This document shows positions 1-64,000 of a stretch of 64,000 bases of DNA, in pieces. Source of the DNA: Desulfosoma sp. GTDB lineage: Bacteria > Desulfobacterota > Syntrophobacteria > Syntrophobacterales > DSM-9756. Each line of letters opens with the position of its first letter. Within the stretch, counting starts at the first letter, position 1. Position numbers and translations under genes: made by a program. Below the pieces are notes generated by a model. It had not been told where the DNA came from. It saw nothing but the letters and a program-made list of their open reading frames with translations, and did no database searches. The stretch lies in assembly GCA_037481875.1 (NCBI GenBank), contig JBBFKY010000007.1, positions 108,236 to 172,235 on the forward strand, in the 5' to 3' direction.

Positions 1-133
1 GTCCCTGTGATACCTTTGAGCAGCGAATGCGCAGAGAAACTTGCTTGGCCGGAACCGTTCGGGTAAGATAACTTTAAATTCAAGGGCGGTCTTAGACGAG
101 CTTTACGTGCTCATGAATCGAGGACTTCGAACC

Positions 134-1480
134 ATGGCTATCACCATTTCGTTGATTCGAAAACTTGAACAGTTTCCTCCGGACCTTCGTGAAGCTTTCT
201 TTGCGATCATCGAAGAACTGGAGCATCATCGACGGAACGTGGTTACCAAAGACGATTTCGCTGAACTCAAAGCCGCCGTTACCGATTTGGCCGTGTCGGT
301 GCGTGATTTATCCGAAGCCCAAAAGCGTACCGAACAACGGGTTAACGAACTCGCTCAAGCCCAAAAACGAACTGAGGAACGGCTTAACGAACTCTTTGAA
401 GCCCAAAAACGCACGGAAGAGAGACTGAATAAACTTGCGGAGGCTCAGGAACGCACGGAAGAAAGACTCAACCGATTGGTGGAGGCTCAGAAACGTACGG
501 AAGAAGGACTCAATCGATTGGTGGAGGCTCAGGAACGCACGGAAGAAAGACTCAACCGATTGGTGGAGGCTCAGGAACGCACGGAAGAAAAACTCGACCG
601 GTTGGCGGAGGCCCAGGCACGTACCGAAGAAAGACTGAACCAACTGGCAGAAGCCCAGGCTCGTACCGAAGAAAGACTCAGCCGATTGGTGGAGGCTCAG
701 GAACGCACGGAAGAGAGACTCAACCGATTGGTGGAGGCTCAGGAACACACGGAAGAAAGACTCGACCGGTTGGCTGAGGCCCAGGCACGTACCGAAGAAA
801 GGCTGAACCAACTGGCAGAAGCCCAGGCTCGTACCGAAGAAAGACTCAACCGATTGGTGGAGGCTCAGGAACGCACGGAAGAAAAACTCGACCGGTTGGC
901 GGAGGCCCAGGCACGTACCGAAGAAAGACTGAACCAGCTGGCAGAAGCCCAGGCTCGTACCGAAGAAAGACTCAACCGATTGGTGGAGGCTCAGAAACGT
1001 ACGGAAGAAGGACTCAATCGATTGGTGGAGGCTCAGGAACGCACGGAAACCCAAGTGGCTTCTCTGGCCAAAGCGGTTCAGGGATTGCGAGAACAAGTCG
1101 GAGGTCTCGCCCACAGCATGGCGTACGCACTGGAAAATGAAGCCTACCGTAAGCTCCCGGCGTACCTGCATAAGGTGCATAACATTCGTGTGCTGGAAAG
1201 TCTCATTCGGACCGAGATCGCCGATGAAGAAGTGAACTTCTGGGCCAAGGCGCTGAAAAACGGCAAGGAAGTGCAGCTTGTGGGAGAATCCGTTCTGAAA
1301 CTGGACGACGCTTCCAAACTAAAAACTCTCCATCGAAAGCTGCAGAAGATCGGGCGCGTCGCCCCGTCAGAGCTCGTGCCTATTCTGGTCACGCATTACG
1401 CCAAGCCTAAACTGTTGGAGCAGGCGACCGAAAAGGGCATTCTTGTGGTGTTGAGCTACCAATGGGACCAGGATTTCTAA
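134..1480 (+). CDS. Long coiled-coil protein with PD-(D/E)XK-like C-terminal region
   Basis: A 448-residue soluble protein with no signal peptide. Residues 1-60 are a short helical head, residues 64-301 are seventeen back-to-back copies of a 14-residue unit (consensus RTEERLNRLVEAQE, two heptads), and the last ~130 residues are a non-repetitive globular region. The layout resembles DUF3782-type proteins, where a coiled-coil rod precedes a restriction-endonuclease-like fold; the segment around VQLVGESVLKLDD could be the remnant E-x-K strand, but I cannot show a full catalytic triad. The reading frame opens at 41, but I chose the ATG at 134 because GAGGA lies 9 bases upstream. Function unknown. 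It stands alone, 34 bp before the helicase gene on the same strand. Confidence 0.75.
   Translation: MAITISLIRKLEQFPPDLREAFFAIIEELEHHRRNVVTKDDFAELKAAVTDLAVSVRDLSEAQKRTEQRVNELAQAQKRTEERLNELFEAQKRTEERLNKLAEAQERTEERLNRLVEAQKRTEEGLNRLVEAQERTEERLNRLVEAQERTEEKLDRLAEAQARTEERLNQLAEAQARTEERLSRLVEAQERTEERLNRLVEAQEHTEERLDRLAEAQARTEERLNQLAEAQARTEERLNRLVEAQERTEEKLDRLAEAQARTEERLNQLAEAQARTEERLNRLVEAQKRTEEGLNRLVEAQERTETQVASLAKAVQGLREQVGGLAHSMAYALENEAYRKLPAYLHKVHNIRVLESLIRTEIADEEVNFWAKALKNGKEVQLVGESVLKLDDASKLKTLHRKLQKIGRVAPSELVPILVTHYAKPKLLEQATEKGILVVLSYQWDQDF
323..1036 (+). repeat. Seventeen tandem 42-bp repeats inside the coiled-coil gene
   Basis: Each 42-bp unit encodes 14 residues (two heptads), so changes in copy number keep frame. 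A partial eighteenth unit follows. There is a higher-order structure: a three-unit block (E-K-L-D-R, then N-Q-L, then N-R-L types; 126 bp) occurs at units 7-9, 11-13 and 14-16, nearly identical at the DNA level. This implies recent block duplication. Confidence 0.93.
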
Positions 1481-1514
1481 GCGGATCCATGAAGCCCTTA
1501 TCGGTCGTTCATTC

Positions 1515-4457
1515 ATGAAGAGCTTTCTCAAACGGCTGCTGACAAAAGATTGGAAAACGGCTCGAGTGGCTCACCACGCCGTCATCAATGCTCAAGAACC
1601 GCGTTACGCCGCCCCTCAAGACCCATTTCCCCAACCCATTCGACAAGCTCTCCATGCAATGGGTATACGTCGCCTCTACAGCCACCAGGCGGCCGCTCTG
1701 GATCACCTAAGATCCGGCCGCCACGTGGTGGTGGCGACTCCGACCGCCAGTGGCAAATCGCTTATTTACAACATTGCCGTCACCGAAGCCTTGCTTGAGG
1801 AACCTCACAGCCACGCACTGTACCTTTTTCCCATCAAAGCTCTGAGTCGAGACCAATTGGAGGCACTCACCACTTTCTTTCAAGCAGTGCCCAGTGCTGT
1901 ACCGTTGACAGCGGCGGTTTACGACGGGGACACAGCCAACCATCAGCGCGCGGCTATTCGCCAAAATCCTCCCCATGTGCTCGTAACCAATCCGGACATG
2001 CTGCACTATGCCCTTTTGCCTTACCACGCCAAATGGCAGTCCTTTTTTCAAGGGCTACGCTACGTCGTGGTGGATGAACTGCACACGTATCGAGGCATCT
2101 TCGGTAGCCATGTGGCCCAGATTTTTCGGCGATTACGCCGTATCACCAATCTCTACGGCTCGCATCCCCAGTATGTCTTCCTTTCAGCCACTATCGGTAA
2201 TCCCGGCGAACTGGCCCAAAAACTTATTGACCAGCCAGTGGAAACCGTCTCGCAATCCGGTTCTCCTCAATCCCTTCGCCACTTTGTCTTCATGGAAACG
2301 GAAGGCCCTCTGGCCACCTTGGCGGCTCGAATCACTCTCGAAGCTGTGCGCTCAGGATTAAAAACCATCGTTTTCACCCAATCACGTCGAATGACGGAAT
2401 TGGTGCACATGAGCCTGATGCGGGCGGCCCCGGATTTGGCCTCCAAAGTGAGTTCCTACCGCGCAGGATTTCTTCCGTCCGAAAGGCGAAGCATTGAGCA
2501 AGGGCTCGCTGCTGGGCGTATAGCCGCGGTAATTTCCACGAGCGCCTTGGAAATGGGTATCGACATTGGGGGGCTGGATGTGTGCCTTCTTGTGGGATAC
2601 CCGGGCACCATCATGACCACGTGGCAGCGAGGCGGCCGCGTGGGCCGAAGCGGTCGCGAGAGTGCGGTCATCCTTCTTCCTCAACCTGACGCCTTGGATC
2701 AATACATTGTGCGGCATCCCGAAACATTTCTTGACGGCTCCTGTGAAACCGCGGTGACCGATCCGGACAACCCGGCTATCGTGGCGGAACATCTCCCTTG
2801 TGCCGCCGCCGAAATTCCCTTGCATGCCGAAGAAACGCTCCCGTGGAATCCAGCCCGCCAACAGGCCTTGATGGCCGCCACACATCGAGGGTCATTGGTG
2901 CAATCGGAAGACGGACAAAGATGGTTCGCCGCCTCGTCCTACCCGCATCGCGGTGTGGATATTCGCAGTGTCGGACCGTCGTTTACCATTCTGAGCCCCA
3001 ATGCGCAAAACAACGCACAATGGATCCCCATCGGCACAACGGACGGGGTGCGTGCTTTTAAGGAATGTCATCCGGGAGCGGTCTACCTGCATCGTGGTCG
3101 AACCTATGTGGTGCAAAGCTTAGACTTGGAAAAGCGAATTGCTCGAGCTGTTCCGGAAAACGCCGAATATTACACATGGGTGAAGAGCGAAAAAGAGACC
3201 GAAATTCTGGAAACTTTGGCTTCCAAGCCCTGCACGGCGTTTGTGGCGCGACTCGGCCGCCTTCGAGTGCGAGAGCGCATTCTGGGCTACGAAAAGAAAC
3301 GCCTTTTCACCCAGGAGCTTTTGGATTTCTCTCCCCTGGATCTTCCTGAGCAGGTTTTTGAAACCGTAGGTTTCTGGGTGGAAATCGAAGAAATCATCGT
3401 GGAAAAGATCCGGCGGGCCGGACTCCATTTCATGGGCGGTATTCATGCCATGGAACACGCAGCCATCAGCATGTTTCCCCTGTTTGCCCTATGCGATCGA
3501 AACGATATCGGTGGCATTTCCATACCCCTACATCCGCAATTGGGAAAAAGTGCCGTTTTCATCTACGACGGTTACCCGGAAGGTATCGGCCTTGCCGCTC
3601 GCGGTTATGAGATTGTGGAATCCCTTTTGGAACGGACCCTGGAGCTCATTGAAACCTGTTCCTGTGACGAGGGGTGCCCCGGATGTATTCATTCACCCAA
3701 ATGCGGTGCCGGGAATACGCCTTTGGACAAAGCGGCGGCCCTGGAAATACTTCGGTATATGCTGGGACGGAAACCATTGAAATCGGAAGACACTCGAAAA
3801 GAACCGCAAGAAGAGCCCCAAAGGGTGAAACTGAAGGATCGAACGCTGGAACGTCGAGAGGCGGCCATCGGCTTTTTCGATCTAGAAACCCAAAATTTAG
3901 CTCAAGATGTGGGCGGCTGGGACTATAAACACCTCATGCGTGTTTCCGTAGCCGTCCTATATGATCACAGCCGCGGCGAATTTGAAGTGTTTCAAGAACC
4001 GGACGTGCCCGTACTCATCGAACGACTCCACGCCTTTGATCTCATCGTGGGATTTAACATTAAGCATTTCGACTTTCAGGTATTGCAGGTCTATACACCC
4101 AAACCTCTGCGGGCTCTTCCGGCTTTTGATATGCTGGAGGTGCTTCGACGACAGTTAGGGTTTCGCTTGAGTCTGGATCACCTAGGTGAAAAAACCTTAG
4201 GTCGAAAGAAGACGGCGGACGGCATTCAAGCCGTCCAGTGGTTCCGCGAAAACCAGTGGGATCTTCTTATCCGCTATTGCCAAGAGGATGTGTCGCTCAC
4301 ACGGGACCTTTTCTTTCACGCCCTGGAAAAGGGCTATCTTGTTTACGAAGATCGATCGGGAAAGCGATTGCGCCTGTCAACCCCGTGGGACCTTGAAAAG
4401 ATCCTTGAAGAATACGGAAGAAAAGGCGACAAAGATGACGCAAAAAGGCTGTACTGA
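1515..4457 (+). CDS. MrfA-like DEAD/DEAH helicase fused to an MrfB-like DEDDy exonuclease
   Basis: 980 residues. The N-terminal part is a superfamily 2 helicase of the YprA/MrfA-Hrq1 type: Walker A around T-A-S-G-K-S (K81), DELH box at 187-190, the helicase C half with Q-R-G-G-R-V-G-R-S-G, and a DUF1998-type cysteine cluster (C715, C717, C721, C724, C730) expected to bind zinc. After a charged linker (about 755-785) comes a DnaQ-like 3'-5' exonuclease domain with the full DEDDy set: D789 and E791 (FDLET), D853 (HFD) and Y921/D925 (YCQED). In Bacillus subtilis the helicase MrfA and nuclease MrfB are separate proteins acting together in mitomycin-lesion repair; here they are one chain, so I infer a one-piece DNA-damage repair enzyme. 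No clear Shine-Dalgarno precedes the ATG. Confidence 0.9.
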   Translation: MKSFLKRLLTKDWKTARVAHHAVINAQEPRYAAPQDPFPQPIRQALHAMGIRRLYSHQAAALDHLRSGRHVVVATPTASGKSLIYNIAVTEALLEEPHSHALYLFPIKALSRDQLEALTTFFQAVPSAVPLTAAVYDGDTANHQRAAIRQNPPHVLVTNPDMLHYALLPYHAKWQSFFQGLRYVVVDELHTYRGIFGSHVAQIFRRLRRITNLYGSHPQYVFLSATIGNPGELAQKLIDQPVETVSQSGSPQSLRHFVFMETEGPLATLAARITLEAVRSGLKTIVFTQSRRMTELVHMSLMRAAPDLASKVSSYRAGFLPSERRSIEQGLAAGRIAAVISTSALEMGIDIGGLDVCLLVGYPGTIMTTWQRGGRVGRSGRESAVILLPQPDALDQYIVRHPETFLDGSCETAVTDPDNPAIVAEHLPCAAAEIPLHAEETLPWNPARQQALMAATHRGSLVQSEDGQRWFAASSYPHRGVDIRSVGPSFTILSPNAQNNAQWIPIGTTDGVRAFKECHPGAVYLHRGRTYVVQSLDLEKRIARAVPENAEYYTWVKSEKETEILETLASKPCTAFVARLGRLRVRERILGYEKKRLFTQELLDFSPLDLPEQVFETVGFWVEIEEIIVEKIRRAGLHFMGGIHAMEHAAISMFPLFALCDRNDIGGISIPLHPQLGKSAVFIYDGYPEGIGLAARGYEIVESLLERTLELIETCSCDEGCPGCIHSPKCGAGNTPLDKAAALEILRYMLGRKPLKSEDTRKEPQEEPQRVKLKDRTLERREAAIGFFDLETQNLAQDVGGWDYKHLMRVSVAVLYDHSRGEFEVFQEPDVPVLIERLHAFDLIVGFNIKHFDFQVLQVYTPKPLRALPAFDMLEVLRRQLGFRLSLDHLGEKTLGRKKTADGIQAVQWFRENQWDLLIRYCQEDVSLTRDLFFHALEKGYLVYEDRSGKRLRLSTPWDLEKILEEYGRKGDKDDAKRLY

Positions 4458-4580
4458 CGTTTCGGGGATGTTTAAGGCTTTGTTGCTTTTCGCCGATGAA
4501 AGCTTTGAGAAAGGACGAAGCGATGCAAAGATTTTTCTGACCGCATCGGCGCAAAACAAGCCACTAAAAAAGGTGCCTTT

Positions 4581-5237
4581 ATGCTGACGGACAAGATGGA
4601 CGCCTCAATCAAAAAGGTGCATGCGCCGATCGCCTTGAGAACAGAAAGTCCCCTTTTATCCCGGGAAGACGCACCGGGCTGGTATGCCCTGTATGTGCAA
4701 GTCAATCACGAAAAAAAAGTGGCGGATCAGCTTCTTAAGAAAAACATCGAATGCTTCCTTCCTCTGCTACATACCTGGAGCAAAAGGCGTGATCGGCGTG
4801 TACGGCTTCAGGTGCCTTTGTTCCCTGGATACGTGTTCGTGCACACGGTCTTGGAAAGCGAAGTCCACGTGGAAATTTTGAAAATACCCGGAAGTGTCTA
4901 CATCGTGCGAAGCAGTCAAGGACCTGCCTTGATTCCAGACTATCAGGTAGAAAGCCTGCGCAGAGTCCTGGATCATGCGGATACACTTACCCTGCATCCC
5001 TACCTCACCCAAGGCGATTGGGTGGAAGTGGTTCGCGGGCCTTTTACGGGATGTGTGGGCATTCTGCAGCGACTTAATCCCAAGAAAGGCACTCTGGTCA
5101 TCAACGTGGATGTCATTCGCCAGGCGGCCAGCATTCAACTGGCCATCGAAGATGTTGTGCGAATCGACGGCCCTCCCGACAGGCGCCGTGACATGCGAGG
5201 TCGTCAGTCGTTTTCAGATTCCGCGAAAGACGTGTGA
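4581..5237 (+). CDS. NusG/UpxY-family transcription antiterminator
   Basis: 218 residues. After a ~30-residue variable leader comes an NGN domain (GWYALYVQVNHEKKVADQLL at ~33-52, then FLPL and LFPGYVFV), and a C-terminal KOW-type segment (GDWVEVVRGPFTGCVGIL). This is the layout of the NusG paralogues UpxY, LoaP and RfaH, which bind RNA polymerase and allow long polysaccharide operons to be read through. The ATG at 4581 is preceded by AAAAAAGGTG with good spacing. It sits 30 kb from the polysaccharide locus and next to unrelated genes. I infer that it serves that or another capsule operon; no ops/JUMPstart element was found near either. The true general NusG is normally next to rplK and secE, which are absent here. 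Confidence 0.85.
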   Translation: MLTDKMDASIKKVHAPIALRTESPLLSREDAPGWYALYVQVNHEKKVADQLLKKNIECFLPLLHTWSKRRDRRVRLQVPLFPGYVFVHTVLESEVHVEILKIPGSVYIVRSSQGPALIPDYQVESLRRVLDHADTLTLHPYLTQGDWVEVVRGPFTGCVGILQRLNPKKGTLVINVDVIRQAASIQLAIEDVVRIDGPPDRRRDMRGRQSFSDSAKDV

Positions 5238-5255
5238 ACACCAAGAATCTGGCTT

Positions 5256-5283
5256 TGTAGGGGCGCAGCGGCGTGTGCGCCCG
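5256..5283. repeat. GC-rich palindromic intergenic repeat (GTAGGGGCG family)
   Basis: GTAGGGGCGCA and TGTGCGCCC pair around a short loop, between the convergent ends of the antiterminator gene and moeA. A second half-copy (ATCGGTCCGCG) lies at about 5320-5336. It is one of about a dozen related copies in the first 26 kb. Confidence 0.7.
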
Positions 5284-5371
5284 ATTACCCACTCGAAACC
5301 GAATATTTGTCGAGAGGCCTCATCGGTCCGCGCTAGGTGGGAAGCCGTGATGAGGGCATGCCGCTCGTCGC

Positions 5372-6643
5372 CTACACGTTGTTGCTGATGGCACGACGCC
5401 CTATGGATCCGAAAAGGTGTACGGTGACAACCGTTCCGACCTCCAAGCCCTCCACATGTTCGGGAACAATGACATAGCCGTCGGCTCTGGTCAGAGTGCT
5501 GATCATGGCCGAAGATCCAAACACCGGCTCGGCCCACATTTGACCCTTTTCTTCCCAGAGTTGGACTCGAATGTAATCCGCTCTCCCGTGCACCGAAGGC
5601 ATGTTACGGCGCAGCACCGCTTGGCAGGTCTGGGTCTTGGAAGATCGATCCACTTTCAAACCCTGCAACCGCAGAAGGCTCGGGCGCACAAAGGCCGTAA
5701 AAACAATCATGGCCGAAGCCGGCTGTCCGGGAAGACCCCACAAAATACGAGATCCAATGCGGGCCAAAATGGTGGGTTTTCCTGGACGAATAGCCACACC
5801 GTGGACCAAGAGCTCGGATCCCTCGAGCTTTTCCAGCACCTGCACCGTGTAGTCACGAACCCCTACGGAACTACCGCCGGAAAGAAGCACCATGTCATGA
5901 TTGTCTAAAGCTTTCCTGCAAGCGGACGCCAAAAGATCCAGATCGTCCGGAACCACCTGCATCCATCCCGGAAGGCCGCCGGCTTCCCGCACCTGAGCCG
6001 CCAGGACAAAGGTGTTGATATCGCGGATTTTGCCCACAGGGACCGAAAGGGAATCAGGGGAAACGATTTCGTCTCCCGTGGAAAGCACCGCCACACGGGG
6101 AACACGAAACACGGGCACGGAACGCACTCCGACAGCCGCAAGCACCCCCACGTCTTGAGCCCGCAACTGCCAACCTGGTTGGAACAATAACCTGCCTTGG
6201 GCGATATCGTCTCCCGTTTCCAATATGTTGTCCCCGGGAGCCACAGGCCGGGTGACTTCAATGGTTCCGTCACCCACCTCCTGCGTGTACTCCACCATGA
6301 CCAAAGCGTCCGCTCCGACGGGAATACACCCACCGGTCGGCACAGCCATGGCTTCGCCGGGACCCAGACTTCGCTCCGCAGGTTTTCCCATGAACACCTC
6401 GCCCACGACGGTCAAAAGGGCCGGCAAAGATTCCGAAGCACCAAAGGTATCGCGAGCCCTCACGGCATAGCCGTCCATGACGGCGCGGCGAAAATGCGGC
6501 ACATCGCATGAGGCCGAAACATTTCGGGACACAACCCGCCCGAGAGCCTCCTCAAGAGGCACCATTTCTTCTTCCAAAGGGGTAAAGTTTTCAATGAGAC
6601 TCAGGACCTCTTCGGCTGTCTTAACCTTGAGAAATTCAGGCAT
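5372..6643 (-). CDS. moeA: Molybdopterin molybdenumtransferase MoeA
   Basis: 423 residues covering all MoeA domains. It inserts molybdate into adenylylated molybdopterin to give active molybdenum cofactor. Visible landmarks are the N-terminal linker region with VMDGYAVRARD, the P-T-G-G segment, the MPT-binding domain with VLSTGDE and LLSGGSSVGVRDYT, the GLPGQPASAM loop, and the C-terminal beta-barrel domain. The frame is open upstream to 6739, but the ATG at 6643 matches the family start and has AAGGTGG just upstream. The gene is divergent from a ModE-like regulator, which fits control by molybdate status (inference). The molybdenum cofactor would serve formate dehydrogenases or similar enzymes. 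Confidence 0.93.
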   Translation of the reverse strand: MPEFLKVKTAEEVLSLIENFTPLEEEMVPLEEALGRVVSRNVSASCDVPHFRRAVMDGYAVRARDTFGASESLPALLTVVGEVFMGKPAERSLGPGEAMAVPTGGCIPVGADALVMVEYTQEVGDGTIEVTRPVAPGDNILETGDDIAQGRLLFQPGWQLRAQDVGVLAAVGVRSVPVFRVPRVAVLSTGDEIVSPDSLSVPVGKIRDINTFVLAAQVREAGGLPGWMQVVPDDLDLLASACRKALDNHDMVLLSGGSSVGVRDYTVQVLEKLEGSELLVHGVAIRPGKPTILARIGSRILWGLPGQPASAMIVFTAFVRPSLLRLQGLKVDRSSKTQTCQAVLRRNMPSVHGRADYIRVQLWEEKGQMWAEPVFGSSAMISTLTRADGYVIVPEHVEGLEVGTVVTVHLFGSIGRRAISNNV

Positions 6644-6837
6644 TCTTACCACCTTTGCTTTCAGATCGAATATCTTCCTCTCCACTTCGGTGAAGGACAA
6701 AAAATGCGTCCGGGACCTATACACACCTGCCCAGCCCACCGATTGACCCCAAGCGCACCCCGTGCGAAGATTCTTGTATCGAACGGAAGGCGCTAAGACA
6801 AGACAGGCGACGCAGACGTCAAAGGGGGAAAGGCACC

Positions 6838-7209
6838 GTGGCTCAGGGGAAAAGGCTCGTTGTCCACTGTAAGGTATGGGTAGAAGACGACTCCGGAAAC
6901 CTGGTTTTTGGTGCCGGGCGTCTTCGCATTTTGGAAGCCGTGGAAAGGGCTGGGTCGATCATTGGAGCGGCCAAGGAACTAGGCATGAGTTATTCCGCTG
7001 TGTGGGGAAAGATTCGAGCCACCGAAGAACGTTTGGGGCGCCCCATGCTGCAGAAGAAGATTGGCGGACTCAAAGGCGGAGGTTCGGCTCTCACACCGTT
7101 TGCCAAGGATATTTTGGAACGGTTTCGAACCCTGGAAGGGCGCACTCAAGAAGCCGCCGAACGGATCTTTGAGGATGTTTTCGCCCAGAATTCGGGCAAA
7201 GATTCATAG
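6838..7209 (+). CDS. ModE-like winged-helix regulator lacking the molybdate-binding domain
   Basis: 123 residues with a GTG start preceded by AAAGGGGGAAAGG. The protein is the DNA-binding part of ModE only: a winged helix-turn-helix of the LysR/ModE type with RILEAVERAGSIIGAAKELG and SYSAVWGKIRATEERLGRPM, then a short helical tail for dimerisation. Full-length ModE adds two TOBE domains (~140 residues) that bind molybdate; none is present, so how it senses metal is unclear. It lies head to head with moeA (194 bp apart), which makes moeA its most likely target. It could instead respond to another ligand or partner. Confidence 0.82.
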   Translation: MAQGKRLVVHCKVWVEDDSGNLVFGAGRLRILEAVERAGSIIGAAKELGMSYSAVWGKIRATEERLGRPMLQKKIGGLKGGGSALTPFAKDILERFRTLEGRTQEAAERIFEDVFAQNSGKDS

Positions 7210-7246
7210 GGCTCGGTGGATACATGGGCTCGCTCGAGAAGGTTTT

Positions 7247-7273
7247 GGGGCGGCCACATCGGTCCGCCCCTAC
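7247..7273. repeat. GC-rich palindromic intergenic repeat
   Basis: GGGGCGG and CCGCCCC flank CCACATCGGT, followed by TAC. It lies between the convergent ends of the ModE-like gene and sucD and belongs to the same family as the copies at 5256, 12211, 21813 and 24874. Confidence 0.75.
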
Positions 7274-7308
7274 AAAGAGGAAGGCTTTCGGCCTTAACTT
7301 CCCAGGCC

Positions 7309-8187
7309 TTACAAGACGGAGGCGAAGGCTTCCTTGCAGACAGCTCCCAACTCACCCAGGTTTTCCACCACTGTGATTCCCGCCTGTTTCATGGCCTGAA
7401 TCTTCCCCTGAGCCGTGCCGCTGGATCCACTGATGATGGCTCCAGCGTGCCCCATGCGACGTCCTGGAGGAGCCGTAAGGCCCGCCACGAAGCCCACCAC
7501 AGGCTTGGTCATGTTACGGGCGATAAAATCCGCCGCTTCTTCTTCGGCGGACCCTCCGATTTCTCCCACCATAACCACAGCCTTGGTTTCAGGATCTTCC
7601 TGAAAAGCTTTCAGGCAATCGATAAAATTGGTCCCGTTCACGGGATCCCCTCCGATACCCACGCAGGTGCTTTGGCCGATACCCTGCAACGTAAGCTGAT
7701 GCACCACTTCGTAGGTTAAGGTGCCTGACCGGGACACCACGCCCACGGATCCCGGCTTGTGGATGGGGCCGGGCATGATGCCGACCTTGCACTGACCCGG
7801 TGTGATGATGCCGGGACAATTGGGGCCGATGAGACGAGAAGCGGATCCTTTGAGGGCGTTTTTCACTTTGAGCATGTCCATCACGGGAATCCCTTCCGTA
7901 ATGGTCACAATCAGGCGCACGCCGGCATCCATGGCTTCCAAAATGGCGTCGGCGGCAAAAGGCGGCGGCACGAAAATCATGGAACAGTCCGCCCCTGTCT
8001 GACGCACGGCCTCTTCCACGGTGTTGAACACGGGAATATCGTCCATGGTCTGACCGCCTTTTCCCGGCGTGACGCCGGCCACCACGCGCGTCCCATAGGC
8101 CACGCATTGCCTCGTATGAAACTGTCCTTCCCGGCCTGTAATACCCTGAACAAGGACTCGTGTTTGCGCATTCACCCAGATGCTCAT
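7309..8187 (-). CDS. sucD: Succinate-CoA ligase (ADP-forming) subunit alpha
   Basis: 292 residues, the usual length. With SucC it interconverts succinyl-CoA and succinate with substrate-level phosphorylation in the TCA or propionate pathway. The N-terminal CoA-binding Rossmann domain contains [11 protein letters not shown] and the C-terminal half carries the phosphorylated histidine in GHAGAIISG (H247, equivalent to H246 in E. coli). AGGAGG lies 8 bases before the ATG. It follows sucC by 11 bp, so the two form one operon. Confidence 0.96.
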
Positions 8188-8198
8188 GGTGTTTCCTC

Positions 8199-9362
8199 CT
8201 AGGCCTTAGCAATGGCCGCCACTTTTTGGGCCGCGTCTTTGAGGTCCTGTGCCACGATGAGATTCAATCCCGATTCCTGCAAAATCTTTCGTCCTTGTTC
8301 CACGTTGGTGCCTTCCATGCGAATCACCACGGGGACCTTGACCCCCACCTTTTTGCTGGCTTCCACCACCCCCTGGGCCAGCACGTCACAGCGCAAAATG
8401 CCTCCAAAAATGTTGATGAGCACTCCCTTGACGTTGGGGTCGCTCAGAATGATGCGAAACCCATTTTCCACCATCTCCGCGCTGGCACCGCCGCCCACAT
8501 CCAGGAAGTTGGCCGGTTCGGCTCCTGCCAGTTTAATAATGTCCATGGTGGCCATGGCCAAACCGGCACCGTTGACCATGTTGCCGATGTTGCCGTCCAT
8601 CTTGATGTAGTTGAGGTTGTACTTGGAAGCTTCCACTTCCAGAGGATCCTCTTCGTCCAGGTCGCGATAAGCCAGAAGGTCCTTGTGGCGAAAGAGGGCG
8701 TTGTCGTCGAAATTCATTTTGGCATCCAAGGCCAGCAGGCGTCGATCCTTGGTGATGACCAAGGGATTGATTTCTACAAGGGACGCATCGTAGTCTAGGC
8801 ACAATCGGTAAAGGGCCTGCACCATGGGGAGAAAAAGCTTGACGATGTCAGGTTCCAGGTGAAGACCGTAGGCCAGTTTACGGGCCATAAAAGGTTGCAG
8901 ACCCACGAGAGGATCCACATAGACCTTGACGATTTTTTCCGGGGTCTTGGCGGCGACTTCCTCAATGTCCATACCGCCGGCTTCACTGGCCATAAAAACG
9001 ATCTTGGCCGTAGATCGATCAGGCAAAAGGCTGAGGTAGAGCTCCTTAGCAATATCAAGTCCTTCTTCCACCAAAACTTTACGTACCAGACGGCCTTCAG
9101 GCCCGGTCTGATGCGTCACCAAGGTCATTCCAAGAATGCTGCCGGCCACAGAAGTCACTTCATCCGGCGTCTTGGCCAGTTTGACGCCGCCTCCTTTACC
9201 GCGACCTCCCGCATGGATCTGGGCCTTGATCACTACAGGAAAAGTCCCCAGCTCCTGAGCCGCCGCTTGGGCTTCTTCCACCGTAAAAGCCACTCGGCCC
9301 CGTGGAATGGGCACTCCATACTTTTGAAACAGCTCCTTCGCTTGGTATTCGTGGATCTTCAT
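8199..9362 (-). CDS. sucC: Succinate-CoA ligase (ADP-forming) subunit beta
   Basis: 387 residues, matching the family. It provides the ATP-grasp nucleotide-binding domain ([18 protein letters not shown]) and the CoA-ligase domain ([16 protein letters not shown]) of the alpha/beta enzyme. The frame runs upstream to 9434, but [12 protein letters not shown] at 9362 is the conserved start and has GAGAGGGTGG upstream. It is the first gene of sucCD. The gene is divergent from gatB, and a repeat with a perfect palindrome lies between them. Confidence 0.96.
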
Positions 9363-9487
9363 GGCCACCCTCTCTCGTTGATCATCCGTCGCACTCCAAA
9401 CCGTTGCCCCAAGAAACACCGTTGGAATCGCCATGCGAAAAGCTCCACTTGGCCCTTTCCGCTTCGCCCTTTGTAGAAGAAAAGTTT

Positions 9488-9531
9488 CGCGAAGTCAAAA
9501 TCGTCAAATCGATTTGACGACTTCACGAATC
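9488..9531. repeat. CGTGAAGT-family repeat containing a 20-bp perfect palindrome
   Basis: The sequence 9501-9520, TCGTCAAATCGATTTGACGA, is a perfect palindrome, flanked by GAAGTC on the left and GACTTCACGAATC on the right. It is a compact copy of the CGTGAAGTCG array family in which the forward and reverse arms abut. It lies between the divergent genes sucC and gatB. Confidence 0.8.
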
Positions 9532-9620
9532 CCTCGATCAGTGCTAAAAGGGGCGGGTAAAAATCTTTGCGGACGGAAAGGCTCCGCTCCGTGCAACCGA
9601 TGGTTCAGAAAGGCGCGTTT

Positions 9621-11051
9621 ATGGAATGGGAAACGGTCATTGGGTTGGAAGTGCATGCGCAATTGCTGACACAAAGCAAAATCTTTTGTGGATGTTCCAC
9701 GGCCTTTGGAGCTCCCCCCAACATCCACACATGCCCTGTTTGTCTGGGCATGCCTGGGGTGCTTCCGGTGTTAAACCGGACCGTCGTTGAATACGCCATG
9801 AAGATGGCTTTGGCCACCCACTGCCGTATCGCTCCTCGGTGCCGCTTCGCCCGTAAGAACTACTTCTATCCGGACCTTCCCAAAAACTACCAGATTTCTC
9901 AGTACGAAGAACCCTTGGCCACGGGCGGATGGCTGGATATTACTACGGAAAACGGCACACGGCGTATCGGTATCACACGGATTCACATGGAAGAAGATGC
10001 AGGAAAACTTGTCCACGATGAAGGCCAACCGGTAAGTTATGTGGACTTCAACCGTACGGGGGTGCCTCTCATTGAAATCGTGAGCGAACCCGACATACGC
10101 ACGCCCGAGGAAGCCGCCGCATACTTGCGCACGCTTCGAGATATTCTCCGTTACCTGGAAATCTGCGACGGCAACATGGAAGAAGGCAGTTTTCGGTGCG
10201 ACGCCAACATCAGTTTACGACCCGTCGGTGCCACGGACTTCGGCGTCAAGACGGAACTGAAAAACATGAACTCTTTTCGTAACGTGCAGCGCGCCCTGGA
10301 ATTTGAAGTACGCCGTCAGCGAGCCCTTCTGGACAAAGGCGAACCCGTCGTGCAGGAAACTCGATTATGGGATGCCGGCCGCGGCGTTACAGTGAGCATG
10401 CGCGGCAAAGAGGAAGCTCACGATTACCGCTATTTTCCAGACCCTGACCTGGTGCCCTTGGCCATCGATGATGATTGGATTGAAGCCGTGCGGCGCAGCC
10501 TTCCCGAATTGCCCGACGCCAAGAGGGAGCGCTTTATGGCTCAATACGGACTTCCGGCCTATGACGCAACGGTCCTGACGGCTTCCAAGGATGTGGCCGA
10601 TTATTTTGAATCGGTTGCGGCAGATTTTCCTCAACCCAAAACCGTCAGCAACTGGATCATGAGTGAACTTCTGCGGGAATTGAAACGGGACGAGCGGGAA
10701 ATCGACCAATGTCCCGTACCCCCCAAACACCTGGCGGAACTGCTGCACTTGGTGGACAAAAATGTGATCAGCGGAAAGATCGCCAAGACCGTTTTCAAGG
10801 AAATGTACGAAACCGGAGCCTCGCCGTCACGAATTGTGGAAGAAAAAGGATTGCGGCAGGTCACCGACGAAGGGGCGCTCATGGCCGTCGTTGAACAGGT
10901 GCTCCAAGAAAATCCCAAGGAAGTGGAAGCTTACCGACAGGGCAAGGAAAAGCTCATGGGCTTTTTTGTCGGGCAGGTGATGCAGAAAACACGGGGCAAA
11001 GCCAACCCCCAGCTGGTCAACCGCATGCTTAAGGAAAAACTTTCGGGCTGA
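9621..11051 (+). CDS. gatB: Asp/Glu-tRNA(Asn/Gln) amidotransferase subunit B
   Basis: 476 residues, full length. GatB binds the mischarged tRNA and, with GatA and GatC, converts Glu-tRNA(Gln) or Asp-tRNA(Asn) to the amide form. The start [15 protein letters not shown] is typical, with AAAGGCG upstream. The zinc-site cysteines appear in FCGC and [10 protein letters not shown], and the GatB/YqeY tail domain fills roughly the last 140 residues. gatA and gatC are not adjacent, so the complex is encoded at split loci. Downstream genes are unrelated, and mtnA begins 80 bp later on the same strand. Confidence 0.96.
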
Positions 11052-11131
11052 TCGGTTGGAAACCGAGGCAGTCTTCGGTCAACTAAGTTTCAAGGACACT
11101 CATTTCCATACATGCACAAAGGAGACTGTTT

Positions 11132-12199
11132 ATGCCCCCTTCGCCGCTTAGGCCGATTTGGTGGGACGGCGACGCTGTCATGATCTTGGATCAAAGGCTT
11201 TTGCCCCACAAGCACAAGGTCTTGCGCTGTACCACGGTGGATGAAGTCATTCGAGCGATTAAGACCATGGCCATCCGAGGGGCGCCCGCCGTAGGGATAG
11301 CCGGAGCTATGGCCGCGGCCTTGGCTGCTCGAGCTATCACGGCGGCGGATGTGCGCACCTTTTTCCGGAAGTTTTCTCGTGCATGCCAACGTATTCGAGC
11401 GGCTCGACCAACGGGAAACAATCTGAGCTGGGCTGTGGATGCCGTCTTTGCCGTGGTGGTGGAAAATCCTGGAGCGGATGTGCCCACATTGCAAAAGCTT
11501 ATTCGAGAAAAATCCCAGGCGATTCTTGAGGAAGACATCCGCACCAATGAAGCCATCGGGCAGTGGGGACGGCAAGTGGTTCCTCGCGGCGCCCGCATCC
11601 TCACCTACTGCAACGCGGGTGCTTTGGCTACCGGAGACTACGGCACCGCTTTGGGGGTCATTCGTGCAGCGTTCGCCGCCGACCCCTCCATTCACGTTAC
11701 CTGCTGTGAAACTCGACCGTTTCTTCAAGGAAGCCGCCTGACCGCTTATGAACTCATGGTGGAAAAAATACCGTGCACCCTGATCACGGACAATGCCGCC
11801 GGAAGCTTGATGCAGCAAAAAAAGATCGATCTAGTGATCGTAGGGGCGGACCGGATTGCAGCAAACGGTGACACGGCCAACAAGATCGGAACCTACTCGC
11901 TGGCCGTGCTGGCCCAGGCAAACGGTGTGCCCTTTTACGTGGCGGCACCGAGATCCACCATCGATCCTCTGTTGCCCAATGGGTCTGGAATCCCCATAGA
12001 AGTGCGGGATCCCAAGGAAGTGACCCATTTTTACGGGCGTCAAGTGGCTCCTCGAGGCATGGCGGCTCTGAATCCGGCCTTTGATGTGACACCCCATCGA
12101 TACATTACGGGAATCATCACGGAAGTGGGCGTCATCAAAAAACCCTTTACACAAGGGATTCGCCGAGCCTTGGAAGCCCCTTTTGCACCCGTCTCGTAA
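11132..12199 (+). CDS. mtnA: S-methyl-5-thioribose-1-phosphate isomerase
   Basis: 355 residues of the eIF2B-alpha-like family. It converts methylthioribose-1-phosphate to methylthioribulose-1-phosphate in methionine salvage. Landmarks are AIRGAPAVGIAGAMAAALAA near the start, NLSWAVDAVF, the catalytic cysteine segment ILTYCNAGALATGDYGTALG and the aspartate of VGADRIAANGD. AAGGAG precedes the ATG by 8 bases. No other salvage gene (mtnB, mtnC, mtnD) is adjacent, so this could belong to a truncated or alternative salvage route. Confidence 0.95.
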   Translation: MPPSPLRPIWWDGDAVMILDQRLLPHKHKVLRCTTVDEVIRAIKTMAIRGAPAVGIAGAMAAALAARAITAADVRTFFRKFSRACQRIRAARPTGNNLSWAVDAVFAVVVENPGADVPTLQKLIREKSQAILEEDIRTNEAIGQWGRQVVPRGARILTYCNAGALATGDYGTALGVIRAAFAADPSIHVTCCETRPFLQGSRLTAYELMVEKIPCTLITDNAAGSLMQQKKIDLVIVGADRIAANGDTANKIGTYSLAVLAQANGVPFYVAAPRSTIDPLLPNGSGIPIEVRDPKEVTHFYGRQVAPRGMAALNPAFDVTPHRYITGIITEVGVIKKPFTQGIRRALEAPFAPVS

Positions 12200-12210
12200 C
12201 CCCAGCGAGG

Positions 12211-12245
12211 GGCCTACGCGGGCGGTCCCATGGGTCCGCCCCTAC
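12211..12245. repeat. GC-rich palindromic intergenic repeat
   Basis: GGGCGGTCCCATGGGTCCGCCC followed by CTAC is palindromic apart from the centre. It lies between the convergent genes mtnA and radA; the rest of the gap (12246-12488) shows no gene. Its location suits a transcription-end structure, but there is no T-run. Confidence 0.7.
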
Positions 12246-12488
12246 AGGGATTGAAGGTCAGGGCAGATGAAATGGTCTCGCCTCCATGTTCCTGTGCAGA
12301 TGTGCGTTTTTGGGCAGTCCCTTAGGTCCGCCTCACCAGAGATTGTTTTACGGGGTGGGTCTGCGGACACATACGCCGGTACACCCCGACAAGGGTTTTT
12401 CTCAAGGACGAGGACGTGGAGGTCCCGATGGACATGGGTGCATCGACCGCAATATGGGCCCGGATTGGAATCGGAGAATGGCGGCTGG

Positions 12489-13853
12489 TTAGCCGAAAAG
12501 GGTTTTGACGGCTTCTTCCACGGAGCGCACCCCGATACAATGCCCTTCGATGCCACATGAAGCCAACTGTTCCTGATTCCCGCGAGGGCAAACGATGGTG
12601 CGAAATCCCAAAGACACAGCTTCAGCCAACCGACGCCCTGCATGCCCTACCCCTCGGACTTCTCCGGCCAGCCCCACTTCTCCCCAGGCCACCAAATCCT
12701 CAGGCAAAGCCACTTCCATGGAACTGCTTACCAAGGCCAAAACCACCGCCAGATCCGCCGCCGTTTCGCTCAGCTTGACCCCTCCCGCCACATTGACGAA
12801 AACGTCCTGCTGCAGAAAATGAAACCCCAATTTCTTTTCCAGCACGGCCAACAGCAGGGACACGCGATTGGGGTCCACGCCCATAAAGGTGCGCCTTGGC
12901 TGCGCCCAGCCGCTGGAAGACACCAAAGCCTGCACCTCCACCAGAATGGGCCGGGTGCCTTCCATGGCACACACGACAACCGATCCTGCAACACCCTTGG
13001 GTCGCTCAGCGAGTAGGAATCGAGACGGATTCGGCACCTGTTCCAAACCCGATTCCTTCATTTCAAAAACCCCGATTTCATTGGTGGACCCGAAGCGGTT
13101 TTTCACGGCTCGAAGAAGGCGAAAGGTATGGCTGCGGTCTCCTTCCAGGTAGAGCACGGCATCCACCAGATGCTCCAGGACTCGAGGCCCGGCCACAACA
13201 CCTTCCTTCGTGACATGGCCCACAAGAAAAACACCCATGTTTTTTTCTTTGGCCAGACGCTGTAACCATGCCGCCGATTCCCTCACCTGAGACACAGACC
13301 CCGGAGCGCTTTCCAAAAGATCCAACCGCATGGTTTGAATGGAATCTACAGCCAAGACTAAAGGAGGGCGGCTTGACAGAAGGGGTTCCAGAGTGTCCAA
13401 GCTTGTTTCGGCAAGAACCCACAGGGAGTCGGTCGGAGCGAGCCCGAGACGTTGCGCCCGCAATTTAATTTGGGCCAGGCTTTCTTCCCCGGAAACGTAA
13501 AGCACGGAACCCAGCCGTGCCATGTGTCCTAAAGCCTGTAAGAGCAGCGTGGATTTGCCGATACCCGGATCCCCGGCAAGGAGAATGACCGATCCGGGAA
13601 CCAGTCCACCGCCCAGCACACGGTCCCATTCTTGCAAACCTGACTTGAGGCGCATTTCTTCCAGGATCGGCACATCGAAAAGGAGTACAGGTTGCGCAGA
13701 GGTTGGTTTGCCTCCGATTGTTCGACCGCTTTTGGAAACTTTCACGGCTTCCTGAAACGTGTTCCATGCCTGACAACCGGGACATCTCCCCAGCCATTTG
13801 GAAGTTTCGTAACCGCACTCCACGCATTGAAAAACAGTCTTGTCTTTGCTCAT
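12489..13853 (-). CDS. radA: DNA repair protein RadA
   Basis: 454 residues, full length. RadA (Sms) is a RecA-like ATPase that drives branch migration in homologous recombination. Order of parts: N-terminal C4 zinc finger (CVECGYETSKWLGRCPGC), RecA-type ATPase with LLAGDPGIGKSTLLLQ, the RadA-specific KNRFGS motif, then a Lon-protease-like C-terminal domain. The frame extends upstream to 13916, but MSKDKTVFQC at 13853 is the family start with GGGGAG at good spacing. It stands alone and is convergent with mtnA. Confidence 0.96.
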   Translation of the reverse strand: MSKDKTVFQCVECGYETSKWLGRCPGCQAWNTFQEAVKVSKSGRTIGGKPTSAQPVLLFDVPILEEMRLKSGLQEWDRVLGGGLVPGSVILLAGDPGIGKSTLLLQALGHMARLGSVLYVSGEESLAQIKLRAQRLGLAPTDSLWVLAETSLDTLEPLLSSRPPLVLAVDSIQTMRLDLLESAPGSVSQVRESAAWLQRLAKEKNMGVFLVGHVTKEGVVAGPRVLEHLVDAVLYLEGDRSHTFRLLRAVKNRFGSTNEIGVFEMKESGLEQVPNPSRFLLAERPKGVAGSVVVCAMEGTRPILVEVQALVSSSGWAQPRRTFMGVDPNRVSLLLAVLEKKLGFHFLQQDVFVNVAGGVKLSETAADLAVVLALVSSSMEVALPEDLVAWGEVGLAGEVRGVGHAGRRLAEAVSLGFRTIVCPRGNQEQLASCGIEGHCIGVRSVEEAVKTLFG

Positions 13854-14356
13854 GAAAAACTCCCCGGCATCCTTTCCGCCCATGGATGCCTTTTTCCACC
13901 AGGTCACGAGCACCATCGGGAGCCTTTGCAGCCCTCTTTACCACAGATTGCTCTGTAATGCGCAGGGACTCTTCAAGGTCTTCAAGGACGTCCGACCGTC
14001 TTGGCCTTGAAAACCGAAACTTTTCCAAAAGCATATTGTGAGAGACAATGCATTCCGCCGATACATGAAAACCTTGAGGAGCCTTTGGGGATGCTGTCCG
14101 AGTCCTCGCAATAGCAAGGTCTCTTGCCGTTTGAAGGTAGGGGCGAGTCGGCGGCTCGGTCCTACCCTGAAATGCCATGAAGCACCTCGGCATTGCTGGT
14201 TCTCGGACAGGCTCCCAGGTATTAAGCACCGGATCGAGAAACTGGGGAAGGCCTGTCTCGGCAGGCAGAAGGGCAAAAGGGCGCAGAAAGGGCGTCTCGT
14301 TCGCTTCCATGGAACCCAGATGGCGACCGAAACTCGATGAGCCTCTTTCGCAGGCG
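13854..14356. other. Gene-free stretch between radA and the trxA promoter
   Basis: No open frame here has a credible start or resembles a known family; the long minus-strand frames are not supported. The only structure seen is a GC-rich repeat copy at 14137-14165. Confidence 0.55.
14137..14165. repeat. GC-rich palindromic intergenic repeat
   Basis: GTAGGGGCGAG and CTCGGTCCTAC pair imperfectly around a short loop. A divergent copy of the GTAGGGGCGG family, between divergent radA and trxA. Confidence 0.6.
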
Positions 14357-14386
14357 TTGACAAAAAAAAACGGGCTGGTTTATAGT
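14357..14386 (+). promoter_or_regulatory. Sigma-70 promoter for trxA
   Basis: TTGACA at 14357-14362 and TATAGT at 14381-14386 with an 18-bp spacer, about 90 bp before the trxA start. The -35 box is a perfect match and the -10 differs at one position. Confidence 0.7.
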
Positions 14387-14474
14387 CGCACATCAAGTTT
14401 TTTTGATGATGGAAGGGAACATTTGGGACAGGGTCCTTCGAACCCAAGCACAATGTCCAGGGAGGCGTGCTCAC

Positions 14475-14807
14475 ATGGCTGGAAAGAACATCATTGAAAT
14501 CACGGACGGCAGTTTTGAACAGGAAGTTTTGCAATCCAGTATTCCGGTTCTGGTGGATTTCTGGGCGCCTTGGTGCGGACCGTGCCGTGCCATCGCTCCG
14601 GTGATCGACGAACTGTCGGCCGAATACGCGGGAAAACTCAAAGTGGCCAAATGCAATGTGGATGAAAATCCTAACACGCCGGCCCGGTTCGGCATTCGAG
14701 CCATCCCGACCCTGATCCTTTTCAAGAACGGAAACGTGACGGAACAGATTACGGGCGCGGTCGCCAAGTCCCAGATTGCTGCGGCAGTGGACAAGGTGGT
14801 CTCCTGA
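14475..14807 (+). CDS. trxA: Thioredoxin
   Basis: 110 residues, the classic thioredoxin length and fold. It carries the redox motif W-C-G-P-C in DFWAPWCGPCRA and the cis-proline segment IRAIPTLILFKNG. It reduces disulfides in cytosolic proteins and is itself reduced by the thioredoxin reductase encoded next. The frame opens upstream at 14403, but the ATG at 14475 has GGGAGG 9 bases before it and matches the family start. It is driven by a clear sigma-70 promoter and followed 83 bp later by trxB. Confidence 0.96.
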   Translation: MAGKNIIEITDGSFEQEVLQSSIPVLVDFWAPWCGPCRAIAPVIDELSAEYAGKLKVAKCNVDENPNTPARFGIRAIPTLILFKNGNVTEQITGAVAKSQIAAAVDKVVS

Positions 14808-14890
14808 TCCCTCACCCTTCCCACAACGCCAATCACCATGGACCCTCTATGGGTCCATGAACTCACGTCTCGAGCGCGTGCCAAATCCAC

Positions 14891-15826
14891 ATGATAACCC
14901 CTGAACTGTACGACATGGTGATCGTAGGTGGAGGCCCTGCGGGACTCACAGCGGCACTCTATGCATGTCGAGCCCGCTACAAGACCCTTCTGGTGGAACG
15001 CATCGGCTTGGGCGGCCAGTTGCTCACCTACGAAAAAGTGGACAATTACCCTGGATTTCCCGAAGGGATCACTACCTTTGAATTGATCGAACTCTTCAAA
15101 GCGCAGGCTTTGCGATTCGGCATGGAACATCGCAGTGCTGAAGTGACATCTTTGGAAGTGACCGGCCCGGTCAAGGTGCTGCACACCACCGAAGGCCCTA
15201 TTGAAGCAAAATCGGTGATCATCGCCACGGGATGCGCTCCCAAGAAGCTCCAGGTCAAGGGAGAAGTGGAATTTACGGGTCGAGGTGTTTCTTACTGTGC
15301 GATCTGTGACGGCCCGTTTTACCGCAATGAACAGGTGGCCGTGGTCGGCGGCGGGGACACGGCTGTGGAAGAAGCCGTGTACCTGACTAAATTCGCGTCC
15401 CATGTGCACATCATTCATCGTCGGAGCGAGCTTCGAGCCATCAAAGTCCTTCAGGAAGAAGCCCTGTCCAACCCCAAGATTACGGTCCATTGGAACCGTA
15501 TCGTTTCGGAAATTCACGGCGGCCCTCAAGGTGTGACCGGCCTTGAACTGCAAGACACCACCACCTGCGAAAGTTCTCGATTGGACGTCTCCGGTGTCTT
15601 CGTCTTTGTTGGGCTTCTTCCCAATAGCCAGTGGGTGCCCGAAATTGTCCGGCGAGATGATTCGGGGTTTCTCATCACCAACGAAGAGATGGCCACGTCG
15701 GTTCCAGGCATTTTCGCAGCCGGCGATGTGCGATCGAAAAGCCTTCGCCAGATCGTTACCGCCGTAGGCGACGGCGCAACAGCGGCTTTTTGCGCCGGAC
15801 GCTATATCGAGAATCGTAAAGCGTGA
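14891..15826 (+). CDS. trxB: Thioredoxin-disulfide reductase
   Basis: 311 residues, a low-molecular-weight FAD/NADPH reductase. Domains: FAD-binding GGGPAGLTAALYACR near the N-terminus, NADPH domain with GGGDTAVEEAVYL, redox-active C-A-I-C in SYCAICDGPFY, and the C-terminal FAD motif IFAAGDVRSK. It transfers electrons from NADPH to TrxA encoded upstream. No strong Shine-Dalgarno is visible. The final residues E-N-R-K-A and the TGA stop are read from the start of a CGTGAAGT-type intergenic repeat array, so the extreme C-terminus may be repeat-derived. Confidence 0.95.
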   Translation: MITPELYDMVIVGGGPAGLTAALYACRARYKTLLVERIGLGGQLLTYEKVDNYPGFPEGITTFELIELFKAQALRFGMEHRSAEVTSLEVTGPVKVLHTTEGPIEAKSVIIATGCAPKKLQVKGEVEFTGRGVSYCAICDGPFYRNEQVAVVGGGDTAVEEAVYLTKFASHVHIIHRRSELRAIKVLQEEALSNPKITVHWNRIVSEIHGGPQGVTGLELQDTTTCESSRLDVSGVFVFVGLLPNSQWVPEIVRRDDSGFLITNEEMATSVPGIFAAGDVRSKSLRQIVTAVGDGATAAFCAGRYIENRKA

Positions 15827-15917
15827 AATCGTAAGGTGTGAATCGTAAGTCGTTCATGGTGAAGCGTCAATGGTGACTGAAAGGGAAAGGTGCCATGACC
15901 TGACGACTTCACGATTC
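15811..15917. repeat. CGTGAAGT-family array between trxB and bamD
   Basis: Forward units (GAATCGTAAAGCGTGAAATC, then AATCGTAAGTCG) occupy 15811-15858 and a reverse unit (GACGACTTCACGATTCC) occupies 15902-15918, giving a loose inverted arrangement. The trxB stop codon is the TGA of the first CGTGA. Confidence 0.75.
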
Positions 15918-15933
15918 CAGGGAGCGTCTCACC

Positions 15934-16701
15934 ATGACTATTCTGTTTCAACGGTGGAACCTTGGCGGTGTGCTACGGTGCCTCGCAGTCTCGAGCCTCT
16001 GCATGGCGCTTTTGACCGGATGCGGGACAAATCTTCTCAGTTACTACTTCGACGATCTGTTTGACTCAGGAGACACCGCCGAACGCACGCCGGAACAATT
16101 GGCCTGGGACGGAATGGAAGCCATGCGGGCCAAAAAATACGGTAAGGCTCTGGAGTCTTTCCAAAAACTTAAGGAACGATACCCATACAGCAAGTATGCC
16201 ATTTTGGCGGAACTTAAAGTGGGAGACGCCCATTATTACAAGAAAGACTACGAAGAAGCCGCTCTCGCCTACGAAGAATTTGTGCGGCTGCATCCGAGAA
16301 ACGAGGCCGTCCCTTATGTGTTGTATCAGTTGGGCATGAGTCAGTACCTCATCTCACCGTCCATGGACCGGGATCAGGATCAGACACGCAAGGCCATGGA
16401 AACCTTTCAGAGGCTCATGGAACTTTATCCCAACACGGAATATGCCGCCAAAGCCCAGGCTCAGCTCTTTGAATGCGAAAAGCGTATCGCCGCCCATGAA
16501 TATCGTATTGCGCGCATGTACTACAACATGGGCAAATACCGAGCGGCTCAGCAACGTCTGACACGCCTGCTGGAAGATTATCCCAAAGCAGTAGAGAAGC
16601 TGGGCTACGGAAAGGACATTGAAAAGATTCTTGCCGAGAGCGGAAAAAAGTTGGAACGCCAAGGGGACGGCAAGAGTGTCTGGACTCGCCTGGGATTTTA
16701 A
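15934..16701 (+). CDS. bamD: Outer membrane assembly lipoprotein BamD
   Basis: 255 residues. It begins with a lipoprotein signal peptide ending in L-L-T-G-C (lipidated C30), followed by tetratricopeptide-like helical repeats ([40 protein letters not shown] and similar) characteristic of BamD/YfiO. BamD is the essential outer-membrane lipoprotein that hands beta-barrel proteins to BamA, so its presence indicates a Gram-negative envelope. AGGGAG lies before the ATG, just after a CGTGAAGT repeat array. rho follows 19 bp later and is probably co-transcribed. Confidence 0.92.
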
Positions 16702-16720
16702 TGGTGAAAAGGAAAAAGGA

Positions 16721-18043
16721 ATGATCGAGAACAACAACTCCACGGTTTCCACCGCCACGACGTCCAAGAAGGACGCTTCCGTCGCCCATCGTGAAATGAA
16801 CCTGGTGGAACTCAAGCGGCGCAATATCAAGGAACTAGTCTCCCTGGCGCGAGCGCTTCAGATCGAAGGCGCCACTTCCATGCGCAAACAGGATCTCATC
16901 TTCGCCATTCTGCAGGCTCAAGCAGAAATGAGCGGTCTTATCTACGGCGAAGGTGTTCTGGAAATCCTTCCCGACGGATTCGGGTTTCTTCGGACTCAGG
17001 ACTATAATTACCTGCCCGGTCCGGACGACATCTACGTCAGCCCGTCCCAGATTCGCCGGTTCAATCTGCGCACCGGAGACACCATCTCGGGCCAAATCCG
17101 GCCTCCTAAGGACAATGAACGCTACTTCGCGCTGCTCAAGGTGGAAGCGGTCAACTTCGAAGAACCCGAAGTGGCCAAAGACAAGATCCTCTTTGACAAC
17201 CTGACCCCCATTTATCCCGACCGACGGATCAAGCTGGAAACCACTTCGGACAACTATTCCACCCGCGTCATGGATCTCCTCACGCCCGTGGGATTCGGGC
17301 AGCGTGGCCTCATCGTGGCCCCTCCCCGCACCGGTAAGACCATGCTTTTGCAAAGCATCGCCAACGCCATCGCCAAAAATCATCGTGACGCCTACCTTAT
17401 CGTGCTTCTCATCGATGAACGTCCGGAAGAAGTCACAGACATGGAACGTAACGTGCGGGCGGAAGTGGTGAGTTCCACCTTTGACGAACCCGCGCAGCGC
17501 CATGTGCAGGTGGCCGAAATGGTCATCGAAAAAGCGAAGCGGCTCGTGGAACATCGCCGCGACGTGGTCATTCTGCTGGACAGCATCACACGGTTGGCTC
17601 GAGCCTACAACACGGTGGTGCCGCCTAGCGGCAAGATTCTTTCCGGAGGTTTGGATTCCAACGCCCTGCATCGTCCCAAGCGCTTTTTCGGCGCCGCACG
17701 AAACATCGAACAAGGCGGCAGCCTCACCATTATCGCCACGGCCCTTATCGATACGGGAAGCCGCATGGACGAAGTGATCTTTGAAGAATTCAAGGGCACG
17801 GGCAACATGGAAATCCATCTGGATCGTAAGCTGGCCGATCGGCGTATCTTCCCGGCCATCGACATCAACCGATCCGGCACCCGTAAGGAAGAACTGCTGC
17901 TTCCTCCGGAAGATCTCAACCGTATCTGGATCTTGCGCAAGCTCCTCTCTCCCCTTAACCCTGTGGACGCCATGGAATTTCTTCTGGACAAAATGCAAGG
18001 CACCAAGGACAATGAAGACTTCCTTGCATCCATGAACCGATAA
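16721..18043 (+). CDS. rho: Transcription termination factor Rho
   Basis: 440 residues. Rho is the RNA-dependent hexameric helicase that ends transcription. Parts in order: Rho N-terminal helical domain ([20 protein letters not shown]), cold-shock-like RNA-binding domain ([16 protein letters not shown]), and the ATPase domain with Walker A A-P-P-R-T-G-K-T (K206) and the Q/R-loop region. A leader of about 25 polar residues precedes the N-terminal domain. The frame is open upstream inside bamD, but the ATG at 16721 has AAGGAAAAAGGA in front and gives a normal-length protein. Confidence 0.97.
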
Positions 18044-18052
18044 GGAAAGGGC

Positions 18053-18080
18053 TTGCATCCGGCGTTCCTGTGGTTATAAT
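18053..18080 (+). promoter_or_regulatory. Sigma-70-like promoter for rpmE
   Basis: TTGCAT at 18053-18058 and a perfect TATAAT at 18075-18080 with a 16-bp spacer, 38 bp before the rpmE start and just after the rho stop. Confidence 0.65.
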
Positions 18081-18118
18081 GTGGGGCTTTCAAAGATTGA
18101 ACCCACACGGAGGCGATC

Positions 18119-18352
18119 ATGAAAAAGGACATTCATCCGCAATACTTTCAAACGGTGATTCGCTGCGCCTGCGGCAACGAGATTCAGACGGGTTCCACAA
18201 AAAAAGATATTCGTGTGGAAATCTGTTCCAAGTGCCATCCGTTTTTTACGGGTAAACAGAAACTGGTGGACACGGGTGGGCGTATCGAACGGTTTATGAA
18301 AAAGTATGAGCATTACCAAAAGAATCAGGAAAAAGCCCAGGAAAACCGTTAG
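18119..18352 (+). CDS. rpmE: Ribosomal protein bL31, zinc-binding form
   Basis: 77 residues, a component of the large ribosomal subunit. The N-terminus MKKDIHPQY and the motif [13 protein letters not shown] are typical of L31. Four cysteines (C16, C18, C36, C39) make this the zinc-containing C+ type rather than the zinc-free paralogue. GGAGG precedes the ATG. It has its own promoter and a strong terminator downstream, so it can be transcribed separately from its neighbours rho and prfA. Confidence 0.97.
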
Positions 18353-18360
18353 AACCCACG

Positions 18361-18427
18361 ACCCGGAACCTCCCCTTCACGCAGCGAAAGCCCGTGAGGG
18401 GTTGCGAAGAGTGTCCGGGTTTTTTTG
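18361..18427 (+). terminator. Rho-independent terminator after rpmE
   Basis: Outer stem ACCCGGA (18361-18367) with TCCGGGT (18414-18420), inner stem CCCCTTCACG with CGTGAGGGG (one bulge), followed by a run of seven T from 18420. Confidence 0.85.
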
Positions 18428-18455
18428 CGTCTTTTGCCGATGACCGGAACTTTCC

Positions 18456-19526
18456 ATGTTTGATCGACTGGCCGGACTGGAAGAACGTTACATAGAACTG
18501 GAAAAGCTTTTGAGCGACCCTGAGGTGATCAACCAACCCAGGGAATACCAAAAGATCGCCAAGGAACATGCGGATCTTTCCCCCTTGGTGGAAGCGCTTC
18601 GGCGCTATCGAAAAGCTCAGGAAGAAATAGAATCCAATCAGGATCTTCTTCGCCAGGAAAACGATCCTGAAATGCGTGAACTCATTCGTGAAGACCTGAA
18701 CCGACTTCGAAAGGAACTGGAAGACACGGAGCAGGCTCTTAAGCGCATGCTGGTCCCCAAGGATCCCAACGACGAAAAGAACGTGATCCTGGAAATTCGA
18801 GCGGGAACCGGGGGGGAAGAAGCCGCTTTGTTTGCGGCGGATCTTTTTCGCATGTATTCACGTTATGCAGAAAATCGAGGCTGGAAGGTGGAGTTGCTGG
18901 ATGCGCATTCCACAGGAATCGGGGGATTCAAGGAAGTCATTGCAGCCATTAACGGATCTGGAGCCTTCAGCCGGTTGAAATTTGAACGGGGAGTGCACCG
19001 AGTCCAGCGCGTACCGGAAACGGAAAGTCAAGGTCGAATCCACACGTCGGCCGTCACGGTGGCGGTGCTTCCGGAAGCCGAAGAAGTGGATGTGGAAATC
19101 GATCCCAACGATCTGCGTGTGGATGTGTTTCGGTCTTCGGGGCCGGGCGGTCAGAGTGTGAACACCACGGATTCGGCCGTGCGCATCACGCATCTTCCCA
19201 CGGGTCTGGTGGTGGTGTGCCAGGATGAAAAATCTCAGCACAAAAACAAGGCCAAGGCCATGAAGGTGCTTCGAGCGCGCCTGCTGGACAGGATGCGTTC
19301 GGAACAGGAAGCCAAAATCGCCCAGGAACGCAAAAGCCAAGTGGGAACCGGAGATCGCAGCGAGCGGATTCGCACCTACAATTTTCCTCAGAATCGTGTC
19401 ACCGACCACCGCATTAACCTCACGCTCTATAAACTGGAAGAGGTCATGATGGGTGCTCTGGACGACATCATCGACCCTCTGATCGCCGCGGCCCAAGCGG
19501 AAGCGCTTCAAGAAGGAAATCCCTGA
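18456..19526 (+). CDS. prfA: Peptide chain release factor 1
   Basis: 356 residues, the RF1 length. It reads UAA and UAG stop codons and releases the finished peptide. The codon-recognition loop has the RF1-type P-x-T motif ([14 protein letters not shown]) and the catalytic G-G-Q is at 231-233 in [14 protein letters not shown]. The very next gene encodes PrmC, the enzyme that methylates this glutamine, giving a functional pair 21 bp apart. Because RF1 does not read UGA, it is not the factor competing at the two in-frame TGA codons found elsewhere in the window. Confidence 0.97.
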
Positions 19527-19547
19527 GGCGCCCCCCAGGTCCACGCC

Positions 19548-20432
19548 ATGGCCGATGAGATCTGGACCATTCTCAAGGTGCTTCAATGGACCACGGACTA
19601 TTTCCGCCGTAAAGGTTTGGAACAGCCCCGTTCCGATGCGGAAGTGCTTCTGGCTCACGCCCTGAATCTTCGCCGTGTGGATCTTTATCTGCGTTATGAC
19701 CAACCCCTTCGTCCTGAAGAACTGGCCCGTTACCGGGCTCTGATTCAACGCCGTGCCGCTCGAGAACCCACGCAGTACATCACAGGGCGCCAAGAATTCT
19801 GGTCCCTTACCTTGGAAGTTTCCCCGGCGGTTCTGATCCCTCGCCCGGAAACGGAACTTCTTGTGGAACTGGCCCTGGAAGCCTTTCCCGACACTCCGCT
19901 TCGCGCTCTGGATATCGGTACGGGATCGGGAGCCATCGCTATCGCTTTGGCTACGGAACGACCTCAGTGGCATGTTCTGGCCGGTGACGTTTCCCACGAA
20001 GCGCTGCAGTTGGCACGGCGAAACGCACAGCGCCACGGGGTTGATGGGCGTATTCATTTCTTTCGGGGCGATCTCACGGCACCACTTCGGCCGTCCCCGC
20101 CGGCCTTTCACGTCATCTGTGCCAACCCTCCCTACATCGGGGATGCGGAGTGGTCCGAGCTGGCTCCGGAAATCACTGGTTTTGAACCACGTCAGGCTCT
20201 TTTGGGAGGTGGTCCCGACGGCACGCTTCTTCCAGCACGTCTTCTTCGCGAAGCCATCCCGCTCCTTTGTCCCAAAGGAGTTCTGCTCATGGAAATCGCT
20301 CCCTCCCAGGCCCAAAAACTCCAGCATTTAGCGCATTCCTTGGGATCGAACACCCAGGTTTCCATCCACAAGGACTACGGAGGCAAACTGAGAGTCCTCA
20401 GAATCGTGAAGTCGCAAAATCGTCAATCGTGA
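19548..20432 (+). CDS. prmC: Release factor glutamine N5-methyltransferase
   Basis: 294 residues (HemK family). It methylates the GGQ glutamine of release factors using S-adenosylmethionine. An N-terminal helical substrate domain is followed by a Rossmann methyltransferase domain with the SAM loop LDIGTGSGAIAIALA and the catalytic N-P-P-Y at 193-196. It lies directly downstream of prfA, its substrate gene. The last eight residues (V-K-S-Q-N-R-Q-S) and the TGA stop are encoded by CGTGAAGT-type repeat units, so the native C-terminus has probably been replaced by read-in to the repeat. Confidence 0.95.
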   Translation: MADEIWTILKVLQWTTDYFRRKGLEQPRSDAEVLLAHALNLRRVDLYLRYDQPLRPEELARYRALIQRRAAREPTQYITGRQEFWSLTLEVSPAVLIPRPETELLVELALEAFPDTPLRALDIGTGSGAIAIALATERPQWHVLAGDVSHEALQLARRNAQRHGVDGRIHFFRGDLTAPLRPSPPAFHVICANPPYIGDAEWSELAPEITGFEPRQALLGGGPDGTLLPARLLREAIPLLCPKGVLLMEIAPSQAQKLQHLAHSLGSNTQVSIHKDYGGKLRVLRIVKSQNRQS

Positions 20433-20546
20433 ACTCGTGAGTTGTAAGTCGTGAACTCGTGCATGGCGCATGGGGGTGGTCGTAAGGCATAGCTCCATCC
20501 GATCCACGATTTCCACCCTCCATGTCACGATTGACGACTTCACGTT
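20401..20546. repeat. CGTGAAGT-family array between prmC and murA
   Basis: Forward 7-8 bp units run from 20401 to 20465 (AATCGTGA, AGTCGCAA, AATCGTCA, ATCGTGA, ACTCGTGA and so on); reverse units (CACGATTGACGACTTCACG) lie at 20526-20544, just before the murA ribosome-binding site. The prmC stop codon lies inside the forward part. Confidence 0.8.
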
Positions 20547-20562
20547 CCAAAAAGGGGTTGTT

Positions 20563-21816
20563 ATGGACAAACTGGTCATTGAAGGTGGTGTGCCGCTTGA
20601 AGGGGAAATTTCCATCAGCGGGGCTAAAAACGCGGCCTTGCCGCTCATGGCCGCATCTCTTTTGGCTCCGGGCCGCCATGTCTTTACCAATGTGCCTCGA
20701 CTTCGAGACATTCGCACCATGGAACGTCTTCTGCAACACATGGGGGCTCAGACCGACCATCAGGAAACATTGATCCTTGACACGTCAAACATCACGCGCC
20801 CGGAAGCCCCCTACGAACTGGTGAAGACCATGCGGGCTTCGGTGCTGGTGTTGGGGCCTCTGGCCGCCCGTTACGGGCGGGCTCGAGTGTCCTTGCCCGG
20901 GGGCTGTGCCATTGGAGCTCGACCTATCGACCTGCATCTGCGAGGTCTGCAGGCCATGGGGGCTCAAGTGGAACTGGAAGGCGGCTATGTTCATGTACGG
21001 TGTGATCGACTTCGAGGCACCGACTTCACCTTTGACCAGGTAACAGTCACCGGCACGGAAAACCTCATGATGGCCGCCTGCCTCGCCGACGGTGAAACCG
21101 TTTTGGAAAATGCGGCTCGAGAACCGGAAGTGGTGGATCTGGCGGATTACCTGACGGCCATGGGAGCTCGCATCAGTGGGGTGGGCACAGCCGTCGTGCG
21201 CATTCAAGGAGTGGAATCCTTGCAGGCAGGTTCCCATAAAGTCATTCCGGATCGCATTGAAACAGGCACCTACTTGGTGGCTGCAGGCATTACGGGAGGT
21301 CGTTTGCGCGTGAAACACTGCCGCCCGGATCATGTGGATGCTGTGGTTCGTAAGCTTCGAGATGCCGGAATGACTATCACCGCCGATGGGGAATCCCTCC
21401 TGGCCGAAGCCCCTAAAGGCCCCATTCAAAGCGTCAACGCCACCACATGGCCGTATCCCGGTTTTCCCACGGACATGCAAGCCCAATTTATGGCCCTGAT
21501 GACTTTGGGCCATGCGGTGAGTGTTATCAAGGAACAGATCTTTGAGAATCGGTTTATGCACGTGAGTGAACTAAGAAGATTGGGAGCTGATATCGTGCTG
21601 GACGGCCGAAGTGCCGTAGTGCGGGGCGTCCGCTTTTTGTCCGGAGCTCCGGTGATGGCCACCGATCTTCGAGCTTCGGCATCCCTGGTTCTGGCGGGAT
21701 TAGCTGCACGAGGCCGAACCGATGTGAGCCGCATCTACCATCTGGAACGAGGCTATGAAAATCTTGACGGCAAGCTGCAGGCCGTTGGAGCCCGCATCTG
21801 GAGGGAAAAAGAGTAG
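20563..21816 (+). CDS. murA: UDP-N-acetylglucosamine 1-carboxyvinyltransferase
   Basis: 417 residues. MurA transfers enolpyruvate from PEP to UDP-GlcNAc, the first committed step of peptidoglycan synthesis. The N-terminus MDKLVIEGG with GAKNAALPL is typical, and the active-site cysteine is C115 in [13 protein letters not shown], the fosfomycin-sensitive form. The frame opens upstream at 20470 within a repeat, but the ATG at 20563 has AAAAAGGGG before it. The stop codon TAG is the first TAG of a GTAGGGACGG repeat copy that begins at 21813. Confidence 0.97.
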
Positions 21817-21840
21817 GGACGGACCGATGTGTCCGCCCCT
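21813..21840. repeat. GC-rich palindromic intergenic repeat at the murA stop
   Basis: GTAGGGACGGACC-GATG-TGTCCGCCCCT forms an imperfect hairpin. Its TAG is the murA stop codon. Confidence 0.75.
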
Positions 21841-21972
21841 CACCAAGCCGCAAAGGCTCTTATTTTAGCCAACCCTTTTCCCAGGGAACGAAAGCGTCTC
21901 GCCCGCTTTATCGGCGGGTCGCCGCCCCGCCCCACTTCTTCACCCCCACGTGAAACGACGGCGCGAAGCGCC

Positions 21973-22157
21973 GCATCGTGAAGTCGTCCAATCATGGCAT
22001 CGATGCCTTCCACTCACGGTCTACACTTGACGATTTCATCATTTACTGTTCACGATCTATAATGCATCGTTCTCGGTCCATCATTCCCGTTCTCACAACT
22101 TAACGATTCACGATCTCACGACTTCACGATCCACGACTGACGATTTACGACTTCACA
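21973..22157. repeat. CGTGAAGT-family array upstream of comEC
   Basis: The murA-comEC gap (21817-22169) has no gene. A forward unit (CATCGTGAAGTCGTCCAATC) is near 21978; from about 22026 a long run of reverse units follows (ACTTGACG, ATTTCATC, then 22096-22157 ACTTAACG, ATTCACG, ATCTCACG, ACTTCACG, ATCCACG, ACTGACG, ATTTACG, ACTTCAC), ending at the comEC start region. Confidence 0.8.
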
Positions 22158-22169
22158 ATGAGGGCGCCC

Positions 22170-24809
22170 ATGTCTTCACTCAAGATCTTGGGATCTCGGC
22201 CTCTGGTTCCGCTGGCTGTTTCCTTGGCCGTCGGGATCGCCTGCGCCCGCATGCAAAACCTCCATGCTTTGAAGGCGCCTCTTGCCGCATCGGCTCTCTT
22301 GACGGCTCTTGGACTGGTGCTCGCTTTAGGCGCCAAGAGCACCACACGGTTTCATCGTCCCTTGGCCGCCGTGTGCCTATGCCTGGCGGCGGCAAGTCTT
22401 GGATCTTTCCTGTGGGTTCGAGCCGAAAAAAAAGCCGTTCCACCCCCGTCCTTGTCGGCGTTTCTGGATGGAACAGAACGGCGCTATCGCGTCCTCTTGC
22501 AACCTTTTCCTGAAGTTTATCCAGAAAAGACCGTGTTCCCCGTAATTCTTTTAGGCGTATCGGAAGAGACAGCTTCAACCCGCTCGCCAGCCACATTCTC
22601 TGATCATGACAGTCAGCGCTCAGCCTCGGAGCGCCTGGATTCGTACCGACCTCTTTTCCCGGGCACGCCTTCTATCGGGGTTCAAGTGTCCACACGCACA
22701 TTGGTAAGTTCCTGGAAGGCAGGCGATGTGGTGGATATGCCTCTTGTGCTTCGCCCTTTGACCAATTTCGAAAACCCCGGCCGATACGACTACGTGGCGG
22801 AACAGGCACGTCGCGGCATTTTCGCCCGGGCTTCCACAAAAAGTGACATTCTCTGGGTGCGTGCCTTAGACAGCGAAGCCGCTTCCAGCGTGGCAACCGC
22901 CCTTTGGGGTCGGGTGGATGCACTGCGAAACCATCTTCGTAGCCTTCTGGCAAGGAACCTTTCCGGGCCTGAAGGGGCCGTGGCTCAGGCCCTTTTTCTC
23001 GGCTACCGTGGTGCTGTGCCTCGCTCTCTTCAGGATCCCTTTCAAAAAGCGGGCGTCTTGCATCTATTGGCTATTTCAGGCTTGCATGTAGGGCTGGCGG
23101 CCTGGGCCGCCTTTCGTCTGATGCAATTTTGTCTAAGGCTCGTTTGGCCCCGAGTGCTTCTGAGCATCCCCGATGTGCCTCTCGCCTGGTGGGCCGGGTG
23201 CGTCTCTGCCGCTGGTTATGCTCTTCTGGCCGGCTTTGCCGTGCCCACACAAAGAGCCCTTATCATGCTGGCGACTGCGGCCGTGGCTTTGGCGCTGTAT
23301 CGCAGGCCGGATCCTTTGTCGCTTCTAAGTCTCGCCGCTGTGCTGATTCTTTGGGCCGATCCCAACCATCTCTTTCGCCCTTCTTTTCAACTGTCTTTTG
23401 CCGCCGTTGCAGGCTTGGGGCTTCTGTATCCTTCCTGGCATGATCGAGCTCAAAAGATTCCGGCCTTGCTGCCAAAAAAAGTGAAACCCGTGGTACGCCT
23501 TTTTCTGGACGCCTTTTTGGTATCTTTAGCAGCCACTCTCGCCGTGGCACCGCTTACGGCTTACCATTTTTACGGTATCTCTTTAGCCGGGCTTGCCGCC
23601 AACACCATCATCGTTCCTTTTTTGGCTCTGGCCGTGCTGCCTCCGGGCTTGGCCGCCCTCGGCATTGCGGCGCTTCTACCGTCGTCGGCGTCCCTAGCCT
23701 TCGTGCCCATCGGCTGGGCTCTGAAGGCTCTCCTCTGGCTCATCGACACCTTTGCCGCCCTACCTTACGCCTTTGCCCGCGTGGGTCCCATCCCTCTTTC
23801 CGCTGTGATCACCGGCTATGCCGTGCTGATCCTTTGGGCTTTTTCCATCCCTTTTTTAAAAAAACTTTTCGGTGCCACGGCCCTGGCTGCAGCCTGGATT
23901 TTGTTTGCCTTTGTTGGTCCTTGGGCTTTGAAGGCACCTCAAGCACACCCGTTTCAAGTCACGGTCTTGGACGTGGGGCAAGGTTCGGCCACCCTGGTTC
24001 GATGCCCGCCCAACGCCGCCATGCTGGTGGATGGAGGCGGCTTTTATGACGATTCCTTTGACCTGGGCCGCTTTGTGGTGGCACCGGCTCTGTGGTCTCT
24101 AGGGATTCGAAAGCTGGATGTGGTCGTATTGAGCCACGATCACCCAGATCATCGAAACGGGCTGCGCTATGTTCTGGAAAATTTTCCCGTGGGTCGATAT
24201 GTGGAAACGGGTCTCAGTGCTCAGGGACTTACGGGATCCATCCTCACCGCTTCAGCCGCCCGACGCCGCATCCCCGTCACGCACACCCTCATGCAGGACG
24301 ATAGGGACCTTGACGGCATCATGGATCTGGGAAGCTTGGGATCCTGCCGATTAAGGGCTCTGCATCCATCCAGATCGTTCGTTCAGAAAGTCTGGAATGC
24401 CAAAGACCTAAACGAAGTGTCCCTGGTGCTGGCCGTCATCTGTGACGAAGCGGCCGTACTTCTTCCCGGAGACATTGGATCCAGAGCGGAACAATTACTG
24501 GTGGATCGCTGGAACTTCGCACCATACCAGTGGCTTTTGGTCGCTCCTCATCACGGCAGCGCCACATCCACCACGGAAGGGCTTCTAAACGCGCTGGCAC
24601 CGCAAGCTGTGTTCATTTCCTGTGGGTTTTTGAATCCCTTCGGCTTTCCTTCGTCGTCGGTGATGCAGCGGCTACAGGAAAAAGGGCTTCCAGTGCTACG
24701 AACAGACCTGCACGGCGCCCTGCACGCCATCTGGAATGGATCCCGCTGGATCCTCACTTCGACCCTTGCCCGAAGGCCCTTGCTGCACCAACCCCACCGC
24801 TCCCCCTGA
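22170..24809 (+). CDS. comEC: DNA uptake channel protein ComEC/Rec2
   Basis: 879 residues. ComEC forms the inner-membrane channel for single-stranded DNA during natural transformation. Order: N-terminal DUF4131-like segment with hydrophobic helices, central competence domain of many membrane helices (ISGLHVGLAAWAAFRLMQF, RPSFQLSFAAVAGLGLLYP), and a C-terminal metallo-beta-lactamase-like domain with VTVLDVGQGSATLVRC and the metal motif LSHDHPDHRNGL. I chose the second ATG (22170), which has GAGGG 6 bases upstream, over the ATG at 22158. No other competence gene is nearby. A CGTGAAGT array directly precedes it. Confidence 0.93.
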   Translation: MSSLKILGSRPLVPLAVSLAVGIACARMQNLHALKAPLAASALLTALGLVLALGAKSTTRFHRPLAAVCLCLAAASLGSFLWVRAEKKAVPPPSLSAFLDGTERRYRVLLQPFPEVYPEKTVFPVILLGVSEETASTRSPATFSDHDSQRSASERLDSYRPLFPGTPSIGVQVSTRTLVSSWKAGDVVDMPLVLRPLTNFENPGRYDYVAEQARRGIFARASTKSDILWVRALDSEAASSVATALWGRVDALRNHLRSLLARNLSGPEGAVAQALFLGYRGAVPRSLQDPFQKAGVLHLLAISGLHVGLAAWAAFRLMQFCLRLVWPRVLLSIPDVPLAWWAGCVSAAGYALLAGFAVPTQRALIMLATAAVALALYRRPDPLSLLSLAAVLILWADPNHLFRPSFQLSFAAVAGLGLLYPSWHDRAQKIPALLPKKVKPVVRLFLDAFLVSLAATLAVAPLTAYHFYGISLAGLAANTIIVPFLALAVLPPGLAALGIAALLPSSASLAFVPIGWALKALLWLIDTFAALPYAFARVGPIPLSAVITGYAVLILWAFSIPFLKKLFGATALAAAWILFAFVGPWALKAPQAHPFQVTVLDVGQGSATLVRCPPNAAMLVDGGGFYDDSFDLGRFVVAPALWSLGIRKLDVVVLSHDHPDHRNGLRYVLENFPVGRYVETGLSAQGLTGSILTASAARRRIPVTHTLMQDDRDLDGIMDLGSLGSCRLRALHPSRSFVQKVWNAKDLNEVSLVLAVICDEAAVLLPGDIGSRAEQLLVDRWNFAPYQWLLVAPHHGSATSTTEGLLNALAPQAVFISCGFLNPFGFPSSSVMQRLQEKGLPVLRTDLHGALHAIWNGSRWILTSTLARRPLLHQPHRSP

Positions 24810-24873
24810 TTTCAGCATCTGCACGATCTGGTGCGAGAACTCGTCGTACCAAGGTCTGTAAGGCCCTTTGAAG

Positions 24874-25505
24874 GTAGGGGCAAGGCAGCGCCTCGCCCCT
24901 ACAAAGCTGGAACCGTGCTGTTTTCCGGGAGTGCGGGTCTGCAGCCCGCCATATGTGCAGCCGGAACGCCCGAGATTCCAGGGATAACTTCGTTCTCAGA
25001 GACGCTCGTAGGCCATGTTAAAACCAGAACCCAATCCCACCCCACCGACGCATCGAGGCAGACCACCAAGGCGGACACGTCGGTCCGTCCCTAATTTGGT
25101 GCCATTCCTGGGGGGATACGTCGATAGGCTCCTACAAATGGCGTCTTTCCGGGGTGGACACATCGGTCCGGCCCGACAAACAGGGCCCTGACGGGCCGAT
25201 ATTTGGTTCGATCCCGCCCAATCAGCCTTCGAGGAATACAAACCTTTTCGCCATAACCACCTGTAGGGGCGCACCGACGTGTCCGCCCCATCCAACCCAC
25301 CCCGACGGCATGGCAAACTCCATGGTCATCTCGACAACCCCAGCTTTGGCGTCATCCCGCCATGTCGTTCCAATCACCCCATTTGCGAGCGGCCCTCCGG
25401 AGCGGATACATCAGTCCGTCCAAGCAAAGACGCCGCTGGTGGGCAAACGCTACGGTCCGCCGCTACATGAGCCCGTTCCCGGTCGCTCCATCGGTCCGCC
25501 CCTAG
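24874..25505. repeat. Cluster of at least eight GC-rich palindromic repeats
   Basis: Copies at about 24874-24902 (GTAGGGGC...GCCCCTAC), 25070-25093, 25149-25177, 25263-25290 (GTAGGGGCGCACCGACGTGT plus CCGCCCC), 25399-25421, 25451-25467 and 25488-25505, with a weaker one near 25111-25135. Orientation alternates. The consensus resembles GTAGGGGCGGACCGATGTGT followed by CCGCCCCTAC. Confidence 0.8.
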
Positions 25506-25780
25506 GAAGGTGGCGTTCCTTTGAGGGCACCTGGGTCAACCCTGGCAATAAGGTGCCTAAAACCCCTACCCATAGATCACCTTTTTGCACACTCATGTGC
25601 AACCCTCTTCCTCAATCCTGATCCTTCCGCTTTTCTTTTCTTCTAAAAGCCGTGCGCCCCAGCCTTTTTCCCACTCGACCCCTTGTTCCATACCAAAACA
25701 AAAAAACAATCATCTCGACGTGTTATAGACCAACCTCCCCTTCACATCCGTCCATCTACTCCCTCTCCTTTAGCTTGGCC

Positions 25781-25800
25781 GTATGCAATTTTTTGCATAC
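25781..25800. promoter_or_regulatory. Perfect 8-bp-arm inverted repeat upstream of the receiver gene
   Basis: GTATGCAATTTTTTGCATAC: arms GTATGCAA and TTGCATAC with a TTTT centre, ending 17 bp before the -35 box of the receiver-gene promoter. It could be a binding site for a dimeric regulator, for example autoregulation; it is not followed by a T-run, so a terminator is unlikely. Confidence 0.55.
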
Positions 25801-25817
25801 TCCTGGATGCTTTTCCG

Positions 25818-25847
25818 TTGACACGCATCGGCCGGTGCCTGTAAAGT
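25818..25847 (+). promoter_or_regulatory. Sigma-70-like promoter for the receiver gene
   Basis: Perfect TTGACA (25818-25823), 18-bp spacer, TAAAGT (25842-25847), about 100 bp before the start codon. The -10 box is a moderate match. Confidence 0.5.
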
Positions 25848-25949
25848 CCCGTTTAAATCATGGCTGCACCGGTCCAATGTGGACCGATCGGCGATCGAAT
25901 TCGTGGTCAACCACGGCGCAACCCCTTTCATGGAGGGGACCATCCGCTC

Positions 25950-26309
25950 ATGGCGAAAATCTTGGTGATTGAAGACGACGACGGGTTGAGGGAACTGCTC
26001 GGCGCGTTCCTGCAGGAAGTGGGGCATGACGTGGTGCTCGCTTCCGACGGCCTGGAAGGTATGGAATGCATGGACCGGGAACCCTTTGACCTGATCATCG
26101 TCGACGTGATGCTTCCTTATGTGAGCGGGATCGGCCTGGTCAAGCTGAGTAAAGAACGTTCTCCGGAAGTGCCTGTGGTATGCATCACCGGCTACGGAAA
26201 TTCCCCGGAAAAACTGGCTCAACAGGAGCATGCCGATCGGGTGCTTTCCAAACCTTTTGACTTGAAAGATTTGGCTGCAGCCGTGGAAACCCTGCTGGAA
26301 CGTGGCTGA
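25950..26309 (+). CDS. Stand-alone response-regulator receiver protein
   Basis: 119 residues, a single CheY-like receiver. It has the acidic pocket E-D-D near residues 8-11, the phosphoacceptor D52 in LIIVDVMLPY, a threonine in VVCITGYG and the conserved lysine in SKPF. There is no output domain. GGAGGGG precedes the ATG at 25950; the upstream frame to 25860 lacks support. The sigma-54 activator lacking a receiver starts 87 bp downstream, so the two look like a response regulator split into separate proteins. The partner kinase is not in the window. Confidence 0.9.
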   Translation: MAKILVIEDDDGLRELLGAFLQEVGHDVVLASDGLEGMECMDREPFDLIIVDVMLPYVSGIGLVKLSKERSPEVPVVCITGYGNSPEKLAQQEHADRVLSKPFDLKDLAAAVETLLERG

Positions 26310-26396
26310 AAATCAGCCCCGCATGTGTGATCTGTTCCGGCAAAATGGGGGCAAGAAGCTGACTCTCACCCGTCAAAGAGAGGACACATTCGGGCC

Positions 26397-27428
26397 GTGA
26401 CGGAACCGCAGATCATCGGAATCAGCCCGTCCATCGAAAAAATACGGCAGCTGGTACGTCGGGTGGCGGACGTCAACCTGACGGTGCTCATCACCGGGGA
26501 AAGCGGCGTCGGTAAAGAACTGGTCGCCCGCGCGCTGCATTATCATTCGCGCAGGCGCGAACAGCCTTTTCTCAAAGTCAACTGTGCGGCTTTGCCCGGC
26601 GAACTGATGGAATCGGAACTTTTCGGCTACGAAAAGGGGGCTTTTACGGGGGCGGATCGCCTCAAGAAAGGCAAGTTTGAGGCGGCGGGGGAAGGAACGA
26701 TTTTTTTGGATGAAATCGGGGAAATCCCTTTACCCATGCAGTCGAAACTCCTGCAGGTGCTTCAGGACATGAAATTTCCCCGTATCGGGGGAAACCAGGA
26801 AATCCACACCAGAGCCAGGGTCATCACGGCGACGAACATCAATCTGGAAACGGAGGTTCAGCGGGGCCGTTTTCGAGAAGATCTTTATTTTCGTATCAAC
26901 ACCATCAGCATTCCGGTGCCGCCTTTAAGAGAACGCAAGGAAGACCTGGAACCACTGATCCACTTCTTTACGAAGGTTTTCAAAAAGGAACACGGCCTTG
27001 AACCCTACCCCGTTTCCGACCGTCTCATGAAACTTTTTCGAGCCTATCACTGGCCGGGAAACGTCAGGGAGCTGGAAAACTATCTCAAAAGGCTTTACGT
27101 GCTGCGCAATGAGGCTGAAATCGAAAACGAGATTCAGCGATCCTTGGAAGAGCCTATCCCTGGAGACACCAAGGGTAACGGCCCGCGTCCTCCGGAAGAC
27201 GCCATCGTCCTTAAGGCCACCCAAGAGATTCGGGCCATCATCGAAAGAGGCCAAAGTTTTCCTTCCTTGAAGGAAATTCGGGATCGAGCCGTCGAACGGG
27301 TGGAAAGGGCCATTTTGGAATACGTCCTTCGAGAAGTGAACTGGAACCGACGCGAAGCCGCCAAAATCCTCAAAATCAGCTACCGAACCCTCCTTTACAA
27401 ACTCAAGGAAATGGACCTTCGCCCCTAA
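26397..27428 (+). CDS. Sigma-54-dependent transcriptional activator without a receiver domain
   Basis: 343 residues. It starts directly with the AAA+ central domain: Walker A GESGVGKE (K40), the sigma-54 contact loop GAFTGA at 81-86, Walker B in TIFLDEIGEI, then R-finger region, and ends with a Fis-type helix-turn-helix (NRREAAKILKISYRTLLYKLKEMDL). It would remodel RNA polymerase-sigma-54 at -24/-12 promoters. The GTG at 26397 is the likely start although the nearest AGAGAGGA is about 14 bases upstream. XrtA polysaccharide systems often carry a sigma-54 response regulator (PrsR); this receiver-less version next to a lone receiver may be that regulator in split form (inference). Confidence 0.9.
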   Translation: MTEPQIIGISPSIEKIRQLVRRVADVNLTVLITGESGVGKELVARALHYHSRRREQPFLKVNCAALPGELMESELFGYEKGAFTGADRLKKGKFEAAGEGTIFLDEIGEIPLPMQSKLLQVLQDMKFPRIGGNQEIHTRARVITATNINLETEVQRGRFREDLYFRINTISIPVPPLRERKEDLEPLIHFFTKVFKKEHGLEPYPVSDRLMKLFRAYHWPGNVRELENYLKRLYVLRNEAEIENEIQRSLEEPIPGDTKGNGPRPPEDAIVLKATQEIRAIIERGQSFPSLKEIRDRAVERVERAILEYVLREVNWNRREAAKILKISYRTLLYKLKEMDLRP

Positions 27429-27461
27429 GAAAGAAACTCTCTCTTCGGCCATCGCGGTCTT

Positions 27462-28709
27462 TCATCCATCCGATGTGCCGAAGGGTCGGTAAAGAGGGTC
27501 CCCGACAAGGATCATGCGCCACGACACGTTGGGAAGCGAAAGAAAAACGGCTTCCGCCAGGCTGTAGCGCCCATCCGTCAGAAAGTGAAAGAAAAGGTGT
27601 GGAACGGGAAAAGCCTGCACATAGGGTTCTTCCACAGGTCCCACGACCGCGGCCACCCCTTCTTCCAGCATGCGCTTACACCACACCTGGCTGGATCCGG
27701 CTCGAAGCGTCGAGCATTCACTGCTGGCTATGTGGTAACCCACGGCGCCCCGTACCCAGGAAAAAGCCGGCACATAACGCCCCAGGCTGTACCAGCCGCA
27801 ATAGAGCGCCGCTTGCGGGGCTTGCCCCGGCTGAAAAAGTTCTTGACGATCATCCACCACGACGCGAAGTCGCCCACGCTTATGGACGACTTCCGCCGCC
27901 AAATGAATGGACGCGTCGTAAAACCCATAGCCTCCGTCCAGCTTTTGCATTTTTTCAGCTTGCGGTCTTGGCCAACGGGCATCGAAATAAGCCGTTCCTG
28001 AAAGGCCCCTTTCTTCGGCAGCCATGGCATCATCTACCAGCCGTTTCACAATGTCGGCACTGGGCCCATCCAAACGGGCAACCATAAAAACCGTCTTGGG
28101 AAAACCGATCTTTGAACGGTCTCGAAAACCCACAAACATGGGGTTGGGAATCCAGCCTTCCAGGGGATACTCGGGTTCCAAAACGAGGGTTAATTCCGAA
28201 TCCACCGCGGCGCTTTGGTTTTCCTTGGAAAGCTTCCTGATCGATTCCTGTCGCGACTCCATTTCTTTTCGAATGCGAGCAGCCTCAGGGGAATCCTTAT
28301 CCACGTGGGCCAAGGTCTCTTTGAGACTCTTCAGTTCCTTTTCAAGGCTTGCCTTGCGGGTCTTCTCCTCGTCGCTAAATCCCGGGGGTGCCACACGAAG
28401 GGGAATTCCACGGACGGTCAGGAGACAGCGCACACTTCCACCCCGTTGCCGATGCTCCTGCACCGCGCGCCGAACAGGTGCGGCGATGCGTCGATCATAA
28501 TCATCTCGGGAACAGGTTTCCTGATCCGTTACCCAAAGCAAAACCAGGTTTTCCTCGGGAATCCCCCGTCTGTTCATGTAATAGCGAGCAAGCCCCACGC
28601 TTTCCGACGCATTGCGATTAGCGATCACCAGGACCTCGCGCGATTCCAGCGCCCAAAGCGCCTGCGTACACATTGTTATCCAAACGCTTAACGCAATAAG
28701 GACTTTCAT
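27462..28709 (-). CDS. TIGR03790-like secreted protein
   Basis: 415 residues with an N-terminal signal peptide (MKVLIALSVWITMCTQALWA). The mature N-terminus EVLVIANRNASESVGLARYYMNRRGIPEENLV matches the start of the TIGR03790 family, whose function is not known to me. Residues ~120-170 are a charged helical insertion predicted to form a coiled coil. The rest is an alpha/beta domain ending in the conserved WRMILVGDPLYRPF. It is convergent with the sigma-54 activator (33 bp between ends) and divergent from the Fn3 protein, at the left edge of the polysaccharide region. A hydrolase-like role outside the membrane is possible but unproven. Confidence 0.72.
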   Translation of the reverse strand: MKVLIALSVWITMCTQALWALESREVLVIANRNASESVGLARYYMNRRGIPEENLVLLWVTDQETCSRDDYDRRIAAPVRRAVQEHRQRGGSVRCLLTVRGIPLRVAPPGFSDEEKTRKASLEKELKSLKETLAHVDKDSPEAARIRKEMESRQESIRKLSKENQSAAVDSELTLVLEPEYPLEGWIPNPMFVGFRDRSKIGFPKTVFMVARLDGPSADIVKRLVDDAMAAEERGLSGTAYFDARWPRPQAEKMQKLDGGYGFYDASIHLAAEVVHKRGRLRVVVDDRQELFQPGQAPQAALYCGWYSLGRYVPAFSWVRGAVGYHIASSECSTLRAGSSQVWCKRMLEEGVAAVVGPVEEPYVQAFPVPHLFFHFLTDGRYSLAEAVFLSLPNVSWRMILVGDPLYRPFGTSDG

Positions 28710-28960
28710 TTCACCACCCGCATGGATTCAACCGTGAAAAGGCTCGAATGTGAGCTGACATTTTACGATCGCCCCGCTCGTTAAAAGCGCGATCCAAAAA
28801 CGACACGGGGACATCCGCTTTTTGACTCAAGACTTTTGATTGCGAATCCGATAAAAAAGATGAACAGTAGGGATCGTATCGTTAGGCGGCTTTATGCCCA
28901 TTTGACAAAGAACCACGGCTTAGCCTTTTTCGAAGCAAACTGATGCGACAAGGAGATATT

Positions 28961-30316
28961 ATGAGGCCTTTTAGATATATACTTATTAGCATAACGATAT
29001 GTTCTGTTATGATATTCATGCCACAGTACCACGGACATGCAGCCACTCTGACGCTAAGCTGGGACCCAAGTCCCAGCCAGGATGTTGCAGGATATATAGT
29101 TTATGTGGGATACGAACCGCACCAATACGCATATCGTGTGGACGTCGGCAAAACGACAACAGTAACGTTATCCAATCTCCCTGACGGTTCCACACTCTAC
29201 TTTGCTGCTACTGCCTATAATACCCATGGAGAAGAAAGTACCTATTCCGAACAAATTATCTACCGTACACTGGGTGATTCACTTGTCACTTCGAGGGAGA
29301 AACAGAGACTGCACTATTTCTCAAGTATTGGTGGAAGTGAACAGCAAAACGCAAAGGATGGATCTGCGACGACCTCCGTCGACTTCATACAGGACAGCAA
29401 GCACGTTAATGAAGCCGCTTACGGTGGTGCCAGCAGTCATACATCCAATTTTTCTGACAATTGGATTGTCTTCGACCTTCTGTCGAAAACCGGGCTTCCT
29501 ATCACGTCATCATCTCTTGAAATCGGTATTGTGACCGTCAATGATGCCGGCGTGGACGTTTTCTTGAATGGGGACTTTCAAGACCCTGTAATGGTAGCTT
29601 TCCCCATTAGCCGAAACGACAGTGACCCATTTTCGGTGCGTATTGAAATGCTACAAGACAATAAGGCTAGGCTCCGGCTCGTTGAATGGGATTCCAAGGA
29701 TGGATGGCATGATGATGAGGATGTGGCTTATATCGCCGTGGAAGCAGGACACCACCACTTTCAAGAAGGGTTACATTTAGAAGCAGCAAAGATTGGTATC
29801 AAAACGCCTCCACCCCTTGTTGCTGTAAGCTTTTCAGAGAGTTTTGAGAACATTCCCGTAGTCTTTGCACAGGTTTGTGATCAGGGAGTCCCTACCGGCT
29901 CATCTTTTATTCAAGTCTTCAGCGTCAGCAATGATGGGTTTATGCTCCTTTTCGAGGATTCTTTGAAAGGTCATGGACAACAACCCGAAGGGACCGCCGT
30001 TGCCGTCTGCTATTTGGCGATCGAGCCTGTGAGCACAAACATCGGTGGAGTCCCTTTCGAGGTCGATCATTCGTCAATGTCCTCATATTCGACGACTCAA
30101 GACATACCTTTTTATTCTGAAGGAATGCAACGCCCCTTGATCTTTTTTATTATGCCTCAACAGTTTATCAGTCGCCCTCATCCTATGATTATGGCAGAAT
30201 ATTCTAGTTTTGGTCATGGGCACATCACTCTTTACGCAGAAGGACAAGAAGACGCGCAAGAGCCTCTACCAGAATTCCCTGTGGGAATAGGTTATTTTGC
30301 CGTTGGAGCCTGGTAA
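28961..30316 (+). CDS. Secreted Fn3 protein with three C-terminal beta repeats
   Basis: 451 residues with a signal peptide ending near H-G-H-A-A. Residues ~28-100 are a fibronectin type III domain (LTLSWDPSPSQDVAGYIVYVG, then LYFAATAYNTHGEES). The remainder contains three tandem copies of a pattern: a P-V-V/M-V/F strand, then an E-rich turn, then a V-x-Y-I/L/F-A-V/I strand followed by E or G (around 188-263, 286-350 and 380-451). Similar repeats occur in bacterial secreted proteins with lectin-like or adhesive roles, so surface binding of polysaccharide is a reasonable guess only. AAGGAG precedes the ATG at 28961. The base composition is more AT-rich than in the genes to the left. No PEP-CTERM anchor is present. 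Confidence 0.75.
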   Translation: MRPFRYILISITICSVMIFMPQYHGHAATLTLSWDPSPSQDVAGYIVYVGYEPHQYAYRVDVGKTTTVTLSNLPDGSTLYFAATAYNTHGEESTYSEQIIYRTLGDSLVTSREKQRLHYFSSIGGSEQQNAKDGSATTSVDFIQDSKHVNEAAYGGASSHTSNFSDNWIVFDLLSKTGLPITSSSLEIGIVTVNDAGVDVFLNGDFQDPVMVAFPISRNDSDPFSVRIEMLQDNKARLRLVEWDSKDGWHDDEDVAYIAVEAGHHHFQEGLHLEAAKIGIKTPPPLVAVSFSESFENIPVVFAQVCDQGVPTGSSFIQVFSVSNDGFMLLFEDSLKGHGQQPEGTAVAVCYLAIEPVSTNIGGVPFEVDHSSMSSYSTTQDIPFYSEGMQRPLIFFIMPQQFISRPHPMIMAEYSSFGHGHITLYAEGQEDAQEPLPEFPVGIGYFAVGAW

Positions 30317-30327
30317 AATTTTCATCC

Positions 30328-32580
30328 TTATTCAATAACCTCACGGGTTATCTCAAAGACGGAGGCCTCCCACGGTTTGAATTGGATATCAAAGCAAGAG
30401 TCCAGACCTAAGTCCCGATTTGAACGGAGATCAAGGAGGTGCACCTTGTTCGCAAACTTCATTCTAACCGTAACGGGATTGCCGGTCACGCCTTCTGCCT
30501 GATCATACACTTTGAACCTTGGCTTATCAGGTTCAGCGGTGGGATTTTTGACGAGCGCTAAATAGATACGACTTCCTTTCTTCCAAAAAAGACTTTCGAT
30601 CATATGGACCGATGAGCCGTTTTCGTATACCGAAACACGAGGTTCCAATCCGGCCTCTTGCAAAATTCCCCGTACAAGTGCGCGCCACGTGCGCCCAAAG
30701 GTTCCAAAACGTCTTTCAGGAGCCCAGTACTCCACTGGAGTAAGATTCAAGTAAAAGGCCTTGCCTTGCCCATACGGAGATGAAACAAACACCGAAGCTT
30801 TTCGTAGGGGATCGACAGGGTCGTGCACCACGATCGCCTTCTGCTCTTTTAGATGATGTATTCCCCTCTCGTAGACCACTATTCCCTCGTAACGCAAAGC
30901 TCCAGCGTAATTACCGAGCCTTTTTAAAAAGGGTTCTTTGTATCTTTCCCCATCGATTTCTGTCACCCCCTTGCCGTTTAAAACCCCCAAATTCCAATCA
31001 CGGGTGATACCAAAAAGATCGTCTAAAAGTCCTCTGAAGCGCCCTTTCCCATGCTCGTCCAGCACTCCGCAAAGAGCATCAGCGATCAAAACCCCTCCTC
31101 TCTCGACGAACTGCCGCAACTCCTTCGCTTCTTTTTCCGACAAACTCATGACACGAGGAAGCACGATCACTTTGAAGCGTTCGGATAAGTTGATCCGGCC
31201 GTCTAACACGTCCATGTAGCTGACGAAATCATATTGGTAACCTAGGTCCTCAAGAGTTTTGCACCAAACTTTTCTGAGAACGCCCAAAGTTTGGTTTTCA
31301 TTGTCTATGGAACCTTTACGAAGGGGCCAAGATTTCCCATGGGTTTCGGCATCCATAGCCCAACCGACCTGGACACTTGGATGTGAATAATAGATACCGA
31401 TGGGGTCGGGTTCAAACCTGGAGTTGGGCGAGACGAAAGGTTCGCTAACGGGCCCCTGAATTTCCATGAAAAGATCTTTTAGCTGGCGGACATAGGGGGC
31501 TATCTGACTGTCTTCAACATGAAACCATCCCTTCGGCCATGCCACAACCGCCTGATTTCCATGCACAAGCGTTCGCCATAAAAACCAAGAGTCCAATTTG
31601 AGATTTCCCGTGCTAAAAAAGGTATGCATTCTCAGCTTTCGAGGTTCGTTCCACCATGATCGAAGCAACTCGTCGGCACCGTGGATGTCGTAAGCCTCCA
31701 TCCACTGTACCGCCCGGCTCAGCAACGCATAGTCGTACCCGCCCCAAGGGCTCGGAGCCTGCCCGCCAACAAAACCAGTGGGTGTTTTGGGATCAAGAAC
31801 ATTTGCGTAGCCAACTAAGTCCCGCAAAACGCAAGCGAACTGAACATCCATGAATTGCCGGAAATCCATCCATGCGGACAAATTCCATGCCCAAATGGGC
31901 GTCTGGGCCACTTGTGCGCGCACCTGTTCGAAGCTCCGTGGAAGAACATCGTCAAATTTCGCATAGTTGGTCCCCCATTGATTGTTTAGCGCTTCGATGT
32001 TCGGGTACTTGGTCTTGAGCCACTCTCGAAACCATGCGAGCGAAAGAGGATGAAGATCGACATCGCAAGGGCTTGAGAAGCTACCCAGAGAAATCTCGTC
32101 GTCCAAGGCATAGGCAAGGACAAATCCATGTCGCGTAACCTCGATGTTCTCTCTCATCACTTCCCGCATCGCCTGGATTGTTTTCGGGTCCGCAAGGCTG
32201 TGCGGGCGCACGCTGAGTTCTTTTTTCCCGATGACCTCCGCACGATTTTTCCCAGTGAGGTAGAGGAAACCTTTTCCGGCAACGTGACCGACGTAGTAAG
32301 GAAATTGCCGTTCCAATGAGAGCTGGACTTTTCTTTCCTCTTTGGCACCGCGGTCTATTTGAAAGCCGCCCAATCCTAGCTCTTGATAAAGAGGGAAGTC
32401 ATCCAGTACGTCTGTTTGGAACGGCCAGACCAGAATCTTAAATCTTCTCCAGTCGGGGTGCTGAACAATGTGTGGTACCGGGGACGATAATTCAAAGCAT
32501 GACGGGTCTGCTGCGAATCCGACCTCAGTCTTTGTATAAAGTACCCCCAGCATGCTCCAGAGGGCTATAGCGACCAACAT
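30328..32580 (-). CDS. Secreted GH42-like (beta-galactosidase type) protein
   Basis: 750 residues. The start at 32580 gives a signal peptide (MLVAIALWSMLGVLYTKTEVGFA) and has AAAGGGGA in front. The N-terminal half looks like a TIM barrel of the GH42/alpha-amylase superfamily, with the candidate acid/base E in FVLAYALDDEISLGSF and a long region with WFREWLKTKYPNIEALNNQWG, a phrase common in GH42 enzymes. The middle (RFKVIVLPRVMSLSEKEAKELRQFVERGGVLIAD) matches the GH42 trimerisation-type domain, and the C-terminus is beta-rich. The second catalytic glutamate cannot be fixed by eye. It is convergent with the Fn3 gene and may trim or degrade the exopolysaccharide made by the neighbouring locus. 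Confidence 0.72.
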   Translation of the reverse strand: MLVAIALWSMLGVLYTKTEVGFAADPSCFELSSPVPHIVQHPDWRRFKILVWPFQTDVLDDFPLYQELGLGGFQIDRGAKEERKVQLSLERQFPYYVGHVAGKGFLYLTGKNRAEVIGKKELSVRPHSLADPKTIQAMREVMRENIEVTRHGFVLAYALDDEISLGSFSSPCDVDLHPLSLAWFREWLKTKYPNIEALNNQWGTNYAKFDDVLPRSFEQVRAQVAQTPIWAWNLSAWMDFRQFMDVQFACVLRDLVGYANVLDPKTPTGFVGGQAPSPWGGYDYALLSRAVQWMEAYDIHGADELLRSWWNEPRKLRMHTFFSTGNLKLDSWFLWRTLVHGNQAVVAWPKGWFHVEDSQIAPYVRQLKDLFMEIQGPVSEPFVSPNSRFEPDPIGIYYSHPSVQVGWAMDAETHGKSWPLRKGSIDNENQTLGVLRKVWCKTLEDLGYQYDFVSYMDVLDGRINLSERFKVIVLPRVMSLSEKEAKELRQFVERGGVLIADALCGVLDEHGKGRFRGLLDDLFGITRDWNLGVLNGKGVTEIDGERYKEPFLKRLGNYAGALRYEGIVVYERGIHHLKEQKAIVVHDPVDPLRKASVFVSSPYGQGKAFYLNLTPVEYWAPERRFGTFGRTWRALVRGILQEAGLEPRVSVYENGSSVHMIESLFWKKGSRIYLALVKNPTAEPDKPRFKVYDQAEGVTGNPVTVRMKFANKVHLLDLRSNRDLGLDSCFDIQFKPWEASVFEITREVIE

Positions 32581-32608
32581 CTGTCCCCTTTTGACAGGTT
32601 TCTCTGTC

Positions 32609-32631
32609 TTTTCTTCACATCGTGAAGAAAA
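32609..32631. promoter_or_regulatory. Perfect 10-bp-arm inverted repeat in the 5' region of the GH42-like gene
   Basis: TTTTCTTCAC and GTGAAGAAAA with a 3-base centre, 29 bp upstream of the GH42-like start and in the 363-bp gap to the divergent M64-like gene. No T-run follows on either strand, so an operator or a 5'-UTR hairpin is more likely than a terminator. The rest of the gap (32632-32943) shows nothing recognisable. Confidence 0.55.
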
Positions 32632-32943
32632 AATGTTCACGGCTCCTTGCAACAAGATCATGCTGTGGAAAACGAATACTCAGGGTCGTTACGCTGTTGA
32701 ACACGTTTCACACGCAAAAACTTATGCGAAAAAGACTTGATCATTTCAAAAATTTCGCCGACAGTGATTGCGAAAAGCATTCGTTTCCAATAGACAACAA
32801 GCACTTGATTCGCAGGTGTAATGCCTGCAGGCAATACGGTCTTTCCCTGGAGGGCTGGAATTCCGACACCGACTAACCGCTACCCCGATTTCCAAGCCCT
32901 CGCCATAATTTCTTGTTTTGACCTCCATAGGAGGAGAGTGAGG

Positions 32944-34332
32944 ATGCACCAATTTAGCCCTCAAAAGAAACAAAAAAACCGGCCTCATTCCCCATCCTCC
33001 ATCCCGCCGACCTTGACGGCGATTCTATGCCTTTTTATTGTGGGGATTCTTCCAGATTTGGTTTTCTGTCAGTGCCGCTACACAATCACTAAGTACCACC
33101 AAGGATCAGAAGCTCACAAGATGAGTATCATTTGGTTCCCAAGTGGATTTGCTCCTTCGCATCGAAGTCTATTCCTTCAGAAAGCCGTTCAGCAGACAAA
33201 CGATATGTTCGGTCTCGGCGGAGTCACCGAAGGCAATAACTGGTTCCAAGATCACAGGAATTACTTTGACGTTTTCATTCTTACAGATGACAATGGTAGA
33301 TGTGATGTGCCTGTTTGGGATAAGGACAGACAAGTAAAAACAAAAGACGAAATCGTTATACTAATCAACAACGTTATAAGCCAGCTGGGACTTCAAAAAT
33401 GCGATTTTATCCCGGTCAAAAAAACATGGGCTGCTGCTCTCGCATGTCTGGTCTTTCCTTATTGCATCATCGACCGCGACCCCATAACCGGTGGGAACAC
33501 GACCCACTCAGTCGGTGAGAGAAGTGCTGCCTGGTTCTACATTGGAAGGACGGCCAATCGCTACGAAGGGCCTCATGAATTCGTTCATCAAGGTTGGTTC
33601 CATCAAGACGTGCTTTGTGATACCTACACTAAGGGGCCCCCATGCATTGGTTCTAGTCGTTGTCTTAACCTGGACGGTATTAAAAGCCATCGCAAATGGA
33701 GGGACACTAAAGGGTGGAATGTTCCCCAGTCTTTACTGGCCCATTGGCCTCCTGAACCTGTAGAAGGAGGCAGATACTGTTCTAGAGGTGTGTGGAGATC
33801 TTCGGCGGCAGATATTACTGATGGCGGTAAGACCGTTCATTTCGACGCGCTCGGCTATGAAGCAATGAACAGGGCCTGGAGAAAACGCTACACGGCCGCT
33901 GGTTTCTTTTTCGGATCACAGGCCCTAGAATATACGAACCCGTCCATTGTATGTAACATAATCAAGGACCAGGTCATCTCAGGAAATTATAATATAGAAT
34001 GTCAAGCTTTAGATTCCTCTGGTATTCAAATGGTTGAGTTCTTTATCGCTCCAGAGGGAACAAACCTACAAATTTTAGAAATCGATTTTGCTCCGCCCTT
34101 TACCTGGCTCCTAGAGGCTGATCACTTTCAGGAAGGCTTCTACTACCTGAGAGCTATCGCCTGGGACCGGGCATGGAACTGGTCTCAGTACAACGTAAGA
34201 TTTTACCTTAAACCCACCCGGTCACACGGAATCCAACCGAAAGCTACTCCAGAAAAACAAAAGGAAACCTCCAATTCGCGTCCGGAACACCCAAAAAATC
34301 TCAGGGTGCTTGAAAATCTTCGCAGTGATTGA
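32944..34332 (+). CDS. Secreted M64-like zinc peptidase with C-terminal Ig-like domain
   Basis: 462 residues. The start at 32944 has GGAGGAGAG just upstream. A hydrophobic segment (LTAILCLFIVGILPDLVF) after ~25 polar residues looks like an uncleaved or long signal. The centre contains H-E-F-V-H (H211, E212, H215), an HExxH zinc-protease signature, in a context (DDNGRCDVPVWDKD, IVILINNV, then YEGPHEFVHQGW) reminiscent of IgA-peptidase M64. The third zinc ligand is not assigned. About residues 340-425 form an Ig-like beta domain. The tail ends in P-K-N-L-R-V, the same kind of ending as the YetA-like protein nearby. Many cysteines suggest disulfide bonds outside the cytoplasm. Composition is AT-rich. 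Confidence 0.68.
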   Translation: MHQFSPQKKQKNRPHSPSSIPPTLTAILCLFIVGILPDLVFCQCRYTITKYHQGSEAHKMSIIWFPSGFAPSHRSLFLQKAVQQTNDMFGLGGVTEGNNWFQDHRNYFDVFILTDDNGRCDVPVWDKDRQVKTKDEIVILINNVISQLGLQKCDFIPVKKTWAAALACLVFPYCIIDRDPITGGNTTHSVGERSAAWFYIGRTANRYEGPHEFVHQGWFHQDVLCDTYTKGPPCIGSSRCLNLDGIKSHRKWRDTKGWNVPQSLLAHWPPEPVEGGRYCSRGVWRSSAADITDGGKTVHFDALGYEAMNRAWRKRYTAAGFFFGSQALEYTNPSIVCNIIKDQVISGNYNIECQALDSSGIQMVEFFIAPEGTNLQILEIDFAPPFTWLLEADHFQEGFYYLRAIAWDRAWNWSQYNVRFYLKPTRSHGIQPKATPEKQKETSNSRPEHPKNLRVLENLRSD

Positions 34333-34397
34333 TGTTAAAAGGCCGTTAGCTTACTTTCTTACCTCATGTACCAGGTGTTTTCTCAGCACCGCAATCC

Positions 34398-35519
34398 TCA
34401 CCCGGTATTCAGTCCAACGACTCTCAGATAAACCTCTTCATAGGAATGCACCATCTTATAAACGCCAAAAGACTCAACTGCTCTCCGCCTGCCGGCTTCC
34501 CCGTGAGCCCTTCTCAACTGGGGCTCGCGCCAGTACCGCACAAGGATCCTCGCAAGACCGTCCACATCTCTTGGAAGAAAAAGAGTTCCGTTCACACCGT
34601 CTTGAACCAACTCTGGATTCCCCCCGACGTTCGTGGCAACTACAGCAAGGCCCGTAGCCATAGCCTCGAGAATCGTGTTGGAAATACCCTCGTTCAATGA
34701 AGGAAGGACGAACACATCTAAGCACCGGAGTAGTTCCGGCACATCCAGTCTATTTCCAAGAAAGACTACTCCATCCGGGGCCGCTTTCTCTAGTCGAATT
34801 CTCTCACTCCCTTCACCCACAACCAACAAGATCGAGCCAGGAATCTCATATCGAATCTTCAAAAAAGCATTTAAAAGGGTTGCATGATTTTTGATAGGGT
34901 CCAACCGCCCGACAGTTCCTATTATATATTGATCTATAGGTAAGTTGAGCCGTCGACGCTGATCTTTCACATTCTCTGATGGCTTATACTTTTGGGTATC
35001 TACTCCATTATAAATCTGATTGATAGGCCTATGAACCTTTACCTTATTTTGAAGCCACTCCTTGATTTGCCTTGAAACGCAGGTGTATTCGCGTACCCAA
35101 CGAGAAAACAGTCGGCGAAGAAACACCCGCCTGGTTTTCACACCGTAGGGATCTTCATAGCTCCATCCGTGTTCGCCGTGAACGACTGTGCGAATGCCCG
35201 CAAGTCTCGCGGCGACAACACCATCGAGCCCGCCCCAATTGCGGGTGTGAACCACATCCGGCTGCAAGCTTTTCAGGCAACGTGCGAGATTGAGGATAAA
35301 TCCGAGTGAATTTCCTGGCGGCTTGTGCAGGGATAGGACGGGGATTCCCTGCGGAAGTAGAAGTTCACTTTCACCTGAATCTTGTAGGCAAACAATTCGG
35401 TGCTTAAACAAGCGTCTCCCCTGTGCAATAAGCGTAGCGATTCCCTTTTCCATACCTCCCGTTCCAAAGGAATGCACAATGTGGACGACAGAAACCGTTC
35501 TGGTGTTTTGGAAACTCAT
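34398..35519 (-). CDS. GT4 glycosyltransferase, TIGR03088 (XrtA-system) type
   Basis: 373 residues. A GT-B enzyme with VVHIVHSFGTGGMEKGIATL at the start, the family phrases DVVHTRNWGGLDGV, VVHGEHGWSY and INQIYNGVDTQKY, and the donor-binding acidic motif in PSLNEGISNTILEAMATGLAVVAT. These match the sugar transferase usually found with exosortase A loci. It should add a sugar to the lipid-linked repeat unit at the cytoplasmic face. I chose the ATG at 35519; a TTG at 35546 is an alternative, and neither has a strong Shine-Dalgarno. It is the last gene of the minus-strand polysaccharide run. Confidence 0.87.
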   Translation of the reverse strand: MSFQNTRTVSVVHIVHSFGTGGMEKGIATLIAQGRRLFKHRIVCLQDSGESELLLPQGIPVLSLHKPPGNSLGFILNLARCLKSLQPDVVHTRNWGGLDGVVAARLAGIRTVVHGEHGWSYEDPYGVKTRRVFLRRLFSRWVREYTCVSRQIKEWLQNKVKVHRPINQIYNGVDTQKYKPSENVKDQRRRLNLPIDQYIIGTVGRLDPIKNHATLLNAFLKIRYEIPGSILLVVGEGSERIRLEKAAPDGVVFLGNRLDVPELLRCLDVFVLPSLNEGISNTILEAMATGLAVVATNVGGNPELVQDGVNGTLFLPRDVDGLARILVRYWREPQLRRAHGEAGRRRAVESFGVYKMVHSYEEVYLRVVGLNTG

Positions 35520-35649
35520 GGTTGGTCTCGCAGGATTCCCGATCAAGTTTCCAGAGGCGGCAACTCAAAACCTTCAACTAGGGAAGAGGTCCGACAGAAC
35601 ACTACATTTGTCTCGTAAATCGGAAAAATTCCGTTTAACGATTTCCATT

Positions 35650-35949
35650 TTAAGTACGATCAATATACTCCCTCATCCATAATTCAAGTGTCATCAATCC
35701 CCACAACAATCGATCGTGATTGATATTATTGCCGGCATGTTGGCTCAACAGATTGCTTACATCATATTTATTCCATATCCCCCTTTGCAAACTTCGCGAG
35801 TCAAGGAGACGCTCGTGAGCGTCTTTTCTCAGATCATGAGTTAACCCCAATGCTGTCGGCTGACTGAATCCCTTTGTGTTCCTCCTGTTTTGAACCAGCT
35901 TTGGAATCTGTCTCTGGAAAGACCTTCGATCTATAATTATTTTTCCCAT
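35650..35949 (-). pseudogene. Remnant of an asparagine-synthetase-like amidotransferase (C-terminal end only)
   Basis: A 99-codon frame that aligns by eye only with the last ~100 residues of the neighbouring asparagine synthetases: G-K-I-I-I near its start, then N-T-K-G-F-S-Q-P, then LLDSRSLQRGIW, then NHDRLLWGLMTLELWMREYID. The glutaminase domain and most of the synthetase domain are missing and no upstream homology is visible, so this is a truncated copy. It may be a leftover of a third paralogue or of a larger, rearranged locus. Confidence 0.75.
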
Positions 35950-36199
35950 CTTTTGTCATAGAAACCTACCAACTTATATTAAGCCGGAATTCAAAAGGCG
36001 AGTTCTGCGAGGCGAAAATCAGCGAACGGTATTCCGTCAGCCATGCTCATTTTCTCCTTTTTGAGCAAGAAATCTTCTGATAAATTTTTACGGAGGTATA
36101 TCATCGTGGTCCACAATCTTCACTTTCTCCTTTTTGAACAAGATATGTTCTTATAGATAGCTGCTGCGTTGCCCTCATCATCAATGTGGAGCGCCGAGT
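35950..36199. other. Short gap with a direct repeat and two tiny frames behind good Shine-Dalgarno sequences
   Basis: Two similar 28-bp stretches (36051-36078 and 36124-36151, offset 73 bp) each contain, on the minus strand, CTCAAAAAGGAGAAA or TTCAAAAAGGAGAAA. The first is followed by a 19-codon frame (36050-35991), the second by an 11-codon GTG frame (36123-36088). Whether either is translated cannot be told. Confidence 0.35.
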
Positions 36200-38929
36200 T
36201 CATTCTGTTCGAATTTTTAGATTTTGTGGTGGGGCTGGACTCCGGGATTCATCAAGACTCTTGAGGCTCACCTGTACTGTGTTGGACATTCCCGAAACAG
36301 CGCCATCGGATCCCAAAGACTTTACAGCAAACCAATACTGTCGGGCCGTGCCGGGATAAGGCAAAATGTAAGTGTACATGTGCCCGGCACTTCCTGCACG
36401 TGGCAAGGCATCATATCGGTTAATCGCCGGTTCAGCGCTCCAAAAGTTCATAAATATTCCTATATCGTCTGGAATAGTAATACTTTCTTTAATAGGTTTA
36501 TCAGAATATTTAATATAATAACGATGAGCATTTGGGGGATTCGTCCATTGAAGACGTACCCTTCCATCTTTATCCACGGTCGCTTTCAAGTCGTTGATCA
36601 CCGATGGTCCCCTTTCCAAAGGGGCTTTCTCTCGCAGAAAGTCGTAAACCCCCAGAATGGGGCTTGGGCTATCCCCAGTGTTCGCGTGCAACCGTCCACC
36701 CTTGAGTAGAACTGTGCGGTCAATGGCTTTCAATGTATCGAGAAAAAGCGGATCACGGTAGTGAATATAAGAGAGAGAGAGAAGACTGCTGATCCGCCAA
36801 TCCCTCCAATCGCGACATTCAGTTTTCTCCTGCCCCTCGTATATAGAACAGTCGCAAGTCGCCGTCGGGGATCTCGCCGCTTTGGCTCTCTCTTCCTGGA
36901 GCTTTTGGAGATTGATTGGCGACTCGTAGAGCACAGCATAGCAAGAATTAATGAAGGGCTCTCGAAGGGCATAACGCGTTATGCCGTAGATCATATCCAC
37001 GCAGCGAAGATCTCCAGTGAGCTTGTAGCTTTCCTCCAAACCTTCGGCCAGATAGGCCAGCATGAAAACCTTCTCAAAACCCTCAGGATACTTCTCAGAA
37101 ACGTTTGGAATATAATAACCTCTATCCTTATTAATGGTGTTCCAGATAAAGTTTATATAATCTCGAATACTGTTGAGAATGAATGGCCGTTCGAGAAGTC
37201 GATAAGAATCGGCAAGGACGGATTGGGGCAAAGCGTCGACCCTGGTTTCTGGAACTTTTCCTTCCGAGCGCCGCTGCACCCAGGCCTGAACCCAAGAGGC
37301 TAGTTTATCAACAGCGTCATAAGCCAAAAGGTCCCCAAACAGCCGGTACCCATCGTGAAGCTCACGGCAGGTCAAGTGTTCCATATTCCAAGGCATTAGT
37401 CCATGATGCGCACTTTTTTCCGTATAGGATCCGGGCTCTCGTAAAGGACAGCAGTAGCAGTTTCGCCTAAGAAGATAGGCATCCTCCGGAAACTTGTAAT
37501 GATCTACCCATGCAGGAGTAAGCCCGGCGGATCCACGCATGAAAAGCCATATCTTTTTAGCCTCGTAAGGATCTCCAGTTTTTATAAAATTATCCATAGG
37601 AAAGTGATGATATCGTCGACGGATGGGATCCAGCCAGTATGTCCCCCATTTATGCCAACCATATTCCTGTCTTCCCAGGGCTTGGGGGTCCGGCTGATCT
37701 CTTAATTCCGTTTTTTCACTCAGATACCCCACGGCCCCTGTCTGCCTATACCAATCCAAACCGCAATGGATAGTTAAAGGAAAGTTAAAGACAAGCGCAT
37801 CAGCTTCCTTGATGGGACGGTAAAAGAAGGCCAAATCATGAGCTTTCCTTTGCATGTCGTCCAACCAATGGACGCCGCCGTGGGCCTTCCAGTACTGAGG
37901 CCACAAGCGCACACGAATCCGGTCTGCCTCAACTTCCACAGCCTTTGGAAACTGCTGCCAAAAATCGCGAGTAACCACTCCATGGTCACCCAACCGTACC
38001 CATCCAATCGCCTGCTCTCCTCTAGCAAGCTCCCGCTTTCCGGACTGCACAATATAGCCCTTGAAGGCTGGGTAGCCTAAATCTGATATAGGCGAATACG
38101 ATGGCACATAAGCTCCTGTTTTATCCCCCCACTCACCCTGTTTGTCCCACCGATCCGTCCCGCTTGAGTCCTGGTAAAGATAGACGCTTTTTCCTTTTTC
38201 GATGACGCCATGATACCTTTTCCCCCTGTCTCCACCAATCTCGAACTCTTTGCCACTTCGGCGCCAGAGCACAGAAAAATCTTTAAAAAACAAAGGTCCG
38301 GAAGGAGTTCTCGGTGTGTTCTTAAGGACAACGGTCACATCAATTCGATCGCCGCCGGCATAGGCATAGAGCCAGGCAATGTAACCGATTTGTCCTGGCT
38401 TCGAATCGGTTTCAAACTTGACACAGCAACGCACAGGACCGTCTTCGATGATAGAGCGAACCCCTTCGGTTCTGTGCAATACGGTACCATCCGGCAAAAC
38501 CATTTCGAAATCGATTTCGTCCCAGAGCTTATAAACGTCTTCCAAGGATGCTGCTCTGGCCGGCGAGGGATTGACACCCCTTCCTAGACGGTACGTCACG
38601 TTTTCATTAGGTGGAACGTCGGCCAGGAATGTAACCAATAGCCATTTGACAGAACCATCCTGACCGTGGTCGACCCATCGTTCTAAAATTTTAAACTGAG
38701 ATGGAACAGGGTTTCCAGAAGGGTCGTAAACTACGATTCCAACAGGTTGGTCGAGCACTCCTTGGGGGAATGGAATACCAAACGAAACAGGGGAACCCGT
38801 CCGTTGAACCCCCGAGACATCACGAATATTCAGTGGAATGTCTAGAGCCGTGGAATGCCCGGAAGTCGTAACGCAGGGAAAAATCACCCACATGAAAAGT
38901 AAAGCTATTCTTAGTGTGGTAACTCGCAT
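36200..38929 (-). CDS. Large secreted YetA/PcRGLX-like protein with C-terminal Fn3 domain
   Basis: 909 residues with a signal peptide (MRVTTLRIALLFMWVIFPC...). The N-terminal ~90 residues (GSPVSFGIPFPQGVLDQP, then DGSVKWLLVTFLADVPPNE) fit the RIFT-barrel domain of PcRGLX/YetA-like proteins, a group linked to polysaccharide binding or cleavage. A long helical/barrel middle follows, with many aromatic residues and pairs of cysteines. About 810-895 is a fibronectin type III domain (RVRLQWTNPPNAHRYYIKYS). It ends in P-P-Q-N-L-K-I-R-T-E. GGG lies 7 bases before the ATG. It sits at the downstream end of the polysaccharide operon and is probably an extracellular polysaccharide-processing protein. 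Confidence 0.75.
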   Translation of the reverse strand: MRVTTLRIALLFMWVIFPCVTTSGHSTALDIPLNIRDVSGVQRTGSPVSFGIPFPQGVLDQPVGIVVYDPSGNPVPSQFKILERWVDHGQDGSVKWLLVTFLADVPPNENVTYRLGRGVNPSPARAASLEDVYKLWDEIDFEMVLPDGTVLHRTEGVRSIIEDGPVRCCVKFETDSKPGQIGYIAWLYAYAGGDRIDVTVVLKNTPRTPSGPLFFKDFSVLWRRSGKEFEIGGDRGKRYHGVIEKGKSVYLYQDSSGTDRWDKQGEWGDKTGAYVPSYSPISDLGYPAFKGYIVQSGKRELARGEQAIGWVRLGDHGVVTRDFWQQFPKAVEVEADRIRVRLWPQYWKAHGGVHWLDDMQRKAHDLAFFYRPIKEADALVFNFPLTIHCGLDWYRQTGAVGYLSEKTELRDQPDPQALGRQEYGWHKWGTYWLDPIRRRYHHFPMDNFIKTGDPYEAKKIWLFMRGSAGLTPAWVDHYKFPEDAYLLRRNCYCCPLREPGSYTEKSAHHGLMPWNMEHLTCRELHDGYRLFGDLLAYDAVDKLASWVQAWVQRRSEGKVPETRVDALPQSVLADSYRLLERPFILNSIRDYINFIWNTINKDRGYYIPNVSEKYPEGFEKVFMLAYLAEGLEESYKLTGDLRCVDMIYGITRYALREPFINSCYAVLYESPINLQKLQEERAKAARSPTATCDCSIYEGQEKTECRDWRDWRISSLLSLSYIHYRDPLFLDTLKAIDRTVLLKGGRLHANTGDSPSPILGVYDFLREKAPLERGPSVINDLKATVDKDGRVRLQWTNPPNAHRYYIKYSDKPIKESITIPDDIGIFMNFWSAEPAINRYDALPRAGSAGHMYTYILPYPGTARQYWFAVKSLGSDGAVSGMSNTVQVSLKSLDESRSPAPPQNLKIRTE

Positions 38930-38980
38930 TTATTACCCTTTTTATTATAGTTCTACGCCGACATTCGACAATCCGGAAGA

Positions 38981-40174
38981 TTATATTCGTGAGGATTTTC
39001 GGGTTAAAACGTCTACAAACACGCGGTCCACATCTTTGGCTACTTCCATCCAGGACCGATGAACTACATGATTGCGAATCTTGACGTGGTCCCATTCGGT
39101 ACGTAGAGCATCCCGAAGGGCCTGAGCGATGGCGTCCGTCGTGCGCTCAACAAGCATGCCAACAGCCGGGTTCGTGAGAATCTCCGGGGCTCCATACACA
39201 TTGGTAGCGACAACCGGACACCCACAGGCCAAGGCCTCCATGATCACATTCGCCCAGCCCTCTCGCTCACTCGCCAAGCAAAATACATCTGCTGCACTAT
39301 ACCAGTAGGCAAGCTCCTGGTTTGGCCTTTCTCCTACGAGCTCCACTTGCTTTGAAATGCCTAGATCTTCCGCCAAATCAGTCAGCGGCCCGCGCATTGG
39401 GCCTTCTCCAACTAAGTAGAGTCGCAACCGGCTCGGCCTATTCCCCCATTGAGCGACAGCTTTCATCAGTAAATGAAATCCTTTACGCGGAATGAGGCTA
39501 CCAACCGAGAGAATCATCATAGCATCGCCTGGGACGCCCAGTCGGCTGCGGGCGACTTCTTTCGGGACGGGTGAAAACCACAAGGGATCAACCCCGTTTG
39601 GAATTACGTTGATTTTTTCAGAAGGAATACCTAAGGCCACCATCTCCCTTTTCAGGGCCTCACACACCGAGATGACGGCGTCCGCATTCCTTAGGGCATA
39701 GCGAATCTGAGGACGAACAAGGGGAAAACGAGCAAACTGGTTGATGTCAGAACCTCTTGCCGAAAGCACAACCGGTTTCCGAAAGTATTTTGCCAATAGA
39801 ACGGCCGCAAGACCATCCGGATAGATGTAGTGTCCGTCAATAAGATCGAAAGGAAAAACCTTTTGGATGTTCCGAGCCAAGGGCAACGTTGCGGCAAAAA
39901 GTAAATAAGCATGGAAGAGCATGCTCAACTTGGGAATAAGAGGGTACTTGGGATGATGAACTGAAACGCCCTCCATGTGCTCGACCCGCGGGATTCGAGA
40001 ATATGTGTGCCAAGGCTCCAGACGAAACCAGGAGGGGCAATAGGGTACTGGAGCGATGACACATATTTCCCGTCCAGGAAGTCGAGCAAAATGGCACATC
40101 CTCTGCTTAACAAAAATAGCCGCATTGGGACGTTCCGAATTCGGAAAAAGTGTCGTGTAGACAAGGACACGCAT
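38981..40174 (-). CDS. GT4 glycosyltransferase
   Basis: 397 residues, GT-B fold. The acceptor half has FPNSERPNAAIFVKQRM and DLIDGHYIYPDGLAA; the donor half has VGSLIPRKGFHLLMKAV, LVGEGPMRG and ASEREGWANVIMEALACGCPVVATNVYGAPE, typical of family GT4. It should transfer a hexose from a nucleotide sugar to the growing lipid-linked repeat. The frame is open upstream through the end of asnB, but M-R-V-L-V-Y-T-T-L-F-P is the natural start, 19 bp after the asnB stop. The Shine-Dalgarno is weak, so coupling to asnB is possible. Confidence 0.9.
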   Translation of the reverse strand: MRVLVYTTLFPNSERPNAAIFVKQRMCHFARLPGREICVIAPVPYCPSWFRLEPWHTYSRIPRVEHMEGVSVHHPKYPLIPKLSMLFHAYLLFAATLPLARNIQKVFPFDLIDGHYIYPDGLAAVLLAKYFRKPVVLSARGSDINQFARFPLVRPQIRYALRNADAVISVCEALKREMVALGIPSEKINVIPNGVDPLWFSPVPKEVARSRLGVPGDAMMILSVGSLIPRKGFHLLMKAVAQWGNRPSRLRLYLVGEGPMRGPLTDLAEDLGISKQVELVGERPNQELAYWYSAADVFCLASEREGWANVIMEALACGCPVVATNVYGAPEILTNPAVGMLVERTTDAIAQALRDALRTEWDHVKIRNHVVHRSWMEVAKDVDRVFVDVLTRKSSRI

Positions 40175-40193
40175 AGGGTCAAGTGTCTCGCTA

Positions 40194-42071
40194 TTAGAGA
40201 TGCCGGCGAGCCCAAAGCTCGAACATGAATAAAGCCCACAGTGGCTGCGAGTGGTTTGCCAGCCCGTCACGATGGGCATTCCATAAGCGTCTCAATACCT
40301 TTTGGTTGAGAAGGTTACGAGAGCGGGCGTCCCCATCGCAAAGCGTCTCCTGCACCCGATGACGAAGCTCCGCTCGTAGCCATTCGCGCACGGGCATGGA
40401 GAACCCCATTTTTGGTCTGAAGATCACCGAAGGGGGAAGATGGTGGGCTGCGACCTTCTTTAAGATGTACTTCCCCGCTCGATTTCTCAGCTTGAAACGG
40501 GGAGGAATATGGGCCGCCAGTTCTACAAGCTTATGGTCGAGCAATGGAGCTCTCACTTCTAGAGAGTTGGCCATGCTCGCGCGATCCACTTTAGTGAGAA
40601 TATCTTCTGGAAGATAGGTTTTAAAATCAATATATTGAGCCCGCGAAACGGCATCAAGTCCACGGCATCGCTCCAGTAAGGAGCGAAAAATGTCATAAGT
40701 ATCGTAGTCCTTCAATTCTCGATGCACATCCCCGCTGATAAGTTTCTTTTTCATTTCGGGCGTCATGAAGGATACAGAACGAAAGTACCCTTCCACCGGA
40801 TCTCGTGCCACATTCCCCAAAAAGGTTTTCGCCCTCAAAGGTTGGGGAAGCCAATCGGCTTTTGGATAAATCTCTGCCAGACCTCGTAAACAATAACGAC
40901 GTATGGGATCAGGAATCACTAAACGCACCAAATCTTCCAGATACTCGAACAAATAGCGTCGATATCCCGCGAAATTCTCGTCCCCTCCGTCTCCTGATAG
41001 ACATACAGTGACAGTCTTTCGTGCCATCTGACACACATAAAAAGTCGGCACAGCCGAGGCGTCTGCAAAAGGCTCATCGAAATGCCAGGCCAACTTTTCA
41101 GTCACGTGGGAAATGTTCGGGGAAACAACGTATTCATGGTGCTGGGTGTGATAGAGCTGAGCCACCTCTCTCGCGTATTCCAATTCGTCGTAGCTTCGAA
41201 CAGAAAAACCGATGCTGTTTGTAATAACCGATGACCTCGAACATTTCGTCATCAATGCCACAATCAGGCTCGAATCGATTCCTCCACTCAAAAAAGCCCC
41301 CAAAGGAACTTCGCTGACAAGACGTAATCGCACCGATTCCAATAAATTTTCATAGAGAAGCTTTGACCACTCCTTTTCTGACAGATTCTCTTCTGGAGAA
41401 AATTCCAGGTCCCAATACTCTCGAACCACTACGCCCTTAAGGGAACACATGAGATAATGGGCGGCGGGAAGTTTATTGACCGCTTGGAAAATAGTCTTAG
41501 GGGCAGGCACGTAGCCAAGAGAAAGGTAGTCAGAAAATGCATGTAGGTCGATGTCTTTTTGGAAATGAGGCAAAACCATCAGAGCCTTGATTTCCGAGGC
41601 GAATGCAAAGGTGGACCCCATCACGGCATAGTATAAAGGCTTTTTACCGAGTCGATCTCGAGCGAGAAAAAGTGTGCGCTCTCGAGCATCCCATATGGCA
41701 AACGCAAACATGCCGCGGAGTTTTTCAAGGCAGGCTTCTCCCCACTCTTCAAAAGCATGAAGAATGACCTCTGTATCCGTAAGCGTTTTGAAAACATGAC
41801 CTCTCGCGGCAAGATGGGGGCGCAGCTCTTTAAAGTTGTAAACCTCCCCGTTGAAAACGATCACTTTGCTGCCATCTTCATTGGCAATCGGTTGTCGGCC
41901 GGTGTGTAAGTCGATGATGCTCAACCGCCGATGGGCAAGACCTAGAGGACCCTCCAGATAATACCCTTCTTCGTCCGGTCCACGATGCACGAGCGTCTCG
42001 TTCATCGCCACAAGAAGCTCACGCTTGATCGGTGCGCCATCGATGTCAAAAAGCCCGCAAATTCCACACAT
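40194..42071 (-). CDS. asnB: Glutamine-hydrolysing asparagine synthetase-like amidotransferase (XrtA type)
   Basis: 625 residues. The glutaminase domain starts M-C-G-I-C-G-L-F with the nucleophile Cys2 exposed after Met removal; I therefore chose 42071, where AAAGGT lies upstream, over the upstream start at 42086. The C-terminal ATP-pyrophosphatase domain has S-G-G-I-D-S-S. Members in exosortase A loci (TIGR03108-type) are thought to amidate sugars or the product rather than make free asparagine. It lies directly between a Cys-less paralogue and a GT4 gene in one operon. Confidence 0.92.
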   Translation of the reverse strand: MCGICGLFDIDGAPIKRELLVAMNETLVHRGPDEEGYYLEGPLGLAHRRLSIIDLHTGRQPIANEDGSKVIVFNGEVYNFKELRPHLAARGHVFKTLTDTEVILHAFEEWGEACLEKLRGMFAFAIWDARERTLFLARDRLGKKPLYYAVMGSTFAFASEIKALMVLPHFQKDIDLHAFSDYLSLGYVPAPKTIFQAVNKLPAAHYLMCSLKGVVVREYWDLEFSPEENLSEKEWSKLLYENLLESVRLRLVSEVPLGAFLSGGIDSSLIVALMTKCSRSSVITNSIGFSVRSYDELEYAREVAQLYHTQHHEYVVSPNISHVTEKLAWHFDEPFADASAVPTFYVCQMARKTVTVCLSGDGGDENFAGYRRYLFEYLEDLVRLVIPDPIRRYCLRGLAEIYPKADWLPQPLRAKTFLGNVARDPVEGYFRSVSFMTPEMKKKLISGDVHRELKDYDTYDIFRSLLERCRGLDAVSRAQYIDFKTYLPEDILTKVDRASMANSLEVRAPLLDHKLVELAAHIPPRFKLRNRAGKYILKKVAAHHLPPSVIFRPKMGFSMPVREWLRAELRHRVQETLCDGDARSRNLLNQKVLRRLWNAHRDGLANHSQPLWALFMFELWARRHL

Positions 42072-42129
42072 ACAAATACCTTTCACCGGCGGAACCGCAT
42101 GTCACTTTGGTTTGAGCCATGCACGCCTG

Positions 42130-44007
42130 TCACTCATCTACGAATTGACGGTGCCACAGTTCAAGGGTGAGCAAAGAGATCATCGTTGCTTCCGAACCGC
42201 TGGCATAGTCCGTTTGTCCCGCCAGGAAAGCCTCAACCATCTTATGGACAAAACCAGGATTGAAATACCCCCGTTGCAGAGTTCGCCGATCGAGTAATAC
42301 GTCCCTTACATAGGAAGAAAGGCGATGCATTAACCATTCCCCGATGGGCATGGCAAAACCTTGCTTAGGCTTGATCAATGTCCTTTCGGGAAGCAAAGAT
42401 CCGAATGCACGGCGCATAATCACTTTTCTTTCATTGCCATTGATTTTCAGTTCCTCTGGAAGAGCGGCGACGAACTCAACAAGGTCGCGATCATGGAAGG
42501 GGCTGACAGCATTGAGGCCATTAGCCGTGCACATTCGATCCACCTTGACCATGAGATCAAACGGTGCATACGAAAACATGTCAAAGTATAGAATCTTGTT
42601 CAGAAGGCTTTCCTCACGGACTTCGGCAAACAGAGTCCTCGCGTGTTCCAACGGGTCGAATCTTTTTTCCATCTCCAGCATGTCTTTGCTATACAAGGCC
42701 CTCTTGAGAAGAGGAGGCACCGGCATTGAGAGCAGCACTCTCTGTTCTTCCAGCGGGAAGCATTCCCGATATAGACGCCGTTTAATGCGATCAGCAAAAC
42801 GACGTCCCTCTGTCTTTAAGGGAAGCTTCCTCGCCAGTGACTGAGCCACTTTGCCACGAAACAAACGTTTGTAGGCTCCCTCCTGGGCGGCACGGCGAAG
42901 CGCGAAAACCTGATGCCCTGAACCTCCAATCAACTGGTCCGGAAAATCCCCGGTTAACACAGTCGAAACGTGCTGCCGGGCCAACTGTGCAGCAAAAAAA
43001 GATGGAACGGCGGATGTGTCTGCAAAAGGGGATTCATGATGCAAGACAATCCTTTCAAGAAGCGCAGGAAAATCCTTGTTGAAGTCCACCTGCACGGTAT
43101 GCATTGACAACTGAAGGTGCTCTGCCACAAGGCGAGCATCTTCAGTTTCGTCGTAGGCTTTCTCTTTAAATCCTGCCGTAAAGACCGGGAACGACGACCC
43201 AACACAATCCTTCATGATCGCCGTCAAAACGCTGGTGTCCAAACCACCACTTAAGAAGGCACCCGCGTGCGGATGTTTTTTCAGTCGTCTCATCACGGCA
43301 CGCCGGGTCAGATCGCTGAAAAGTTTCACCGTCTCTTGATTGTTAACCATCCGCTGGTGAGGTTGAGCATACGTAAACCTCCAGTAGCGTCGCTCCTCTA
43401 CCCGCTGGTCTTTGACGATAAGAACCCGCCCTGGAAGGAGTTGTCGAATCTCTAAAAAACAAGTCTCAGGCGCTGGGAGGTATCCATAGGAGAGAAATAA
43501 GTCCACTCCCTGCAGACTGACATCCCTTGCGCACACTTTGGTTTCTAATATAGATCGAATATTCGTCGAAAAGAGAAATACTCTTTTTTTCGCACAATAA
43601 TACAACGGCCTGGTCCCAAGACGATCTTTGAAAATAAAAAGAGTTTGACTTTGGTGATCAAAAATGACCAGAATGAAAGATCCATCCAATCTGTGGATAA
43701 AGTTTACACCCTCTTTTTCGTACAGATCGGAAATATGACACAGATCATCATTCTGGCTGGATGCGGAGGTGTCAACTCCAGAGATTGAATAAACATGGCC
43801 AAAGAGGATATACGTCGCCTTATGGGTCTGCAATGTGGTGCAGGCCAAATCCTTGAATCGTTGCACGCACCCCATGTGCAGCCCCGCCTGAAAAGACAAG
43901 CATTTGTGATTTTCAAGGCCCCTTTCATCGCCCCCCAACATCTTTCGAAAGATATCCGCCGAGGCCTCTGGCTGCCCATAGACCCAAGCACCGGTCATCA
44001 TAGACAT
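42130..44007 (-). CDS. Asparagine-synthetase-like protein lacking the glutaminase cysteine
   Basis: 625 residues, co-linear with the paralogue next door. The N-terminus is MSMMTGAWVYGQ with no cysteine at position 2, and the glutaminase half is degenerate, though structural phrases remain (DGSFILVIFDHQSQTLFIFKDRLGTRPLYY). The synthetase half is intact: S-G-G-L-D-T-S, SPFADTSAVPSFFAA, KPKQGFAMPIGEW. It should therefore activate a carboxylate with ATP but cannot hydrolyse glutamine; it could use free ammonia or an amine, or act with the intact neighbour. GAAGGGA lies before the ATG. Confidence 0.85.
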   Translation of the reverse strand: MSMMTGAWVYGQPEASADIFRKMLGGDERGLENHKCLSFQAGLHMGCVQRFKDLACTTLQTHKATYILFGHVYSISGVDTSASSQNDDLCHISDLYEKEGVNFIHRLDGSFILVIFDHQSQTLFIFKDRLGTRPLYYCAKKRVFLFSTNIRSILETKVCARDVSLQGVDLFLSYGYLPAPETCFLEIRQLLPGRVLIVKDQRVEERRYWRFTYAQPHQRMVNNQETVKLFSDLTRRAVMRRLKKHPHAGAFLSGGLDTSVLTAIMKDCVGSSFPVFTAGFKEKAYDETEDARLVAEHLQLSMHTVQVDFNKDFPALLERIVLHHESPFADTSAVPSFFAAQLARQHVSTVLTGDFPDQLIGGSGHQVFALRRAAQEGAYKRLFRGKVAQSLARKLPLKTEGRRFADRIKRRLYRECFPLEEQRVLLSMPVPPLLKRALYSKDMLEMEKRFDPLEHARTLFAEVREESLLNKILYFDMFSYAPFDLMVKVDRMCTANGLNAVSPFHDRDLVEFVAALPEELKINGNERKVIMRRAFGSLLPERTLIKPKQGFAMPIGEWLMHRLSSYVRDVLLDRRTLQRGYFNPGFVHKMVEAFLAGQTDYASGSEATMISLLTLELWHRQFVDE

Positions 44008-44022
44008 TTCCAGTATCCCTTC

Positions 44023-44964
44023 TTAGCCTAAAGCCAAGTCGGCAAGGGTTGTGTCCGGCCGGATGTGGGGGAAAGGATTTGCGTCGTAAAGGCAATCCAG
44101 CTTAAAAAGCCTAAGAATTTCCACACCACGACCGACTTCCTCTTGTGAAAGGCTTCTCGTCCAGCTGCGCACCAGGTCTTCGCCCGTGTAGACGGCGCTA
44201 TGCTTCTTGCTCATTTTGGAAGGTCTTCGAAGGCGCGATTCTATCAAGCCATGACTCGGTTTCCCCAACCACTTCAAAAGCTTAACCGCCTCCTTCAGGA
44301 CATTCATACAGAACCACTCATAGAAGCACACATAAACATCCGGATGACCGGCAAACTGTTTCAAAGGAACGTAGTGTTCCACGCACCATGAAAAAACGTA
44401 CCTTTCAAAATCGCTTCTCGTCCCAAGCATCGGTTCCACATAGGGTTTCAAGTAATCCTCGACCAGTTTCTGATGTCTGCAATACTTCTTAACGCCCGGC
44501 CTCCAACCAATTTTCTGCAACGACACAGCCACCGCGAACGGATGTCGAAGCAGCAAAATGACTTTCAATGCTGGAAACCTTTCCTTGAGCCATCCTAACG
44601 CCAGGTGTATGCGAATGTCTTTAATCAGTATGTTTTCATAACATATTTTCCTATTGAATCGGTCAATCCACGGGTTTCTTATGCGACCCGTCATAATTCG
44701 ATCGATCATTACTAGATTCGTCCACGGCACATTGTCTCCAGGCCTTAAATAAGTTTCTGACGATAATTTTTTTAAAGAGGGCACATACCTCGAATAGAAG
44801 GGCTCGAACATGTACCTATAATCGTTCCAATAATTAATTATCTCTGAAAGCCACGTCGTCCCGCCCCTAGGAAATCCAGCTAGCAATACCGTCTCTTTGA
44901 GACCACTTTGACATCTAAAATGAATCATGCCTCGCAAGACGCCGAAAAGGTCTTGATATTTCAT
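44023..44964 (-). CDS. Sulfotransferase 1
   Basis: 313 residues. The 5'-phosphosulfate loop for PAPS is G-F-P-R-G-G-T-T-W-L at ~30-39 and the 3'-phosphate motif is in LLLRHPFAVAVSL. It resembles carbohydrate sulfotransferases and probably transfers sulfate from PAPS to a hydroxyl on the polysaccharide or its lipid-linked unit. AAGGA precedes the ATG at good spacing. It lies between the O-antigen-ligase-like and Cys-less amidotransferase genes with gaps of 9 and 15 bp, so it is firmly inside the operon. PAPS-synthesis genes are not in the window. Confidence 0.88.
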   Translation of the reverse strand: MKYQDLFGVLRGMIHFRCQSGLKETVLLAGFPRGGTTWLSEIINYWNDYRYMFEPFYSRYVPSLKKLSSETYLRPGDNVPWTNLVMIDRIMTGRIRNPWIDRFNRKICYENILIKDIRIHLALGWLKERFPALKVILLLRHPFAVAVSLQKIGWRPGVKKYCRHQKLVEDYLKPYVEPMLGTRSDFERYVFSWCVEHYVPLKQFAGHPDVYVCFYEWFCMNVLKEAVKLLKWLGKPSHGLIESRLRRPSKMSKKHSAVYTGEDLVRSWTRSLSQEEVGRGVEILRLFKLDCLYDANPFPHIRPDTTLADLALG

Positions 44965-44973
44965 GGGCCATCC

Positions 44974-46260
44974 TTACCGTCCGATACTGTCACGGCCTTC
45001 TTCTTTTCCGTAAAGTTTCCATGCGTTTTCAAAGCATATTGGCAAAGCCAGAAGAATCCATAACATTTCAGTGTAAAGATTGCTATGGGTCATCATATAT
45101 CCTAATAAGTAGATAATAAATGTTGCTTCCAAAGGAATAGCCCAAAAGAGAATATCCTCCCCTTTTGTGTCCCATTTTTTAACGAGTCGAATGATTCGTT
45201 GCGTTTGGAACACTGCCTTGGTGATGATAACGAGAAACAGACCGATTCCCAAAACACCCAGTTCACTATAGCACAGAACGTAGCTATTATGAGCGTCTCT
45301 TCCTGCATGTTGCGGATCGTAGATCCCGATCATATGCTGAAAATTTTTCACTCCAACCCCTAGCGGGTGATCTTTGAAGATGAGAACAGAGGCCCTCCAG
45401 AATGCGAGACGACCGACTCGTCCCGCATCTTCCTGGGATTGAATGGTTTGCATCCTTTCCCAAAATTGCTTGTGGGCCAAACTGAAGAAAAGCACGGTTC
45501 CCAATAAAACGGCGACAATGATCCGAATTCTGGACCAACCAACCGTTCTGTACACTACCGCCGGCACCGCCAACACCATTCCCAGAAAAATACTCCTCGA
45601 CTGTGTAAGAATGAGACCATTCAGCAGTATAGCCAGACCTATCGCGGCAAGCCCTTTCGCCCACCACGGCATTTTCAGGAACCGAAATCCCAGGTGGCAG
45701 ATACAGAGCGCAAGAAAGGCCGCAAATCCGTTGGCCTCGTTGAAATCAACACCTCCGAAATTGTCCAACCTGCCGTCAAACATCGCTCCATAAAAGCGGC
45801 TTTGCCAGGCCAGTAAGATACCGCAGGCAATAAGGGTTGCCAGAACGATTCGATAGTTTCTCAGCGTGTTCACAACCCGAAGGAGAAAGAAAACAAAAAT
45901 AAATACCTTAGTCATCTTTTCCAAATATTGACGCGCCTCATCGTGGACTCCAACGCCGAAAACGAATGAAACGAACCAACAGAGAGCTAAAAAGAGGTAC
46001 AATTCAAACTCTCTTAAGGAAATTTTCCATTGAAGCTTATGAGGATGCGAAAACGTCGCGGCAGCCACAACAACGGCGGCGATCAGAGAGGGCCGAGGTA
46101 GAAACTGGCCGATACGAAGCGCCCACCAGACATCAGGGTTATAAAGTGTGTAAACAATGAGATACCCCGCAATACTCCAAATGGGATCTTTCACCAGACC
46201 CATCACCAAAAGGCTAAAAATAACAGCCATAATGAATAAGGGGGTTAGTCCAATCTCCAT
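44974..46260 (-). CDS. O-antigen ligase/polymerase-type membrane protein (XrtA-associated)
   Basis: 428 residues with about ten to twelve membrane helices, the topology of Wzy/WaaL and of the O-ligase proteins found with exosortase A. The large periplasmic loop with the Wzy_C signature sits at ~270-330 (FKDHPLGVGVKNFQ, then DAHNSYVLCYSELG), and NEANGFAAFLAL lies in a middle helix. It would polymerise lipid-linked units or transfer the glycan to an acceptor. No strong Shine-Dalgarno is visible before the ATG. A 251-bp gap with no recognisable feature separates it from the upstream sulfotransferase gene. Confidence 0.85.
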   Translation of the reverse strand: MEIGLTPLFIMAVIFSLLVMGLVKDPIWSIAGYLIVYTLYNPDVWWALRIGQFLPRPSLIAAVVVAAATFSHPHKLQWKISLREFELYLFLALCWFVSFVFGVGVHDEARQYLEKMTKVFIFVFFLLRVVNTLRNYRIVLATLIACGILLAWQSRFYGAMFDGRLDNFGGVDFNEANGFAAFLALCICHLGFRFLKMPWWAKGLAAIGLAILLNGLILTQSRSIFLGMVLAVPAVVYRTVGWSRIRIIVAVLLGTVLFFSLAHKQFWERMQTIQSQEDAGRVGRLAFWRASVLIFKDHPLGVGVKNFQHMIGIYDPQHAGRDAHNSYVLCYSELGVLGIGLFLVIITKAVFQTQRIIRLVKKWDTKGEDILFWAIPLEATFIIYLLGYMMTHSNLYTEMLWILLALPICFENAWKLYGKEEGRDSIGR

Positions 46261-46511
46261 ATGCGATCACGCTATCGATTCACACATAGAGGACAGCCGT
46301 ACACAAAACTTGTCCACACACGTGAGTCCGCCGACGCATATTAATCAGTAAAAATGCTCTATTCTCTCAATCATATGATCACCTGCCGTCCAGCCCTTCA
46401 CAATCCTGAATTTCTCAGAACATGCCGTTCCCTGTTCTGACAGATAGAGCTATTTTGTACGAAGGCTCTCTTCCACATGCTAGCTCCTTCAACCCCAAGG
46501 GGGCGGCCCCT

Positions 46512-47258
46512 TCATAGCTTGACTTGTGGAAAGCGCACATATTCATTGCGAACGTATCGAAAGTACAAATACAATATATGGTTCTTGAGAATCTCGCTCG
46601 TCCCGTACTTTTTTCTCCTCAACGGACCCCGATAGATTGCATTGAGATCATCTTTGTTCAAATGGAGATCCAGAAATGCCCCCAACCTCGCCAGAAAGCC
46701 GTCAGGATCCAACATGAGGTCCTCAAAGGTGCAAAAAAAACATTTAAAGCCACACTCTTTCAAAAACGCCTCGGTACTTTTCCTATAATTTTCATTGATC
46801 GCTATAATTTCTTTTAAAGAAACAATAACACGACGTTTGATCATGCTGACAAATTCCTGGAGCGGATCCCGGGTTGTAAAAAGAAATTTGCAGTCACTGA
46901 AATCGGCTAGCTGAGACCAGAAATGAATCGTGTAACACAATCGAGGGTCCTTCCACAGCCAAGGACGATGGGCATTGCAAGTTTCCACAAACTGACGGTA
47001 CGGTTCAACGGCAATCTTTGACGACAGTTCTCGGATGCGCGTAATCGAAGGAGGAGGTAAATCCATGCAATCCTTTAGGGGAAACCCGGCTGACCTTAAA
47101 ATTTCCATGTTTAATTCGACCAACCGTTCATTTTCATATGTTTCGAAATGAAGTTTCCGTGTTGCATTGCCGACCCAGAAGCCCTTTCTGGCAATAAGAC
47201 CCGCAAGTACCGAGCTTCCTCCGCCTCCTGAGGTGAAAATCATCACGTTAGATCGCAT
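46512..47258 (-). CDS. Sulfotransferase 2
   Basis: 248 residues. The PAPS-binding loop is shifted to glycine- and serine-rich form (IFTSGGGGSSVLAGLIA, ~7-23), followed by LFTTRDPLQEFVSMIKRR as the 3'-phosphate motif and WLWKDPRLCYTIHFW. This resembles the sulfotransferase families seen in polysaccharide clusters. It is not closely similar to the 44,023-44,964 protein, so the two may act on different positions. GAGGG precedes the ATG. With sulfotransferase 1, it points to a sulfated exopolysaccharide. Confidence 0.8.
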   Translation of the reverse strand: MRSNVMIFTSGGGGSSVLAGLIARKGFWVGNATRKLHFETYENERLVELNMEILRSAGFPLKDCMDLPPPSITRIRELSSKIAVEPYRQFVETCNAHRPWLWKDPRLCYTIHFWSQLADFSDCKFLFTTRDPLQEFVSMIKRRVIVSLKEIIAINENYRKSTEAFLKECGFKCFFCTFEDLMLDPDGFLARLGAFLDLHLNKDDLNAIYRGPLRRKKYGTSEILKNHILYLYFRYVRNEYVRFPQVKL

Positions 47259-47322
47259 GCTCTGCCCTCGTTTTTAAAGGCCCTTGACTCCACGCGTCAG
47301 CCCAAAGATCCATTTCAGGCGT

Positions 47323-48804
47323 TCAACTTTCTCTTGTATTTTGACGCCCTAAGACCTTCGCCCACAAAAATCCCCTGAAAATTCCTTGAACATCTTTCAT
47401 GAATTCCCGGTCGAAAATCAGAAAAAAAAGGACATAAACACAACCACCAAACAAGACGAGGAAACTTGAGCCGGATAAGCTATTTCGAAGGATTGGAACA
47501 ACATTTTGGAAGGTGAGAACAGCCAATGCCATGCCGAGAGATCCAACAATCGAGATTGAAGCAGTCTTGAAAAATTCCAGTAGACTTGATTGGATCAGGT
47601 TCAAAGATCCCCGCAGGAAGAAGACAAATACCAGTGGGTAAATTGTAACCCACACAGCCGCAACCCCCACAAGACCGAATCTCACGGCGACCAAAAATCC
47701 TCCTGTCAGCGCCACTGCGGCCACCAAGGAGAAGGCTAGATTCCTGTTCGGTTTTCCCACGGCATTGTTAAGTGATACTAGGTTCCCAACAAGTGCTTCC
47801 GGGATGGAAGCAAAACACATGATTTGGAAAATGGGAACAACCGCCAACCATCTCTCCCCGAGAATCATTCGAAAAGCCTCGTGTGCCATGACGGCAGCTC
47901 CAAGAAAAATAGGCAAAGCTAAAAATAAAATATAGCGGCTGATTTTTAGAAAGTAATCTTTCAAGCGCAACAAGTCGTTTTGTAGCTCCGCATACACCGG
48001 AAAAGAAACCTGGTTCAGTAAAACGATACCTCGATCAATAGGGATCCTCGAAAACTCGAGAGCCACCCTGTAGTATCCAAGCAATTCGGCACCCAGGAAT
48101 TTGCCAATAATGATGTTGTCACACTTCGTTGCCGCATACCGGAAGAATCGAAAACCCGTAACCGAAAGTGAAAAGGTGAGAATGGACCGCAGTGCCGACA
48201 GCCTAAACATAAGCTTGGGGCGCCATGGAAAGTACCCATAAAGAAAAACACAGAAAAAGAAATTAAAAAAAACGAATCGCAAAGCCAGAGCCAAAACACC
48301 TAAACCTTTAAGTGCAAGCACAAGAGTAATGATTGTGCTAGGAATCGCCGCCCACATGGTTGCTTTCGCCCTTTTTGAGAAGTCCAACTTTTTTGTCAGC
48401 AACCAAAAGGGAACGCCTGAAACTCCTTGAAAAACCAATCCTAACATCATGATTCTCACCAAAAACGTCAGCTGCTCACTCTGATAAAAGGCTGCAACCG
48501 CTTTCGCCAAAAACCACGAGATCGCATACCAGAATGTGATTCCTCCTAACATGAACCAAAAACACGAATGGGTTTCTTCCTCCGTAAGATCCGCTTTTTG
48601 AAGAATCGCAAAGCCAATATTGAAGTCATAAAAAATTTCAATAATGCTTACATAGGACATTCCCATAGCCACCAAGCCGAAATCCTGCGGAGAGAGAATC
48701 CGTACAAGAAGGAGGGAAACCGCCCATGTGATGATCAGGCTCACCAACCTGCTTGAGCCAAACCACATGATACTATTAATAGCTCTATGTTTTAAGGACT
48801 CCAT
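47323..48804 (-). CDS. Polysaccharide flippase (Wzx/WzxC type)
   Basis: 493 residues with about 12-14 membrane helices, opening with KHRAINSIMWFGSSRLVSLIITW and LLVRILSPQDFGLVAMG, which is the hallmark of the MOP-superfamily polysaccharide transporter group containing WzxC. It should move lipid-linked repeat units across the inner membrane for the polymerase encoded downstream. CAGGAAG precedes the ATG. Its cytoplasmic tail is short and basic. Confidence 0.9.
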   Translation of the reverse strand: MESLKHRAINSIMWFGSSRLVSLIITWAVSLLLVRILSPQDFGLVAMGMSYVSIIEIFYDFNIGFAILQKADLTEEETHSCFWFMLGGITFWYAISWFLAKAVAAFYQSEQLTFLVRIMMLGLVFQGVSGVPFWLLTKKLDFSKRAKATMWAAIPSTIITLVLALKGLGVLALALRFVFFNFFFCVFLYGYFPWRPKLMFRLSALRSILTFSLSVTGFRFFRYAATKCDNIIIGKFLGAELLGYYRVALEFSRIPIDRGIVLLNQVSFPVYAELQNDLLRLKDYFLKISRYILFLALPIFLGAAVMAHEAFRMILGERWLAVVPIFQIMCFASIPEALVGNLVSLNNAVGKPNRNLAFSLVAAVALTGGFLVAVRFGLVGVAAVWVTIYPLVFVFFLRGSLNLIQSSLLEFFKTASISIVGSLGMALAVLTFQNVVPILRNSLSGSSFLVLFGGCVYVLFFLIFDREFMKDVQGIFRGFLWAKVLGRQNTRES

Positions 48805-48848
48805 CCAACTTCCTGATTGGGCTCATTCCATATAGATCCCCACATGGA

Positions 48849-49358
48849 TCAGCGCGGCCGTATTTCGTGCGACGGGTCTTGGTATGAACCACCCCCAAAC
48901 CTAATTATCTTTCCCGTCGGGTCCTTTTGCCGAAGCTCCCCTTTATGATAAAAAGTGAACCCAACCTCTTTCATTGCCTCAAAACCATTTTTAATAACGA
49001 CAATGTTCCTATGGCCTCTTTCCATGAGTTTGATCGCGGCATTCACACTGAAGCCTTCAATCTCCCCTCACTCACAATAAAGTCCCAGCAGCTTGTCTTT
49101 TGGCAGGGAGACATGTCCTTTGTCAATTCGATCAGCACTTACATATAAAGCTCCAGGAATGGAAGCGTGCTTTTTACTCGCTCCTGGATGAACGTCGATA
49201 AGAATGATTTTCCCTTGCTGGAAAAGAGCATAAGCCTGCTGCGCCGTGATATGGGGAACTCGGCGTTTCTTGTTCTCGTTGGTTTCCCGCGCCAAAGCAG
49301 GTGAGCAAACCGCAAATATAAGAACCAGAATGACAAGCAAGCGCATCCTACTGTTCAT
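48849..49358 (-). CDS. Secreted rhodanese-domain protein with in-frame TGA; probable selenoprotein
   Basis: 169 codons if the TGA at 49068-49070 is read as selenocysteine (residue 97). A signal peptide (MNSRMRLLVILVLIFAVCSPALA) precedes one rhodanese domain: ITAQQAYALFQQGKIILIDV, ASIPGALYVS, LPKDKLLGLYCE, then the TGA, then GEIEGFSVNAAIKLMERG and NIVVIKNGFEAMKEVGF. The two halves are in the same frame, so only a single codon interrupts the domain. The TGA falls two residues after the active-site cysteine, where many rhodaneses of this type carry a second cysteine (C-x-C). A SECIS-like hairpin follows. Without recoding, the product would be a 96-residue fragment. GGAGGG lies before the ATG. 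It sits between the flippase and an acetyltransferase, 4 bp from the latter. Confidence 0.78.
49038..49055 (-). promoter_or_regulatory. Candidate bacterial SECIS hairpin
   Basis: RNA GGCUUCAGUGUGAAUGCC beginning 12 bases after the TGA. Stem pairs GGC with GCC and UUCA with UGAA, one bulged U, and apical loop G-U-G. Counting U of the UGA as 1, the loop G and U are positions 23 and 24, the same as in the E. coli fdhF SECIS. In fdhF the bulged U is on the 5' side; here it is on the 3' side. Confidence 0.6.
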
Positions 49359-49362
49359 TGTT

Positions 49363-50076
49363 TCATCCCTCCGGTTTGTTAAAAAACTCGATTAAATCGG
49401 CCAAATAAATCTTTTTGCGACGGCTCTGGTCGTGAAGGGACATTTTCTTTTGGATCAAATCCACACAAATCTGTTTATTCCACAATTTAATAAAAGCTAG
49501 GTTCCCTATCACCTTACCTCCCAGTCGTTTGTGGGCCTCAGTCGAGCGCCGATTGACCACCGCGATTCGGCTGAAGACCCACTGGACGTTTCGATCCGCC
49601 AGCCGGCGTAGCACCTGTTCCCAAAGAATAGCAAAGACCATTGTAAGCCGATGCTTGGGTAAAACCACGACGTCGAAATCCCACACGGAATTCGAAGGGA
49701 GGTGAATGTCACAGAACACAACATCCTCAATATAGAGATCGTAGGCCAGCCAGAGCTTTGCAACGGGCAGTCCGTCCCTTTTCAAAATAAAAGTCATGGT
49801 CTTTTGAGAGAAACGATATTGAATGGTCGTAAAGGGCGTCTCGAACACCAAGAGATCCGGCGCCGGTTCATGAAGGATTTCCAGCTGGAATCCATGTCTT
49901 AAGGCCTGAGGTATCTTAAGTCGTTCGACGGCCGAGACCGGCAGAACAAACAAGTGAAAATATTCCACGCCGCACTGAGAAGATATATATTTCAGAAGTC
50001 GGTCTAACCCATACAGGACGTATGGGATAAAACCATAATCATGGATACTTTGTTTAATTGTCTTTAAGAGGGACAT
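49363..50076 (-). CDS. GNAT-like acyltransferase in the exopolysaccharide locus
   Basis: 237 residues. The C-terminal half (WVFSRIAVVNRRSTEAHKRLGGKVIGNLAFIKLW) has the look of a GNAT fold, and an alpha/beta N-terminal half contains paired aromatic strands (TIQYRFSQKTMTFIL). I cannot assign an exact family. It may acylate a sugar amine, possibly with acyl groups supplied by the carrier-protein module that follows. AAAGGG abuts the ATG without the usual spacing, so the start is uncertain. It lies 4 bp before the rhodanese gene and 27 bp after the decarboxylase. Confidence 0.65.
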   Translation of the reverse strand: MSLLKTIKQSIHDYGFIPYVLYGLDRLLKYISSQCGVEYFHLFVLPVSAVERLKIPQALRHGFQLEILHEPAPDLLVFETPFTTIQYRFSQKTMTFILKRDGLPVAKLWLAYDLYIEDVVFCDIHLPSNSVWDFDVVVLPKHRLTMVFAILWEQVLRRLADRNVQWVFSRIAVVNRRSTEAHKRLGGKVIGNLAFIKLWNKQICVDLIQKKMSLHDQSRRKKIYLADLIEFFNKPEG

Positions 50077-50103
50077 CCCTTTATAGCATCATGGAATGAG
50101 GTC

Positions 50104-51354
50104 TCAATTTTCTATGACAACTTCGGCCGGCAGCGGGTGACTTAGAAATTGAAGGGGACTAGCTGTATAGCCGTAGGCACCGGAACAAAGTATGCCGATA
50201 AGGTCACCTTCATACAACGGCGGGAGGCTTATATTGGAACCTAGAACATCCAACGGTGTGCAAAGCGGACCGACAACGTCGACCTTTTCCCGTTGTTGTA
50301 GATCTGCAGCTTTGGGTGTCACGATAGGAAAATTTTTTCGAAGGATTTGTCCGAAATTTCCAGAAGCCGCCAAATGGTGGTTCATGCCCCCGTCGACGAC
50401 GAGGAAAGTCTTGCCCCTGGAGACCTTCCGGTAAAGCACGCGAACGAGATAGATCCCGCTTTCGCCCACCAGGTAGCGGCCGAGTTCGAAGATAAACTGA
50501 GCCGCTGGAAACCGATGCCGGTACGCTTTTATAATTTCACTCACTCGGTTGCCCAATAACTCTAAATCGAGCTCCCGATCTCCATCGTAATAGGGAATTC
50601 CGAACCCACCACCCAGATTCAACCATTTCACCATTTCGGGTGCGTGTTGTGAAAACCTGGCTAACAAAGCCAGAGATCTTTCAATTGTTTCGGCTAGAAC
50701 GTGGGGTTGCAGATTTTGGGAGCCCGCGTAGATATGAAAACCTTGGAAATCCAAAGGCAGCCCCTTGATTTTCTCCAAAACCTTGGGAATCAGTTCTGCA
50801 TCAATCCCGAAAGGTTTTGGGCCTCCACCCATTTTCATACCCGAACCATGGAGTTCAAAGTCCGGATTGACTCGTATAGAAACTCGAGGACGCGGACGGT
50901 CGTGTGATGACAGTTCGGCCAATATTTCCAGTTCCCTTAACGATTCCACATTGATGGAACCGATCCCGAGTTCCACGGCATGAAGCAGTTCATCGCGGCG
51001 TTTTCCCGGTCCGGCGAAGCTGATCTCTCCCGGATTCGCCCCCGCTTGAATGACGGCCTTTAGTTCGCCGCAGGAAGCCACGTCAAAGCCGTCCACCATG
51101 GGCACCATAGCCTTTAAGAGGGCAGGATTGGGATTGGCCTTCACTGCATAGAAAAGCTTCACATCGCTGGGAAAGGCACTGCGGAAACGACTGATTTTCT
51201 TTCGAACCACCTGAAAGTCATAGACATAGAGCGGTGTCCCGTATTCGGTGGCCCATGATTCCAGAGGCCGTCCGCCGATAAGTATTCGGCCGTCCCTTAC
51301 GTCAAAATAATTCAGAATACTCTCGACAGTGGATGATACGTTTTCTTGCTTCAT
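50104..51354 (-). CDS. PLP-dependent decarboxylase, XrtA-associated (TIGR03099 type)
   Basis: 416 residues, fold type III like diaminopimelate and ornithine decarboxylases. The PLP lysine is K72 in LFYAVKANPNP, the glycine loop is LNLGGGFGIPYYDGD and the C-terminal substrate cysteine segment is ILCSGAYGYTAS. It matches the decarboxylase that accompanies an acyl-CoA ligase and carrier protein in exosortase A loci. Probable role: decarboxylate an amino acid to give an amine used to decorate the polysaccharide (inference). It is 24 bp after the ligase gene, in the same operon. Confidence 0.9.
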   Translation of the reverse strand: MKQENVSSTVESILNYFDVRDGRILIGGRPLESWATEYGTPLYVYDFQVVRKKISRFRSAFPSDVKLFYAVKANPNPALLKAMVPMVDGFDVASCGELKAVIQAGANPGEISFAGPGKRRDELLHAVELGIGSINVESLRELEILAELSSHDRPRPRVSIRVNPDFELHGSGMKMGGGPKPFGIDAELIPKVLEKIKGLPLDFQGFHIYAGSQNLQPHVLAETIERSLALLARFSQHAPEMVKWLNLGGGFGIPYYDGDRELDLELLGNRVSEIIKAYRHRFPAAQFIFELGRYLVGESGIYLVRVLYRKVSRGKTFLVVDGGMNHHLAASGNFGQILRKNFPIVTPKAADLQQREKVDVVGPLCTPLDVLGSNISLPPLYEGDLIGILCSGAYGYTASPLQFLSHPLPAEVVIEN

Positions 51355-51378
51355 CAGCGAATTCTTTCGGTAGGCTTT

Positions 51379-52965
51379 TCAGGATTTGGTGGATTCTTCA
51401 GCCCGAAGACGCGCCACATCGATCTTTCCTGTCGGGGTTCGCGGCAGTTCCCGTCTTATTTCCACGTAACGCGGCAACATGAAAACAGGCAGCTTTTCGG
51501 CGCAATAGGCTCGAACCTCTTCTTCGCTGAGGGATTCCCCGTCCTGAGGCACCACGAACACCTTGACGCTTTGTCCACGAATAGGGTCGGGAACCCCGAT
51601 GGCTGCAGCCAGTTTCACCCGTCCTCCTTCATAAAGCACGTCTTCAATCTCGGACGGACTGATACGATGCCCATGACACTTGATCATGTGGTCGTCTCGT
51701 CCCACAAAATAGAGATAACCTTCGTCATCTTTTTTCACCAAGTCCCCGGAATAGACGACTCGTTCCATCTGCGCGAGTCCCTCCGGCAGAAAAGGATGGG
51801 GGCGAAACACCTTTTCGGTCTTCTCACGATCCCCCCAATAGCCAAGAGACACGGTAGGGCCTCGATGCACCAATTCACCCACTTCGCCTGGGGCGCACAG
51901 GCGGCCGTCCTTGCTCACCACCAGGATCTCACATCCTGGAATTGCTTTTCCGATGGAAGTCGGCCGAGCATCGATTTCTTCAGGAGGCAGATATGTGGAA
52001 CGAAACGCTTCGGTGAGCCCGTACATCAGAAAAATTTCCGTTCCTGGAAAGACGTGTCGAAGTTGATCAATGGCGCTTGGCGGCAGAAAGCCGCCAGAAT
52101 TGGTGATATAGCGAAGATGCGGGAACTTTTTCTTGAAAACCGGCGATCCTCGCTGAAGAAGAAGAAGCCAAATGGTGGGAATACCCGCAAATCCGGTTAT
52201 TTGCTCTTGGATCAGCACATCCACCAATTCGCCAGGAAATCGAAAAGAGGTCATAACGTACGTCATCCCCAAAAGGGCACTGCAGGTCACCTGGTTCAAG
52301 CCGTAGTCGAAACTAAGTGGAAGCACTCCCAAGAGCCTGTCATCCGGGCGATTTCTTAAGTAGGATGTGACGATACGGGCCCCGGCCAGAAGGTTGTCAT
52401 GGGATACCATCACACCCTTGGGACGGCCCGTGGATCCGGAAGTGTAAAGCAGCGCGGCAAGATCTAAACCGATGCAGCGGTCGGGCGACGGGACGGCTTT
52501 TCCGGACTCTGCTAAAACGGCATCCCAGGAAACGCACTTTATGGGAAGATTCTTGACCCACAGAGGAATTTCTCCCACCACGATGATCTGCTTCAGAAAC
52601 GGCCAAGCCCCCAAAGAATTCCTTAACATTTCTAGGCGGTTTGAGTCGATGATCAGGGCGAAGGGCTCACAGTCTTTGGCAATGTGCTCAGCTTGTGGTG
52701 CCAGCAATAGAGAATTGATGGGTACGAAAACGCACCCTGCCTTGACAATGCTCCAAAAAGACAGAACCTGATCCAAACTGTGATCGAGGAAAACCGCCAC
52801 ACGGTCGCCTCGCTGTGCCCCAGAGTGCACGAGGGTCCAGGCTAAAGCGTCACTGTTCCTCTCGAGATCTCTATAGCACATGCTGATATTGTGCTGCTTA
52901 AGCGCCGTCTTCTCAGGAAACTGAGCGGCAGTTCGCCGCAGGCAATGGTGAATCAAATATTCCAT
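51379..52965 (-). CDS. Acyl-CoA ligase (AMP-forming), XrtA-associated (TIGR03098 type)
   Basis: 528 residues of the ANL adenylating superfamily. Visible core motifs: A3 LLYTSGSTGRPKGVMVSHDN, A5 region MYGLTEAFRSTYLPP, A7 YSGDLVKKDDEGYLYFVGRDDHMIK and A10 lysine in PRTPTGKIDV. It activates a carboxylic acid as adenylate and can load it on CoA or directly on the carrier protein encoded just upstream. AAGGGGA precedes the ATG. Ligase, carrier protein and decarboxylase are contiguous and look like one biosynthetic module. Confidence 0.92.
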   Translation of the reverse strand: MEYLIHHCLRRTAAQFPEKTALKQHNISMCYRDLERNSDALAWTLVHSGAQRGDRVAVFLDHSLDQVLSFWSIVKAGCVFVPINSLLLAPQAEHIAKDCEPFALIIDSNRLEMLRNSLGAWPFLKQIIVVGEIPLWVKNLPIKCVSWDAVLAESGKAVPSPDRCIGLDLAALLYTSGSTGRPKGVMVSHDNLLAGARIVTSYLRNRPDDRLLGVLPLSFDYGLNQVTCSALLGMTYVMTSFRFPGELVDVLIQEQITGFAGIPTIWLLLLQRGSPVFKKKFPHLRYITNSGGFLPPSAIDQLRHVFPGTEIFLMYGLTEAFRSTYLPPEEIDARPTSIGKAIPGCEILVVSKDGRLCAPGEVGELVHRGPTVSLGYWGDREKTEKVFRPHPFLPEGLAQMERVVYSGDLVKKDDEGYLYFVGRDDHMIKCHGHRISPSEIEDVLYEGGRVKLAAAIGVPDPIRGQSVKVFVVPQDGESLSEEEVRAYCAEKLPVFMLPRYVEIRRELPRTPTGKIDVARLRAEESTKS

Positions 52966-52990
52966 GGGATCCCCTTGGGTTAAGCGTCAA

Positions 52991-53245
52991 TCAATGACCG
53001 TTTCGTTTTCGTTCCACCAGCCGGCAAATGGCTTTCACAGAATCAAAGTTTTCAGGAACCAAGTCCTCTTCGGTAATCTCGATGCCATAGGTCTCCGCAA
53101 GATGGGTGACCAATTCCAGCACGCCCAGCGAATCGACGATTCCAGTCCGAAGCAGCGAGTCCTCTTCGGTGATCTTCTTGTGGCGGGCTTGAGGAAACTG
53201 CCGCACAATAAAATCCAAAAGATTTTGCATCAACACCTCTTTCAT
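52991..53245 (-). CDS. Acyl carrier protein
   Basis: 84 residues, a four-helix carrier fold. The phosphopantetheine site is S39 in GIVDSLGVLELV. I chose the start at 53245 with GGAGAAGCG upstream over the longer frame from 53272. It would hold the acyl or aminoacyl group activated by the adjacent ligase as a thioester. It differs from fatty-acid AcpP (no D-S-L-D-T). A GNAT enzyme is encoded next to it and is a candidate acceptor enzyme. Confidence 0.9.
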   Translation of the reverse strand: MKEVLMQNLLDFIVRQFPQARHKKITEEDSLLRTGIVDSLGVLELVTHLAETYGIEITEEDLVPENFDSVKAICRLVERKRNGH

Positions 53246-53305
53246 CGCTTCTCCTCTCTTCCACTTGGTCATGGTACCACACCGTTAAACGGTGCGCTCC
53301 TTTCG

Positions 53306-54373
53306 TCATGTGTCGGAATCACCTAACGTGAAGTACCAGGCGTCTTTGGAGAGCGGGACTATGGGACCCGAAGGCTCGTGTTTCGTAAACACGAAGACCT
53401 CAGAAAAATCCGGCCTTTGGAAAAACCCCGCTCGTTTTAAATAGTCACACCAAGGATTCGATTCCAGCAGAGTCGCCTCAACGCCTGCCGCCCCTTCATG
53501 ATCAGCGTGAGTCAGCACGGCGGCCAGCATATTCCGCCGAATGCCAGGTCCGTTTTCGCAGAAAAGATCATAGATTTGTATTCTTGAAACCCCGGAAGAT
53601 TCCGTTTTGATGTGAACCACTGCATACCCGCATAATCTTGCTTTTTTGAATAGTTTGATCAGGTGAAAGCGCCGCAGAGGGTTACGCCCGTAACGCCACT
53701 GAAGGTAGGGTGCGGCGCGACCGCCTCGAATCCGGTACTGCCCAGCCAACCGGCGGTCCAAGTCGGTAAAATCGGTGCCAAAGGCTTCGGGAACGGCAGG
53801 GCCTGTTTCGAAATCAAAATCGCGCCCGAGAAGCCTCAACGGGTAAAGTTTTTGCAATGCTTTGAAAGGAGTATTCCAGAGGTCTAAAAGCCTTTGCATC
53901 CGGTCAGGAGCGCCTCGGGCAATGTGAGCAAGACTTAGAGGTCTCACCAACCGAAAGAGGCAGCCGAGCGGAGCCACTTTCATCCAGCGATGTACGGCGG
54001 CCATGGACCGACTTGGAAAATCGTACGAAAACAGCGCTGATCCGTCGGAAAGGGGTGCAAGGGTCGCTCGATGGAGTTTGATGGCCGGCCCCAAACTTCG
54101 GTAGCTTTCAAGGATTGAAAAATCGGCTAAAACGTGAGCCAGCTCTGGCTTGCCCTCAACCCACATCCAGCGAGGAAGGGATGCCGCCGCACCTACAATT
54201 TGCCCCCTCTCATCGTCAACCAGAACCCACAAAGAGGCCGGTCCGGCTGGATTACGGCTGTAGAGCCAATCGAAACGTGCCGGCTCGGCGGGTTCCTGCC
54301 GCGTCTCATTGAAGACCGACATTACAGCATCGCGATCAGAAACCGCATCCGCCGGTCGCACTGTAAGCTTCAT
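53306..54373 (-). CDS. GNAT-type acyltransferase
   Basis: 355 residues. The N-terminal part (VRPADAVSDRDAVMSVFNETRQEPAEPARFDWLY, then LWVLVDDERGQIVGAAASLPRWM) is a typical GNAT start with the conserved PARFDWLY phrase. A second, diverged GNAT-like unit seems to occupy the C-terminal half (LCGYAVVHIK, GAAGVEATLLESNPWCDYLKRAGF). It may take acyl groups from the carrier protein next to it. The ATG at 54373 has GGGGAGAGG before it; the frame upstream to 54421 overlaps nothing real. Confidence 0.8.
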   Translation of the reverse strand: MKLTVRPADAVSDRDAVMSVFNETRQEPAEPARFDWLYSRNPAGPASLWVLVDDERGQIVGAAASLPRWMWVEGKPELAHVLADFSILESYRSLGPAIKLHRATLAPLSDGSALFSYDFPSRSMAAVHRWMKVAPLGCLFRLVRPLSLAHIARGAPDRMQRLLDLWNTPFKALQKLYPLRLLGRDFDFETGPAVPEAFGTDFTDLDRRLAGQYRIRGGRAAPYLQWRYGRNPLRRFHLIKLFKKARLCGYAVVHIKTESSGVSRIQIYDLFCENGPGIRRNMLAAVLTHADHEGAAGVEATLLESNPWCDYLKRAGFFQRPDFSEVFVFTKHEPSGPIVPLSKDAWYFTLGDSDT

Positions 54374-54387
54374 CGCCGCCTCTCCCC

Positions 54388-55407
54388 TTACGTCCCATCG
54401 CTTAACAAGGAGAACTCCCATGGTGGAGAACGCTTGAGCTCATAGATGGGCGTATGAAAATCGTTTGTTCCGGGTTCCGTGGTCACCGCACAAACAAAAC
54501 CAAGTTTTTCAAGAAGCGCTGGTGTCTCCCGTGGATAATGGGATCTTCTCCCAAACGGATAAGCGAAGGTACTCACGGGAAGTCCCGTTTCCTGCCAAAT
54601 GCGATCTCTTGAACGAGAGATTTCCTCCAGTAGCTTCGCTGCTCCCGTCGCTCGGAGCACAGGGTGGCTGACGGTATGGGCGCCGAACCTTATTCCATTG
54701 TTCGACATTTCGCGTACTTGATCCCATGTAAGCATGATATTTTCCAGCGGATCCATCAATGCCCCGCCCAGCCTTTCATGCAGCTCCTCTAAGATGTTTT
54801 TCCTTTTCTCATCCGGCATTTGTTGCACCCACGCCATGACCCGATCCGAGGCTTGCTTCCTGTGGAATGAATCCTTCAAGTTCAGTGAAACTCGGCCCCC
54901 TTCCATCTCCAAATCCAGACTCTCATGGGTTGTTTCCATAAAGAGCCGACGTAAGCCGATGAACCAAGGGAGACGGCCTGTATCCACGCACTCCGTAATG
55001 AGGAAAATCGTTGCGGGAAGACCCAATGCCTTTAACACCGGGTAAGCATTGGTGTAGTTATCCCGAAAACCGTCGTCAAAGGTGATGGCGATGCATCCCC
55101 TGACCGAACGCCCCTCCCGCAGTCGTCGTCCAAGTTCTTCCAATGGAAGAACCCGGTAATTGGCGGCAAGATGTTCCATTTCGCGCCGAAAAACATCCGT
55201 TTGCGTTTGAGGATAGAACCCGTTCAAGCTTGGAGTGATCATATGGTAGGCTAGAATACGACATCGGTTCCGGAGGTGCTCCAGGCGATACCCACGCCAT
55301 CGAAAAGCCAGTCGTTTTAGTCCCGTCTTCAAAGAGCTCACTCTCGAAGATCTCCAAATGAAAAGATTTAACCTGTGCATGTGCACTATCCAGCCGAATT
55401 GCAACAT
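54388..55407 (-). CDS. NodB-type polysaccharide deacetylase
   Basis: 339 residues. A carbohydrate esterase 4 domain: motif 1 AITFDDGFRDNYTNAYPVL, motif 2 GIRFGAHTVSHPVL, and the FAYPFGRRSHYPRETP segment. It removes N-acetyl groups from GlcNAc-type residues of the polysaccharide. The start at 55407 leaves 5 bp to the stop of the preceding GT4 pseudogene but has no clear Shine-Dalgarno; an ATG at 55380 is an alternative. A second, different deacetylase is at 63072-63926. Confidence 0.88.
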   Translation of the reverse strand: MLQFGWIVHMHRLNLFIWRSSRVSSLKTGLKRLAFRWRGYRLEHLRNRCRILAYHMITPSLNGFYPQTQTDVFRREMEHLAANYRVLPLEELGRRLREGRSVRGCIAITFDDGFRDNYTNAYPVLKALGLPATIFLITECVDTGRLPWFIGLRRLFMETTHESLDLEMEGGRVSLNLKDSFHRKQASDRVMAWVQQMPDEKRKNILEELHERLGGALMDPLENIMLTWDQVREMSNNGIRFGAHTVSHPVLRATGAAKLLEEISRSRDRIWQETGLPVSTFAYPFGRRSHYPRETPALLEKLGFVCAVTTEPGTNDFHTPIYELKRSPPWEFSLLSDGT

Positions 55408-55412
55408 TACGT

Positions 55413-56573
55413 TTAGGCACGTACATGGTGAAAGTCGCTTAAAACGGCACGAGGATTCTCCACCCAGGTGTAACGCGCAAAGACTTTAGACCTCGCCGCT
55501 TCCCCCAACCTTCGCCCTAATTCTCGGTCCTTCAAGACACGGAGAAGCTCTTTGCGAAACGCTTCTTGATTTTTGGGTGGAAACAGCAGCCCATCACGGC
55601 CGTGCTCCAGTACGGCCCGAATGGGACCGTCATCAACGGCCACGATGGGCTTGCCCATGGCCATGGATTCAAAAAGCTTCATGGGCGAGCCATGCGCATT
55701 GGAATCTGGAATCACAACAATGTCGGCAAGAAACAGGTAATGTGGAACTATCTCAGACGTGACAAAACCCGTGAAGGTGATGTGTTGCATTAGACCTTGA
55801 GCCTTTGCCTTCGATTCGATCTCCGAACGGGCCGGACCGTCACCGACCAGCAGCAGGTGGAGGTCTTCCGTTTTCAGCAAATCAGAAATGCTGTCCAAGA
55901 GAAAACCAAGTCCATACCAATGAACGAAGGCACCCGTCGTGCAGATTACTTTCTCATGATTTATGCCAAGAGCTTTTCTCGAAAAGACGCAGTTCCTGAT
56001 TTTGAAACGTTCAGGATCAATGGCGTTCGGTGTGACTCGAATCTTTGATGCCGGGATTGAATGAACTTCCATCAACAACCTTTTAAAATGATCGGAAACA
56101 GTATAAATCATGGCGGCTCGAGGCACTATTCATCGTTCGATTTTATTTGCTAAGGCTTTGTTTACCAAGGGTCGTGAACGCCTAGCGACCGTAGCGTCAT
56201 TGACTTCCAAAAACAACGGGATACCATAAATGCGTGACACAAGTGATCCAGCGAAGGAAAACAATGCGTCTCTCTCATAGATCAGGTGGGGTGCAGACTT
56301 TTTCAGTCTGAGACCCAGTCTTAACAAAACATAAATGTTATAAGCTAATTCTAAGATTTCGAAGAAAGCCTGGGGACCTCGTTCCGCAATTAAAGCGAGA
56401 GTCTTTGATCTCGGAGCTGAAGCATGCTGCCCTTGTTGGGTGTCGAGATGGACACCAGGCGGGTCTAACACATCAACATCACAGCCGAGCCTAGGCATAC
56501 CTGAAACCATGCCTCGAATGTGTTTTCTCTCCGCCCAGCGACCTTGAGTCCGGTGATGATAGAAAATCTTCAT
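55413..56573 (-). pseudogene. GT4 glycosyltransferase interrupted by an in-frame TGA
   Basis: Two open pieces in the same frame: residues 1-147 (MKIFYHHRTQGRWAERKHIRGM, ending A-N-K-I-E-R) and the rest (PRAAMIYTVSDHFKRLL, SPMKLFESMAMGKPIVAVDDG). They are separated only by TGA at 56127-56129, about 385 codons in all. In GT4 enzymes this position is commonly tryptophan (E-R-W-I), and TGG to TGA is a single-base change, so a nonsense mutation or a sequence error is likely. No hairpin with a G-U loop follows at SECIS distance. GGGAG precedes the ATG. If real, the enzyme is inactive. Confidence 0.82.
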
Positions 56574-56804
56574 TTTGAAGGCTCCCGGCTCAAAAGGATT
56601 TCAAGAAAAAAGTCATTCCCGCCTACGACGAAAGTGGGTGTTTTTGGTGCACTCTACAGGCTGCTCAACCATGTGCAGGCACAGTCTTACGCTCCTTTTG
56701 AGTTTCGTCATGTTAGCGTATCAGAGGCAAAACGGCATCAACCATTTCAAACTTCCCTACTCACGCCCTGAACCAAAGTTCTAAAGTGGAAAACGCCTTT
56801 ACGA

Positions 56805-58064
56805 TCAACTAGGCCTGGAAGACATCGTGTGATGCGACGCACGTGAAACCAAAGCTTCCAGTTTAGCCATTTCGTGTTTCCACGAATGATGCTTCAGCAC
56901 GTAGTCTCTGGCATTGTATTCAAGGTGCCGTCGTTTTTCAGGATTTTCCACAATGTCGATCACAGCTTGGGCAAAGGCTTCGGCTCCATCGGCGCAGAGG
57001 ATGTCTCGGTCGGGAACCGCTTTCAGGCCATCTAGAGCCTGCGATGTGGCCACCACGGCCTTTCCCGTTGCCATGGCTTCCAATACCTTGTTCTGGACAC
57101 CCCGAGCCATCCGGAGTGGAGCGACCACACACACAGCGCTACGCAAATAGGGCCTCACATCAGGAACAAACCCCGTCACATGAATGCCGTAGGAGCCGCT
57201 CAGCCGACGAATTCTCGGGTGCGGGCGGCTTCCCACAACAGTAAAGCGCGCCCGGGGAAAGCGTTGGCGTATTCGGGGCCAAACCGTTTTCGCAAACCAG
57301 AGCACTCCATCCACATTAGCATGGTAATCCATGGCACCCACAAAAACGATGGTCGGCTCCCCTTTCTTCCAGGTGGTTTCCGGTCCGCCTTCATCCAAGG
57401 GACAAAAAAAATCCGTATCCACCCCGTTTCCCACAACCCAAGGGCAAAGGGCACCAGGGCTTTTTCGAAGGAACAATTCCCGTTCTGCTTCCGATACAAA
57501 GATAGAAACATCAAAAGACTCATGGACTTTTCGCTCATAGGCCCATAAGCGCCGGGACTCCTCCTTGTAAACCCAACGAAACGGAACGGGCGATCGCTTC
57601 GCGTACTGCGCCCATTTGTCTGAGTCTAGATCACAAAAGTCAATGATCTTTCGCACTTTTCCGCCCGGTTGCCACAACGTTTTTTTGTGGCGGCTGGAAA
57701 AAACATATTCCGCCATGGGAGACGAAAAACAAAGCACCGCGTCATATGTTCGACTTTCTAGGCATTCATCTACCCACCTCTGAAGCCGCGGGCTATAAAA
57801 ATAAGAAACACTCAAGGGCATAGACCCTGGAAGCTGCAAAAGACATTTTAAACGCGCCTTCCAAGGCGTGAGAGGGACCGCCTGTACCGAACGACACCAG
57901 GTGCGCAAGGTTTCCACATGCTTCATGTCCTGTGGATCGTCGCAGAGGCAGCCCAAGTCCACTTCATGGCATTGGGCCAGATACCGCACTTCATGGTACG
58001 ATCGAATTTTATCGCCCTTATTGGGTGGATAAGGGATGCGATGGGCAAGGTAAAGGATTCTCAT
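56805..58064 (-). CDS. GT4 glycosyltransferase, TIGR03087 (XrtA-system) type
   Basis: 419 residues. The N-terminus MRILYLAHRIPYPPNKGDKIRSYHEVRYLA is the signature of the TIGR03087 sugar transferase of exosortase A loci. It has a GT-B fold with donor motifs VGAMDYHANVDGVLWFA and APLRMARGVQNKVLEAMATGKAVVAT. The frame is open upstream to 58127, but that extension is only translated repeat. No Shine-Dalgarno is visible; the start abuts a CGTGAAGT-type repeat array. The product acts at the cytoplasmic membrane in repeat-unit assembly. Confidence 0.9.
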   Translation of the reverse strand: MRILYLAHRIPYPPNKGDKIRSYHEVRYLAQCHEVDLGCLCDDPQDMKHVETLRTWCRSVQAVPLTPWKARLKCLLQLPGSMPLSVSYFYSPRLQRWVDECLESRTYDAVLCFSSPMAEYVFSSRHKKTLWQPGGKVRKIIDFCDLDSDKWAQYAKRSPVPFRWVYKEESRRLWAYERKVHESFDVSIFVSEAERELFLRKSPGALCPWVVGNGVDTDFFCPLDEGGPETTWKKGEPTIVFVGAMDYHANVDGVLWFAKTVWPRIRQRFPRARFTVVGSRPHPRIRRLSGSYGIHVTGFVPDVRPYLRSAVCVVAPLRMARGVQNKVLEAMATGKAVVATSQALDGLKAVPDRDILCADGAEAFAQAVIDIVENPEKRRHLEYNARDYVLKHHSWKHEMAKLEALVSRASHHTMSSRPS

Positions 58065-58345
58065 CGTCAAGTTATGAAGTTGTGAAGTTGTGGAATCGTA
58101 TAAAGGGCAAGTGGTGAAGTCGTGCATCGTAAATGGGAATAAAGAGAAATCGTGAAATTGTAAGCTGAGTCGCAGGCTTGCCGGCTAAGGGAAGGCGTAA
58201 GGTCGTCATCATGGACCTTTACTCTCGATTCTTTTGGACTCAAGCTAAAGTTCCCGGTCTCCTGTGCCATACTCCCTTAAAGGGCCTTGCCCTCCCCCTT
58301 CACCCGTTACAAGTTCATATTCTACGATTCCACGATTTCACGCCA
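58057..58345. repeat. CGTGAAGT-family array between femAB and TIGR03087 genes
   Basis: On the plus strand, units run from about 58062 to 58162 (ATCGTCAAG, TTGTGAAG, TTGTGGAATCG, GGTGAAGTCGTGC, AATCGTGAAATTG). A reverse pair lies at 58322-58343 (CTACGATTCCACGATTTCAC). On the minus strand, the FemAB stop TGA is inside the first GCGTGA. No gene lies between. Confidence 0.75.
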
Positions 58346-59384
58346 AAAACCGAGCAATAGGCGGACCGGCGAGCCGCGTAAGCCAATGGGGAAGCCGCCG
58401 CCATAACTCGATCTTTCGCTGGTACTTTGGGTTGGCGGGACTCAGATCGGGAATGTCCTCGATACGGCTGAGCACATATTGGTACGCGAGAGGTTTGGGT
58501 TCAAAGCCCCAGTGGATTTTGAATGCATAGGAACCGGTGTCGATTTTGCTGCGACCGAAATCGAACCAACGGTATCCATGACTGCACGACCAGCGCATGA
58601 GGTCAAAGTACATGAAGTCGTTGGGAGCCAAGTGCCTGTACTCGGCAAGGGATCCGGCATAGTAAGGCATAACCACGTCCTTGTAAAAGAAGCTCAAAAC
58701 CCCTGCGATAGGCAGACCTTCAGGGGTGTAAATAATTCGAATTTCGCAAGAGTCTTTAAAAGTATCCACAAGTTTTTGAAAGTAGCGATAGGAAAAGATG
58801 GGCGTGCCGAGGCGGTGAAAGTTGGTCGCCAAAAGGCTGTAGAAGGTGGGGAGAAGATCCCTTCCGGTGCGCGATACCAGCCCCGCCTTGATACCCACTC
58901 GAACCATCCTTCGCGATTTTCGAGGAATTGCCTGAAGATTTTTTTCTGGGTCAGAATGCATTTGCTTTCGAAAGGTCACGTAGCGATGTTTTGTCGGGAG
59001 GTTCCCGAAAGGTTTTTCATGACGCAGCTCTAAATAATCCAGCCCTTGCAATCGTACCATACGGGCGGCTTCGAAGATCAACCGCTCGGCCACTTCCGGA
59101 GTTTCCGCCAAGGCACCACCTTTTTCTGCAAAAGGAACGGAGCTCATGTAGTTTCCAAAGAGGGGGCTTCGAATGGAAAACAGCGGAAGCACCCCCACAA
59201 TACGCCGCGGCCTTGCGGATCCTTTGGATTCTTCCGCGACAAGATAGTGGTCCCTATGTCCAAAGGATTCCGAGACCACTCTTTTCCATGCGGTCAGATG
59301 AAACAGGGTGCCGTCTGGATGGTTGAGAACAAAGAGGTCCCAAGCAACAGCATCTGAAGGTTGGTAAGGACGAATGAGAATCAT
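58338..59384 (-). CDS. FemAB-type transferase, XrtA-associated (TIGR03019 type)
   Basis: 348 residues with tandem GNAT-like lobes: residues 1-150 (IRPYQPSDAVAWDLFVLNHPDGTLFHLTAWKRVV) and the second lobe containing the FEMABX-like phrase SLAEYRHLAPNDFMYFDLMRWSCSHGYRWFDFGRSK. This is the FemAB-like protein that accompanies exosortase A. FemAB relatives transfer amino acids from aminoacyl-tRNA; here it may aminoacylate a sugar of the exopolysaccharide. The stop codon lies in a repeat (GCGTGA). A gene-free 472-bp gap precedes it. Confidence 0.88.
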   Translation of the reverse strand: MILIRPYQPSDAVAWDLFVLNHPDGTLFHLTAWKRVVSESFGHRDHYLVAEESKGSARPRRIVGVLPLFSIRSPLFGNYMSSVPFAEKGGALAETPEVAERLIFEAARMVRLQGLDYLELRHEKPFGNLPTKHRYVTFRKQMHSDPEKNLQAIPRKSRRMVRVGIKAGLVSRTGRDLLPTFYSLLATNFHRLGTPIFSYRYFQKLVDTFKDSCEIRIIYTPEGLPIAGVLSFFYKDVVMPYYAGSLAEYRHLAPNDFMYFDLMRWSCSHGYRWFDFGRSKIDTGSYAFKIHWGFEPKPLAYQYVLSRIEDIPDLSPANPKYQRKIELWRRLPHWLTRLAGPPIARFLA

Positions 59385-59856
59385 GCCTGAATTCTCTCTC
59401 TCGTCTCAAAAGTTCATAAAAAAGACTTCCGAACGTTATCAGATCGTAACCCTGGAGCCTATGGCCTGACTTGGATAGCAGTATGCCATTTTGGAATCGT
59501 GATTTTCTCTAGCAGTCAAAGGCAGGTATCACGGCGGCCTTCATAAAAGGGCTCCAACGTCGTCAACAATTTAGATCGTCCGACGCAAAAACCTTAAAAC
59601 GCAAAACCACTGCCCTCTAGATCGACGCTTTTCCACCTTCCCCATTTCACCATTCAGATACAAACTGTTACGGCGATCAGCAGGGGTGATAATCTGCAAT
59701 TTGCTGCGTCAAGGTTGCAATGACAAACGGAGAGAAAAAAACATAAGCACTAAATTGAGAATAAATTCTCCCCGTTAATCAAAAGATTGCGAATATCCAC
59801 GCTCATGGGATCTGGTGAAGCAGGACTGCTTTTGATCATAAGCGAGTTGTTAACCG
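59385..59856. other. Gene-free 472-bp stretch
   Basis: I see no coding frame, no GG-N10-GC sigma-54 promoter and no riboswitch-like core. The AT-rich half at 59720-59800 is unremarkable. Confidence 0.5.
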
Positions 59857-61155
59857 TCACAACGCCGCCATCTTTCTTTTCAACGAGGCTCCATCGCTGA
59901 GCAATTTTTGGTATAAGTTGAAATATAAATGAGCATTGTGTTGCCAGGTTCTGTTGCTATAAACCCAGCGCTTGGCCTCTTGCGTCAGGAAAGCTGACAA
60001 ATCCGGCTTTGAGAAAAGAGTGAAGATTTTTTCCGCCAAGGCTTGAGAACTTCCAGCTCTAAAAAGGAGGCCTGTTTCACCGTCCCGAATCAGCTCTTTG
60101 TGGCCTCCCACATCACTGGCAATGACAGCAACACCCATGGCCATGGCTTCAAGGGGCTTTAGGGGCGTCACCAGTTCAGTCAGACGCATGGATTTGCGCG
60201 GCAATACCAAGGCATCACAGGCGGCATAGGCAGCGGGAACCTCATTGTGCGGAATCCTTCCGGCAAAATTTACGACCCCTTCTACATCCAATTCACGAGC
60301 AAGGCACCGAAGCGCATCTTCTTCCGGACCGCCTCCAATGAGTAAGGCACGAATTTGACTCCCTTTTATTGGGAATTGGGTAAAGGCACGAAAAAGCAAA
60401 TCCAAACCCTCGTAGTGATAAAACGAACCGATAAAAGCTACGACGAAGTCGTTCGGCCGGAATCCCCAACGGGCTCTTAAAGCTTCATCTCGGGGAAGGG
60501 ACTGAAGCTCGGCGGGGTCTATGGCGTTGGGCACCACCGTTATTTTCGTGGAAGGTATTCCTCGAGCCAAAAGATCAGAGCGAAGACCCTCGCAGATGGT
60601 GACTACGGCATCGGCCGTTCGGCACGCGAGCGTTTCCAAAGCACGAATTAATCGATATCGAAAGCCCCATTCTCGGTGTGTGCCATGATCGACTGCAGCA
60701 TCTTCCCAAAAGGCACGAATTTCGTAAACCACCGGAATTCCGTATCGACGGCCGATTGCGAAAGCCGGAAAGGCGTTCAGAACAGGACTGTGTACGTGAA
60801 GGATGGCGGGCCGCCTGGATTTCACCAACCGATCGAGTTCACGTCTCATGCGGCCCATGATGCGCCATTCGTATAGGAAGGGTGAAACCTTTTTGATCTT
60901 GCCGCTTCGAAAATAGCAGACGCTATCGTAAATTTCCGAGGATGTTAAGGCACTTGGCGCTGACTCCTCATGCTTTGGAGACGTGAGCACAATCGGTTCA
61001 AATCCCACATTCCGAAGACATCGAAGGATATTACGGCTGCGATATGTGTATCCCGTCTGCACCGGTAGGCTGTGGTCCAGCACATGAAGGACGGTCCGGG
61101 GAAACTCAGAGAAGATGCAACCCCTGAAAGCCCTGAAGGATGTGTCAGCGCCCAT
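59857..61155 (-). CDS. GT4 glycosyltransferase, TIGR04063 (XrtA-system) type
   Basis: 432 residues. The N-terminal core TVLHVLDHSLPVQTGYTYRSRNIL is the signature of the exosortase-A-associated TIGR04063 family, followed by VVYEIRAFWEDAAVDHGTHREW and the donor motifs GSFYHYEGLDLLFRAF and PRKSMRLTELVTPLKPLEAMAMG. The ATG at 61155 has AAAAGGGA upstream and adds a ~20-residue leader compared with the usual start. It lies 75 bp after the epimerase gene. Confidence 0.9.
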   Translation of the reverse strand: MGADTSFRAFRGCIFSEFPRTVLHVLDHSLPVQTGYTYRSRNILRCLRNVGFEPIVLTSPKHEESAPSALTSSEIYDSVCYFRSGKIKKVSPFLYEWRIMGRMRRELDRLVKSRRPAILHVHSPVLNAFPAFAIGRRYGIPVVYEIRAFWEDAAVDHGTHREWGFRYRLIRALETLACRTADAVVTICEGLRSDLLARGIPSTKITVVPNAIDPAELQSLPRDEALRARWGFRPNDFVVAFIGSFYHYEGLDLLFRAFTQFPIKGSQIRALLIGGGPEEDALRCLARELDVEGVVNFAGRIPHNEVPAAYAACDALVLPRKSMRLTELVTPLKPLEAMAMGVAVIASDVGGHKELIRDGETGLLFRAGSSQALAEKIFTLFSKPDLSAFLTQEAKRWVYSNRTWQHNAHLYFNLYQKLLSDGASLKRKMAAL

Positions 61156-61230
61156 TCCAGTCCCTTTTCTTCCTCTGCGGTTAAATACCCGGCACCGAAG
61201 TCAGGCGGTTTTCAAGGCAACCCGAAAGTT

Positions 61231-62343
61231 TTAAGGTTCTGCCGAGCCATAATGGGTCAAAGCATTCAAGACGCGTTCAGCCGTTCGGCCATCCCACAAG
61301 TCGGGTACCCGACCGAAACGGCTTGGTTTTTCCAGAAGATCCTTGATGTCCGCCCATAAGGTCGCCGGTGACGTGAGCCGATTGCTTCCTTCGGTGACCG
61401 TAACGGGCCGCTCCGTGTTGGGCCGCAAAGTTAGGCAGGGTGTACGGAAATAGGTGGTCTCTTCTTGAAGACCTCCGGAATCCGTCAGGACGAACCGAGC
61501 GTTTTCCGCAAGACACAGGCTGTCGTGGTAACCGACGGGATCCACCACTTGGAAGTGCGGGCCGGTATTCAAACGGATGCCGAAGGCTTCCATGTTCTTT
61601 CGCGTTCTTGGATGCATGGGAAAGATCACGGGAAAGGATCGTGAGAGATCCATAAGATCGTTCAGGATTCCCCGTAAAATGTCCGGCTGGTCCACGTTGG
61701 AAGGCCGATGCAGCGTCACGTACACATAACGGCCGGGATCCACACCGAAGCGTTCGTAAGTTCGACACGAACGCGCCTTGTCCAGGTTGGCCACCAGCGT
61801 GTCGATCATGATGTTTCCTACGCGATGAATTCGTGTTTCCGGCACCCCTTCCCGAAGAAGATTGCTATCCGCATCCGGAGATGGTGTGAGCAGCAGATCC
61901 GCCAAGGCATCGGTGACAACTCGATTGATTTCTTCCGGCATAGTGCGATCGAAACTTCGAAGTCCGGCTTCCACATGGGCCACCCGAATCCCTAGCTTGG
62001 CGGCCACCAGAGTGCAGGCCATAGTGGAATTCACATCGCCCACCACCACAACCCAGTCAGGCCTGTGCTCCAGGCACACGTCTTCAAAACGGGCCATAAT
62101 CGCCGCCGTCTGCTTGGCATGCGATCCGGACCCCACTTCGAGGTTGATGTCGGGTTCGGGAATTCCTAGTTCACGAAAAAAGACTTCCGACATCATCACA
62201 TCGTAATGCTGGCCCGTATGCACCAGAATGGGTGACAAAACCCCGTTGCCGGATACGGATTCGTTCCAGCGCCGAATGGCGTGCATGATGGGAGCCACCT
62301 TCATGAAATTGGGTCTGGCCCCGGCAATAATGCTGATCCTCAC
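61231..62343 (-). CDS. wecB: UDP-N-acetylglucosamine 2-epimerase (non-hydrolysing)
   Basis: 370 residues. It interconverts UDP-GlcNAc and UDP-ManNAc, so the polysaccharide probably contains ManNAc or a derivative such as ManNAcA. Motifs: GARPNFMKVAPI at the start, HTGQHYDVMMSE, VVVGDVNSTMACTLVA, HVEAGLRSFDRTMPEEINR, and the allosteric/active-site region TDSGGLQEETTYF. The start is GTG at 62343 with GGAGG 11 bases upstream. No UDP-ManNAc dehydrogenase is in view. The 214-bp leader is a repeat array. Confidence 0.95.
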   Translation of the reverse strand: MRISIIAGARPNFMKVAPIMHAIRRWNESVSGNGVLSPILVHTGQHYDVMMSEVFFRELGIPEPDINLEVGSGSHAKQTAAIMARFEDVCLEHRPDWVVVVGDVNSTMACTLVAAKLGIRVAHVEAGLRSFDRTMPEEINRVVTDALADLLLTPSPDADSNLLREGVPETRIHRVGNIMIDTLVANLDKARSCRTYERFGVDPGRYVYVTLHRPSNVDQPDILRGILNDLMDLSRSFPVIFPMHPRTRKNMEAFGIRLNTGPHFQVVDPVGYHDSLCLAENARFVLTDSGGLQEETTYFRTPCLTLRPNTERPVTVTEGSNRLTSPATLWADIKDLLEKPSRFGRVPDLWDGRTAERVLNALTHYGSAEP

Positions 62344-62600
62344 GACCCAAAAACCTCCATACTAAACTTCCCCACTTTTACGCCCTCCCCGTTCAAGGCT
62401 TCCCCTTTGACCATCTCCCGATTCACCACTTCCCGTCTCACGCCTTCCGGATTGACAATCTCCGGATCACGAACTCCCGATTCACGATTTCCCGATTCAA
62501 GACCTTTCGCTTCACGACTTCACGTTTTCAAAACTTGCGCATATACCTTTTCCCAATTCACGACTTCCCCATTGACGATTTCTCAATTGACGACCTCACG
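62344..62600. repeat. CGTGAAGT-family array between the VanZ-like gene and wecB
   Basis: On the minus strand the whole 62344-62600 stretch is made of 7-10 bp units such as AATCGTCAAT, AAGTCGTGAAT, GTGAAGTCGTGAAG, AATCGGGAAATCGTGAATC, repeated more than fifteen times with variation. The last codons and the TGA stop of the VanZ-like gene (S-S-I-E-K-S-S-M-G-K-S-stop) are read from it. Confidence 0.8.
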
Positions 62601-63019
62601 ACTTCAAGCCCCTGCCAGAGGGCAAGACCCCCCACAATACCCACCACGTTGAAAAGAAGGTCCGTCAGGGATCCGTAACGGCCTGGAACAAAGGCTTGGG
62701 CTGTTTCCAGAATACCACTGTAAAGGACGGTGCTTATTCCCACTGCGATAAATGTCAAAACGCGACGTCTCTTGCCGGCGTCCATGAAGGTCTGAAGTGC
62801 GATCAACGACAACAAGCCGAAACACGGAATATGCATGAGGTTTTGGACATTCGCCGAAATATTCACCAGGAATCTTGGGGTCCAGGCATGGGAATCCATC
62901 GGCGCCAAAGCAAGGACAGTGAGCACCCCTAAGTAAACAATCAAAACAATGCCCCATGTACGCCTGGACAAGTTCACTTGCCGGATCTCACAAAGAGCCT
63001 CCAGCATCCCATGCCCCAT
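62558..63019 (-). CDS. VanZ-like membrane protein
   Basis: 153 residues with four membrane helices: TWGIVLIVYLGVLTVLALAP, LMHIPCFGLLSLIAL, FIAVGISTVLYSGILETAQ and LTDLLFNVVGIVGGLALWQG, which is the VanZ pattern including H-I-P and the Q-x-F-V-P-G-R-Y-x-S-x-x-D motif. VanZ-like proteins are frequent in exosortase A loci; the exact function is unknown. The start is uncertain: 63019, 63007 and a GTG at 62977 are all possible. The last eleven residues come from the CGTGAAGT array. A 26-bp direct repeat straddles its 5' end. Confidence 0.85.
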   Translation of the reverse strand: MGHGMLEALCEIRQVNLSRRTWGIVLIVYLGVLTVLALAPMDSHAWTPRFLVNISANVQNLMHIPCFGLLSLIALQTFMDAGKRRRVLTFIAVGISTVLYSGILETAQAFVPGRYGSLTDLLFNVVGIVGGLALWQGLEVVRSSIEKSSMGKS

Positions 63020-63036
63020 GTACGCCTGGACAAGTT
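62949..63036. repeat. Perfect 26-bp direct repeat around the VanZ-like start
   Basis: The same 26 bases occur at 62949-62974 and 63011-63036, 62 bp apart. The core is CCCCATGTACGCCTGGACAA. Each copy encodes the phrase L-S-R-R-T-W-G on the minus strand, so the gene's 5' end has been duplicated. Confidence 0.85.
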
Positions 63037-63071
63037 TAAGCTCCCGTTTTGTGGCGCATGAACCACCGATT

Positions 63072-63926
63072 TCATAAGTTCAAATAACTGGTGCAACTCA
63101 TGAACCGGCAATTTCCAAAGCGCATGATGAGCCGAAGCAAGCGTGCGGCGGTGCGGGACAGGTTGACGTAGTGACGAAAACGACTCACCGGATCGACACC
63201 GCAGACTCGAGGCTGCATCGGGTCGCATTCCCACGGGTGCATGTAAAAAACGTAGGCCCCTTGAGATCGAAGGATTTTGGAAACGCCCGCAGCAAAAAGA
63301 TCAAAAGGTACCAGACGAAAATAACCGCCGCCAGCCCACGGCAGTGTCCGCCCTAAAATTTTAAGATTGCTTACCGGAAGCTCATAAAATTTGGGCTGCA
63401 CTTCGTAGGCGATGCCCCTTCGCGTTCCGTTCAGGGTCAGAGTGCCGTAGCGAGGGTTCAATCCAAAAGAATTGTAGCTGGAATCGTATCGGTACCCAGC
63501 TTCTTCTACCTGTTCGAGGATTCTGTCTGAAATGGAAAAGCCCGGAGCCCGATAGCCCAAAACGGGACTCCCGAGAATGTCTTCCAATAAAGCTTTGCTG
63601 CGCATTAAGTCCTCTTGTAAATCGCACGGTTTTTCGTGCACACAGAGGCGATGCCAGTATCCGTGAGAAGCCACTTCATGCCCGCGACGGTGTATTTCAT
63701 GCACCAGCTGAGGAAACCTTTCCGCCACAGAACCCAACACGAAAAAGGTGGCTTTCACGGGTCGACCCAAACAACGTTCCCCTTCCTCCAGCACATCCAA
63801 AAGCGTGGCTGTACTTCGATCCACCCGCCAGCATTGACGATTCCAGGAGGAGGAAGGGAAAAGAGGGCGGAGGTTTTCTACTTGGAACCAATCTTCTATG
63901 TCAAAAGTAAGTAAAAAAGAAGTCAT
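63072..63926 (-). CDS. XrtA-associated polysaccharide deacetylase with DUF3473 (TIGR03006 type)
   Basis: 284 residues. Carbohydrate esterase 4 fold with the exosortase-A-specific N-terminus LLTFDIEDWFQVEN (catalytic D residues), the metal-binding S-H-G-Y-W-H, Y-R-A-P-G-F-S and the C-terminal DUF3473 segment ending YVFYMHPWECDP. It deacetylates the exopolysaccharide, probably in the periplasm. The start ATG (63926) lies inside the first unit of an 8-bp tandem repeat and no Shine-Dalgarno is present, so translation may depend on the array or an upstream cistron. Confidence 0.92.
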   Translation of the reverse strand: MTSFLLTFDIEDWFQVENLRPLFPSSSWNRQCWRVDRSTATLLDVLEEGERCLGRPVKATFFVLGSVAERFPQLVHEIHRRGHEVASHGYWHRLCVHEKPCDLQEDLMRSKALLEDILGSPVLGYRAPGFSISDRILEQVEEAGYRYDSSYNSFGLNPRYGTLTLNGTRRGIAYEVQPKFYELPVSNLKILGRTLPWAGGGYFRLVPFDLFAAGVSKILRSQGAYVFYMHPWECDPMQPRVCGVDPVSRFRHYVNLSRTAARLLRLIMRFGNCRFMSCTSYLNL

Positions 63927-64000
63927 TGAGTCATTGAGTCATTGAGTCATTGAGTCATTGGGTCATTGGGTCATTGGGTCATTGGGTCATTGGGTCATTG
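63922..64000. repeat. 8-bp tandem repeat array at the window edge
   Basis: Four GTCATTGA units (63922-63953) followed by five GTCATTGG units (63954-63993) and a partial unit that reaches the window end; the array probably continues. On the minus strand each unit reads CAATGAC, giving an ATG in every unit. Confidence 0.95.

Follow-up and report, generated by a model that had tools for sequence, protein, structure and literature searches.

Relationship to catalogued rhodanese selenoproteins

Selenocysteine (Sec)-containing rhodaneses with a CxU active site have already been catalogued under several names: 'rhodanese form 3' (PMC13188914), 'COG0607 form 2' (PMC9312934) and the NCBIfam family NF041203, 'rhodanese_LYCAU'. 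Rhodanese-related sulfurtransferase selenoproteins were also described in the Sargasso Sea set (PMC1088965): like the protein reported here, these are rhodanese selenoproteins with a bacterial SECIS, but they were placed in COG2897, a different rhodanese subfamily, and are set apart by that description. The gene that we consider lies in a 64-kb stretch of Desulfosoma DNA (hereafter the window, meaning the whole stretch analysed). By sequence, its product is a divergent representative of the catalogued CxU rhodanese selenoproteins, and it adds a divergent member to this predicted family.

With the NF041203 family the window protein has in common a single rhodanese domain, a Y-C-x-U active site, a SECIS directly after the UGA and export, which is likewise predicted for many members of that family. 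NF041203 is its best NCBIfam match, at 49.3 bits, which is below the curated cut-off of 115; other divergent CxU members likewise fall under this cut-off. The two differ in several respects. The active-site loop of the window protein is CEUGEIEGFS, as against C-x-U-P-x-E-x-T-S-A in NF041203, and is hence devoid of the usual U-P-x-E-x-T-S-A context. The window protein further possesses one extra loop residue and a C-terminal beta extension, and its gene is found in the context of a polysaccharide cluster.

In a phylogenetic tree the branch leading to the window gene is long (1.55), and the sister of this gene, with support of 97/89, is its nearest relative, L023/L081, from a distant metagenome-assembled genome (G001 contig C2; WFRX01000002.1). 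Like the window protein, L023/L081 is a CxU protein with a TGA, has a KAMRKAGF-type C-terminus and is encoded in a polysaccharide cluster. However, the two are only 33% identical, their gene neighbours are different, and the SECIS of L023/L081 is at the family-standard position. A scan with L023/L081 as the query matched only L023/L081 itself, and searches of the genome and viral contig collections found no relative close enough for dN/dS.

The gene and its predicted product

Read from 49358 to 48849, the minus strand gives a single frame comprising a signal peptide, a complete rhodanese domain and a short C-terminal extension (Table 1), and the coordinates that an initial annotation of this DNA had given for the gene are correct. 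The sole interruption of the frame is the TGA at codon 97, two residues past Cys95, in the context ...LGLYCE-U-GEIEGFSVNAAIKLMERGHRNIVVIKNGFEAMKEVGF... The N-terminus, MNSRMRLLVILVLIFAVCSPALA, is signal-peptide-like as judged by eye. The initial annotation had described one rhodanese domain split by a single in-frame TGA, and Pfam indeed recovers a single PF00581 domain running across the TGA in the same frame (residues 38-130, E 2.8e-7, 31.3 bits, above the gathering cut-off of 22.2). AlphaFold models the entire rhodanese fold (mean pLDDT 85.7), and the top PDB matches of the model in Foldseek are rhodaneses. In this model C95 and residue 97 are situated in the active-site loop (residues 95-101), between strand 91-94 and helix 102-113. 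The loop contains acidic residues and lacks the loop-closing basic residue of the CxxGxR type, which would be expected in a thiosulfate:cyanide sulfurtransferase.

Table 1. Features of the rhodanese locus in the window
Feature	Coordinates	Strand	Details
XrtA/PEP-CTERM system amidotransferase	40194..42086	-	TIGR03108 813.3 bits, just below cut-off 816.9
Wzy / O-antigen-ligase-like protein of cluster	44974..46260	-	PF04932 E 2e-19
Wzx-type flippase, next downstream gene	47323..48804	-	PF13440 E 7e-70
Exported CxU rhodanese, predicted selenoprotein CDS	48849..49358	-	169 aa; start ATG 49358; stop TGA 48849-48851; predicted Sec at residue 97
SECIS-like hairpin GGCUUCA-GUG-UGAAUGCC	49038..49055	-	7 bp, one bulge; loop G23 U24 G25; 19 nt UGA-to-loop
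In-frame TGA, codon 97, predicted to be read as selenocysteine (C95-E96-U97)	49068..49070	-	aligned column is TGA/Cys
Next upstream gene	49363..50076	-	237 aa; no Pfam/NCBIfam match
PLP-dependent decarboxylase, exosortase A system-associated	50104..51354	-	TIGR03099 521 bits, cut-off 478
Acyl-CoA ligase, exosortase A system-associated	51379..52965	-	TIGR03098 599 bits, cut-off 592
Acyl carrier protein of cluster	52991..53272	-	PF00550
FemAB family XrtA/PEP-CTERM-associated protein	58338..59384	-	TIGR03019 404.5 bits, cut-off 260

Conservation of the Sec/Cys column and the hairpin

Relatives were sought in 297 genomes of the phylum, and then translated and aligned. Many of them possess exactly one TGA within the match, aligned to the same column as codon 97, and in all of them the half of the protein after the TGA is conserved in the same frame. 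Counting the rows that score above 76 bits to the family profile, with identical contexts removed, column 97 of the CxU family is occupied by TGA in 32 rows (the window gene included), by Cys in three (L042, L072 and L078) and by other residues in none. Residue 97, the state of which in homologues the initial annotation had proposed as a check, is thus Sec or Cys across the family and never Trp. Row L025, which also passes 76 bits (at 78 bits), is gapped at column 97 and carries a different motif, YCKSGG; an additional row with a TGA (L114) scores only 43.8 bits, and the rhodaneses scoring lower on the family profile represent other motif classes. On this alignment, the coincidence of the TGA with the Cys/Sec column is not a matter of chance. 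Three relatives (L024, L080 and L079) display a TGA also two codons before the Sec column (Y-U-x-U), so that Sec may also take the place of the rhodanese nucleophile in them.

A SECIS-like hairpin, GGCUUCAGUGUGAAUGCC, begins 12 nt past the UGA and is present as a single copy within the window. Numbering from the U of the UGA, folding yields a 3-nt loop, GUG, whose first two bases are the G-U that the initial annotation had placed at positions 23-24; the energy is -10.5 kcal/mol for 36 nt. These values lie within all the limits of the published bSECIS model: a loop of 3-9 nt, a stem of 4-16 bp, a G at loop position 1 or 2, a spacing of 16-37 nt and an MFE of -7.5 or below (PMC13188914 Fig. 2). 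The 31 other Sec genes have a hairpin in common, with pairs 20-24/30-34 formed in 90-100% of the rows and a loop of 3-5 bases. Of these genes, 15 have UA at pair 21:33 and 14 have CG, a true compensatory exchange; position 26 in the loop is G in all 31, and the pairing is destroyed by a slide of 1-3 nt. This family stem is not kept in any of the three Cys genes. Compared with the family hairpin, that of the window gene is about three bases closer to the UGA, and there is one extra codon in the loop region. As for the background, a SECIS-like hairpin occurs at 4.8% of the in-frame coding positions of the window and an equally stable one at 2.7%; because of the latter figure, the hairpin taken alone is modest to weak evidence. 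A search of positions 48000-50200 against Rfam returned no match.

Decoding of UGA-97

The genome possesses all four genes of the Sec pathway that the initial annotation had suggested looking for: selA (540 bits in the genome search), selB (416 bits), a tRNA-Sec with the anticodon UCA, i.e., selC, and selD, which has an in-frame TGA of its own at GAGUASK, the usual catalytic Sec site of SelD. TGA ends 25 of the 48 ORFs in the window, including those of the flippase, the decarboxylase and the ligase; a genome-wide reassignment of TGA was rejected, as the codon is an ordinary stop in these genes. Given the Sec/Cys column, the SECIS-like hairpin, the open frame and the full selABCD set, UGA-97 is very probably decoded as selenocysteine, with the apparently broken gene specifying a whole exported rhodanese. 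This would be ordinary bacterial Sec decoding, in which SelB with Sec-tRNA-Sec would bind the hairpin starting 12 nt after the UGA.

A second potential decoding apparatus has to be considered, since a further tRNA (C2:315649-315738, L003) is recognized by the tRNA-Sec model at 54.4 bits, above the cut-off, but has the anticodon GCA. Inspected by eye, this tRNA-Cys(GCA) combines an acceptor stem of 8 bp with a T stem of 4 bp that includes a bulged A, and its position 73 is U. Another full-length SelB (307.6 bits; C2:316899-318791, L015) is encoded 1.2 kb downstream of it, and the two constitute a selC*/selB* system in a genome whose Sec system is itself complete. Such an arrangement of a selC* tRNA-Cys and selB* has been reported in Syntrophobacterales and Desulfobacterales (PMC7609411). 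Because the genome has this tRNA and this second selB, Cys could replace Sec at UGA-97, and it is possible that residue 97 would be Cys under some conditions. In work by Vargas-Rodriguez from 2018, a Desulfotomaculum tRNA of the selC* type reportedly inserted Cys at UGA in E. coli. UGA-97 might then be read wholly or partly as Cys via tRNA-Cys(GCA) and the SelB paralogue, resulting in C-x-C or a selenium-dependent mixture, a reading compatible with the incorporation of Sec. We consider it unlikely: the complete Sec pathway is present as well, the family retains TGA over a Cys codon, as expected with Sec as the preferred product, and nothing ties the second SelB to the window hairpin. As the genome has both Sec and selC*-type Cys decoding, the window gene lends itself to asking which residue enters at UGA. 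Between the tRNA-Cys and selB* we also noticed by eye an open frame for a MvhD/FlpD-like (hydrogenase-associated) protein (CFCCQWCSYAAAD; L015, about 400-860).

Selenocysteine decoding must also be weighed against a pseudogene or a base error, whereby a Cys codon became TGA and the hairpin is there by chance. The long branch of the window gene and the occurrence of SECIS-like hairpins at about 3-5% of coding positions would be in keeping with this, as would a glycosyltransferase gene 7 kb off: its in-frame TGA stands at a variable position and has no SECIS-like hairpin after it, an indication that the cluster is not free of nonsense changes or base errors. The TGA of the rhodanese, however, coincides precisely with the Sec column of a family rich in Sec, is followed by a hairpin with the right distance and loop, and leaves the remaining frame intact. 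A TGA is likewise found there in the nearest relative, which is from another genome, and since other assemblies have TGA at the same column its presence can be accounted for without a base error. Hence, we regard decay or error as very improbable. It is scarcely credible that the TGA is a true stop releasing a 96-residue exported fragment, as the mechanically listed ORF ending at codon 97 would have it, for translation would then break off within the active-site loop, and all relatives conserve the downstream half in frame.

Predicted active-site chemistry

If Sec is inserted as we propose, the active-site loop of the exported protein would hold a Cys95-x-Sec97 pair: Cys95, as the rhodanese nucleophile, would take up sulfane sulfur or an oxidised thiol, with Sec97 serving as the resolving residue via a selenenyl-sulfide. 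The protein might thus act as a thiol/persulfide redox enzyme and not as a cyanide-type sulfurtransferase; the acidic loop speaks against thiosulfate:cyanide transfer of the classical type. We judge such thiol/persulfide redox chemistry of Cys95/Sec97 to have a little under an even chance of being correct, whereas the 'peroxidase-like enzyme' put forward in the initial annotation is speculation.

The XrtA polysaccharide cluster

The rhodanese gene starts 4 nt after the upstream gene and ends 44 nt before that of the flippase, one of the two neighbours named in the initial annotation and here recovered downstream; the other had been called an acyltransferase, a designation that finds no backing in Pfam or NCBIfam. 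The surroundings of the gene are an XrtA/PEP-CTERM (exosortase-A) polysaccharide cluster: the markers TIGR03098, TIGR03099 and TIGR03019 are all above their cut-offs, and sulfotransferases and deacetylases are also present. The setting had been termed unusual, which holds in so far as it is a cluster of this kind, and the closest relative, L023/L081, is in a related one: it is flanked by a polysaccharide deacetylase on one side and a Wzy protein on the other, with a flippase and a glycosyltransferase nearby. Thus, a surface-polysaccharide setting of the family recurs in two distant genomes, and these two cases constitute a lead and not a rule. None of 19 other rhodanese loci, CxU ones included, has a polysaccharide cluster of the window type around it, so the polysaccharide link comes from those two genomes. 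Our literature search found no paper describing a link of the CxU rhodanese family to surface-polysaccharide clusters.

Among the 31 genomes searched, TIGR03099 is above its cut-off only in that of Desulfosoma; the XrtA/exosortase cluster of the window was not found in the 30 relatives, and the Sec rhodanese is absent from the two other genomes of the genus. On account of this distribution of TIGR03099 and of the Sec rhodanese, the cluster and the rhodanese were probably acquired together by horizontal transfer, or else lost elsewhere.

Given that its gene is located within an XrtA polysaccharide cluster, the rhodanese could serve the assembly or export of the surface polymer of the cluster; this role, for which the motif and the neighbourhood are the basis, is put forward tentatively. 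A more elaborate proposal, which we deem improbable, is that the exported CxU rhodaneses include a distinct branch linked to polysaccharides, providing a Cys-Sec pair for the assembly of exosortase-type surface polymers, whose UGA would be decoded by the tRNA-Sec/SelB and tRNA-Cys/SelB* pairs to give Sec or Cys, depending on the selenium supply.

Two further features of the cluster deserve mention. The glycosyltransferase noted above, a family 4 enzyme (55413-56573, minus strand) of the same cluster, is split by a TGA at codon 148 (56130-56132). This TGA was rejected as a second Sec codon, as the residues of homologues at this position are unrelated and a SECIS-like hairpin is missing downstream. 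It has the appearance of a nonsense change or base error, perhaps with a restart at the GTG directly after it. Two asparagine-synthase-like amidotransferases, at 42130-44007 and 40194-42086 on the minus strand, adjoin each other, and the former is divergent (TIGR03108 295 versus 813 bits).
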